Positions 1 to 36,774 of a stretch of DNA of 36,774 nt are shown here, in pieces (the stretch's first letter is position 1; each line of letters opens with the position of its first letter). Source of the DNA: Chloroflexota bacterium (GTDB taxonomy: Bacteria > Chloroflexota > Dehalococcoidia > UBA2979); assembly GCA_016875635.1 (NCBI GenBank), contig VGPD01000021.1, positions 1 through 36,774 on the forward strand. The letters are read 5' to 3'. The position numbers and the translations under genes were made by a program. Below the pieces are notes generated by a model. The model saw only the letters and a list, made by a program, of their open reading frames with translations. It was not told the DNA's origin and did not search any database.

Positions 1-1
1 C

Positions 2-553
2 GGCTCCACCGTCATTGCCTTGCGGGGGGGACGGGTCGAGGCGCTTCGCGCGGCGTTCCATTCGACTTCGCTGCGCGTGTACATCTCGGAGGATGTCGCG
101 GGTGTCGAGTTTGGCGGGGCGCTGAAAAACGTCATCGCCATCGCCGCCGGGATGGTGGATGCGCTCGGATTCGGCGACAACGCGAAAGCGGCGCTGCTGA
201 CCAGGGGACTGGCGGAGATGACGCGGCTGGGTGTGGCGGCCGGCGCCGACCCCCTGACCTTTCAGGGGCTTGCCGGCGTGGGTGACCTGGTCGCCTCGTC
301 CTACAGCCCGCTCGCCCGGAACCGACGCCTGGGCGAGTTGGTCGCCGGGGGACAGACGCTGCAGGAGGCCATCGATGTGCTGGGTGAGACCGCCGAGGGC
401 GTCGCCACCGTCCCAGCGGCGCTCCGGTTAGCTCGGTCGCTAGGCGTCGAGATGCCGATCACGGAGGGCCTCCAGCGGGTCCTCTCGGAAGGCCAGTCTC
501 CGCTGGAGGCGATCCGCGTCCTGATGGGCCGAGAGCCGCGTTCGGAGCGGTAA
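2..553 (+). CDS. gpsA: NAD(P)-dependent glycerol-3-phosphate dehydrogenase, C-terminal part
   Basis: This is the 3' portion of a cytosolic enzyme that reduces dihydroxyacetone phosphate to sn-glycerol 3-phosphate for phospholipid synthesis. The reading frame is open from the window edge, so the N-terminal Rossmann domain lies upstream. What remains is the helical substrate-binding domain. It carries the family signature GVEFGGALKNVIAIAAGM, then GFGDNAKAALLTRGLAEM, and further on GLAGVGDLV and RNRRLGE. The Lys in the ALKN stretch corresponds to the catalytic lysine of the family. The C-terminus (EGVATVPAAL...VEMPITEGLQRVL) is complete and ends at TAA. It is followed 37 bp later by the HEAT-repeat gene, which appears to have its own promoter. 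Family assignment is secure; coenzyme preference cannot be judged from this fragment. Confidence 0.95.
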   Translation, partial: GSTVIALRGGRVEALRAAFHSTSLRVYISEDVAGVEFGGALKNVIAIAAGMVDALGFGDNAKAALLTRGLAEMTRLGVAAGADPLTFQGLAGVGDLVASSYSPLARNRRLGELVAGGQTLQEAIDVLGETAEGVATVPAALRLARSLGVEMPITEGLQRVLSEGQSPLEAIRVLMGREPRSER

Positions 554-576
554 GGGCGGCCGTCCGGCCCGCCGGA

Positions 577-582
577 TAGAAT
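577..582 (+). promoter_or_regulatory. -10 box (TAGAAT) of a probable leaderless promoter
   Basis: TAGAAT ends 8 nt before the ATG at 591, and no SD-like purine run lies between. Transcription would start at or next to the start codon. No clear -35 is visible. The same arrangement recurs at several other genes in this window, which raises confidence. Confidence 0.45.
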
Positions 583-590
583 GAGCCCCT

Positions 591-1607
591 ATGACTCACG
601 AACACGATGGTGACGACGAATTGGACGAGGACGGGGCGACCACGCTTCCGTCGGCCGAGGCCGTCCTCGATGAGGTCGAACGAGGGATGCCGCTCCAGCC
701 GGGACGGCTCCACGTGCTCTCTGAGCCCGGCCCGGACCTGCTCCAGCGCATCATGCGCCTCTGGCCGCGGCTGACGCCTGAACGGCGGCGGGATGTCCTG
801 GCCGCGCTTCAGCATGAGGCTGACGAGCACTCGATTCTCGACTTTCATCGGATCTACCTGACGGCCCTGCGCGATCCTGACACGGCGACGCGGATCCTGG
901 CTGTCCGCGGGCTCGCCGAGGAGGACCGGCCGGAGATCATGCGTCTGCTTCTGCCGATCCTCGCCGGAGACAGTTCCACCGACGTCCGGGTCGAGGTTGC
1001 GCGAACTCTGGGGCATCACGTCCTTGCGGTGGAATTCGGCCTGGTGGCGGAAGACGACGCCGAGGCGTTGATCGCCGGCCTCCGCGACGCCATCGAGGAT
1101 GTGGAACAACCGGACGAGGTACGCGGGGCGGCGCTGGAGGCGCTGGGCGCGTCAAGCGACGAGGCGACCGCGGAACTGATCTCGGAGCAGTACGAGACGG
1201 GCAGCGGGATGATGAAGCTCGCCGCGCTGCGGGCGATGGGACGGAATGCCTCGGACGGGTGGTTGGACCTCCTCATCTACCATTTCGACGACGAAGACCC
1301 CGAGGTGCGCGCGGTCGCGGCCGAGGCGGCCGGGCTGTTGCTGCTGGAGGAGGCGGTGAGCCCCCTCGTCATGCTGGCCACCGAAGACAAGGACCCTGAT
1401 GTCCAGGTGGCGGCGATCAAGGCGCTGGGTGAGATCGCCAGCGACGAGGCGGAACGCATCCTGAACCGCTGGCAGCGCGAGCGGCACGAACCGCATATTC
1501 GCGAGGCGCTGCGCGAGGCGCTGGGCTCTGTGCACCTGATGAACCAGGAAATGCGACACGGACAGGGTGGTCGACCGGACTTCGGCGACGAGGAGCCCCC
1601 GCTGTGA
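591..1607 (+). CDS. HEAT-repeat protein
   Basis: This is a 338-residue soluble protein made largely of alpha-helical HEAT-like repeats. The N-terminal 30 residues are acidic and low in complexity (HDGDDELDEDG). From about residue 80 onward there are repeated helix pairs such as DPDTATRILAVRGLAEE, DVRVEVARTLGH, DEVRGAALEALG, DPEVRAVAAEAAG and DPDVQVAAIKALGEIA. No catalytic motif is visible, so a scaffold or adaptor role is the natural inference, but the partner is unknown. The ATG at 591 has no SD and sits under a TAGAAT box. The stop overlaps the NUDIX start (GTGA at 1604-1607), so the two are probably translationally coupled. Confidence 0.8.
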   Translation: MTHEHDGDDELDEDGATTLPSAEAVLDEVERGMPLQPGRLHVLSEPGPDLLQRIMRLWPRLTPERRRDVLAALQHEADEHSILDFHRIYLTALRDPDTATRILAVRGLAEEDRPEIMRLLLPILAGDSSTDVRVEVARTLGHHVLAVEFGLVAEDDAEALIAGLRDAIEDVEQPDEVRGAALEALGASSDEATAELISEQYETGSGMMKLAALRAMGRNASDGWLDLLIYHFDDEDPEVRAVAAEAAGLLLLEEAVSPLVMLATEDKDPDVQVAAIKALGEIASDEAERILNRWQRERHEPHIREALREALGSVHLMNQEMRHGQGGRPDFGDEEPPL

Positions 1608-2047
1608 ACGGCGCATTGACCGGCGTCCGGGACGAATTCTCCGCCGGCGGGGTGGTCTACCGCCACGGAGCAGAGGGCGTCGAGATTGTGCTGGTGGGAC
1701 GCCGTCGGGAGCGGCTCTGGGCGTTGCCCAAAGGGAAGCCTGACGGTGACGAGGACGCGGAGCAGACGGCGCTGCGCGAGGTGCGCGAGGAGACTGGCCT
1801 CGAAGCGCGGATCGATCAACTGCTGGGCGAGGTCACGTACTGGTATACAGGCCATGACGGGCTGCGTGTGCACAAGCGGGTCACCTACTTCCTGATGGAA
1901 GCAATCGGAGGCGACATGGCGGCCCACGACCACGAGTTCGACGATGTCATCTGGGCCCATCTCTCCGAGGCGGAGCGCCTGCTGACGCACCGCAACCAGC
2001 TCCATATCCTGCGTCGCGCCGCCGAGCTGACGGATCGCGCTGCATGA
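1604..2047 (+). CDS. NUDIX hydrolase
   Basis: This is a 147-residue NUDIX-fold pyrophosphohydrolase, which would cleave a nucleoside diphosphate linked to another moiety using divalent metal. The NUDIX box GX5EX7REUXEEXGU is complete at residues 44-66: Gly44, Glu50, then REVREETGL, including the metal-binding REXXEE core. The flanking FSAGGVVYR and LWALPKGKPDGDE stretches resemble the Ap4A-hydrolase/MutT-like subgroup. Substrate cannot be fixed from sequence. The GTG start overlaps the preceding stop by 4 nt, and the stop overlaps the acetyltransferase start by 4 nt (ATGA at 2044-2047). The three genes therefore form a tightly coupled unit. Confidence 0.9.
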   Translation: MNGALTGVRDEFSAGGVVYRHGAEGVEIVLVGRRRERLWALPKGKPDGDEDAEQTALREVREETGLEARIDQLLGEVTYWYTGHDGLRVHKRVTYFLMEAIGGDMAAHDHEFDDVIWAHLSEAERLLTHRNQLHILRRAAELTDRAA

Positions 2048-2616
2048 CCGCCACGCAGCCGCGGATCGTCGCTACCGGACGTCTCGTGCGGTTGCGTGAG
2101 AAGACCGTGGAGGACGCGGAGCGCGATTATGCGTGGCGTACCGATCCCGAGCTCGCCGCGTACGACGCGGCTCGCCCCCTGACCGTCAGGTTCACGAACT
2201 TCGTTGCCACCATGGCGGAGGAGTTGAAGTACCCCACCGCACATCGCCGTACGTATGGCATCGAGGAAATAGCGACCGGACGGCACATCGGGAACGTCAT
2301 GTACTACGGGTACGACGCCACGCAGCGTGAGGCGGAGATCGGGATCACCATCGGTGATCGCGATTTCTGGTCGCGGGGGTACGGCGTGGACGTGGTGCAG
2401 ACGATGCTGGGATTCCTCTTCGAGGAGAAGCGACTGCGGCGGGTATACCTGCACACGCTGACCTGGAATTACCGGGCGCAGAAGTCGTTCGAGCGTTCCG
2501 GGTTCAAGCGCATTCGCCAGTTGTCCCGCGGCGGATACGAGTTCATCTACATGGAGGCCACGCCGGAGACGCTGGCCGCAGCTCTATTGCCCCTTGCGGA
2601 CGAGACGGACGGCTAA
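2044..2616 (+). CDS. GNAT-family N-acetyltransferase (RimJ/RimL-like)
   Basis: This is a 190-residue acetyl-CoA-dependent N-acetyltransferase of the GNAT fold. It opens with a beta strand (GRLVRLREKTVEDAERDYAWRTD) typical of the RimJ/RimL and Acetyltransf_3 group. The central GITIGDRDFWSRGYGVDVVQTML matches motif A, the acetyl-CoA pyrophosphate-binding loop (consensus Q/RxxGxG/A; here the loop is SRGYGVD). It ends with AQKSFERSGFKRI, the conserved asparagine-poor version of the family motif B. Substrate may be a protein N-terminus or a small amine; the sequence does not say. It is the last gene of the HEAT-NUDIX-GNAT unit and is followed by a strong terminator at 2651. Confidence 0.85.
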   Translation: MTATQPRIVATGRLVRLREKTVEDAERDYAWRTDPELAAYDAARPLTVRFTNFVATMAEELKYPTAHRRTYGIEEIATGRHIGNVMYYGYDATQREAEIGITIGDRDFWSRGYGVDVVQTMLGFLFEEKRLRRVYLHTLTWNYRAQKSFERSGFKRIRQLSRGGYEFIYMEATPETLAAALLPLADETDG

Positions 2617-2650
2617 CCCGGGTCTCGCACCGGTGTGTGACAGGACGTGG

Positions 2651-2683
2651 AAGCGGGCCGCCCTTCGGGCGGCCCGCTTGTTT
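2651..2683 (+). terminator. Intrinsic terminator after the GNAT gene
   Basis: A perfect 12-13 bp GC-rich stem (left arm 2651-2663, right arm 2667-2679) is capped by a C(TTCG)G-type loop and followed by TTGTTT on the plus strand. It sits 35 bp after the GNAT stop, between convergent genes. The T-run orientation fits plus-strand termination, though the stem could also stop transcription from the SDR operon on the other side. Confidence 0.85.
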
Positions 2684-2721
2684 CACACTCGCGTGTGGTC
2701 GACCTCGGAAGGTCCCAGACG

Positions 2722-3690
2722 CTAGGCAGATTTCTTGGCGACGGGACGGCCCGGGAGGTCGAGGTCCGCCGGGGGCGGGGCCGGGTTCTGCAGGCCCGCG
2801 AGGAGCTGCGACGGCACGAGCCCACGGAGCTCGTCCACGGTCCACATGCCGCCCTTGGCGATCGTGCGGTCCGGCGTCTCGTCCCACGCCAGCGACACGG
2901 AGCCGCCGGAGACGTAGAAGACCTTGCCGTTGATGTTCCACGCCTGGTCCGACAGCAGGTAACAGACCATCGGGGCCACGTAGTGCGGGGCCATCAACTG
3001 CTGGACGATGGACGCCTCGCGCACGGGAGCCTGCGCGATGCCGGCGCGGGCACGCAGTTCGCGGGCGCTGTCTGGGATGCTCGCCGTCATGCGGGTCGCC
3101 GCGGCCGGCGAGATGCCGTTCGAGGTGACGCCGTAGCGGCCGAGGTCACGGGCGAGACAGCGGATGCCGCCGGCGATGCCGGCCTTCGCCGCACCGTAGT
3201 TGGACTGACCCGCGTTGCCGGCCAGGCCGGAGCCGGACGAGAACGCGATCACGCGGCCGTACCGGTTCTGCCGCATGATGACGGAAGCCGGCTTCGCGAC
3301 GTTGAAATATCCGGTCAGGTGGACAGCGACGACGTCGTCCCACTCTGATTCGGACAGGTTGAAGATCATGCGGTCGCGCAGGATCCCGGCGACGTGGATC
3401 ACGCCGTCCAGCCGCCCGAAGGCGTCCACGGCCTGCTTGATCATGTTCTCGCCGCCGGCCTCGGTGGCCACGGTGTCCGTGTTGACGACGGCCTTGCCGC
3501 CGGCGGCGGTGATCTCCTTGACCACCTCCGCTGCCGGGCCCGTGTCGTGGCCGGAACCGTCCACATTCACGCCAGGGTCATTCACGACCACGGAGCCGCC
3601 CAGGGCGGCGGTCAGCAGGGCGACTTCACGTCCCATGCCTCGACCGGCGCCGGTGACGACGTATGAGCGGCCCTCCAGGGGCTTTGCCAT
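2722..3690 (-). CDS. Short-chain dehydrogenase/reductase, MFE-2-like (paralogue A)
   Basis: This is a 322-residue classical-fold SDR resembling the (3R)-hydroxyacyl-CoA dehydrogenase domain of multifunctional enzyme 2. The cofactor loop is TGAGRGMG. VVVNDPGVNVDG follows beta-2, with an acidic residue favouring NAD. The catalytic Ser and YxxxK lie in FSSGSGLAGNAGQSNYGAAK. A C-terminal segment of about 70 residues follows the Rossmann core (WTVDELRGLV...NPAPPP). It is a close tandem paralogue of the next gene upstream on the minus strand. Compared with that copy, the NVAG element reads HVAG and the APGAAT stretch reads SPAAAT, so substrate or activity may have diverged. The start ATG at 3690 has a GAGAGGAAA SD. 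It is the last gene of the operon. Confidence 0.88.
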   Translation of the reverse strand: MAKPLEGRSYVVTGAGRGMGREVALLTAALGGSVVVNDPGVNVDGSGHDTGPAAEVVKEITAAGGKAVVNTDTVATEAGGENMIKQAVDAFGRLDGVIHVAGILRDRMIFNLSESEWDDVVAVHLTGYFNVAKPASVIMRQNRYGRVIAFSSGSGLAGNAGQSNYGAAKAGIAGGIRCLARDLGRYGVTSNGISPAAATRMTASIPDSARELRARAGIAQAPVREASIVQQLMAPHYVAPMVCYLLSDQAWNINGKVFYVSGGSVSLAWDETPDRTIAKGGMWTVDELRGLVPSQLLAGLQNPAPPPADLDLPGRPVAKKSA

Positions 3691-3713
3691 GTTCGGTTTC
3701 CTCTCTTCCGTGA

Positions 3714-4694
3714 CTACGCGAGCGGGCGCGCCGGAATGTCGCGGCCTGGGACTTCAACGTCCTCGCGCGGGGGGGCCGGGTTGTTGATGTCCTTCATGAG
3801 GACCGCACCGACGGCGTCGTCCAACTCATCCAGGGTCCAGAGGCCCGGCTTGAAGATGGTGCGCATCGCGGTCGGGTGGTGCGCCACGGAGACGCTGCCT
3901 CCGGAGACGTTGAACACCCAGCCGTTGATGTTCCAAGCGTCGTCCGAGGCGAGGTAGGCCACCATGGGCGCCACGAACTCCGGCTCGCGCAGGCCGCCGA
4001 AGGCGCTCTGGCGGGCCGGCGCAGTCGTGTCCGCCGCACCGGTGATGCCCGCGCTGGAACGCAGCTGGCGGGCCGAGTCCGGCACGGTCTGCGTCATGCG
4101 CGTGGCAGCACCCGGGGCGATGGCGTTGCAGGTCACGCCGTAGCGGCCCAGGTCCTTCGCCACGACGCGCGTCATGCCCGCGATTGCGGACTTGGCGGCG
4201 CCGTAGTTGAACTGGCCGGTGTTACCGAGTGTGCCTGACGTGGAGGAGAAGTTGATGATCCGGCCATAGCGCTGCTGCCGCATAAGGACAGAAGCGGGCT
4301 TGATCGTGTTGTAGTGGCCCTTCAGGTGGGTCGCGATCACCGCGTCCCACTCTTCCTTGGCCATGTTGAAGATCATGCGGTCGCGCAGGATCCCGGCCAC
4401 GTTGACCAGGATGTCGATCCGGCCCCACTGGTCCACGGCCTGCTTAACCATGTTCTCGCCGCCAGCGAACTCCGCGACGGAGTCCGTGTTGACGACAGCC
4501 TGCCCGCCGGCGGCCTTGATCTCATTGACCACCTGCTGCGCCGGGCCGGCGTCGCCGCCGGAGCCGTCCACGTTCACGCCGGGGTCGTTGACGACGACCT
4601 TCGCGCCCTCTTTCGCGAACAGCATCGCGATGCCGCGGCCGATGCCACGGCCCGAGCCCGTGACGACGGCGACCTTGCCGTCCAGTGCGCCCAT
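3714..4694 (-). CDS. Short-chain dehydrogenase/reductase, MFE-2-like (paralogue B)
   Basis: This is a 326-residue SDR with cofactor motif TGSGRGIG, VVVNDPGVNVDG after beta-2, the structural VNVAG motif, and catalytic Ser plus YGAAK in FSSTSGTLGNTGQFNYGAAK. The family converts 3-hydroxyacyl-CoA (or 17-hydroxysteroid-type alcohols) to the ketone with NAD. The long C-terminal tail (WTLDELDDAVGAV...NPAPPREDVEVPGRD) is shared with paralogue A. I chose the ATG at 4694 because it has a strong GGAGAGGA SD and aligns with the start of the Rossmann strand. An ATG 39 bp upstream would add a poorly conserved basic tail. It lies 23 bp upstream of paralogue A and downstream of two MaoC genes, fitting a hydratase-dehydrogenase pair. 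Confidence 0.88.
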   Translation of the reverse strand: MGALDGKVAVVTGSGRGIGRGIAMLFAKEGAKVVVNDPGVNVDGSGGDAGPAQQVVNEIKAAGGQAVVNTDSVAEFAGGENMVKQAVDQWGRIDILVNVAGILRDRMIFNMAKEEWDAVIATHLKGHYNTIKPASVLMRQQRYGRIINFSSTSGTLGNTGQFNYGAAKSAIAGMTRVVAKDLGRYGVTCNAIAPGAATRMTQTVPDSARQLRSSAGITGAADTTAPARQSAFGGLREPEFVAPMVAYLASDDAWNINGWVFNVSGGSVSVAHHPTAMRTIFKPGLWTLDELDDAVGAVLMKDINNPAPPREDVEVPGRDIPARPLA

Positions 4695-4740
4695 ATCCTT
4701 GTCCTCTCCCGCCCTCTTCCGAGGGCACTTCACAGATGCA

Positions 4741-4761
4741 CATCCTCAACGACGGAGGATG
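4741..4761. repeat. Inverted repeat CATCCTC-N7-GAGGATG
   Basis: A perfect 7-bp dyad with a 7-nt spacer lies in the 81-bp gap between a MaoC gene and SDR paralogue B on the minus strand. It could be an RNA hairpin or processing site in the operon mRNA, or a regulator site. No function can be assigned from sequence. Confidence 0.4.
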
Positions 4762-4775
4762 CGGATCGCCCTGTC

Positions 4776-5207
4776 CTACCCGCGTGCCGGCAACGTCACC
4801 GTCCCGGCTCCCGGGGAGGTTTTCTGCCCGGACGGATTCTCCGTCCAGATCTCCAGGTCGACCAGGTGGTTCGACCCGTCGATGTACTTTTTCGTGACTA
4901 CGCCCCGACAGACGATGTCCTGGTTGGGGTAGTCCATCCCTCGATAGGTGCAGCCGAACTTCCGCACGCCCCCCGCTGGCGCCACCCAGTCGTGGAGCAG
5001 CTGTCCCAGAAACGCGTTCTTCAACGCGCCGTGGACGATGATGCCGTCCAGGCCAGTGTCCTTCGCGAAGGCCTGATCGTAATGGATCTGGTAGAAGTCG
5101 CCGGACGCACCGGCCCAGACGACGAGTTGCTGCGTGGAACAGTTCTTCCGGAGCGTCGGGATTTCGTCCCCCACGTCCACATCGTCCCAGTACACCTGTT
5201 CCGGCAT
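4776..5207 (-). CDS. MaoC-like hot-dog (R)-enoyl-CoA hydratase
   Basis: This is a 143-residue single hot-dog domain protein of the MaoC dehydratase family, which hydrates trans-2-enoyl-CoA to 3-hydroxyacyl-CoA. The hydratase-2 motif is present: SGDFYQIHYD places the catalytic Asp near residue 37 and His near residue 42, followed by GIIVHGALKNAFLGQLL. I chose the ATG at 5207 because AAGG lies at proper spacing. A GTG two codons upstream (5213) is also possible. The neighbouring MaoC gene, 23 bp upstream in the operon, lacks an obvious Asp/His pair. The two may therefore form a heteromeric hydratase like ChsH1-ChsH2 of actinobacterial sterol degradation; that pairing is inference. Confidence 0.85.
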   Translation of the reverse strand: MPEQVYWDDVDVGDEIPTLRKNCSTQQLVVWAGASGDFYQIHYDQAFAKDTGLDGIIVHGALKNAFLGQLLHDWVAPAGGVRKFGCTYRGMDYPNQDIVCRGVVTKKYIDGSNHLVDLEIWTENPSGQKTSPGAGTVTLPARG

Positions 5208-5230
5208 CGCCACGCCTTCTGTCCGCCGCC

Positions 5231-5701
5231 CTAGTAGTTGATCAGGTTCCCGTACATTTTCGCGACGAGCGTACCGTCCGACCGGACGTACGAGGTTTCA
5301 CGGAAGGTGATGAGCATCGGGCCGATCGACCCCTGCCGCTCCTGATACTCCGTGACCTTCGAGCGCGAATGAACGACATCTCCGGCGCACAGCGGTTCGA
5401 AGTACTCGAACGTCGTCCCGCCGTTGAGAACCCGTCGATATGGCGTCTTCAGAGGCGTCTGTCCGCCCATCTCCGGCCGTTCCCCCGGCCGGAAGATCAG
5501 GCTTCCGAGAAACCCGGGGGGCGCGACGACGTCGCGGTATCCGCGCTGCCGTGCGACCTCACGGTCGTAGAAGATGAGGTCCGTGTGCCCCACGGCACGC
5601 GCAAACAGACGGCAGCCGGTGGAGGTGACTTCGGAGATCATCTCCGGGCCTTCCACGCCGACCGACGCTCGCATGTCGTCCGTGATCGCAGACTCCGCCA
5701 T
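5231..5701 (-). CDS. MaoC-type hot-dog protein (FAS1-like dehydratase domain)
   Basis: This 156-residue protein resembles the N-terminal MaoC/FAS1-like dehydratase domain family. Recognisable parts are an N-terminal helix, FARAVGHTDLIFYDREVARQRGYRDVVAPPGFLGSLIF, and the hot-dog sheet GTTFEYFEPLCAGDVVHSRSKV. The usual catalytic Asp-x4-His of hydratase 2 is not evident, so it may be a structural or CoA-binding partner of the next MaoC protein. I chose the ATG at 5701 because of the strong GAGGAGG SD. An ATG five codons further upstream has no such site. It is the first gene of a four-gene operon (MaoC, MaoC, SDR B, SDR A) under the promoter at 5791-5819. Confidence 0.82.
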   Translation of the reverse strand: MAESAITDDMRASVGVEGPEMISEVTSTGCRLFARAVGHTDLIFYDREVARQRGYRDVVAPPGFLGSLIFRPGERPEMGGQTPLKTPYRRVLNGGTTFEYFEPLCAGDVVHSRSKVTEYQERQGSIGPMLITFRETSYVRSDGTLVAKMYGNLINY

Positions 5702-5790
5702 CGACTCCCTCCTCAAGGTGAGTGAGTTGTCGGTACTGGCGTGGCACGGTCAGGGGGACGCCGTTGCGTCGTTCCCCGCGCCGCGGGCGA

Positions 5791-5819
5791 ACGATATCGA
5801 CGCCCCTCCGGGGTGTCAA
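5791..5819 (-). promoter_or_regulatory. Sigma-70 type promoter of the MaoC-SDR operon
   Basis: On the minus strand, a perfect -35 TTGACA (5819-5814) is followed by a 17-nt spacer and the -10 TATCGT (5796-5791). Predicted transcription starts near 5784, leaving a leader of about 83 nt before the ATG at 5701. This is the best consensus promoter in the window. Confidence 0.75.
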
Positions 5820-5881
5820 ACCTCATGTCGCGCCCTCGAACCTGCACCCGGTGTTCGGCATCGTGTCCTGTGTCGTGAGTT

Positions 5882-6640
5882 CTAGCGTGCGTGTCGCGCT
5901 GCTACGCGAGCCACGTACTCCGCACGTGCCTCGTCGATCTCGCGCCAGACGGCATGGATGTCGTTCGGGAGGGCCTGATATCGCGGGTCGGTGCCCACGG
6001 AGCCGCCGGTCAGGTCCAGTGGCCAGAACCGGCCGGCACGCAGCTCCTCGATGAGGTCACGCTCGGTCCGCACATCGCGTTCGAAGTAGGTCGCGCATTT
6101 GCCGATATCCGCCGTGGCGTGTGAGTCGGTCCCGGCCGTGCCATGAAAGTGCATCCGGTCCGCGATGCGGGCAGCCATGGCGTTCTCGTTCTGCTTGCCG
6201 CGCCCGTTCAGGACCTCCATAGCGACGATGAGCCCGAAGCCCTCGTTCTCCTCGGCGCGGTCCAGCGCATCCTCCCACTCGTGTGGCTTATCCCATTGCC
6301 ATGGGTGATGGCGGCGGTAGGGGTGGGCGGCGACCATCACGCCGTCGACCTCGTTCACGTGGCCGATGAGTTCATGGGCGCGGTGCATCCCAAAGACATA
6401 TTTGTGCATCCCGTAGACCAGCATGTGGCCGTCTTCGGTGTTGATCTCCATCGCCGGGATCACCGTGAAGTTGTGACGCTTCGCCAGTAGCCGGACTTCC
6501 TCTGGGTCCCAGGCCCAGTCGTGTTCGGACAGCACGATGGCATCGAGACCCGCCTGCTTCGACCGCTCGACGAGTTCGTCGGGACGCAGGTAGGAGTCCC
6601 AGGACCCCGGGTGGGTGTGCGTGTGCAAGTCGATCAGCAT
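5882..6640 (-). CDS. PHP-domain metal-dependent phosphoesterase
   Basis: This is a 252-residue PHP (polymerase and histidinol phosphatase) fold protein, a TIM-barrel-like metallohydrolase. The metal ligands are visible in order: LHTHTH at residues 5-10, SEHDW (His40), AMEIN (Glu65), AAHPYR (His106) and GTDSH (Asp172/His174). The substrate is unknown; relatives act on phosphomonoesters such as nucleoside 3',5'-bisphosphates. It sits alone between the thiolase operon terminator and the MaoC operon promoter, so a role in acyl-CoA metabolism cannot be assumed. The ATG at 6640 has only a weak GGCGGA upstream. Confidence 0.88.
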   Translation of the reverse strand: MLIDLHTHTHPGSWDSYLRPDELVERSKQAGLDAIVLSEHDWAWDPEEVRLLAKRHNFTVIPAMEINTEDGHMLVYGMHKYVFGMHRAHELIGHVNEVDGVMVAAHPYRRHHPWQWDKPHEWEDALDRAEENEGFGLIVAMEVLNGRGKQNENAMAARIADRMHFHGTAGTDSHATADIGKCATYFERDVRTERDLIEELRAGRFWPLDLTGGSVGTDPRYQALPNDIHAVWREIDEARAEYVARVAARHAR

Positions 6641-6686
6641 CGGTCCGCCGTCATGGTTCCAGCATCACACGTACAGGCGGGAACAG

Positions 6687-6719
6687 CGAGGGCGGCCCTG
6701 CGGGTGCGGGCCGCCCTCG
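6687..6719 (-). terminator. GC-rich hairpin downstream of the thiolase gene
   Basis: A perfect 12-bp stem (CGAGGGCGGCCC at 6687-6698 with its complement at 6708-6719) has a 9-nt loop and lies 18 bp after the thiolase stop on the minus strand. The minus-strand continuation (CTGTTCCC) is a poor U-tract; the better T-run (TTTCACTT) is on the plus strand, where no upstream gene needs it. By context it is assigned to the thiolase operon. Confidence 0.6.
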
Positions 6720-6737
6720 TTTCACTTCCGCTCAGGC

Positions 6738-7952
6738 CTAGTCGTCAGCGACCAGGACCAGGTTGGCGGTGACGGACAGGACACCACCGGTGCCGTTGAC
6801 GATCGCGGTCTTGGCGTTCGTCTGCTTGCCCGGGAGACCGTTGACGCCGTCCTCGGCCGTGCCTGACAGCTGCCGGTACGCCTCGATGAGCAGCATCATG
6901 CCGTACTGGCCGGAGTGGCTGAACGACAGCCCGCCGCCGTTGGTGTTGACGGGGATGCCGGATCCGCCCGGGCCGGCCTTGCCGCCCTCCCAGAGGCTGG
7001 GGCCTTCGCCGAGCTTGGTGAGCCCGACGAGCTCAGCGGTGATGCCGGCGGTGATGGTGAAGGAGTCGTAGAGCATCGCGAGTTCCATCTCGCGCGGCCC
7101 CATCCCCGCCATCTTGTACGCGACGTTCGCCGAGCGGCGTGCCGAGGTGGCCGTGAAGTCATCCATCTCCAGCATGTTCTGGTGGCTCATCGTCTCGCCC
7201 GCACCAGCGATCCAGACCGGCTTGGTCCAGAAGGACCGCGCCCGCTCCGCCGAGGCGATCACCACGGCCCCACCGTGGTCGGTCACGAGGCAGACATCGA
7301 GCAGCTTCAGCGGCCACGAGATCAGGCGGCTGTTCATGACGTCGCTGATCCCGATCTTGCCGCCGGCCGGGTTCGTCTCCTTGGAGAACATGATGGCGCG
7401 CGGGTTCAGCGTGGCCCAGTCGCGCGTGGTGACGGCGATCTGGGCGAACTGCTCCTGCGTGGAGCCGTAGCGGTGCATGTGACGCGTGAACGCGTGCGAG
7501 TACTGCGACGGGGCGCCCGTCGTGCCGTACGGATTGACCCACATCACGTCGGCCTGCCACGGGTCGCCGGGGCCCGCGCGGTAGGTGCCCTTGCCCTGGT
7601 TCTTGCGGGCGCCGGACCAGCCGGCCTCGCCATGGGCGACGACGGCGATGTCGATGATGCCCGCGTTGATCGCCATCATCGCGTGGTGGACGTGCATCAC
7701 GAAGGAGCAGCCGCCGACGGAGGTCGTGTCGATCACCTTCGGCTTGATGCCTAGGTACTCGGCGATGCTGTTCGTCGTGTTGGTCGCGTACAGGCCCTCG
7801 ATCTCGGAGGGCTTGATGCCGACCTGGTTGCAAACGTTCGAGATCGCCTGGATCGCGAGCAGCTGCGAGGTCGTGCCTTCTTCGATGTAGCCGATCTTGT
7901 CAGACTCGGCGGCGCCGACGATGGCGGCGGACATGGAGGGATTGCTTGGCAT
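6738..7952 (-). CDS. Thiolase-family protein (SCP-x/Ltp2-like)
   Basis: This is a 404-residue protein of the SCP-x type thiolase group. Recognisable stretches are MSAAIVGAAESDKIGY at the N-terminus, DTTSVGGCSFVMHVHHAMMAI with Cys82 at or next to the nucleophile position, ELAMLYDSFTITAGI, and NTNGGGLSFSHSGQYGM, which corresponds to the usual GGGxxxGHP loop. The second catalytic cysteine of degradative thiolases is missing: the C-terminal segment reads NGTGGVLSVTANLVL. This pattern, together with a DUF35 partner gene 18 bp upstream, fits either a noncanonical thiolase or a retro-aldolase of the Ltp2 type, which cleaves side-chain acyl-CoAs. The exact reaction is inference. The ATG at 7952 has a GAGGAGAGGA SD. 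Confidence 0.85.
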   Translation of the reverse strand: MPSNPSMSAAIVGAAESDKIGYIEEGTTSQLLAIQAISNVCNQVGIKPSEIEGLYATNTTNSIAEYLGIKPKVIDTTSVGGCSFVMHVHHAMMAINAGIIDIAVVAHGEAGWSGARKNQGKGTYRAGPGDPWQADVMWVNPYGTTGAPSQYSHAFTRHMHRYGSTQEQFAQIAVTTRDWATLNPRAIMFSKETNPAGGKIGISDVMNSRLISWPLKLLDVCLVTDHGGAVVIASAERARSFWTKPVWIAGAGETMSHQNMLEMDDFTATSARRSANVAYKMAGMGPREMELAMLYDSFTITAGITAELVGLTKLGEGPSLWEGGKAGPGGSGIPVNTNGGGLSFSHSGQYGMMLLIEAYRQLSGTAEDGVNGLPGKQTNAKTAIVNGTGGVLSVTANLVLVADD

Positions 7953-7970
7953 GGTGTTCCTCTCCTCGCC

Positions 7971-8384
7971 CTAGACCACGCGCCAGTAGGGGACGTGGAC
8001 GTTTTCGTTGGCTTCGTCGAACTCGACCTTGACCTTCTTGCCGACCCATGAGAGGTCGGGCTTGGCGGCGTCGACGCCGCGGAGGACGGTGAACATGCGG
8101 TCACCTTCCTTGAGGTCGATATAGGCGGTGACAAAGGGGGCCTCGTCGGCCCATCCGCCGAAGGCGCGGTGCTGGACGGCGAAGGTGTGGACCCAGCCCT
8201 CACCGGACGCCTCGAACCACTCGATGTCCCGGGAGTGGCAGAAGGGGCAGATTATGCGTGGGTAGAAGTGAGCACGGTTGCAGTCCGTGCAGCGAGGAAG
8301 CATGAGCTTCCCCTGCTTGGCACCGTCCCAGAACGGTTGGGTGCTGTACGGCTCAGGGTCGGGGATGGGTTTGTTGTACGCCAA
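7971..8384 (-). CDS. DUF35 zinc-ribbon/OB-fold protein, thiolase partner
   Basis: This is a 137-residue protein with a rubredoxin-like zinc ribbon (Cys32-x2-Cys35 ... Cys46-x2-Cys49) followed by an OB-fold (GWVHTFAVQHRAF...FVTAYIDLKEG...VKVEFDE). DUF35 proteins are obligate partners of many SCP-x-like thiolases and of the Ltp2 aldolase, where they are thought to hold the acyl-CoA. The gene is 18 bp upstream of the thiolase and cotranscribed. The start is TTG at 8384, supported by a GAGGAG SD at 8 nt and by the lack of any ATG or GTG before the conserved N-terminal helix. Its mRNA leader is about 147 nt and strongly structured. Confidence 0.88.
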   Translation of the reverse strand: MAYNKPIPDPEPYSTQPFWDGAKQGKLMLPRCTDCNRAHFYPRIICPFCHSRDIEWFEASGEGWVHTFAVQHRAFGGWADEAPFVTAYIDLKEGDRMFTVLRGVDAAKPDLSWVGKKVKVEFDEANENVHVPYWRVV

Positions 8385-8531
8385 CGTCCGCTCCTCTTCT
8401 GTCGCTCGGGAGGCAGGGCGCCTCCACCACTCGATGGACAGCGGCGGCCCGCAACGGGCCTCCGTGGAAGCGACGAGGGCGAGGGATGCCGCACTGCCGG
8501 GGCAGTGGAATGGCGCGAGCCCGCCGCGACC
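8385..8531 (-). promoter_or_regulatory. Structured 5' leader of the DUF35-thiolase operon (candidate cis-regulatory RNA)
   Basis: The predicted minus-strand leader holds three perfect inverted repeats: CACTGCC/GGCAGTG (8492-8507), CGGGCC/GGCCCG (8446-8460) and GCCTCC/GGAGGC (8409-8425). In addition, minus-strand GTCGCT near 8470 can pair with AGCGAC near 8405, closing the last two into a junction. Minus-strand GGAGGC occurs twice (8463-8458 and 8425-8420), and both copies can compete for one GCCTCC (8414-8409). That same GCCTCC could also pair with the GAGGAG SD. This is sequence-level pairing only; no known riboswitch class is recognised. No coding gene is seen in the rest of the 8385-8781 intergenic stretch. 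Confidence 0.4.
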
Positions 8532-8537
8532 GCGCGC

Positions 8538-8567
8538 ACTCTAGTCGCGGGATCAGCGGCGGGTCAA
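8538..8567 (-). promoter_or_regulatory. Promoter of the DUF35-thiolase operon
   Basis: On the minus strand, -35 TTGACC (8567-8562), an 18-nt spacer and -10 TAGAGT (8543-8538) lie 154 bp upstream of the TTG start. It matches the TTGACC-18-TAGGTT arrangement found before guaB3. Confidence 0.6.
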
Positions 8568-8588
8568 CACGGGCGTGGACTGGGCCCC

Positions 8589-8600
8589 GGGGACGTCCCC
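8589..8600. repeat. 12-bp perfect palindrome GGGGACGTCCCC
   Basis: This uninterrupted palindrome lies between the divergent thiolase and nuo promoters, 22 bp upstream of the former's -35. Position and symmetry suit a dimeric regulator site. GC-rich palindromes also arise by chance, so the call is tentative. Confidence 0.35.
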
Positions 8601-8613
8601 CGGCCGGTCGCCA

Positions 8614-8639
8614 GATTCCGCCGGCGGGAGTCGGGAATC
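8614..8639. repeat. Inverted repeat GATTCC-N14-GGAATC
   Basis: This 6-bp dyad with a 14-nt spacer ends 11 bp before the -35 of the nuo promoter. It is a possible activator or repressor site; nothing else supports this. Confidence 0.3.
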
Positions 8640-8650
8640 AGGCGCTTTCA

Positions 8651-8679
8651 TTGCACCCCATAGGGGAGGGTGTTACGTT
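8651..8679 (+). promoter_or_regulatory. Promoter of the nuo operon
   Basis: TTGCAC, a 17-nt spacer and TACGTT give a plausible sigma-70 type promoter with a start near 8686. The leader of about 96 nt to the GTG of nuoA contains a CGCGG/CCGCG hairpin (8724-8739) and a GTCAG/CTGAC pair (8693-8697 with 8754-8758). Confidence 0.55.
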
Positions 8680-8781
8680 CCGCGCGGCCGCGGTCAGACT
8701 CCCTGGCGAGCGTGTTGTGCCTCCGCGGGGCTTGCCGCGAGAAGCGCAGAGCACTGACGGACGGTCTCGAAAGGACGCCGC

Positions 8782-9156
8782 GTGATCCCGGAGCAATTCG
8801 GTCGCGTTGCGGTCCTGCTGATCTTCGCACTCGGCTTCCCGATGCTCCCCCTCGCCATCTCCTTCCTCTTCGGACTCCTGAAGATCCGGCCGGCCCATCC
8901 CGACCCCGTGAAGAACGCGACGTACGAGTGCGGCGTCGAGGCCGAGGGTTCCTCCTGGGGGCAGTTCAATGCGCGCTACTACCTCTTCGCGCTCGGCTTC
9001 GTGATCTTCGATGTGGAAGTAATCTTCCTGTACCCGTGGGCGGTGAACCACGCGACGATGCCGCTCTACACCATCCTCAAGGCCGCGTTGTTCATCGGCA
9101 TCCTGCTCTTCGGGCTTGGGTATGCCTGGCGCAAGCGCGCCCTGGAGTGGCGCTGA
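8782..9156 (+). CDS. nuoA: NADH-quinone oxidoreductase subunit A
   Basis: This is a 124-residue small membrane subunit of respiratory complex I with three predicted transmembrane helices. The first covers LLIFALGFPMLPLAISFLF, the others follow YYLFALGFVIFDVEVIFLYPWA and a C-terminal helix. The family hallmarks KNATYECGVEAEGSSWGQFNARYY and FDVEVIFLYPWA are intact. They form part of the loop near the quinone site at the junction with the peripheral arm. The start is GTG at 8782 with an AAGGA SD at 7 nt. The stop overlaps the nuoC start (TGATG), where nuoB would normally intervene. Confidence 0.95.
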   Translation: MIPEQFGRVAVLLIFALGFPMLPLAISFLFGLLKIRPAHPDPVKNATYECGVEAEGSSWGQFNARYYLFALGFVIFDVEVIFLYPWAVNHATMPLYTILKAALFIGILLFGLGYAWRKRALEWR

Positions 9157-9767
9157 TGCCCGCTGGCCCGCATCAGCTGCTCGGACACCGCGTGGCGGAC
9201 GCCCTTGAGGCGGCGCTGCCAGGCGCGGTCATCGGCCGTCACGTCGAGTGGATCGAGGTGCGCTCAGACCGCGTCCGGGATGTCCTCCGCTGGCTCCACG
9301 ACTCTGAGTCCTTCGATGCCGCCCAGCTCTCGAACCTCACCAGCGTCGACCGCCACACGCACTTCGAGGTCGTCTACCACCTTCAGTCGTTGGACCTGAA
9401 TCACCAGATCGTCGTGAAGGCGATCGTCGAGGACCACGAGAATCCGCTGCTGCCGAGCGTGTACCCCGTGTACAAGGGTGCGTTGCTTCAGGAACGCGAG
9501 GTCTACGACCTCATGGGGATCCGGTTCGACGGCCACCCTGACCTCCGGCGCCTCTTCCTCTGGGAGGGCTACCCGGCGTTCCCGCTGCGGAAGGACTTCC
9601 TCAGCCTCGGCCAGATCACGGGCAAGGCGGTCAACCCGGGGTTGCAGCGGTTCCCCTTCGAGGACAAAGAGTCGCCGGACCGGATGCTGAACGCCGGCAA
9701 CATCGTCACGGGCGAGCGCGAGGCCAGCGCCGGCAACGCAGGCGGCAGCGCCGGGGCGGGGCACTAA
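9156..9767 (+). CDS. nuoC: NADH-quinone oxidoreductase subunit C (30-kDa type)
   Basis: This is a 203-residue peripheral-arm subunit without cofactors. It has the N-terminal Complex1_30kDa domain (DVLRWLHDSESFDAAQLSNLTSVD) and the signature REVYDLMGIRFDGHPDLRRLFLWEGYPAFPLRKDF. The separate-gene form (not a NuoCD fusion) is usual outside gamma-proteobacteria. The C-terminal 20 residues are rich in Gly, Ala and Ser. The start ATG at 9156 overlaps the nuoA stop by one base. The stop is one base before the nuoD GTG. NuoC normally contacts NuoD, NuoB and NuoI; the last two are not encoded here. Confidence 0.95.
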   Translation: MPAGPHQLLGHRVADALEAALPGAVIGRHVEWIEVRSDRVRDVLRWLHDSESFDAAQLSNLTSVDRHTHFEVVYHLQSLDLNHQIVVKAIVEDHENPLLPSVYPVYKGALLQEREVYDLMGIRFDGHPDLRRLFLWEGYPAFPLRKDFLSLGQITGKAVNPGLQRFPFEDKESPDRMLNAGNIVTGEREASAGNAGGSAGAGH

Positions 9768-9768
9768 C

Positions 9769-10872
9769 GTGAACTCCACCGCCGAACCGTACGTCCTCAA
9801 CATCGGGCCGCAGCACCCATCGACTCACGGGGTCTTCCGCGTGCGGGTCGTGATGGATGGCGAGGTCATCCGTGACCTCGACATGATCGTGGGGTACCTC
9901 CACCGTTCGATGGAGAAGCTCGCCGAGGAGCGCACCTACACGCAGAACATCCCGTTCACCGACCGTGCCGACTACCTCGCGGCGATGTCCGGGAACCTCG
10001 GTCTGGCGCTCGGCATCGAGCGTCTTGCCGGTATCGACGTGCCGGAGCGGGCCTCCTACCTGCGCGTGATCTTCGCGGAGTTGCAGCGCGTCGCCAGCCA
10101 CGCGATGGCGAACGGGACCCTCGTCTCAGACGCCGGCGCCTGGCAGACGCCGCTGCTCTACATGTTCCGTGAGCGCGAGAAGATCCTCGACCTCTTCGAG
10201 ATGACCTGTGGCGCGCGGCTGACGACGAACTACATGCGTGCGGGCGGCGTCTCCTTCGAGCCCCCCGCTGAGTTCTGGCCGGCGCTGAACGAGCTGGTCG
10301 CCGAACTGCCGGGCCGGATTGACGAGTACATGGAGTTGCTCGCCGACAACGAGATCTTCCTGGCGCGGACGCGCGGCATCGGCATCATCACCCCCGAGGA
10401 CGCGATCAACGGGTCGCTGGTCGGCCCGGCGCTACGCGGTTCAGGCGTCCCGTGGGACCTGCGCAAGGCGGAGCCATACTGCGTGTACGACCGGTTCGAC
10501 TTCGATGTGCCGGTGGGCACCCGAGGCGATGTCTATGACCGCTTCATGTGCCGCATGATGGAGACGCGCGAGTCAGTGCGCATCCTGAAGCAGGCGATCG
10601 CGCAGATCCCACCCGGCCCGCACAAGAACGACGTCCCGCTGGCGCTCCGTCCGCCCGTCGGGGAGGTCTACAGCCGCGTCGAGGGCCCGCGTGGCGAGAA
10701 CGGCTTCTACCTCGTATCCGACGGAGGCCCGGCGCCCTATCGGTTCCACCTCCGTGCCCCGTCACTGATCAATCTGTCGCTCCTCCGCGAACTGGCGCGT
10801 GGCGCTTCGTTGCCGGACGCAGTCGTCACCCTCGGCTCGATCGACATCGTCGTGGGGGAGATCGACCGATGA
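9769..10872 (+). CDS. nuoD: NADH-quinone oxidoreductase subunit D (49-kDa type)
   Basis: This is a 367-residue subunit related to NiFe-hydrogenase large subunits that lines the quinone-binding cavity. The quinone-site loop NIGPQHPSTHG is near the N-terminus with the conserved His. GYLHRSMEKLAEERTYTQNIPFTDRADY follows, and the C-terminus ends in the expected SIDIVVGEIDR. No hydrogenase-type CxxC metal ligands are present, as expected for complex I. It starts at GTG 9769 and overlaps nuoH by 4 nt (ATGA). In the enzyme it must dock on NuoB, which carries cluster N2 and is not encoded in this operon. Confidence 0.95.
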   Translation: MNSTAEPYVLNIGPQHPSTHGVFRVRVVMDGEVIRDLDMIVGYLHRSMEKLAEERTYTQNIPFTDRADYLAAMSGNLGLALGIERLAGIDVPERASYLRVIFAELQRVASHAMANGTLVSDAGAWQTPLLYMFREREKILDLFEMTCGARLTTNYMRAGGVSFEPPAEFWPALNELVAELPGRIDEYMELLADNEIFLARTRGIGIITPEDAINGSLVGPALRGSGVPWDLRKAEPYCVYDRFDFDVPVGTRGDVYDRFMCRMMETRESVRILKQAIAQIPPGPHKNDVPLALRPPVGEVYSRVEGPRGENGFYLVSDGGPAPYRFHLRAPSLINLSLLRELARGASLPDAVVTLGSIDIVVGEIDR

Positions 10873-12290
10873 GCGAACAGCCGATGCGTCCCGCCACGCC
10901 GATGCTGCGCCAGATCGCGGAGCATCGCTCCCTGCTTCAGCGCTTCATGGGTGTTTCGAAGGAATGGAAGGGCTTCGCCCTCCTTCTGCTCGGGGGTCTC
11001 GGCCTCTCCAATCTCGCGATCGCGTATGTGGTGATCGATGGCCGTCTGGATGGCCAGTGGTACGACATCCGCGACCTCGGGAACGTCACCCAGCATCTCC
11101 GCAGCTGGATGCAGGATGAGGGGTTCCATCCGGCCGTCCCCTACCTGACTACAGCGCTCCTCGGTGCGCTGGGCATCCTCTCCGTGGTCGGGGGGTGGCT
11201 GCTGATCGGCTCCTGGGTGGAGCGGCGTGTGCTGGCGAAGTTCCAGATACGCCAGGGGCCCAACCGGACTGGGCCCTTCGGTCTGTTCCAGCCGATTGCG
11301 GACGCCGTGAAGCTGATGCAGAAGGAAGTGGTCATCCCGCGCGTCGCGGACAAGTTCCTCTATTACGCGCCGCCGGTGATCATCTTCATCCCCGCCATCC
11401 TCGGGTGGGGGCCGGTGCCGTGGGCGGGGAAGATGTCCTTCCTCGACCTCAACGTCGGTGTCCTCTACACGATCGCGATCTCGTCGCTCGGCGTACTGGG
11501 CGTGTTCCTCGCCGGGTGGTCGTCGAACAACCACTACTCGTTGCTCGGCGCCATGCGCACCGTCGCGATGATGGTGTCGTACGAGATCCCCATCTCGTTG
11601 GCGCTGCTCGCCGTCGTCCTGCTGACCGGCTCGATGCAGCTCTCGACGATCGTGGCCTGGCAGGCGAACTACAACGCCTGGCTCATCTTCCTGCTCCCCT
11701 TCGCAGCCTTCACGTTCCTGTTTGCCAGCACGGCTGAGATCAACCGAACGCCGAACGACATCGGCGAGGCGGAGTCCGAGATCGTCGCCGGCTTCTATAC
11801 GGAGTACTCCGGCATGAAGGCCGGGCTGTTCATGGGCGTCGAGCTGGGGAACGCGATCCTCGTCGGCGCGATGATGGCGACGTTCTTCCTGGGCGGGTAC
11901 ACGATGTTCGGGCTGGAGACCTGGATCCCCGGTTACCTCATCCTCGCCGCCAAGATCGGCGCGGTGTACTTCCTCTTCGTCTGGCTGCGTGGCACGCTGC
12001 CCCGGTTCCGGCTGGACCAGTTGATGGGGTACGCGTGGAAGTTCCTCATCCCGCTCTCCGTCGTGCAGGTGCTGCTCGTCGCCGTCGAGGCCTCGATCTT
12101 CGCGCGGTGGGAGACGCCAGCGTTGTTCCCGCTGGCCGCGTTCGCCCTCCTCAACCTGGGCCTGACCGTCGAGATGGTGCGGCGCTGGGCGCACGCCCTC
12201 GGTTACGCGCCCGAGGTTGCCCAGCAGCAGCCCGTGATGGCAACGGCGATCGGTGGCCTGAAGGCCGCCCAGAAGATGCGGGGGGGCTAG
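10869..12290 (+). CDS. nuoH: NADH-quinone oxidoreductase subunit H with N-terminal extension
   Basis: This is a 473-residue membrane subunit at the junction of peripheral and membrane arms, forming part of the quinone channel. Conserved core motifs are VERRVLAKFQIRQGPNRTGPFGLFQPIADAVKL, EINRTPNDIGEAESEIVAGFYTEYSG and RGTLPRFRLDQLMGYAWKFLIP. The family is usually about 320-420 residues, with the ERRxxA motif near residue 40. Here it falls at about 117-123. The extra N-terminal segment includes a predicted transmembrane helix (about 35-56, FALLLLGGLGLSNLAIAYVVI). The start ATG at 10869 overlaps the nuoD stop. The nuoI gene that normally follows is missing; nuoJ starts at the stop codon. Confidence 0.94.
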   Translation: MSEQPMRPATPMLRQIAEHRSLLQRFMGVSKEWKGFALLLLGGLGLSNLAIAYVVIDGRLDGQWYDIRDLGNVTQHLRSWMQDEGFHPAVPYLTTALLGALGILSVVGGWLLIGSWVERRVLAKFQIRQGPNRTGPFGLFQPIADAVKLMQKEVVIPRVADKFLYYAPPVIIFIPAILGWGPVPWAGKMSFLDLNVGVLYTIAISSLGVLGVFLAGWSSNNHYSLLGAMRTVAMMVSYEIPISLALLAVVLLTGSMQLSTIVAWQANYNAWLIFLLPFAAFTFLFASTAEINRTPNDIGEAESEIVAGFYTEYSGMKAGLFMGVELGNAILVGAMMATFFLGGYTMFGLETWIPGYLILAAKIGAVYFLFVWLRGTLPRFRLDQLMGYAWKFLIPLSVVQVLLVAVEASIFARWETPALFPLAAFALLNLGLTVEMVRRWAHALGYAPEVAQQQPVMATAIGGLKAAQKMRGG

Positions 12291-12817
12291 TGGAGTCTCC
12301 GGGCATGATCCTGGCGTTCTTCGCGCTGTCCGGGCTCACCGTGGCTTCGGCGCTCCTTGTGTTCGTCGCGCGCAACCTGCTGCACGCGCTCGCATTCCTC
12401 GTCCTCTCCTTCCTGGGGATGGCCGGGCTGTTCCTGACGCTGAGTGCGGACTTCATCGGTGTGGCGCAGGTGCTGATCTACGCCGGGTCGATCTCCGTCC
12501 TGATGGTGTTCGCGGTCATGTTGACCCCGCTCGCGTCGCGCAACAACGGCTCGACGCTGTACGTGATCCCGGCGATGCTCGCCGCGGGTGGACTCGCAAG
12601 CCTGATCGGCTTCGTGGCCATCGACACGGAATGGGACGAGCGGAAGGGCGAGGCCCTGGGCGTCAGCGACTTCACCACGACCGTCGCCGGGATCGGTGAC
12701 CTGCTCCTCGGGCGGTACCTCCTCGCGTTCGAGGTGGCCTCGGTCCTGCTGCTCTTCGCGCTCCTCGGCGCGATCGTGCTCGTGCAGGAGCGACGTCGGG
12801 CGGGAGAGGAGGCCTGA
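12290..12817 (+). CDS. nuoJ: NADH-quinone oxidoreductase subunit J
   Basis: This is a 175-residue hydrophobic subunit with about five transmembrane helices. The N-terminal helices LAFFALSGLTVASALLVFVARNLLHALAFLVLSFLGMAGLF and the VAQVLIYAGSISVLMVFAVML segment match the family, including the pi-bulge region important for coupling. The GTG at 12290 overlaps the nuoH stop (TAGTG). The ATG at 12305 is an alternative that removes five residues. The stop overlaps nuoK (TGATG). Confidence 0.93.
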   Translation: MESPGMILAFFALSGLTVASALLVFVARNLLHALAFLVLSFLGMAGLFLTLSADFIGVAQVLIYAGSISVLMVFAVMLTPLASRNNGSTLYVIPAMLAAGGLASLIGFVAIDTEWDERKGEALGVSDFTTTVAGIGDLLLGRYLLAFEVASVLLLFALLGAIVLVQERRRAGEEA

Positions 12818-13173
12818 TGCCCCCCATCCCCGCCATCGAAGACCTCAGCATCACGCTGGCGCACTATCTCGGCCTCGCGGGGACGGTGTTCGCCATCGGC
12901 ACGGTCATCGCGCTCTCCAAGCGAAATGCCGTCGCCGTCCTCATGGGCGTCGAGCTCATGCTGAACGCGGTGAACCTCACGGTCCTCGCGTTCTCCCGTT
13001 TCTCGGCGGCCTTCGAGGAGGGCGGGAGCGCTCCGCTTGAGGGCCATGTGTTCGTGGTCTTCGTGCTCACGGTCGCGGCCGCTGAGGCGGCTGTGGCCCT
13101 CGCGATGGCGGTCCTGGTGTACCGCAGACGTGAGACGGTCGACCTCGACCGCTTCAACCTGATGCGCGGATAG
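12817..13173 (+). CDS. nuoK: NADH-quinone oxidoreductase subunit K
   Basis: This is a 118-residue three-helix membrane subunit related to MrpC antiporter subunits. The conserved membrane Glu lies in AVLMGVELMLNAVNLTVLAFS, and the second conserved Glu in VAAAEAAVALAMAVLVYRRR. Both belong to the central hydrophilic axis of the membrane arm. The start ATG overlaps the nuoJ stop. It is followed after 18 bp by a small unknown gene rather than directly by nuoL. Confidence 0.94.
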   Translation: MPPIPAIEDLSITLAHYLGLAGTVFAIGTVIALSKRNAVAVLMGVELMLNAVNLTVLAFSRFSAAFEEGGSAPLEGHVFVVFVLTVAAAEAAVALAMAVLVYRRRETVDLDRFNLMRG

Positions 13174-13191
13174 CGGGCGAGGGCGACGCAT

Positions 13192-13380
13192 ATGTGGGTG
13201 AAGTTCATGGATGTCGCGGACGGTTACGCCGCGCTCATGTGGCGAGAAGTCTTCAACCAGGAAGCACTCTCGGTCCGCATCGTCCCGCCGGTCGAGGTTG
13301 GGGGGATGAAGGACCCACGCGAGATCTGGGTACCGGACGGCAAAACGCATGTGGCGCGTGAGGTGTTGAACAAAGTCTAA
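13192..13380 (+). CDS. Small protein embedded in the nuo operon (possibly DUF2007-like)
   Basis: This is a 62-residue soluble, mixed-charge protein between nuoK and nuoL. It has a GGGCGAGGG purine run upstream of its ATG, and its stop overlaps the nuoL start (TAATG). It is therefore very likely translated in step with the operon. Its pattern is WVKFMDVADGYAALMWREVF at the start, SVRIVPPVEVGG in the middle and a final IWVPDGKTHVAREVL. This resembles the short alpha-beta DUF2007 (putative signal-transducing) proteins by eye: strand, helix that spans the name-giving residues, strand, C-terminal helix. No cysteines or transmembrane segment are present. Function is unknown; an assembly or accessory role in complex I is only inferred from position. 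Confidence 0.7.
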   Translation: MWVKFMDVADGYAALMWREVFNQEALSVRIVPPVEVGGMKDPREIWVPDGKTHVAREVLNKV

Positions 13381-15380
13381 TGCTGTTCCCCGAAATCCCC
13401 GAGGCGGCCGTCTGGGCCATCTACTTCGCGCCAGTCGCGTCATTCGTCACGATTGTGGCGTTCCTGCGCACGCGTCCGCTGCTCGCCGGACGCGTCACGA
13501 TCGCCGCCGTCTTCGTCGCGTGGCTCCTGGCGCTCTGGGCGCTCGACACCGTCTCGGGCCACGATGGCGAAGCGGTCGGTTTCGCGCCGCACCACTGGTT
13601 CACGCTGTTCGAGTTCGAAGTGGACCTGGGGATCCGGCTTGACGGCCTGAGCGCGATGATGCTGTTCGTCGTGACCTCGATTTCGCTGCTCGTGCAGATC
13701 TACTCGACCGGGTATATGGCGGGAGACGGCGGCTACGCGCGTTTCTTCGCCTTCATGTCGTTGTTCACGGCGGCCATGCTCGGCCTGGTGATGTCCTCCA
13801 GCCTGCTCCAGTTGTTTGTCCACTGGGAGCTCGTCGGCCTGACCTCGTACCTGCTGATCGGCTTCTGGTTCCATAAGCCGAGCGCGGCCGCGGCAGCGAA
13901 GAAGGCGTTCATCGTCACCCGCTTCGGCGACTTCGGTTTCATGCTGGCCGTGGTGCTGATCTGGTCGAAGACGCAGACCTTCGACATCTTCGAGATCAAC
14001 GAGGCCGTCCACGCGCTGCCGAGGGCGGTGGTCGCCGGGTTCGTACTGGGGCTGCTTTCCGGCGCCGCCGGCAAGTCTGCGCAGTTCCCGCTCCACTTCT
14101 GGCTGCCCGACGCGATGGAAGGCCCGACCCCCGTCTCCTCGATTGTGCACTCCGCGACGATGGTGGCGGCGGGCGTCTACCTGCTCGCGCGGTTCTTCCC
14201 GGCCGTGGATGCGGCGCCGGGTGGTATCCAGATGTTGATCGCCTACACCGGCGGCTTCACCGCGATCTTCGCGGCGTCGATGGGGATCGTGGCGACGGAC
14301 ATCAAGCGGGTGCTGGCGTATTCGACCATCTCGCAGCTGGGCTACATGGTGATGGCGCTCGGCCTGGGCGGGTACCCGGCCGCGATGTTCCACCTGTTTA
14401 CGCACGCGTTCTTCAAGTCGCTGCTGTTCCAGGGCGCAGGTTCGGTGAGTCACGCGACTAACACCTTCGAGATGCCGCTGATGGGTGGGCTCCGGAAACA
14501 CATGCCGATCACCTTCGCGACGTTCGTGATCGGGGCGCTGTCGCTCTCCGGTGTGTTCCCGCTGGCGGGGTTCTGGTCGAAGGACGAGATCCTGCTGGAC
14601 GCGTGGAAGCACGACAAGTTCCTCTTTGCGGTTGCGACGGTGGTCGCCTTCATGACGGCGCTGTATATGTTCCGCGCCATCTTCATGACCTTCTTCGGCG
14701 AATACCGGGGCGGCGCGCCGGCCGAGGACCACGGGCCCACGCATGACGCGCACGCTGCCCCGGCTTCGTCGCCGCACGACACCGACGGCCACGGCGGCCT
14801 GCACGAGTCACCACGCTCGATGACCTTCCCGCTGATGATGCTCTCGATCCCTGCCGTGCTCTTCGGCCTGATCGCGCCCACCGGCTTCTTCGGCAGATTG
14901 ATGGAGGGCGCGATCGATCCGTCGTTGCGCCACTTCGAGTTCCAGATCGAGCCGGTGGTGCTGGTCGCGTCGACCGTCGCGGCGCTCGGAGGCATCGCTG
15001 TGGCGGCGGCCATCTACTACGCGCGGATGCCCGCGTCGTCGGCCATCCGCAGCCGCCTCGGCCCGCTGCCGATGGTGGTCGAGCGGCTCTACTTCGTGAA
15101 TGAATTCGCTGAGACCGGCATGGTGCGCGGCGTCCTCCACGGCTTCGGCCGCGGGGCGGCGCTCGTTGACAAGTACCTCGTCGACGGCGCCGTGAACGGG
15201 GCGGCCTATGCCACCCGGATCGCGGGGGACATCCTGCGCCGGGCGCAGACCGGCCAGGTGCAGGCCAACACCTCGCTCATGATGGTCGGCGTCGTGGCCG
15301 CCGCCGGGACGCTCCTGGCGCTCTCCGGCGGGCTGATCGACCGTGTTTCGCCGGGCCTTGTTGAACGGCTGATGCCGTAA
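13380..15380 (+). CDS. nuoL: NADH-quinone oxidoreductase subunit L
   Basis: This is a 666-residue antiporter-like distal membrane subunit that pumps protons and carries the long C-terminal lateral helix. The conserved helix-5 Glu is in LFVHWELVGLTSYLLIGFW (about residue 150). The half-channel lysines lie in the KSAQFPLHFWLPDAMEGPTPVSSIVHSATMVAAGVYLL and ATDIKRVLAYSTISQLGYM regions. A His-rich loop (about residues 445-480: EDHGPTHDAHAAP, SSPHDTDGHGG) separates the core from the C-terminal helices. Such loops occur in this family. The start overlaps the small gene upstream and the stop overlaps nuoM (TAATG). Confidence 0.95.
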   Translation: MLFPEIPEAAVWAIYFAPVASFVTIVAFLRTRPLLAGRVTIAAVFVAWLLALWALDTVSGHDGEAVGFAPHHWFTLFEFEVDLGIRLDGLSAMMLFVVTSISLLVQIYSTGYMAGDGGYARFFAFMSLFTAAMLGLVMSSSLLQLFVHWELVGLTSYLLIGFWFHKPSAAAAAKKAFIVTRFGDFGFMLAVVLIWSKTQTFDIFEINEAVHALPRAVVAGFVLGLLSGAAGKSAQFPLHFWLPDAMEGPTPVSSIVHSATMVAAGVYLLARFFPAVDAAPGGIQMLIAYTGGFTAIFAASMGIVATDIKRVLAYSTISQLGYMVMALGLGGYPAAMFHLFTHAFFKSLLFQGAGSVSHATNTFEMPLMGGLRKHMPITFATFVIGALSLSGVFPLAGFWSKDEILLDAWKHDKFLFAVATVVAFMTALYMFRAIFMTFFGEYRGGAPAEDHGPTHDAHAAPASSPHDTDGHGGLHESPRSMTFPLMMLSIPAVLFGLIAPTGFFGRLMEGAIDPSLRHFEFQIEPVVLVASTVAALGGIAVAAAIYYARMPASSAIRSRLGPLPMVVERLYFVNEFAETGMVRGVLHGFGRGAALVDKYLVDGAVNGAAYATRIAGDILRRAQTGQVQANTSLMMVGVVAAAGTLLALSGGLIDRVSPGLVERLMP

Positions 15381-16846
15381 TGCTGACGCTCTTCCTGCTG
15401 CTCCCGGTCGCCGGCGCGCTCATCGCCATCGCGCTCCCCGCCGCTCGCGAGGGGGAGGCGAAGGTCATCGCGCTCGCGTTCACCGGGCTGAACTTCGCCC
15501 TGGCTGTCGTGATGTACGTGGTCTTCGACCGCGGCGTCGAGGGCTACCAGTTCGTCGAACGGTTCGAATGGATCCATGGTGCCGGGTTCACGGTTCAATA
15601 CGTCGTCGGCGTGGACGGACTGTCCGCTCCGCTGATCGTGCTGCTCGGGCTGCTCTCGATGGTCTCGGTGCTGGTGTCATGGAAGATCGACGTCAAACCG
15701 AAGCATTACTTCGCGTGGCTCCTAATCCTCGAGTCTGCGGTCGCCGGCGTCTTCCTGTCGCTCGACCTGATCCAGTTCTTCCTCTTCTGGGAACTGGAAC
15801 TGCTCCCGATGTTCTTCCTGATCAGTCAGTGGGGCTCCGGGCGTCGCGTCTACAGTGCCATGAAGTTCCTGATCTACACCCTGGCCGGTTCCGCGCTGAT
15901 GCTCGTGGGCTTCCTCGTCATCGGCTTCGGCGCCAAGACCTTCGACATCGAAGCGCTGACGAAGACGCCGCCGCAGGAGACGATCGTGCCGCTGGCGATC
16001 GTGTTCTGGGCGATCATGCTGGCCTTCCTGGTGAAGTTGCCGGTCTTCCCGCTCCACACCTGGCTGCCGGACGCGCACACCGACGCCCCCACGGCAGTCT
16101 CGGTGATGCTGGCCGGCGTCCTGCTGAAGATGGGTGGCTACGGGATCCTGCGCATCGTTCTGCCGCTCATGCCGAACGAAGCGCACGATTTCTCGAAGGT
16201 GCTCGCGACGATCGCCGGATTCTCGGTGGTCTGGGGTGCGGTGATCACGCTGCGTCAGACCGACTTGAAGCGGCTGGTGGCGTACTCCTCGGTGTCCCAC
16301 ATGGGATATGTTCTGCTGGGGGTCTCCGCGCTCGGGCCGGTCGGCCTGTCCGGCGCGGCGCTGCAGATGTTCACGCACGGCTGCATCACCGGGCTGCTCT
16401 TCGTGATGGTCGGGATGATCTACGACCGCACGCACACGCGTGAGATCGCGAAATTACGCGGCCTGATGCACCACATGCCGCTCATCGGCACCGTCTTCAT
16501 CGTGGCGGGGCTCGCCTCGCTGGGGCTCCCTGCGATGTCGGGCTTCGTCGCGGAGCTCACGGTTTTCCTCGGCTCCATCGAGGCTCATCCGGCCGCGACG
16601 ATGGCCGCCGTCTTCGGCGTCGTGCTCTCCGCGGGCTACATCCTCTGGACGGTCGAGCGCATCCTGCACGGTCCGAAGACGCATGACTTCCACGACCTCA
16701 CGGACGCGAAGCAGTGGTGGGAGATCACCGCGATGGCAGTCCTCGTCGTCGCCATCATCGGCACGGGCATCTGGCCCGCCGTGCTCACGGACACGGTCCG
16801 CCTCGGCATCGAGCCGATCGCAAAGATTGTCGAGGCTGCCTCGTGA
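15380..16846 (+). CDS. nuoM: NADH-quinone oxidoreductase subunit M
   Basis: This is a 488-residue Mrp-antiporter-like proton-pumping subunit. The essential Glu of helix 5 is in QFFLFWELELLPMFFLIS (about residue 138 or 140). FLVKLPVFPLHTWLPDAHTDAPTAVSVMLAGVLLKMGGYG carries the conserved central lysine and broken helix. TDLKRLVAYSSVSHMGYV follows. Length and motif order are standard. It overlaps nuoL at its start and nuoN at its end (GTGA), so expression is tightly coupled. Confidence 0.95.
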   Translation: MLTLFLLLPVAGALIAIALPAAREGEAKVIALAFTGLNFALAVVMYVVFDRGVEGYQFVERFEWIHGAGFTVQYVVGVDGLSAPLIVLLGLLSMVSVLVSWKIDVKPKHYFAWLLILESAVAGVFLSLDLIQFFLFWELELLPMFFLISQWGSGRRVYSAMKFLIYTLAGSALMLVGFLVIGFGAKTFDIEALTKTPPQETIVPLAIVFWAIMLAFLVKLPVFPLHTWLPDAHTDAPTAVSVMLAGVLLKMGGYGILRIVLPLMPNEAHDFSKVLATIAGFSVVWGAVITLRQTDLKRLVAYSSVSHMGYVLLGVSALGPVGLSGAALQMFTHGCITGLLFVMVGMIYDRTHTREIAKLRGLMHHMPLIGTVFIVAGLASLGLPAMSGFVAELTVFLGSIEAHPAATMAAVFGVVLSAGYILWTVERILHGPKTHDFHDLTDAKQWWEITAMAVLVVAIIGTGIWPAVLTDTVRLGIEPIAKIVEAAS

Positions 16847-18306
16847 CCTTCTTCGACCAGGTGCATGCGGTAGGCCCGGCCCTCGCCCTGTACGCGGGGG
16901 CGGGCGCCGTGCTGTCCGCGGACCTGCTCCAGGGGCGCCGGGCTTCGATCTGGGGGTTGGCCGTTGTCGCGGGGGTGGTTTCCCTCGGTTGGACACTGGC
17001 GCAGCTCATCGTTGGGGTTGAGGCGGGCGCGCTGGGCGGTGCGGTGCGCGTCGACGCGTTCTCAATCTACCTTGCGGCGATCATCGGTGGCGTGGTGCTC
17101 GCGGTGACGCTGGCGGCTCGCGAATGGGCTTCGACGCTCGAACAGGCAGCCGAGTTCTACGCCCTGCTGCTCGTCTCTGCCGGGTCGATGGTCCTGCTGG
17201 CGCAGGCGGAGGACCTGATCACGCTGTTTGTCGCCCTCGAGACGACCTCGATCGCCCAGTTCATCCTCGTCGGTATCACGCGGAACGACCGCTCGTCCGA
17301 GGCTGGCCTGAAGTACCTCCTGACGGGTGCAGTGGCGGCGGCCATCCTCCTGTACGGCTTCGCCTTCCTGTTCGGCATGGCGGGCACGACCTCGCTGGAG
17401 GGCATCGCGGTCTGGGTCGCGAGCGCGCCCGAGGCGCAGCGGCTCCCGCTGATGCTCGCGTTCGTCTTCGTCGCGGTCGGGATCGGCTTCAAGATGGCGC
17501 TTGTGCCGTCGCACGCCTGGGCGCCCGACGTGTACGAAGGATCGCCCGCGCTCGTCGCGACCTTCCTGTCGGTCGCCTCGAAGGCTGCGGGCTTCGCGGT
17601 CGCAATGAGGCTCTTCTACACCGCGCTCGGTGGCGGTGACACGTTCATCTCACAGGACTGGGGCAAGATGTTCGCGGTGCTCGCGGCGCTCTCGATGATC
17701 GTCGGGAACACCGGGGCGCTGCTTCAGACGAACGCCAAGCGGCTGCTCGGGTACTCCTCGATCGCACAGGCGGGCAACATCGCCGTCGGCCTCGCGGCGG
17801 TTGCCGCGGGCAGCACGGCGGGCCCGAGCGGCGTGCTCTTCTTCCTCGGCGCCTACGCGGTGACGAACGTCGGTGCGTTTGTGGTCGTGAGTCTCGTCGC
17901 GGACCGCCTCGGCTCTGAGCAGATCGCGGATTACGCCGGGCTGGTGAAGCGGTCGCCGGCGGCGGCGATCGTGCTCTCGCTCTGTCTGGTCTCGCTGACC
18001 GGCATTCCGCCGACGGCCGGGTTCGTGGCGAAGGTCTACGTCTTCAACGCAGCCGTGCAGAGCGGCGAGCGATGGCTGCTCGCCCTCGTCGCCTTCGCCG
18101 TGCTGAACACCGCGATCTCCGCCTTCTACTACCTGCGCTGGGTGCGCACGATGATCCTCGACGAGCCGCGCGACGCGACACCGTTCCGCGCTTCGGGTGG
18201 AGTGCAGTTCGTGCTGGCCGTCTCCGCGGTCGGTGTTCTGCTCTTCGGCCTCGACCCGTCGCCGCTCATCCAAGCCGCGCAGGACGCTGCCGCCGCGCTG
18301 CTGTAG
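16843..18306 (+). CDS. nuoN: NADH-quinone oxidoreductase subunit N
   Basis: This is a 487-residue third antiporter-like membrane subunit. The conserved helix-5 Glu is in DLITLFVALETTSIAQFILVG (about residue 133), the second half-channel in GIGFKMALVPSHAWAPDVYEGSPALVATFLSVASK, and TNAKRLLGYSSIAQAGN follows. I chose the GTG at 16843 because it overlaps the nuoM stop and begins the first membrane helix. A frame open further upstream overlaps nuoM and is not credible. It is the last nuo gene; ybeY follows 9 bp later without a visible terminator. Confidence 0.95.
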   Translation: MTFFDQVHAVGPALALYAGAGAVLSADLLQGRRASIWGLAVVAGVVSLGWTLAQLIVGVEAGALGGAVRVDAFSIYLAAIIGGVVLAVTLAAREWASTLEQAAEFYALLLVSAGSMVLLAQAEDLITLFVALETTSIAQFILVGITRNDRSSEAGLKYLLTGAVAAAILLYGFAFLFGMAGTTSLEGIAVWVASAPEAQRLPLMLAFVFVAVGIGFKMALVPSHAWAPDVYEGSPALVATFLSVASKAAGFAVAMRLFYTALGGGDTFISQDWGKMFAVLAALSMIVGNTGALLQTNAKRLLGYSSIAQAGNIAVGLAAVAAGSTAGPSGVLFFLGAYAVTNVGAFVVVSLVADRLGSEQIADYAGLVKRSPAAAIVLSLCLVSLTGIPPTAGFVAKVYVFNAAVQSGERWLLALVAFAVLNTAISAFYYLRWVRTMILDEPRDATPFRASGGVQFVLAVSAVGVLLFGLDPSPLIQAAQDAAAALL

Positions 18307-18315
18307 GCGCGAGGC

Positions 18316-18828
18316 ATGCCCGCAGCCCGTTACCCCCTCGACATCCGGGTCGCCTCGGCCCAGCGTGGCCAGGTCGATCTGGTCGCGCTGCGCCGCCTCG
18401 TCCGCGAGGTGTTGCGCGACGAGGATCAGCCAGTAGGCACAGCCCTCGCGCTGCGCATCGCCGGCGACGAGTTCCTCCACACCCTGAACCTCGAACACCG
18501 AGGCGTGGACGCGCCCACGGACGTCCTCTCCTTCCCTTACGACGAGGGCGAGGCCGTCCCCGTCCCGGAAGGGTTCGAGGACAAGGAGGGACGCTACCTC
18601 GGCGATATCGCCATCTCGCTGGAGACGGCCGGGCGGCAAGCGAAGGCGGCGCGGATCACCCTCGACGAGGAGGTGCGGCACATCGTCCTGCACGGGGTCC
18701 TGCACCTGCTTGGCTATGACCACGAGACGGCGGCGGAGGCGCGGGACATGGAAGAGCGCGAGGAGCGGCGTCTGGGCACTCACATCCACGGCGGTCCGAA
18801 GCGCCGAGGGCCTGCGCACACGGACTAA
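18316..18828 (+). CDS. ybeY: Endoribonuclease YbeY (rRNA maturation factor)
   Basis: This is a 170-residue zinc-dependent endoribonuclease involved in 16S rRNA 3' maturation and ribosome quality control. The metal motif HGVLHLLGYDH is complete (His126, His130, His136), preceded by the conserved DVLSFPYDE and GDIAIS segments. The C-terminal 25 residues (ERRLGTHIHGGPKRRGPAHTD) are basic and less conserved. It starts at ATG 18316, nine bases after nuoN, with a GGCGCGAGG upstream, and probably shares the nuo transcript to some degree. A terminator-like hairpin follows at 18842. Confidence 0.93.
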   Translation: MPAARYPLDIRVASAQRGQVDLVALRRLVREVLRDEDQPVGTALALRIAGDEFLHTLNLEHRGVDAPTDVLSFPYDEGEAVPVPEGFEDKEGRYLGDIAISLETAGRQAKAARITLDEEVRHIVLHGVLHLLGYDHETAAEARDMEEREERRLGTHIHGGPKRRGPAHTD

Positions 18829-18841
18829 CGCTGTCTTGCCT

Positions 18842-18856
18842 GCCCCCTCCGGGGGC
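18842..18856 (+). terminator. Short GC hairpin between ybeY and dnaX
   Basis: GCCCCC-TCC-GGGGGC is a perfect 6-bp inverted repeat 13 bp after ybeY. It lacks a U-tract, so termination would be weak or factor-assisted. It lies just upstream of a dnaX -10 candidate. Confidence 0.4.
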
Positions 18857-18862
18857 CGCTGA

Positions 18863-18868
18863 TACACT
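18863..18868 (+). promoter_or_regulatory. -10 candidate (TACACT) for dnaX
   Basis: TACACT sits 5 nt before a GTG (18874) and about 45 nt before the SD-preceded GTG (18913). It would give either a leaderless mRNA or a short leader. Confidence 0.35.
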
Positions 18869-18912
18869 TCCCGGTGAGCGTGCGGAACTCCCCTTCGTGG
18901 CGCGGGAGCCGA

Positions 18913-20619
18913 GTGGCCCAGGAAGTCTTTTATCGGAAGTGGCGGCCGCGTCGATTCGCCGATGTCGCCGGCCAGGATCCCGTCACGACCACCATGCGTA
19001 ATGCGGTGGCCGCCGGGACGCCTGCGCATGCCTACCTCTTCTGCGGCCCGCGCGGCACCGGCAAGACCACGACCGCCCGGATCCTGGCGAAGGCCGTCAA
19101 CTGCGGCGACCCGCAGGCGGGCGAGCCCTGCGAGCAGTGCCCCTCCTGCATCTCCTATAACGAGGGTCGCGCCATCGACCTCATCGAGCTCGACGCGGCC
19201 TCGAATCGTGGTATCGACGAGATACGCGACCTCCGCGAGGGGACGGGTTACGCCCCTGCCGCCGGCCGATACAAGGTCTACCTGATCGACGAGGTCCACA
19301 TGCTGACGGACGCGGCGTTCAACGCGCTGCTCAAGACGCTGGAGGAACCGCCGCCGCACGTCATCTTCGTCCTCGCGACGACCGAGGCGCATCGCATCCC
19401 CGCCACCATCCTTTCCCGCTGTCAGCGCTTCGACATGCGCCGCATCCCCGTGTCGGCGATGGTGCAGCGGCTGGAGACGATCGGTTCGGGCGAGGGGCTG
19501 ACCGTCGCGCCCGGGGGATACGAGCTGATCGCCCGGCAGGCGACCGGGTCGCTCCGCGACGCGGTGAACCTGCTGGACCAGTTGGTGGCCTTCCATGGCA
19601 CGACGCTGACACTGGACGACGTGCGGGCCGGCCTCGGACTGGTCGTGGATGACCGGGCCGCCGGACTGGCGCGGGCCGCCGTCACGCGCGACCTCGCCGG
19701 CGGGCTGAACCTGCTTGCCGGAGCGCGCGACGACGGCGTCGAGGTACGCGCGTTCCTGCGCGAGACCGTGGCAGTCCTCCGCAGTCTGCTGATGTTCAAG
19801 GCGGGCGCTGGCGACCGTCTCGGCCTCGCGGACGCGCAGGCGGACGAGATCGATGCGATCGCCGTGGACGCCTCGGTCGCCGACATCGTCGCCGCGTTGG
19901 AGGCGCTCTCCGGCGTCGACTTCGCGGGCGACTCGTACGACTCCCTGCCCGCGGAGATCGCGTTCGCCGCACTCTGCACGGGCATCTCGTCGGCGTCTGC
20001 TGCCCCTCCGCCGGCGCCGAGTGCGCCCGCACGCGCGGCCACACCTCCGCCTCCCCGCGCCACCGCCACGCCTGCTCCGGCCTCCGAGGGTGCGCCGTCC
20101 CGCCCCGCCCCCCGCGCAATGGCTGCCCGACCGGCCTCGAAGGTATCAGCCGCTCCAGCCCGTCCTGCGCCCGCGCAGCCTGCGGCCTCGGCTCCCGTTG
20201 CCGCTCCTGCTCCATCGCCACCGACGCGCGAGTTTGCCCCGACCGGCGGAGGGGACGCCACGCCGGACCTCGCGCTGCTCAGGGAGCGCTGGGACGCGGT
20301 GCAGGCGACCATGCGCGGCTACTCGAGGCCCGTGGGGGCACTTTTCGCCATCGCCTACCCGAAGGCGGCGGACGGCGAGCGGGTTGAGGTGGGCCTGCCG
20401 TTCCAGCAGCAGGTGGACAAGGCACGCGACCAGGACGGCGGCAAGGTGCTGCAGACATTGACGACGGCGGTGGCTGGGGCCCTCGGCCGCCCCGTCCAGG
20501 TGAACGTCGTGCTCTGGTCCGAACTGGGAAACACGGGGCATGTCCCGTCCGCGCGCCCGACGCGGAGTCACCTCGTAGAGGAGGCGCTGAAGCAGGGCGC
20601 CGAGCCCATCGGTGAATGA
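18913..20619 (+). CDS. dnaX: DNA polymerase III subunit gamma/tau
   Basis: This is a 568-residue AAA+ clamp-loader ATPase. EVFYRKWRPRRFADVAGQ begins the domain. Walker A GPRGTGKT is at about residues 45-52. The zinc module has Cys64, Cys73, Cys76 and Cys79. Walker B is YLIDEVH, followed by ALLKTLEEPPPHVIFVLATTE and the SRC sensor/arginine finger (TILSRCQRFDMRRI). A Pro/Ala-rich linker (about 370-450) joins a C-terminal tau-like domain. I chose the GTG at 18913 because it is preceded by GGGAG and aligns with the family N-terminus. A GTG at 18874 directly under a TACACT box would add 13 residues. The stop overlaps the recR start by 8 bp. Confidence 0.93.
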   Translation: MAQEVFYRKWRPRRFADVAGQDPVTTTMRNAVAAGTPAHAYLFCGPRGTGKTTTARILAKAVNCGDPQAGEPCEQCPSCISYNEGRAIDLIELDAASNRGIDEIRDLREGTGYAPAAGRYKVYLIDEVHMLTDAAFNALLKTLEEPPPHVIFVLATTEAHRIPATILSRCQRFDMRRIPVSAMVQRLETIGSGEGLTVAPGGYELIARQATGSLRDAVNLLDQLVAFHGTTLTLDDVRAGLGLVVDDRAAGLARAAVTRDLAGGLNLLAGARDDGVEVRAFLRETVAVLRSLLMFKAGAGDRLGLADAQADEIDAIAVDASVADIVAALEALSGVDFAGDSYDSLPAEIAFAALCTGISSASAAPPPAPSAPARAATPPPPRATATPAPASEGAPSRPAPRAMAARPASKVSAAPARPAPAQPAASAPVAAPAPSPPTREFAPTGGGDATPDLALLRERWDAVQATMRGYSRPVGALFAIAYPKAADGERVEVGLPFQQQVDKARDQDGGKVLQTLTTAVAGALGRPVQVNVVLWSELGNTGHVPSARPTRSHLVEEALKQGAEPIGE

Positions 20620-21238
20620 CTTCCGCGATCCCTCGGGCAGCGGCGCGTCGCCCATCGCGCGACTGGTGGATGCATTCCACCGGTTGCCGGGGATCGGCCC
20701 GAAGAGCGCTCAGCGTCTCGCGTACCACGTCCTCCGCGCCCCTGAAGAGGAGGCCCGTGACCTCGCCGATGCTTTGATGGAGGTGAAGCGCTCCGTGGTG
20801 CTCTGCGCGCGATGTCAGAATGTCACGGCGGAGACCCCCTGCCGCATCTGCTCCGACACCGGGCGGGAGCGAACGATCATCTGCGTCGTGGAAGAGCCAC
20901 TCGATGTGGTCGCGATCGAGCGCACCGGAGGGTTCCATGGGCTCTACCACGTCCTCCACGGCGTCATCTCACCGGCGGATGGCGTGGGGCCGGAAGACCT
21001 GAAGATCGCCGAGTTGCTCGCCCGGATCCGCGATGTCGACCGCGACATCGCCGAGGTGATCGTCGCGACGAACCCGAACCTTGAAGGGGAAGCGACATCG
21101 ATGTACCTCGGGCGGTTGCTGCGCCCTCTCGGGATCCGGGTGACCCGGCTCGCGCGGGGCCTCCCGGCCGGGGCCGACCTCGAATACGCTGACGACGTCA
21201 CGCTCGGGCGGGCGCTCGAGTTCCGGCAGGAGGTCTAG
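20612..21238 (+). CDS. recR: Recombination mediator RecR
   Basis: This is a 208-residue protein that acts with RecF and RecO in gap repair, forming a ring-shaped clamp. It has the helix-hairpin-helix LPGIGPKSAQRLAYH, a four-cysteine zinc finger (Cys65, Cys68, Cys77, Cys80) and a Toprim domain starting at ICVVEEPLDVVAIERTGGFHGLYHVLHG. The GTG at 20612 overlaps the dnaX 3' end by 8 bp. The ybaB/ebfC gene that very often lies between dnaX and recR is absent here. Confidence 0.95.
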   Translation: MNDFRDPSGSGASPIARLVDAFHRLPGIGPKSAQRLAYHVLRAPEEEARDLADALMEVKRSVVLCARCQNVTAETPCRICSDTGRERTIICVVEEPLDVVAIERTGGFHGLYHVLHGVISPADGVGPEDLKIAELLARIRDVDRDIAEVIVATNPNLEGEATSMYLGRLLRPLGIRVTRLARGLPAGADLEYADDVTLGRALEFRQEV

Positions 21239-21239
21239 C

Positions 21240-21464
21240 GTGCGGGATCTGATCGCGGCGGCGGCCCGGCTCCCGCTCTGGGTGCGTTGGGGTGTAGTGT
21301 TCTTCGTGATCTTCATGACGGCGTCGGCATTCCGGGGAAACCTCGCGGAACGTCCGCTCTACACCACGGGCGTCTGCGTCCTCGTGAGCATCGCGTTCGG
21401 CGCGCTGGCACAGGTCGAGCAGAAACTCCCGGGCGGTCGCCAGAAGCGCACGAAGCGCGAGTAG
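21240..21464 (+). CDS. Small membrane protein between recR and recO
   Basis: This is a 74-residue unrecognised protein with two predicted transmembrane helices (about residues 13-31, WVRWGVVFFVIFMTASAF, and 41-59, TTGVCVLVSIAFGALAQV). A strongly basic C-terminus (GGRQKRTKRE) is likely cytoplasmic. The GTG start follows the recR stop by one base, and recO begins 15 bp after its stop. It is therefore probably cotranscribed. No enzymatic motif is visible. Coding is supported by position and by helix-like hydrophobic periods; homologues were not checked. Confidence 0.6.
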   Translation: MRDLIAAAARLPLWVRWGVVFFVIFMTASAFRGNLAERPLYTTGVCVLVSIAFGALAQVEQKLPGGRQKRTKRE

Positions 21465-21479
21465 CCGAGGCCCACGGCC

Positions 21480-22316
21480 ATGCCCGGGCGAGCCCCTCGC
21501 GTCACCAAGACGGAGGCGATCGTCATCCGTCAGCGCCGCCTGGGGGATGCCGACCGGATCGTGACCCTGATCACCCCGCTCCGCGGCAAGGTCGATGTCG
21601 TCGCGAAGGGCGTGCTGCGCTCGAAGAGCCGCCTCGCCGGGCACCTTGAGCCCCTCACTCACGTCGAGGTCGTGCTGGCGCACGGGCGCTCGCTCGACGT
21701 GGTGACCCAGGCCCAGGCCGTCGAATCGTTTCCGGCGCTGCGCGGAGACCTCGACCGCCTCTCGGCGGCCCTCTACCTTACCGAACTGGCGGATCGCTTC
21801 ACCGTCGAACACGCGGATGCCACTGGACTCTTCACGCTGCTCCACGCCGCCCTCGTGCGTCTCGACCGGGGTGACGGCCAGCAGGTCGTGACACGCACGT
21901 ACGAACTGGCGCTGCTGGATGCGACTGGCTTCCGGCCGGAGTGGACGCGTTGCCTCGGCTGCGGTGTCGAGGTGCCGGCGGGAGAGGCGCGCTGGTCGCC
22001 GCTGGAGGGTGGTGTGATCTGCGTCGAGTGCGTCGCGCGCTATCCCGGCGCGCTACCCATCGACGCCACTGCGCTCCGCGTGCTCCGCGCCTACCAGTCG
22101 CTGCCGTACGAGGAGGCCGGCCGGATCCGCCTCACGGATGACCTCGCCGCACGCCTCGAGCAGATCATGCACTCGCTGATGCGTGCTGTGGCCGAGCGCG
22201 AGTTGAAGAGCGCCGCATTTGTCAGCGCCGCGCGTCACGCCCGCGTGGCCGAGGAGACGGCGACGGCCGGCCTCGATGAGATCGGGAACGGCGCATACGC
22301 CGAGGACGCGGACTAG
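21480..22316 (+). CDS. recO: DNA repair protein RecO
   Basis: This is a 278-residue recombination mediator that anneals ssDNA and loads RecA with RecR. The N-terminal OB-fold begins TKTEAIVIRQRRLGDADRIVTLITPLRGKVDVVAKG. The C-terminal helical domain carries a zinc site (CLGCGVEVPAGEARWSPLEGGVICVEC). It starts at ATG 21480. Its last 95 bp overlap the 3' end of the convergent ppa gene on the other strand. It completes a dnaX-recR-recO repair and replication group. Confidence 0.92.
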   Translation: MPGRAPRVTKTEAIVIRQRRLGDADRIVTLITPLRGKVDVVAKGVLRSKSRLAGHLEPLTHVEVVLAHGRSLDVVTQAQAVESFPALRGDLDRLSAALYLTELADRFTVEHADATGLFTLLHAALVRLDRGDGQQVVTRTYELALLDATGFRPEWTRCLGCGVEVPAGEARWSPLEGGVICVECVARYPGALPIDATALRVLRAYQSLPYEEAGRIRLTDDLAARLEQIMHSLMRAVAERELKSAAFVSAARHARVAEETATAGLDEIGNGAYAEDAD

Positions 22317-22848
22317 GGGCGGGCCCGGAGGTTGCGGTAGTCGACGGGGCCTGCGCGATCACCACGAGTGCCCGCTCGCGTCCCGCGAACGGGTCCACAA
22401 TCACTTCTTTCTCCTCCAGCACCTTGTAGTCGAGGAAGAAGCGGCGGACCTCCAGCATGATGTGGGCGGGGACATCTTCGAGCTCGTGGATGTGGTTGTA
22501 GACAGGGTCGAACGTGCTGACCGCCAGCACCTTATCGTCGGCCTTCCCCTGGTCGCGCATGTGCATCACGCCGACCGGACGCGCGTACACGAGGGTCAGT
22601 GGCGGCACCGCCTCCTGCCCGAGCACGATCACATCGAGCGGGTGGCCGTCGTCGCAGTAGGAGCGGGGGATGAAGCCGTAGTTCGCGGGGTAGCGCACGG
22701 AGGAGTACAGCACACGGTCGAGTTTGATCAGGCCGCTGGCTTTGTCCAGCTCGTACTTGTTCTTGCTACCCTCGGGAATCTCGATGACCACCGGGAGCAT
22801 ATCTGCGGTCTGGGACTCGTCGACTTCGATGTCGTGCCAGGGGTGCAT
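22222..22848 (-). CDS. ppa: Inorganic pyrophosphatase, family I, with odd active site and tail
   Basis: This is a 208-residue soluble pyrophosphatase that hydrolyses PPi to drive biosynthesis. Family signatures are KNKYELDK, YPANYGFIP, DDGHPLDVIVL, ARPVGVMHMRDQGKADDK and HIMLEVRRFFLDYK. The Asp-x4-Asp-x-Lys element (Asp99, Asp104, Lys106) matches E. coli Asp97, Asp102 and Lys104. The DGDPxD motif reads DGHPLD: His69 (codon CAC) replaces the position of E. coli Asp67, the proposed general base. Residues from about 170 on form an Arg/Ser/Pro-rich tail read antisense to recO, absent from typical homologues of about 175 residues. Function is likely but should not be taken for granted. Confidence 0.88.
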   Translation of the reverse strand: MHPWHDIEVDESQTADMLPVVIEIPEGSKNKYELDKASGLIKLDRVLYSSVRYPANYGFIPRSYCDDGHPLDVIVLGQEAVPPLTLVYARPVGVMHMRDQGKADDKVLAVSTFDPVYNHIHELEDVPAHIMLEVRRFFLDYKVLEEKEVIVDPFAGRERALVVIAQAPSTTATSGPAPSPRPRRMRRSRSHRGRPSPSPRPRGRDARR

Positions 22849-22870
22849 GGGAGTCCGATCTCTGCTCGCG

Positions 22871-23854
22871 TCAGGAGCGACGCGTCATGACGTAGTCGAT
22901 GAGCCCGTCCAGCGTCTCACGAGTCTCACCGGGCGGCAGCGTCGCCAGCGCCTCACGGGCCTCGCTGCCGAACTGGCGTGCCACGGCCATCGACTCGTCG
23001 ATCGTGCCGGAGGCGAGGATCTCCCGGATCGCGCGGTCGAGGTTCGCCTTGCGGCGGACGCCCTCGAACGCCTTCTTCACGGGGTTGTCGTCCAGGTGGC
23101 GCTGCATGTAGAGGATGGCGGGCAGCGTCAGCGTGCCCCCCTGCAGGTCGGAGCCGGCCGGCTTCCCCATCACCGCCGGGTCGCCGGTGAAGTCGAGGAT
23201 GTCGTCCACGATCTGGAACGCGATCCCGAGGCGTAGCCCGTACAGCCGCATCGCCTCGACCTGCTCCGCGCTCGCGCCCGCGACCATTGCGCCCCCCTGG
23301 GCCGCCGTGCCGAACAGGGACGCCGTCTTGCCGATGATCCGGTCGAGGTAGCGCTGGACGTCCGCGGAGTACTCGAAGACGGTGATGTCCTGAGTCAGTT
23401 CGCCCTTGGCGATCGTCATCAGGGTCTTCGCGAAGACGCGCACGACCTGCGTGTTGTCCGTCTGCGCGATGAAGTCGGCGGCGTGCGCGAACATGTAGTC
23501 GCCCAGCATCACCGAGGCGGCGTTGCCGAACAGGGCATTCGGAGTCGGCTCGCCACGTCGTTCCTCGGCGCGGTCGATCACGTCGTCGTGGACGAGCGTC
23601 GCGGTGTGCAGGAGTTCGACGCTCGCTGCCAGCGGCACCAGCCGGTCGAGGTCGTAGACGCCGAGACGTCCTGCGAGGAGAGCGATGGCGGGCCGCATCA
23701 TCTTCCCGGTGCCCGCGAGGGCGGTCTCCAGCATCCGCTGCAGAAACTCGAACCCGACGTTCTGCGCGATCGAGTGGATCTGCGCGCTCACGCGCGGCAG
23801 GTCGCTTGTGACGGGGCCGTACAGCCGCTGCATCTCGGGCGTCGTGTTCGTCAT
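22871..23854 (-). CDS. Trans polyprenyl diphosphate synthase
   Basis: This is a 327-residue all-alpha prenyltransferase that elongates isoprenoid diphosphates with isopentenyl diphosphate. The first Asp-rich motif is VHDDVIDRAEERRG (about 90-94) and the second is FQIVDDILDFTG. GKMMRPAIALLAGR and KTASLF are also conserved. The residue upstream of the first motif (LLHTATLVHDD) has no bulky aromatic residue at the -5 position, which favours a medium to long product such as octaprenyl or nonaprenyl diphosphate for quinone tails. That length call is inference. It overlaps tatD by 4 nt (ATGA) and is followed by ppa, which would remove the PPi it releases. Confidence 0.92.
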   Translation of the reverse strand: MTNTTPEMQRLYGPVTSDLPRVSAQIHSIAQNVGFEFLQRMLETALAGTGKMMRPAIALLAGRLGVYDLDRLVPLAASVELLHTATLVHDDVIDRAEERRGEPTPNALFGNAASVMLGDYMFAHAADFIAQTDNTQVVRVFAKTLMTIAKGELTQDITVFEYSADVQRYLDRIIGKTASLFGTAAQGGAMVAGASAEQVEAMRLYGLRLGIAFQIVDDILDFTGDPAVMGKPAGSDLQGGTLTLPAILYMQRHLDDNPVKKAFEGVRRKANLDRAIREILASGTIDESMAVARQFGSEAREALATLPPGETRETLDGLIDYVMTRRS

Positions 23855-24696
23855 GCCGTCTCCGCCGCACGCTCGAAGCCGAAGAACCGCGCGGCTGTCG
23901 CGGAAGTCGCCTGTGCCACGGCTTCCGGGCTGACGTCCCGGAGTGCGGCGACGAAGCGGGCCGTCTCCACCACGTACGCCGGCTCGTTCCGCAGACCTCG
24001 ATGTGGCGCGGGAGTCAGGTACGGGCAGTCCGTTTCTACCAGCATAGAGGCCAGTGGGATACTCCTCGCGACCGCCTGCCCGCGCTCATTCCCCTTGAAT
24101 GTCACCGTCCCCGGCACCGAGATCACGAAGCCGATGTCGACGTACCGCTGCGCCAGTTCGAGGTTACCCGAGAAGCAGTGCATCATCCCCACCGGCCGCC
24201 CGGCCTCGAAGGCGGAGCTGGCACGATGTGCCCAGTTTTGAAGGGTGTTGAAGCACTCCTCGTCCGCCTCGCGCGCGTGGATCATCACCGGCAGTCCGGT
24301 GGCGAGCGCGAGGTCGAGTTGCCACGCGAAGGCGGCACGCTGCTCCTCCGGCGGCGAGAGCGTGTAGTGGAAGTCGAGGCCGATCTCGCCGATCGCGGCG
24401 AACCCGCCGCCCTCGATGAGCGCCTGGAACGAGGCGCGGTCGCGGCCGAGGTGCTTCGCCTCGTGCGGATGGATGCCCCCGACCGCGACGAACCGCCGGT
24501 CAACCGCGGCGTACTCGTGGCAAAGCAGGGAGGTCCGGAGGTCCACGCCGACGTCGACGATCCGCGTGAGGCCGGCGGCCCATGCGCGGTCGAGGACGGC
24601 ACCGCGGTCCTCGGTGAACTCGCGCGACCAGGTGTGGGCGTGCGAGTCGGTGATGCCGGGAAGCGGCTCAGGCGGCTCGCCGCGGCGGGAAGGCAT
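23851..24696 (-). CDS. TatD-family metal-dependent hydrolase
   Basis: This is a 281-residue TIM-barrel hydrolase of the TatD DNase family. Metal-binding and signature motifs appear in order: DSHAHTW, GGIHPHEA, GEIGLDFHYT, PVMIHAREADEE, MMHCFSGN and LVETDCPYLTPAPHRG. Family members have 3'-5' exonuclease or related hydrolase activity; the physiological substrate is uncertain. It lies 15 bp after metG and overlaps the prenyl synthase start. The metG-tatD order is common in bacteria and supports the assignment. Confidence 0.92.
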   Translation of the reverse strand: MPSRRGEPPEPLPGITDSHAHTWSREFTEDRGAVLDRAWAAGLTRIVDVGVDLRTSLLCHEYAAVDRRFVAVGGIHPHEAKHLGRDRASFQALIEGGGFAAIGEIGLDFHYTLSPPEEQRAAFAWQLDLALATGLPVMIHAREADEECFNTLQNWAHRASSAFEAGRPVGMMHCFSGNLELAQRYVDIGFVISVPGTVTFKGNERGQAVARSIPLASMLVETDCPYLTPAPHRGLRNEPAYVVETARFVAALRDVSPEAVAQATSATAARFFGFERAAETA

Positions 24697-24711
24697 CGAC
24701 GGCGCGCCGGG

Positions 24712-26472
24712 CTACAGCCCGAGGCGCGCTTCCTCCTCCGCGACGACGGAGTCGTCCAGTTTGCGATAGAGCGGCCCCGGTTCCGGCAACACCGTCCCCG
24801 CGAGCACCGGCGTGCGTCGCCAGCCGGCGATGCCGACCGTGCCCTCGTGCCCCAGGTACTCCCAGGCACGCTGCGTCGTGAACGGCAGCACCGGGTTCAG
24901 CATGGTCACGAGGCCCGAGATCGCGTTCAACGCCACGTACAGCGTCTCCGCGGCGTGGTCGCGGTCGGCCTTCACCGCCTGCCACGGCGCGCGCGTGTCG
25001 AGGTACTGGTTCGCGGCCCCGGCCACCTCCATCGCCCCGGTCAGCGCCCGGCGCATCTGCACGCGGTCGTAGTCACCACCGACGGTGTTGAACGCGGCGT
25101 CGACGCGATCGAGAAGCGCTCGCGATTCTGGGGAGAGACGGTACGGGGCATGCCGTAGCACGTCCCCAGAAAAAATCCCTGGTTCTAGCAATCGTGGGGG
25201 TTCAGGCACCCGGCCGTCGAAGTTGCGGCGCGTGATCGTGAGGACGCGGTTCACGAGGTTGCCCCAGCGAGCGACCAGCTCATCGTTGTTGCGCCGCACG
25301 TACTCCGCCCAGGTGAAGTCGGCGTCGCTCGTCTCGGGCATCGCGGCCGCCAGTGCGTATCGGAACGGGTCGGGGTCGTACCGTTCGAGGTAATCGGGGA
25401 GCCAGACCACGCCGCCGCGGCTTTTCGAGGCCTTCGAGCCGGACATCGTGAGGTACTGGTTGGCGGGCACGTCGGACGGGAGGTTCAGCGTGCCGTCCGA
25501 CATCAGCATGGCGGGCCAGATCACGGTGTGGAACGGCACGTTGTCCTTGCCGATGAAGTACACCGTGCGCGCTGCGGGGTCCGTCCACCAGGCGTGCCAG
25601 CCGTCGGGGTTCCCGTTCGCGGACGCCCATTCCTTCGTTGCGGAGAGGTAGCCGATCACCGCCTCGAACCAGACGTAGATCCGCTTCGACTCGTACCCCT
25701 CGAGCGGGATCGGGACGCCCCAGGTGATATCGCGCGTGATCGCGCGGTCGATCAGCCCCTCGCGCAACATCCCGAGGGTGAAGTTGCGCACATGAGGGCG
25801 CCAGTTGTTGTGGTCGGCGCGCTCGATCCATTCGATCAGGCGTTCCGTGAAGGCGGTCAGTCGCAGGAAGAAGTGCCGCGACTTCCGCCGCTCCGGGGTC
25901 GCGTCCGACAGCTTGGATCGCGGGTTGATCAGTTCGAGGACATCGAGGGTCGCCCCGCAGTTGTCGCACTGGTCGCCTCGCGCGCCGTCGAACTGGCAAC
26001 GCGGGCAGATCCCCTCGACGTACCGGTCAGGGAGGAAGCGCCCGGCGGTGGCGTCGTAGAGCAGTTCCTGTTCGGCCTCGTACAGGTCGCCCTGCTTGAG
26101 CATCCGGAGGAAGAGGTCCTGTGTGACCTCGATGTGGTTTGGCGTGTCAGTTGACGTAAAAATGTCGAACGAGATGCCGAAGCCCTTGAAGGTTTCGAGG
26201 AACGACTGGTGGTACCGCTCGAACACGGCCTCCGGCGTTGCGCCTTCCTGCTCGGCGCGGACGGTCACCGGCGTGCCGTGCGAGTCCGAGCCGGACACCA
26301 TCAGCACACGGTTCCCGCGCATCCGCTGGTACCGCGCGAAGATATCCGCCGGCAGGTACGCGCCCGCGAGGTGTCCCGCGTGCAGGTGGTTGTTCGCGTA
26401 CGGCCAGCCGACAGAGACCAGGATCGCCTGGCCGGAGGTGGAGGCAGACGTGTCTGAGGGATTTGGGGACAT
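24712..26472 (-). CDS. metG: Methionyl-tRNA synthetase
   Basis: This is a 586-residue class I aminoacyl-tRNA synthetase that charges tRNA-Met. The HxGH element is HAGH (residues 31-34) in GWPYANNHLHAGHL. A zinc knuckle has Cys156, Cys159, Cys169 and Cys172. The KMSKS loop reads KASKS (347-351). A C-terminal anticodon-binding domain follows, but no EMAPII-like dimerisation domain. I chose the ATG at 26472 because homologues begin near SGQAILVSVGWPYAN, and a TACGAT box lies 8 nt upstream with no SD. An in-frame start 30 bp upstream is less likely. It leads the operon metG-tatD-prenyl synthase-ppa. Confidence 0.95.
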   Translation of the reverse strand: MSPNPSDTSASTSGQAILVSVGWPYANNHLHAGHLAGAYLPADIFARYQRMRGNRVLMVSGSDSHGTPVTVRAEQEGATPEAVFERYHQSFLETFKGFGISFDIFTSTDTPNHIEVTQDLFLRMLKQGDLYEAEQELLYDATAGRFLPDRYVEGICPRCQFDGARGDQCDNCGATLDVLELINPRSKLSDATPERRKSRHFFLRLTAFTERLIEWIERADHNNWRPHVRNFTLGMLREGLIDRAITRDITWGVPIPLEGYESKRIYVWFEAVIGYLSATKEWASANGNPDGWHAWWTDPAARTVYFIGKDNVPFHTVIWPAMLMSDGTLNLPSDVPANQYLTMSGSKASKSRGGVVWLPDYLERYDPDPFRYALAAAMPETSDADFTWAEYVRRNNDELVARWGNLVNRVLTITRRNFDGRVPEPPRLLEPGIFSGDVLRHAPYRLSPESRALLDRVDAAFNTVGGDYDRVQMRRALTGAMEVAGAANQYLDTRAPWQAVKADRDHAAETLYVALNAISGLVTMLNPVLPFTTQRAWEYLGHEGTVGIAGWRRTPVLAGTVLPEPGPLYRKLDDSVVAEEEARLGL

Positions 26473-26480
26473 CGGACGGA

Positions 26481-26486
26481 ATCGTA
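26481..26486 (-). promoter_or_regulatory. -10 box (TACGAT) of probable leaderless metG promoter
   Basis: On the minus strand TACGAT ends 8 nt before the metG ATG, with no SD in between. No good -35 is visible. Confidence 0.4.
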
Positions 26487-26553
26487 CCGCGTGCCTCCAC
26501 AAGGAGCAGGGGCGTCCCTGCGTGGAAATGTTTACGTTCCCGAACGGTAGATA

Positions 26554-26583
26554 TTGACCGAGGCGCAGAGCGCGGAGTAGGTT
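26554..26583 (+). promoter_or_regulatory. Promoter of the guaB3 transcript
   Basis: TTGACC (26554-26559), an 18-nt spacer and TAGGTT (26578-26583) predict transcription from about 26590. This gives a leader of about 150 nt that holds an upstream ORF and a hairpin. The layout matches the TTGACC-18-TAGAGT promoter of the DUF35 operon. Confidence 0.55.
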
Positions 26584-26629
26584 GCTTGGAACCCTTCTTG
26601 ACCTCGATTACCTGGGCGGGGAGCACGAG

Positions 26630-26692
26630 ATGCGGGTACACAACGTCTGGAAGCGTCGGCTGCGGATCTCGCGGCTCCGCGCGCGCGCATGA
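26630..26692 (+). CDS. Upstream ORF / leader peptide of guaB3 (20 codons)
   Basis: An ATG at 26630 has a strong GGGGAG SD at 26618-26623 with 6-nt spacing. It opens a 20-codon frame, MRVHNVWKRRLRISRLRARA, ending at TGA 26690-26692. The product is very basic (seven Arg and one Lys in the last 13 residues). Third codon positions are nearly all G or C, as in real genes here. The stop overlaps another ATG (ATGA) whose frame runs into guaB3, and the hairpin at 26694 starts two bases later. It may be a regulatory leader peptide or a tiny basic protein such as a ribosome-associated peptide. No homologue is recognised. Confidence 0.5.
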   Translation: MRVHNVWKRRLRISRLRARA

Positions 26693-26693
26693 C

Positions 26694-26719
26694 CAACCCC
26701 CTCGGCGACGAGGGGGTTG
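26694..26719 (+). promoter_or_regulatory. GNRA-capped hairpin in the guaB3 leader
   Basis: CAACCCCCTCG (26694-26704), loop GCGA and CGAGGGGGTTG (26709-26719) form a perfect 11-bp stem with a GNRA tetraloop. No U-tract follows, so it is not a standard terminator. It lies between the uORF stop and the guaB3 SD (GGGGAG, 26729-26734). A weaker GCGGA/TCCGC stem lies within the uORF. Confidence 0.6.
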
Positions 26720-26742
26720 TGCGTAGTTGGGGAGTGTCACTG

Positions 26743-27936
26743 ATGGTCACGAGCGAGCGCACCCACATCGACCTGTCGACGACGACGCTGCGTCCCAAGA
26801 CGCTGGAGCATGCATACGGCTTCGACGATGTCGCCATTGTGCCCGGTGCGGTGACGACCAACCCGGAGATGGTCACCCCCGAGTTCAAGCTCGGCGATCA
26901 CACCTTCGCCATCCCGGTGATCGCGTCCGCCATGGACGGTGTGGTCGACCCCGCCTTCGCCGTCCGCCTCAGCAAGCACGGCGGCATGGGTGTCCTCAAC
27001 CTCGACGGCGTCTGGACCCGCTACGAGGACGCCGACGCCATCCTGCAGGAGATCGCCGCCGCCGACCTCGAAACCTCCACGAAGATCATCCAGCGCGTCT
27101 ACCAGGAGCCGGTGAAGGACCACCTGGTCGGCCAGCGCGTCGAGGAGATCAAGAAGGCCGGCGGGGTCGCCGCCGTCTCCTGCACCCCCCAGAACACGAA
27201 GAAGTTCGCCCCGATCACCCGAGACGCCGGCGTCGACTTCTTCGTCGTCGCCTCCACCGTCACCACGGCGCGCCACGTCTCTCGTTCGCTCAAGGGGCTG
27301 CGCCTCGACGAGCTGGTCGAGCAGATGAAGGGCGTGCCGATTATCGTCGGCAACACCGTCGACTTCACAGCGACCATCGAGTTGATGGAGACGGGCATCC
27401 ACGCCGTCCTGATCGGCGTCGGGCCAGGCGCGGCCTGCACCTCGCGCGAGGTCCTCGGTATTGGGATGCCGCAGGTCTCCGCCACCATCGAGACCGCCTA
27501 TGCGCGGGATGTCTACTTCGAGAAGACCGGCCGCTACGTGCCGATCATCACGGACGGCGGCATTCGCACCGGCGGCGACGTCTCGAAGTCGATCTGTGCC
27601 GGCGCAGACGCCGTCATGATCGGCTCCCCGTTCGCCGGCACCATCGGCGCGCCGGGCCGCGGCTTCCACTGGGGCATGGCGACACCGAACCAGGAGTTGC
27701 CGCGAGGCGTGCGTGTCCAGGTTGGCCAGGTGCATACGCTGGAGACGCTGCTCTTCGGGCCCACCTCGAAGACGGACGGCACGGAGAACCTCGTGGGCGC
27801 CCTGCGTACCTCGATGTCCACGTGCGGGGCGCAGACGATCCAGGACTTCCACCAGTCCCGGATGATCATCGCGCCGTCCATCAAGACCGAGGGCAAGATT
27901 TACCAGATCGCCCAGACCCGCCCCGCCGGCATCTAG
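26743..27936 (+). CDS. guaB3: IMP dehydrogenase homologue, GuaB3 family
   Basis: This is a 397-residue (beta/alpha)8 protein of the GuaB3 branch of the IMP dehydrogenase/GMP reductase family, which lacks CBS domains. Catalysis in the family proceeds by a Cys-linked intermediate in purine synthesis. Here the loop is GVGPGAACTSREVLGIGMPQ with Cys232, where GuaB has GSICTTR. The phosphate-binding IITDGGIRTGGDVSKSICAGADAVMIGSPFAG and the GFHWGMATPN stretch are GuaB3-like. Whether it acts as an IMP dehydrogenase in this organism is uncertain. I chose the ATG at 26743 for its GGGGAG SD at 8 nt. An ATG at 26689 overlapping the uORF would add 18 unconserved residues. Its stop overlaps the prmC stop on the other strand. 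Confidence 0.9.
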   Translation: MVTSERTHIDLSTTTLRPKTLEHAYGFDDVAIVPGAVTTNPEMVTPEFKLGDHTFAIPVIASAMDGVVDPAFAVRLSKHGGMGVLNLDGVWTRYEDADAILQEIAAADLETSTKIIQRVYQEPVKDHLVGQRVEEIKKAGGVAAVSCTPQNTKKFAPITRDAGVDFFVVASTVTTARHVSRSLKGLRLDELVEQMKGVPIIVGNTVDFTATIELMETGIHAVLIGVGPGAACTSREVLGIGMPQVSATIETAYARDVYFEKTGRYVPIITDGGIRTGGDVSKSICAGADAVMIGSPFAGTIGAPGRGFHWGMATPNQELPRGVRVQVGQVHTLETLLFGPTSKTDGTENLVGALRTSMSTCGAQTIQDFHQSRMIIAPSIKTEGKIYQIAQTRPAGI

Positions 27937-28847
27937 CCGGTGGGGTAGCCCACGCGCACTTCGAGTGTCCGCCGGATGCCGCGCAGGTCGCGGTGATGGC
28001 GTACGTCGAGGCCGGTCCGGCCCGCCTCGGTCAGCGCGCGGGTGACGAGTTCCTCCACCCAGGAGATCTGCCCGGCCCCCACCTCGAAGATCGCGGCGGC
28101 GACCGGGGAGAGATGCGCGTCCAACTGCTGCGCCAGGCGGGCGATCAGTTCGACGCCTTCGGGGCCGCCTTCGACGGCGATACGCGGTTCTCGCTCCCGG
28201 ATCTGGGCGGGGAGCGCCTCGAATTCCTCGGTCGGGACATAAGGGAGGTTGGCGAGCAGAACGTCGACCGGCTCGCTGAGCGGCTCTGCGAGGTCGCCCG
28301 TCAGCAGGACGACGCGGTCCTGCAGTCCGAAGCGACGCATGTTCCGTCCGGCCCACTGGAGTGCCTCGGACGAGACGTCGACGGCGAAGACCTGCGCGTT
28401 GGGCGCGTGCTGCGCGACCGAGAGGGCGATCGCGCCGGAGCCGGTGCCGATATCCGCCACGCGCACGAGGCGGCGGGCGTTGGGGTGCCCCCTGACCGCG
28501 TCGAGGGCCGCCTCCACCAGCGTCTCGGTCTCCGGGCGGGGGACGAGACAGCCGGGGCCGACCTCGAACGTCATCCCGAAGAACTCGCGCCTTCCCAGGA
28601 TGTAGGCGAGCGGTTCGTGCTGGATGCGGCGCTCCATCAGCGTCGCGAACGCCTCGGCGGCGGCGGGGGAGGCGACATCGCTTCCGGCGGCGATCACCCG
28701 CGCACGGTCGAGGCCGGTGGCGAGGCCGTACAGCAGTTCCACCTGGAGACGGGCGTCGTCCCCGTCATCGGCGGCGTGGACGGCCTGGAGGCGCTGGGCG
28801 GCCTCGTGCAGCAGGTCGCGTATGAATCGAGGACCGCCGGAGGTCAC
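27933..28847 (-). CDS. prmC: Peptide chain release factor N5-glutamine methyltransferase
   Basis: This is a 304-residue SAM-dependent enzyme that methylates the Gln of the GGQ motif in release factors. It has an N-terminal helical domain and the PLAYILGRREFFG and VPRPETETLVEAAL signatures. The SAM site is VADIGTGSGAIALS (132-140 core). The catalytic NPPY motif reads NLPY at Asn200. Only the second residue differs; the Asn and Tyr that bind the substrate Gln are kept. It overlaps prfA, its substrate gene, by 4 nt (ATGA), the classical arrangement. Its stop shares the CTAG at 27933-27936 with guaB3. Confidence 0.94.
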   Translation of the reverse strand: MTSGGPRFIRDLLHEAAQRLQAVHAADDGDDARLQVELLYGLATGLDRARVIAAGSDVASPAAAEAFATLMERRIQHEPLAYILGRREFFGMTFEVGPGCLVPRPETETLVEAALDAVRGHPNARRLVRVADIGTGSGAIALSVAQHAPNAQVFAVDVSSEALQWAGRNMRRFGLQDRVVLLTGDLAEPLSEPVDVLLANLPYVPTEEFEALPAQIREREPRIAVEGGPEGVELIARLAQQLDAHLSPVAAAIFEVGAGQISWVEELVTRALTEAGRTGLDVRHHRDLRGIRRTLEVRVGYPTG

Positions 28848-29911
28848 GCGCCGACGGTGGCCAGCAGGCGCGCCTGTTCCTCGGCGGCGACGGCGTCGAT
28901 CAGCGCATCGATCTCGCCGTCTAGGACGCGTGGCATGCTGTGGACGGTCAGCCCGACACGGTGGTCGGTGATGCGGTCCTGCGGGAAGTTGTAGGTGCGC
29001 ACCTTCTCGGCGCGGTCGCCGCTGCCGACCTGCGACTTCCGCAGCGAGGCCTGTTCCGCCGCCTGCTTCGACCGTTCGAGTTCGTAGAGCCGTGCGCGGA
29101 GGATCGCCGCCGCCTTCTCGCGGTTCTTCGTCTGCGATCGCTCGTCCTGACAGGTGACGACGATCCCGGTCGGGTTGTGCGTGTAGCGCACCGCCGTCGC
29201 CACCTTGTTCACGTTCTGGCCCCCGGCGCCTCCCGAGTGGTAGATGTCGATCCGCACGTCGTCCCAGTTGATTTCGACGTCCACCTCGTCCACCTCGGGC
29301 ATCACGGCGACCGTGGCCGTCGAGGTGTGGATGCGGCCCTGGGTCTCGGTCTGGGGGACGCGCTGGACGCGGTGGACGCCGGACTCGTACTTCATCCGGC
29401 TGTAGGCCCCCCGGCCGTGGACTTCAAAGACGATTTCGCGGTAGCCGCCCGCCTCGTTGATCGAGGTGTTCAGCACCTCGGTCTTCCAGTTCCGCCGCTC
29501 GGCGTACCGCTGGTACATGCGGAAGAGGTCGGACGCGAAGAGGCCTGCCTCGTCGCCGCCCGTGCCGGCGCGGATCTCGATGATCACGTCCTTCTCGTCG
29601 GCCGGGTCCTTCGGGAGCAGCGCCATCTTCAGCTCGTTTTCGAGGTCGGCGAGCAGCGCCGTCAGCCGCTCCGCCTCCTCCCGGCCGAGTTCGCGCATCT
29701 CTTCGTCGCTCTCGCCCTGGAGCGCTCGCGCCTCTTCGAGGTCCTTCGCCGCCTGCTGGTAGCGCCGGTAGATCTCCACGATGACTTCGAGGGTGGTGCG
29801 CTCCTGCGCCAGAGCCTGGATACGCCGGTGGTCGGTCTGGACCTCGGGGTCAGACATCAAGCGCGTCAACTCGTCGTAGCGCGCGGCAATCTCGGCAAGG
29901 CGTTCGAACAT
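28844..29911 (-). CDS. prfA: Peptide chain release factor 1
   Basis: This is a 355-residue class I release factor that recognises UAA and UAG. The GGQ motif is at 230-232 (YHSGGAGGQNVNKV). The codon-recognition region reads RVPQTETQGRIHTS, with Pro186-Gln-Thr188 at the RF1 PxT position. The N-terminal helical domain is of normal length. The ATG at 29911 has no SD; a TATCCT box lies 6 nt upstream, suggesting an own leaderless promoter within the 39-bp gap after hisS. It is followed by prmC, whose product methylates the GGQ glutamine. Confidence 0.95.
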   Translation of the reverse strand: MFERLAEIAARYDELTRLMSDPEVQTDHRRIQALAQERTTLEVIVEIYRRYQQAAKDLEEARALQGESDEEMRELGREEAERLTALLADLENELKMALLPKDPADEKDVIIEIRAGTGGDEAGLFASDLFRMYQRYAERRNWKTEVLNTSINEAGGYREIVFEVHGRGAYSRMKYESGVHRVQRVPQTETQGRIHTSTATVAVMPEVDEVDVEINWDDVRIDIYHSGGAGGQNVNKVATAVRYTHNPTGIVVTCQDERSQTKNREKAAAILRARLYELERSKQAAEQASLRKSQVGSGDRAEKVRTYNFPQDRITDHRVGLTVHSMPRVLDGEIDALIDAVAAEEQARLLATVGA

Positions 29912-29917
29912 GGAACG

Positions 29918-29923
29918 AGGATA
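29918..29923 (-). promoter_or_regulatory. -10 box (TATCCT) of possible leaderless prfA promoter
   Basis: On the minus strand TATCCT ends 6 nt before the prfA ATG, in a gap with no SD. A weak -35 (CCGACC) is 17 nt upstream. Confidence 0.4.
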
Positions 29924-29950
29924 ACAGCGGGCCGGGATACGGTCGGGCGG

Positions 29951-31222
29951 CTAGCCGATCACCCCGCGCACCACGTCCGCGAGTCCATCGAGGGCGACCG
30001 TGCGTTGCTCGGCGTTACCTCGAAGCGGCTTCACCGTCGCCACGCCCTCGGCTGCCTCGCGGTCGCCGATGATCACCGCGACGGCCGCGCCCGAGGCGTC
30101 CGCGCCGCGCATCGCCGCCTTCATCGAGCGGCCGGGGATCCCCGCCAGTACGGAGAGCCCGGCGGCGCGCAGCAGCGAGGCCGCGCGGACGGCAGCGGCG
30201 GCGCCCGCCTCACCGAGGGGGATCGTCACGACGTCGACGGTCGCGGCGGGTGGCATCAACGCACGCGCCTTCAGGTTCAGCGCGATCCGGTCGACGCCCA
30301 CGCCGAAGCCGACGGCGGGCGTGTGGACGCCGCCGAGGAGTTCGATCAGCCCGTCATACCGGCCGCCACCGCCGACGGCGCCCTGGGAACCCTCGGCGTC
30401 GCGAGGCTCGAACTCCCAGACCGTGCGGGAGTAGTAGTCGAGGCCTCTCACGATCCGCGAGTCCACCTCGTAGGCGATGCCAAGGCTGTCGAGGTGGGCC
30501 TTCACCGCCTCGAAGTGCCCGCGGTCGGCGTCGTCGAGGAAGTCGAGGATGCTCGGCGCGCCCTGGACGGCCGGGTGGCCCGCGTCCTCCTTCGAGTCGA
30601 GCACGCGCAGGATGTTCGTCTCGTACCGCCGCTGGGAGTCACGCGAGAGGGTGGTGACATGCGGGGCGAAGTGCGCCCGCAGCGCCTCCATGTACAGGTG
30701 TCGGGTCGCCGCGGTGCCGATGCTGTTGATCCGGAGTGCGATGTCGGAGAGGCCGACCTCGCGGTAGAGCGTGGCCTGAAGGTCGATCAGTTCCGCGTCG
30801 AGGGCCGGCGAGTCGCTGCCGATCGCCTCGGCGCCGAACTGCCACAGCTGGCGGTAGCGGCCGGCCTGGGGGCGGTCATAGCGGAAGAACGGCCCGAAGT
30901 AGTAAAGCCGCACGGGCTGCGGCCACGATCCCATGCCGTGTTCGAGGTAGGCCCGGCAGACGCCGGCGGTCCCCTCCGGGCGGAGCGCGAGACGGTCGTT
31001 CCCGCGGTCCTCGAAGAGGTAGACCTCCTTCTGGATGATGTCGGACTCATCGCCGGCGGTGCGGAGGAAGACCTTCGCGTCCTCCACGATCGGCGTCGCG
31101 ATCGGGCGGTAGCCGAAGCGGTGGGCGACGGCCTCGGCGGTGTCGCGGATGTGCGCCCACAGCGCCGCGTCCTCCGGCAGCAGGTCATGCATTCCGCGGG
31201 GCGCGCGCAGCTCGTCGGCCAT
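29951..31222 (-). CDS. hisS: Histidyl-tRNA synthetase
   Basis: This is a 423-residue class II synthetase that charges tRNA-His. Motif 1 precedes FLRTAGDESDIIQKEVYLFED. Motif 2 is LRPEGTAGVCRAYLEHG...PVRLYYFGPFFRYDRPQAGRYRQLWQFGAEAIG. The histidine A motif is RIVRGLDYYSRTVWEFE and motif 3 is AVGFGVGVDRIALNL. A C-terminal anticodon-binding domain of the HisRS type follows. The ATG at 31222 lacks an SD and sits 6 nt below a TAGCAT box that has a TTGCCC -35. It is first in the hisS-prfA-prmC group and divergent from the (p)ppGpp synthase gene. Confidence 0.95.
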   Translation of the reverse strand: MADELRAPRGMHDLLPEDAALWAHIRDTAEAVAHRFGYRPIATPIVEDAKVFLRTAGDESDIIQKEVYLFEDRGNDRLALRPEGTAGVCRAYLEHGMGSWPQPVRLYYFGPFFRYDRPQAGRYRQLWQFGAEAIGSDSPALDAELIDLQATLYREVGLSDIALRINSIGTAATRHLYMEALRAHFAPHVTTLSRDSQRRYETNILRVLDSKEDAGHPAVQGAPSILDFLDDADRGHFEAVKAHLDSLGIAYEVDSRIVRGLDYYSRTVWEFEPRDAEGSQGAVGGGGRYDGLIELLGGVHTPAVGFGVGVDRIALNLKARALMPPAATVDVVTIPLGEAGAAAAVRAASLLRAAGLSVLAGIPGRSMKAAMRGADASGAAVAVIIGDREAAEGVATVKPLRGNAEQRTVALDGLADVVRGVIG

Positions 31223-31228
31223 GGGGGG

Positions 31229-31257
31229 ATGCTACGGGCGGCTTGATCGGCGGGCAA
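31229..31257 (-). promoter_or_regulatory. Leaderless promoter of hisS
   Basis: On the minus strand TTGCCC (31257-31252), 17 nt, then TAGCAT (31234-31229), then six C residues and the ATG. Both boxes and the spacing are good, which makes this the clearest leaderless promoter in the window. Confidence 0.6.
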
Positions 31258-31307
31258 CGAGGCGTGCCACGCTGGCCGCTGCGCCGGATGGAGACGGGCG
31301 GGAGGCA

Positions 31308-31313
31308 TATACT
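31308..31313 (+). promoter_or_regulatory. -10 box (TATACT) of the rel gene
   Basis: TATACT ends 9 nt before the ATG at 31323. A GGAGG at 31301-31305 lies upstream of this box and is too far from the ATG to act as SD, so a leaderless or near-leaderless mRNA is likely. Confidence 0.5.
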
Positions 31314-31322
31314 CCTCGAACG

Positions 31323-33491
31323 ATGGTGGTTTCAACGGCCCAGCCGGCTGGCGCTCGCGAGTTGCTGGAGGAGTGCGCCTCCTACCTGCCGCCTGACCGC
31401 GTCGAAGCCGTCCAGAAGGCCCTCGAATTTGCGATCCAGTGCCACGAGGGCCAGTCGCGCAGATCCGGCGAGCCCTACGTCACCCACCCGATCGCCGTCG
31501 CCCGGCTGGTGGCCGACCTCCACATGGACCCGCCCTCGGTCATCGCGGCGCTTCTCCACGACACGATCGAGGACTGCGGGATCACGGCGGAGGACATCCG
31601 CCGCCGTTTCGGGCCGGACTCCGCCACCCTCGTCGAGGGCGCCACGAAGATCGACCAGCTGCCCGACCGTCCCCTCGATGTCCAGGAGCAGGACACCGAG
31701 ACGCTCCGCAAGATGTTCCTGGCGATGGCCGAGGATGTCCGCGTCGTCATCGTGAAACTGGCCGACCGGCTCCACAACATGCGCACGCTGGAGCACCTCT
31801 CTCCCGACCGTCAGCAGGCGCTGGCCCGCGAGACGATGGATATCTACGCGCCGCTCGCCTCCCGGCTCGGTGTCTGGCAGTTCAAGTGGGAACTCGAGGA
31901 CCTCGCCTTCCGCTGGCTCGACCCGGAGGGCTATCGCCGCGTCGCCAACGCGGTCACTTCGAAGCGCTCGGAGCGCGAGCGGTACGTCGCCGAGATCACG
32001 AAAGAGCTCCACGACATGCTCGCCGCCGAGGGGATCGAGGCGGAGGTCACGGGACGCGTCAAGCATCTCTACTCCGTGCAGGAGAAGATGAAGCGGTACG
32101 CCGCCCTCGGGCGGTCGTTCGACCAGATCCGCGACCTCCTCGCCGTGCGGGTCTTCGTGAAGACGGTCGGCGACTGCTACAACGCCCTCGGCATCGTCCA
32201 CCAGCACTGGAAGCCGATCCCCGGCACCTTCGACGACTACATCGCGAACCCGAAGGAGTCGCTCTACCGCTCGCTCCATACCTCCGTGCTCGGACCGGGG
32301 ATGCGGACGTTCGAGGTGCAGATCCGTACCTATGAGATGCACCAGGTCGCCGAATACGGCGTCGCGGCGCACTGGCAGTACAAGGAGCAGGGCACTGGCC
32401 GCGACCGCCAGTACGAGGAGCGCATGGCATGGCTGCGCCACCTCCTCGAATGGCAGCAGGAGGCCTCCGGCACCGACGACTTCCTGGAGTCGATCAAGAC
32501 GGACGTCTTCCGCGACCAGGTCTTCGTCCACACGCCCAATGGCGACGTCCGCGTCCTCCCGGCCGGTTCGACGCCGATCGACTTCGCCTACCGCATCCAC
32601 ACCGACCTGGGCCACAACTGCGTGGGAGCGAAGGTCAACGGCAAGCTCGTGCCACTGCAGACACATCTGCAGAACGGCGATGTCGTCGAGATCGTCCGGT
32701 CGAGGGCGTCACGCGGGCCATCCCGCGACTGGCTGATCCCGTCCCTCGGCTACCTCGGCTCCGCCCATTCGCGGCAGAAGGTGCGTCAGTGGTTCCGTCG
32801 CGAGCACCGCGAGGACAACATCGAACGCGGCCGCGAGATGCTCGAGCGCGAGATCAAGCGTCTGGACATCGGCAAGATCCCGGCCGACCTGCCGAAGCAG
32901 CTCGGCTTCGAGGGGATGACCGACCTGCATGCCGCGATCGGATCGGGCGACCTCTCGCTCCAGAAGCTGATGAACCGGCTGGTCGAGCTGACCCCGCATG
33001 TTCAGCCGCTGAAGCCGTCGCCCTCCACGGCGGCAGCGGCCCAGCCGGGTTCGTCTGGCATCCGCGTCCTCGGTACCTCCGGGCTTCACGTCCAGATGGC
33101 GCGCTGCTGCCGCCCGCTCCCCGGCGACTCCATCGTCGGCTACGTGACGCGCTCCCGAGGCGTCACGGTCCACCGCGCGGACTGCGGGAACGTCCACTGG
33201 GGCCGCGACGCCGAGCGCGTGGTCGAGTGTGACTGGGGTCCGTCCGGCGATGTCTACACCGCCTCGATCGAGGTGCTGGCATGGGACCGCGTCGGCCTGC
33301 TGCGCGACGTCTCGACGATCATCGCGGACGACAAGGTGAACATGGTCGCGGTCCGCACCGTCGAGCACGACGACCGCACGACATCCGTCCAGGTGACGCT
33401 GGAGACGACCGGTGGTGAACAGTTCACACGCCTGCTCTCCCACCTCGACGCCGTCCGCGGCGTGATCTCGGTCCGTCGTACCAGTCAGTAG
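31323..33491 (+). CDS. rel: Bifunctional (p)ppGpp synthetase/hydrolase (RelA/SpoT homologue)
   Basis: This is a 722-residue long RSH protein that makes and degrades the stringent-response alarmone. The HD hydrolase domain has YVTHPIAVARLVADL and ALLHDTIEDC (His79-Asp80), plus KLADRLHNMRTL. The synthetase domain spans about 245-350, with RDLLAVRVFV and FDDYIANPKESLYRSLHT. TGS starts at about 396 (DQVFVHTPNGDV). A cysteine-containing zinc-finger region (MARCCRPLPGDSIVGYVTRSRGVTVHRADC) and an ACT domain end the protein. Both active sites look intact, so both activities are expected. I chose the ATG at 31323 from family alignment and the TATACT box just upstream. Confidence 0.95.
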   Translation: MVVSTAQPAGARELLEECASYLPPDRVEAVQKALEFAIQCHEGQSRRSGEPYVTHPIAVARLVADLHMDPPSVIAALLHDTIEDCGITAEDIRRRFGPDSATLVEGATKIDQLPDRPLDVQEQDTETLRKMFLAMAEDVRVVIVKLADRLHNMRTLEHLSPDRQQALARETMDIYAPLASRLGVWQFKWELEDLAFRWLDPEGYRRVANAVTSKRSERERYVAEITKELHDMLAAEGIEAEVTGRVKHLYSVQEKMKRYAALGRSFDQIRDLLAVRVFVKTVGDCYNALGIVHQHWKPIPGTFDDYIANPKESLYRSLHTSVLGPGMRTFEVQIRTYEMHQVAEYGVAAHWQYKEQGTGRDRQYEERMAWLRHLLEWQQEASGTDDFLESIKTDVFRDQVFVHTPNGDVRVLPAGSTPIDFAYRIHTDLGHNCVGAKVNGKLVPLQTHLQNGDVVEIVRSRASRGPSRDWLIPSLGYLGSAHSRQKVRQWFRREHREDNIERGREMLEREIKRLDIGKIPADLPKQLGFEGMTDLHAAIGSGDLSLQKLMNRLVELTPHVQPLKPSPSTAAAAQPGSSGIRVLGTSGLHVQMARCCRPLPGDSIVGYVTRSRGVTVHRADCGNVHWGRDAERVVECDWGPSGDVYTASIEVLAWDRVGLLRDVSTIIADDKVNMVAVRTVEHDDRTTSVQVTLETTGGEQFTRLLSHLDAVRGVISVRRTSQ

Positions 33492-33494
33492 GCA

Positions 33495-33528
33495 CCGGCC
33501 TGCGGGGGGCCGGGTGAGCCTGCGCTCA
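33495..33528 (+). terminator. Tandem hairpins after rel (weak terminator candidate)
   Basis: CCGGCC-N7-GGCCGG (33495-33513) is followed directly by TGAGC-CTGC-GCTCA (33515-33528) and TCCCTTT. The short stems and poor T-run keep confidence low. Confidence 0.35.
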
Positions 33529-33552
33529 TCCCTTTGGCGTGCCGTTTCCCAC

Positions 33553-33581
33553 TTGGAGGTCACCGTATACGCCCGAATACT
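33553..33581 (+). promoter_or_regulatory. Candidate promoter of the comM-like gene
   Basis: TTGGAG, a 17-nt spacer and AATACT would start transcription near 33588, about 59 nt before the ATG at 33647. Each box matches consensus at only 3-4 positions. Confidence 0.3.
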
Positions 33582-33646
33582 CGGGGTGCCCCGGCGAGAC
33601 ATTGGAGGCCACTCGTGCCCCCCTCAAGATGTGCAGCAGGACTCCG

Positions 33647-35167
33647 ATGACCCTCGCCATGATGCGCAGCGGCGCCCTGCGGGGCATCGAAGGCATCCCG
33701 GTGGATGTCGAGGCGGACATCGGTTCCGGCCTGCCGGCGGTCAACATCGTTGGATTGCCGGACGCCTCGGTCCAGGAGGCTCGCGAACGGGTGCGTGCCG
33801 CGATCCGCAATACGGGGTTCGAGTTCCCTCTCCGCCGGATCACCGTGAACCTCGCTCCCGCGGACGTGCGCAAGGAGGGGCCACTCTACGACCTCGCAAT
33901 CGCTGTCGCCGTGCTGGTGGCCAGCGGCCAGGTCGCCGACCGCTTCTCGGACACGGCACTGTTCGGCGAACTCTCGCTCGACGGCCGCCTCCGCCACATC
34001 CCCGGCGTCCTCCCATTCGTCGCGATGTGTGCAGCGCAGGGCATCGGCAGCGTGGTCGTGCCGGTCGAGGACGTGGCGGAGGAGAGGTCCGTGGGTGGCG
34101 TCCGTGTCCACGGGCTCGACAGCCTTCGCCAGGTGGGTGAGCCGTTCGAGTCCTGGCCGGAGGCGACGCAGATTCAGGTCGCTGAGGCGGACGGAGCGCC
34201 CCGGGAAGCGCACGACCTCGCGACGGTGCAGGGGCAGGAGCATGTGAAGCGCGCGCTGGAGGTGGCGGCGGCGGGCGGCCACAATCTGCTCATGCAGGGC
34301 CCGCCGGGCCCCGGCAAGACCCTCCTGGCGCGGGCGCTCCCCGGTCTCCTGGCCCCGCTCACTCCCGCCGAATCGATCGAGGTGGCGAAGGTCTACTCGG
34401 TCGCCGGGCTGCTCAACCGGGAGCGCCCGCTCATGCGCGAGCGGCCGTTTCGCGCACCGCACCACACGATCTCGCACGCCGGGCTCGTGGGCGGCGGCTC
34501 GCACATCCGGCCGGGCGAGGTCTCCCTCGCACATCGCGGCGTGCTCTTCCTCGACGAGTTCCCCGAATTTGGCGCGACCGCCCTCGAGGCGTTGCGCGAG
34601 CCTCTGGAATCCGGAGCACTCACCATTTCGCGGGCGCGGGGCTCGGTGACGTTCCCGGCGCGGGTGTTGCTGGTGGCGGCAATGAACCCGTGTCCCTGCG
34701 GGTATTACGGCGACCCGGTACGTGCCTGTACCTGCCCGGAGGCCACCGTCACCCGCTATCAGCGCCGCGTCTCCGGCCCGCTCCTCGACCGCATTGACCT
34801 CTTCATTGACGTCCCCCGGGTCGAGTTCAAAGAGCTGACGGGCGAGGCCACCGGAGAGCGGTCGGAGGCCGTCCGTGCCCGGGTCGTCGAGGCGCGCGAG
34901 CGGCAGGCGGCACGCTTTTACGGCACCTCGACCGTCGCAAACGCGGAGATGGGGCCGCTCGACGTGCGGAAGCACTGCCAGCAGCAACTGGAGGCCGCCG
35001 CGCAGCCGCTCCTGGCTGCCGCGATGCAGCAACTCGGCCTCTCCGCTCGCTCCTTCCACCGCGTCCTGAAGGTCGCCCGCACGATCGCCGACCTCGCCGG
35101 CAGCGAGCGGATCCTCACGCCCCACCTCGCCGAGGCGGTGCAGTACCGCCGTCGCGGCGCGGAATAG
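33647..35167 (+). CDS. comM: YifB/ComM family Mg-chelatase-like AAA+ ATPase
   Basis: This is a 506-residue AAA+ protein related to ComM, a helicase that promotes branch migration during natural transformation. The N-terminal ChlI-type domain reads IEGIPVDVEADIGSGLPAVNIVGLPDASVQEARERVRAAI and ITVNLAPADVRKEGPLYDLAIA. The AAA+ core has Walker A GPPGPGKT (about residue 218), FRAPHHTISHAGLVGGG and Walker B VLFLDEFPEF. A four-cysteine NPCPCGYYGDP...CTCPE insert and an arginine-containing LLDRIDLFIDVPRV follow. I chose the ATG at 33647 by family alignment (TLAMMRSGALRGIEG). Upstream in-frame starts add nonconserved sequence. A role in transformation is known for some members only. Confidence 0.92.
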   Translation: MTLAMMRSGALRGIEGIPVDVEADIGSGLPAVNIVGLPDASVQEARERVRAAIRNTGFEFPLRRITVNLAPADVRKEGPLYDLAIAVAVLVASGQVADRFSDTALFGELSLDGRLRHIPGVLPFVAMCAAQGIGSVVVPVEDVAEERSVGGVRVHGLDSLRQVGEPFESWPEATQIQVAEADGAPREAHDLATVQGQEHVKRALEVAAAGGHNLLMQGPPGPGKTLLARALPGLLAPLTPAESIEVAKVYSVAGLLNRERPLMRERPFRAPHHTISHAGLVGGGSHIRPGEVSLAHRGVLFLDEFPEFGATALEALREPLESGALTISRARGSVTFPARVLLVAAMNPCPCGYYGDPVRACTCPEATVTRYQRRVSGPLLDRIDLFIDVPRVEFKELTGEATGERSEAVRARVVEARERQAARFYGTSTVANAEMGPLDVRKHCQQQLEAAAQPLLAAAMQQLGLSARSFHRVLKVARTIADLAGSERILTPHLAEAVQYRRRGAE

Positions 35168-35522
35168 TCCTCGCAGGCACGAACGTCAGCGAGTCGGCAG
35201 GTGACAGCGAGGCTTCGGGGTTCAGATGCCCGGGCTTACGTCGATGCTCTTCGGGAGACGGCACGCTCCCCCGTCGTGTGTGGACAGACCTGCGCTGCCT
35301 GGACGTCGTTCAACGAGACCCATACCCGCGGCGGAGTCGCTCCATGGCTGGGTCTCTTTGATTCGGTCTGGCTCCCGCTTGCCGGACAGAGGTGACGAAT
35401 GTCACCAGTTGCTTGATGATCGTTCAGTGGCCCGGTCTTCCGCCGATAGTGTCTGTAAGCCAACGTCTGGAAAACATTGTCCGATAGGGCATTCCAACAA
35501 GGCACGCTGTGAGGGGCCGCAG
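35168..35522. other. Gene-free interval between comM-like gene and HDOD gene
   Basis: I find no credible coding frame here. The interval holds a perfect 16-bp dyad (35391-35406) and a weak promoter candidate (TTCAGT at 35423, TAGTGT at 35447). The last 120 bp are more AT-rich than the surroundings. A T-arm-like stretch near 35216 does not extend into a tRNA. Confidence 0.5.
35391..35406. repeat. Inverted repeat GGTGAC-GAAT-GTCACC
   Basis: A perfect 6-bp dyad with a 4-bp centre lies 117 bp upstream of the HDOD start and just ahead of its weak promoter candidate. It may be an operator or a small hairpin. Confidence 0.4.
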
Positions 35523-36323
35523 ATGACTTTCTCCATTGAAATTCCAACCCTTCCGGTGGCCCGGGTGCGGGCGCTGGCGCTCGTCGCCAACGTCAATCCC
35601 TCGTACGACGATCTGGTCGGCGTGATCGACGCCGACCCCGCGCTGACCATCGCGCTGCTGCGTGCGGCGAATTCCGCCGCGTCCGCTCCGGTCGATCGTG
35701 TGAAGACGGCCCACGTCGCGATGGTCCGTGTGGGCATGAAGGAAGCACGCCGGATCATCATGGGCGTGGCGCTGTCGAATTAATTCCAGAGCCTGCATCG
35801 TTCCGGGATCGATGAGGATGAAATCTGGCGACACCTCATCGCCACCGCCGTGCTTGCCGACGCGACCGCCTGGGGTGAAGTCCGGCACTCCGAGGCCTTC
35901 ACCGCTGGTCTGCTTCACGATGTCGGTCGCCTTGCGTTGGCGACGGCAGAACCGGAGCGGTATGCCAAAGTGGTCAGCGTTGCGCAGCGCGGGGTGCCGA
36001 CCAGCGAGGCGGAACGGGCTGTCTTCGGGATGGACCACGTTGAGTGGGGTGCCTCGCTCGCCCGTCTCTGGGGATTCCCCGATGAGATTGTGGCGGCCAT
36101 CACGGATCACCACGTCGCCTCGCAGCAGGGAATCTCGTGGGTGGTCACTCGCGCTCGCGAGATGGCGGCGGGCCTCGGCATCGGCGACGGGGTAGTCGCC
36201 CCGATGCCGCTCGACCCCGGAAGCGAGGCGGCGATGATGCCCGTCATCGAGGACCTCGGCGGCGAGGAGTCCGTCCTCCAGCGGGTGGCGCGGTACCAGG
36301 GGGCGATGGCCACCGCCGCGTAG
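35523..36323 (+). pseudogene. HDOD-domain protein gene interrupted by an in-frame TAA
   Basis: The frame starts at ATG 35523 with a GAGGGG purine run and encodes an HDOD domain: IPTLPVARVRALALVAN, DPALTIALLRAANSA and IGVALSN-like text. It stops at TAA 35781-35783 (codon 87). The same frame continues without shift as FQSLHRSGIDEDEIWRHLIATAVLADATAW, then TAGLLHDVGRLALA with the HD pair, then HVEWGASLARLWGFPDEIVAAITDHH. It ends at TAG 36321-36323. Together these give about 266 codons, a normal single-domain HDOD size. HDOD proteins are signalling scaffolds related to HD phosphohydrolases. The gene is either broken by one nonsense change, read through at the stop, or affected by a sequencing error. 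A GTG at 35850 could restart but has no SD. Confidence 0.85.
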
Positions 36324-36342
36324 ACGGTGATCGAGGGCCGGG

Positions 36343-36348
36343 TACTAT
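36343..36348 (+). promoter_or_regulatory. -10 box (TACTAT) of probable leaderless promoter
   Basis: TACTAT ends 6 nt before the ATG at 36355 with no SD. TAGACG (36321-36326), 16 nt upstream, is a possible -35. Confidence 0.45.
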
Positions 36349-36354
36349 TCTCCC

Positions 36355-36774
36355 ATGGCCTTCCTTCCGTTCCGCATCGAATTCTCTGACCGGGCGATCG
36401 ACGACCTTCACCGGCGGCTCGATGACACACGGTGGCCGGACACCGGGTGGGACACGGGCTGGGTGACCGGCACGAAGGACAGCGTCCTGCGCGACCTCGT
36501 GCGGTACTGGCGGAACGACTTCGACTGGTCGAAGCAGCAGGCGGCGCTGAATCGGCGCGCCCATGTCCGAGGCGTCATCGATGGCGACGAAATGCACGCC
36601 ATGCTGATGGCGGGGCCGGGCTCCGAGCGGCGCACGCCCGTGCTGTTGATCCACGGCTGGCCCGGCTCCTTCGTGGAGTTCATCGAGGCGGGCGAGCGGC
36701 TGTCGGAGGGTGTCGACGGTGCGCCGGGGCTGGACGTGGTCGTGCCGTCGCTGCCGGGGTTCGGGTTCTCCGAT
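36355..36774 (+). CDS. Epoxide hydrolase, N-terminal part
   Basis: The first 140 codons of an alpha/beta-hydrolase-fold epoxide hydrolase are present; the gene runs off the window. The N-terminal EHN (lid) domain is recognised by FRIEFSDRAIDDLHRRLDDTRWPD, LRDLVRYWRNDFDW and AALNRRAHVRGVIDGDEMHAM. The core then begins with PVLLIHGWPGSFVEF, which holds the HGWP oxyanion-hole motif, and ends at VPSLPGFGFSD. The nucleophile Asp and the rest of the triad lie downstream. The product resembles microsomal-type and juvenile-hormone-type hydrolases, which open epoxides to diols. The substrate is unknown. It has a leaderless-type start. Confidence 0.92.
   Translation, partial: MAFLPFRIEFSDRAIDDLHRRLDDTRWPDTGWDTGWVTGTKDSVLRDLVRYWRNDFDWSKQQAALNRRAHVRGVIDGDEMHAMLMAGPGSERRTPVLLIHGWPGSFVEFIEAGERLSEGVDGAPGLDVVVPSLPGFGFSD

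Follow-up and report, generated by a model that had tools for sequence, protein, structure and literature searches.

HDOD gene and its neighbours

The window (the whole stretch of 36,774 nucleotides analysed) carries close to its end a forward-strand frame of the HDOD family (35523-36323), which translates into 86 residues, a TAA codon, a further 179 residues and a terminal TAG. The features of the locus are as follows:

33539-35167, forward strand: Mg-chelatase-like gene, upstream neighbour and synteny anchor (Pfam Mg_chelatase, 308 bits)
35523-35780, forward strand: N-terminal part of the HDOD gene, 86 codons, with the Shine-Dalgarno (SD)-like sequence GAGGGG a short way upstream of its ATG
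35781-35783, forward strand: in-frame TAA at codon 87, next base T
35784-36320, forward strand: downstream part of the HDOD gene, 179 codons, HD region intact (translation, Pfam, TIGR00277)
36321-36323, forward strand: normal TAG stop of the HDOD gene (from the translation)
36355-36774, forward strand: epoxide hydrolase-like gene (EHN), downstream neighbour, cut by the window end; 81% DNA identity to positions 3254-3533 of the same-genus locus L006

The part before the TAA matches positions 1-79 of the Pfam HDOD profile (PF08668) with 52.9 bits, the part after it matches positions 86-194 with 85.8 bits, and the frame with an X in place of the stop matches positions 1-194 of 196 with 153.4 bits, all three scores exceeding the curated cut-off of 22.9. 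Because the two parts cover adjacent stretches of a single profile, they make up a single domain rather than two frames open by chance. The original prediction had proposed this arrangement, two halves of one HDOD domain in the same frame split only by the TAA, with the HD motif and the codon pattern kept downstream. Translation and Pfam agree with the first point; the HD/HDIG region after the TAA is preserved (39.7 bits to TIGR00277, whose cut-off is 27.6); and GC3 hardly changes across the TAA, from 0.80 to 0.81. Mean codon scores are 0.30 before the stop and 0.20 after it, the corresponding values in the same-genus orthologue L006 being 0.20 and 0.09. The gene shares a nearly full profile and the HD region with single-domain HDOD proteins (PF08668; solved chains 3p3q/3ljx [MmoQ], 3m1t and 3hc1), from which it differs by the one in-frame TAA. 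The role of HDOD is put, in an excerpt of PMC6543031, as signalling without phosphodiesterase activity, possibly with binding of c-di-GMP.

Gene order was compared with that of L006, which belongs to the same-genus genome G004 and contains, in the same order, the end of the upstream gene, an uninterrupted HDOD gene with 71% DNA identity, and the epoxide hydrolase gene. The last 165 bases of the upstream Mg-chelatase-like gene, which we take to be of the YifB/ComM type, match the sequence upstream of the L006 HDOD gene at 81%. This common order identifies the window gene as a positional orthologue. The locus is thus an ordinary stand-alone HDOD gene, orthologous by position to an intact gene of the same genus. 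The gap that separates the HDOD gene from the epoxide hydrolase gene measures about 1.2 kb in G004 (L006 2041-3253) and 31 bases in the window (36324-36354), a difference that is, judging from the two sequences, an insertion or deletion between these relatives.

The source genome (G000; 85 contigs totalling 2.09 Mb, completeness 90%, contamination 1%) encodes two further HDOD genes, both uninterrupted, which brings the number found to three. Among 253 long frames in 437 kb of this genome, chosen by a codon filter only, TAG is the stop in 154, TGA in 69 and TAA in 30 (12%). Such a preference for TAG seems unusual at 68% GC.

The stop column and selective constraint

HDOD matches were present in 31 of the 99 genomes searched, the source genome included. 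We read the stop column in nine close orthologues (L005, L006, L007, L008, L010, L011, L012, L028 and L040, the last being the same gene as L009), more distant matches being outside this count. All nine, including the same-genus positional orthologue, have a serine at this column, encoded by TCG or TCC in the eight whose codon was read, and none of the nine shows a stop or a split at the TAA site. The paralogue L034 has an alanine there. A scan of genome contigs for the HDOD gene returned one orthologue (CANJBO010000009.1) and one distant match.

Broken HDOD homologues do occur in the family, each interrupted elsewhere: L038 has a TAG in mid-domain, L037 a TAG and a frame break, and L028 a frame break at a later position. 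These could represent genuine, occasional loss of HDOD genes in relatives. The 99-genome search also flagged a TGA in a match on G010:C4. A paralogue (G032:C32) at first seemed to share the stop position, but the TAG flagged in it is the normal end of that gene and was rejected.

Constraint on the two parts of the gene was estimated from nonsynonymous divergence, dS values (0.7-3.1) being too high for use, and L028 was left out on account of its later frame break. Between the window gene and eight orthologues, dN is 0.22-0.31 after the TAA and 0.15-0.36 before it; the ranges for seven pairs of intact orthologues are 0.16-0.33 and 0.13-0.29, respectively. At columns invariant in the other sequences, the window gene deviates at 3 of 62 positions after the TAA and 2 of 31 before it, and intact relatives show 0-6 and 0-3 such deviations. 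Both dN and invariant columns are therefore as in intact orthologues and relaxed constraint after the TAA was not seen, a result with which a very young pseudogene is still compatible. Because the downstream part evolves as it does in intact relatives, the stop would be either very young or absent from the living genome.

Other interrupted genes in the source genome

By combining family searches and homology scans, we accepted eight interrupted genes in G000, the HDOD gene included, with ten stops, five of which are TAA. The other seven genes are:

C15:9799: TAA in an ECF sigma factor gene, aligned with Glu; the Pfam match runs across the stop
C15:6706 (TAG) and C15:6982 (TGA): two stops in an HtpX gene; HEMGH motif intact, and the Pfam match runs across
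C2:53513: TAA in a ParA/CbiA-type ATPase gene (named by the domains that cross the stop), aligned with Glu; the Pfam match runs across
C3:26993: TAA in an SDR gene (gene region C3:26252-27025, L070), ten codons before its TAG and adjoining the TVDGG tail; aligned residues I, F, L, V or Y, and the Pfam match runs across
C5:32427: TAA in an MFS transporter gene; the Pfam match runs across the stop
C2:44722: TAG in the gene of a conserved protein that has no Pfam match, aligned with Gln
C2:68531 and C2:68549: TGA and TAG in one gene

Three of these stops fall in a 3.1-kb stretch of C15, where the region 6427-10095 (L064) forms a local lesion cluster made of the two HtpX stops and, 2.8 kb on, the TAA of the ECF sigma factor gene. 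Internal stops were found in 1 of 30 SDR matches of G000, and in none of its 37 ABC transporter matches or 4 AMP-binding matches. Five of its 55 MFS matches were flagged, one for the internal stop listed above and three for gene ends, a TGA on C65 falling outside this sorting; the three stops concerned (C14:34247, C5:9990 and C28:1990) were rejected as internal because they are normal gene ends. Not every approach was informative: the first homology scans were full of antisense shadow frames, and a codon-score scan for interrupted frames could not separate neighbouring from interrupted genes.

We then have a comparison in which one filter was applied to G000 (366 kb aligned) and to the same-genus genome G001 (350 kb). 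It returned nine stop sites and nine frameshift-like rows in G000 against seven and one in G001, counts that are rough, as the filter lost the SDR stop, the second HtpX stop and a TAA in G001 and left the HDOD and MFS genes unreported. The nine frameshift-like rows of G000 include one place and one gene that each occur twice, and some of the alignments are weak (28-32% identity). When judged by eye, six of the nine stop sites in G000 and none of the seven in G001 lay inside a protein, the remaining sites being judged to precede a start, follow an end or belong to a shadow frame. Rough as it is, the comparison points to a higher load of apparent lesions in G000 than in G001.

The G001 TAA (C1:160113, position 113 of L100) lies inside a well-conserved frame and is aligned with Tyr; the G000 copy of this gene looks frameshifted (at about 3838 in L090). 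As G-to-T or C-to-A changes could account for several of the sites, a hypermutator state caused by loss of MutY was considered. It received no support, since G000 has a MutY-type match, at 183.8 bits; this falls short of the family cut-off, 286.5 bits, a threshold reached by 7 of 14 controls.

Origin of the in-frame TAA

The original prediction had offered three causes for the stop: a very recent nonsense change, a base-call error and programmed readthrough. With other internal stops and frameshift-like breaks present in G000, the first two stand as the likely ones, and readthrough is disfavoured.

We favour an assembly or consensus error, to which we give about an even chance. On this reading the TAA would reflect an incorrect base in a draft consensus with several errors of this kind, and in the living population the gene would run unbroken and encode the usual HDOD signalling protein. 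Similar lesions in unrelated conserved genes, among them the protease gene HtpX with its two stops and the three stops clustered on C15, together with more frame breaks than in the relative, suggest a shared technical cause, and we infer a technical origin for the lesions of G000. An excerpt of Cooley and Wright (2024; PMC11017572) gives low coverage or poor reads as a frequent origin of internal stops in assemblies. The spurious pseudogenes presented in it resemble the G000 case in that isolated internal stops occur in otherwise intact conserved genes, several per draft assembly; the difference is that a technical origin is here proposed from the consensus sequence. A natural load of pseudogenes could also account for the eight interrupted genes, and the ABC transporter and AMP-binding families show no stop at all. 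Against an error stands the codon itself: a serine codon can become TAA in one step only from TCA, which makes up 5.8% of the serine codons of G000. As the eight orthologues whose codon was read use TCG or TCC, two changes would be required from these, and a double error within a single codon would be unusual.

A real and very young nonsense mutation is a serious competitor, to which we assign somewhat less than an even chance. It would leave an 86-residue fragment without the HD region and a null gene, and the downstream part would not be made, the nearest usual in-frame start after the TAA having no ribosome-binding site. In agreement with such an event, the lesion is a single clean one of substitution type and the rest of the gene is intact, just as young nonsense pseudogenes have one stop and no further decay. 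The first in-frame ATG, GTG or TTG after the TAA is the GTG at 35850, which is not preceded by an SD-like sequence, and the fragment covers only profile positions 1-79 of 196, the solved HDOD chains 3p3q and 3ljx aligning across the break (sequence alignment only). Loss of the gene may, moreover, be tolerated, as G000 has two other HDOD genes. On the other hand, the mutation must be young enough to have left zero trace of relaxed constraint, and the stops in unrelated conserved genes, with more frameshift-like rows than in G001, speak for a shared technical cause.

Programmed or suppressor-driven readthrough of the TAA, giving two forms of the HDOD protein, appears very improbable. As in bacterial programmed readthrough, the frame stays open past the stop, and constraint is kept there. 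TAA also accounts for 5 of the 10 accepted internal stops against 12% (30/253) of long-frame ends, codon usage predicting that it should make up 12-29% of one-step nonsense changes; this excess is weak, as the numbers are small and the five include the very case from which the search began, for which the tail probabilities (5/7, 5/8) are uncorrected. However, TAA followed by T is a strong stop, UAA then U being suggested, in an excerpt of PMC5289835, as the most efficient termination signal in bacteria. The site has a serine in the nine orthologues read, so that the stop is not conserved among them (more distant matches lie outside the comparison), and the 80 bases after the TAA fold no better than shuffled sequences (z = -0.18), which gives no sign of a stimulating RNA structure. 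None of the 43 tRNA gene places typed in G000 has a stop-codon anticodon, although a suppressor tRNA may have been missed, as tRNA-Ile is absent from the typed set and the genome is about 90% complete. These features set the HDOD gene apart from known bacterial programmed readthrough.

A reassignment of TAA was rejected on three counts: the residues aligned with the TAAs differ (Ser in the HDOD protein, Glu in the sigma factor and Glu in the ATPase), so that no single reassignment fits; no stop anticodon was found among the typed tRNAs; and release-factor genes are present, with two strong and one weaker match to the RF-1 domain (RF1 and RF2 unsorted), one full release factor being encoded in the window. 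That the lineage tolerates TAA within genes through some ochre-reading mechanism, for which the five TAAs among ten stops and the TAA at position 113 of L100 might be cited, seems extremely improbable.

Equally hard to credit is a split protein, in which both HDOD parts would be made separately and assemble, the downstream part arising by re-initiation: constraint is indeed kept in both parts, but the first 80 codons after the TAA contain no in-frame ATG, a start at the GTG at 35850, itself without an SD-like sequence, would already lose 22 residues, the break falls inside a single HDOD domain, and none of the nine orthologues read has a split here. What remains of the probability goes to something outside the readings considered here.

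The HDOD stop thus most probably reflects either an assembly error or a mutation of very recent date, rather than a new reading of the code. The case counsels caution: where one gene of a draft environmental genome shows a clean in-frame stop, the load of internal stops in that assembly should be weighed before any appeal to readthrough or recoding. Should the stop be real, the strain would have lost one of its three identified HDOD genes.
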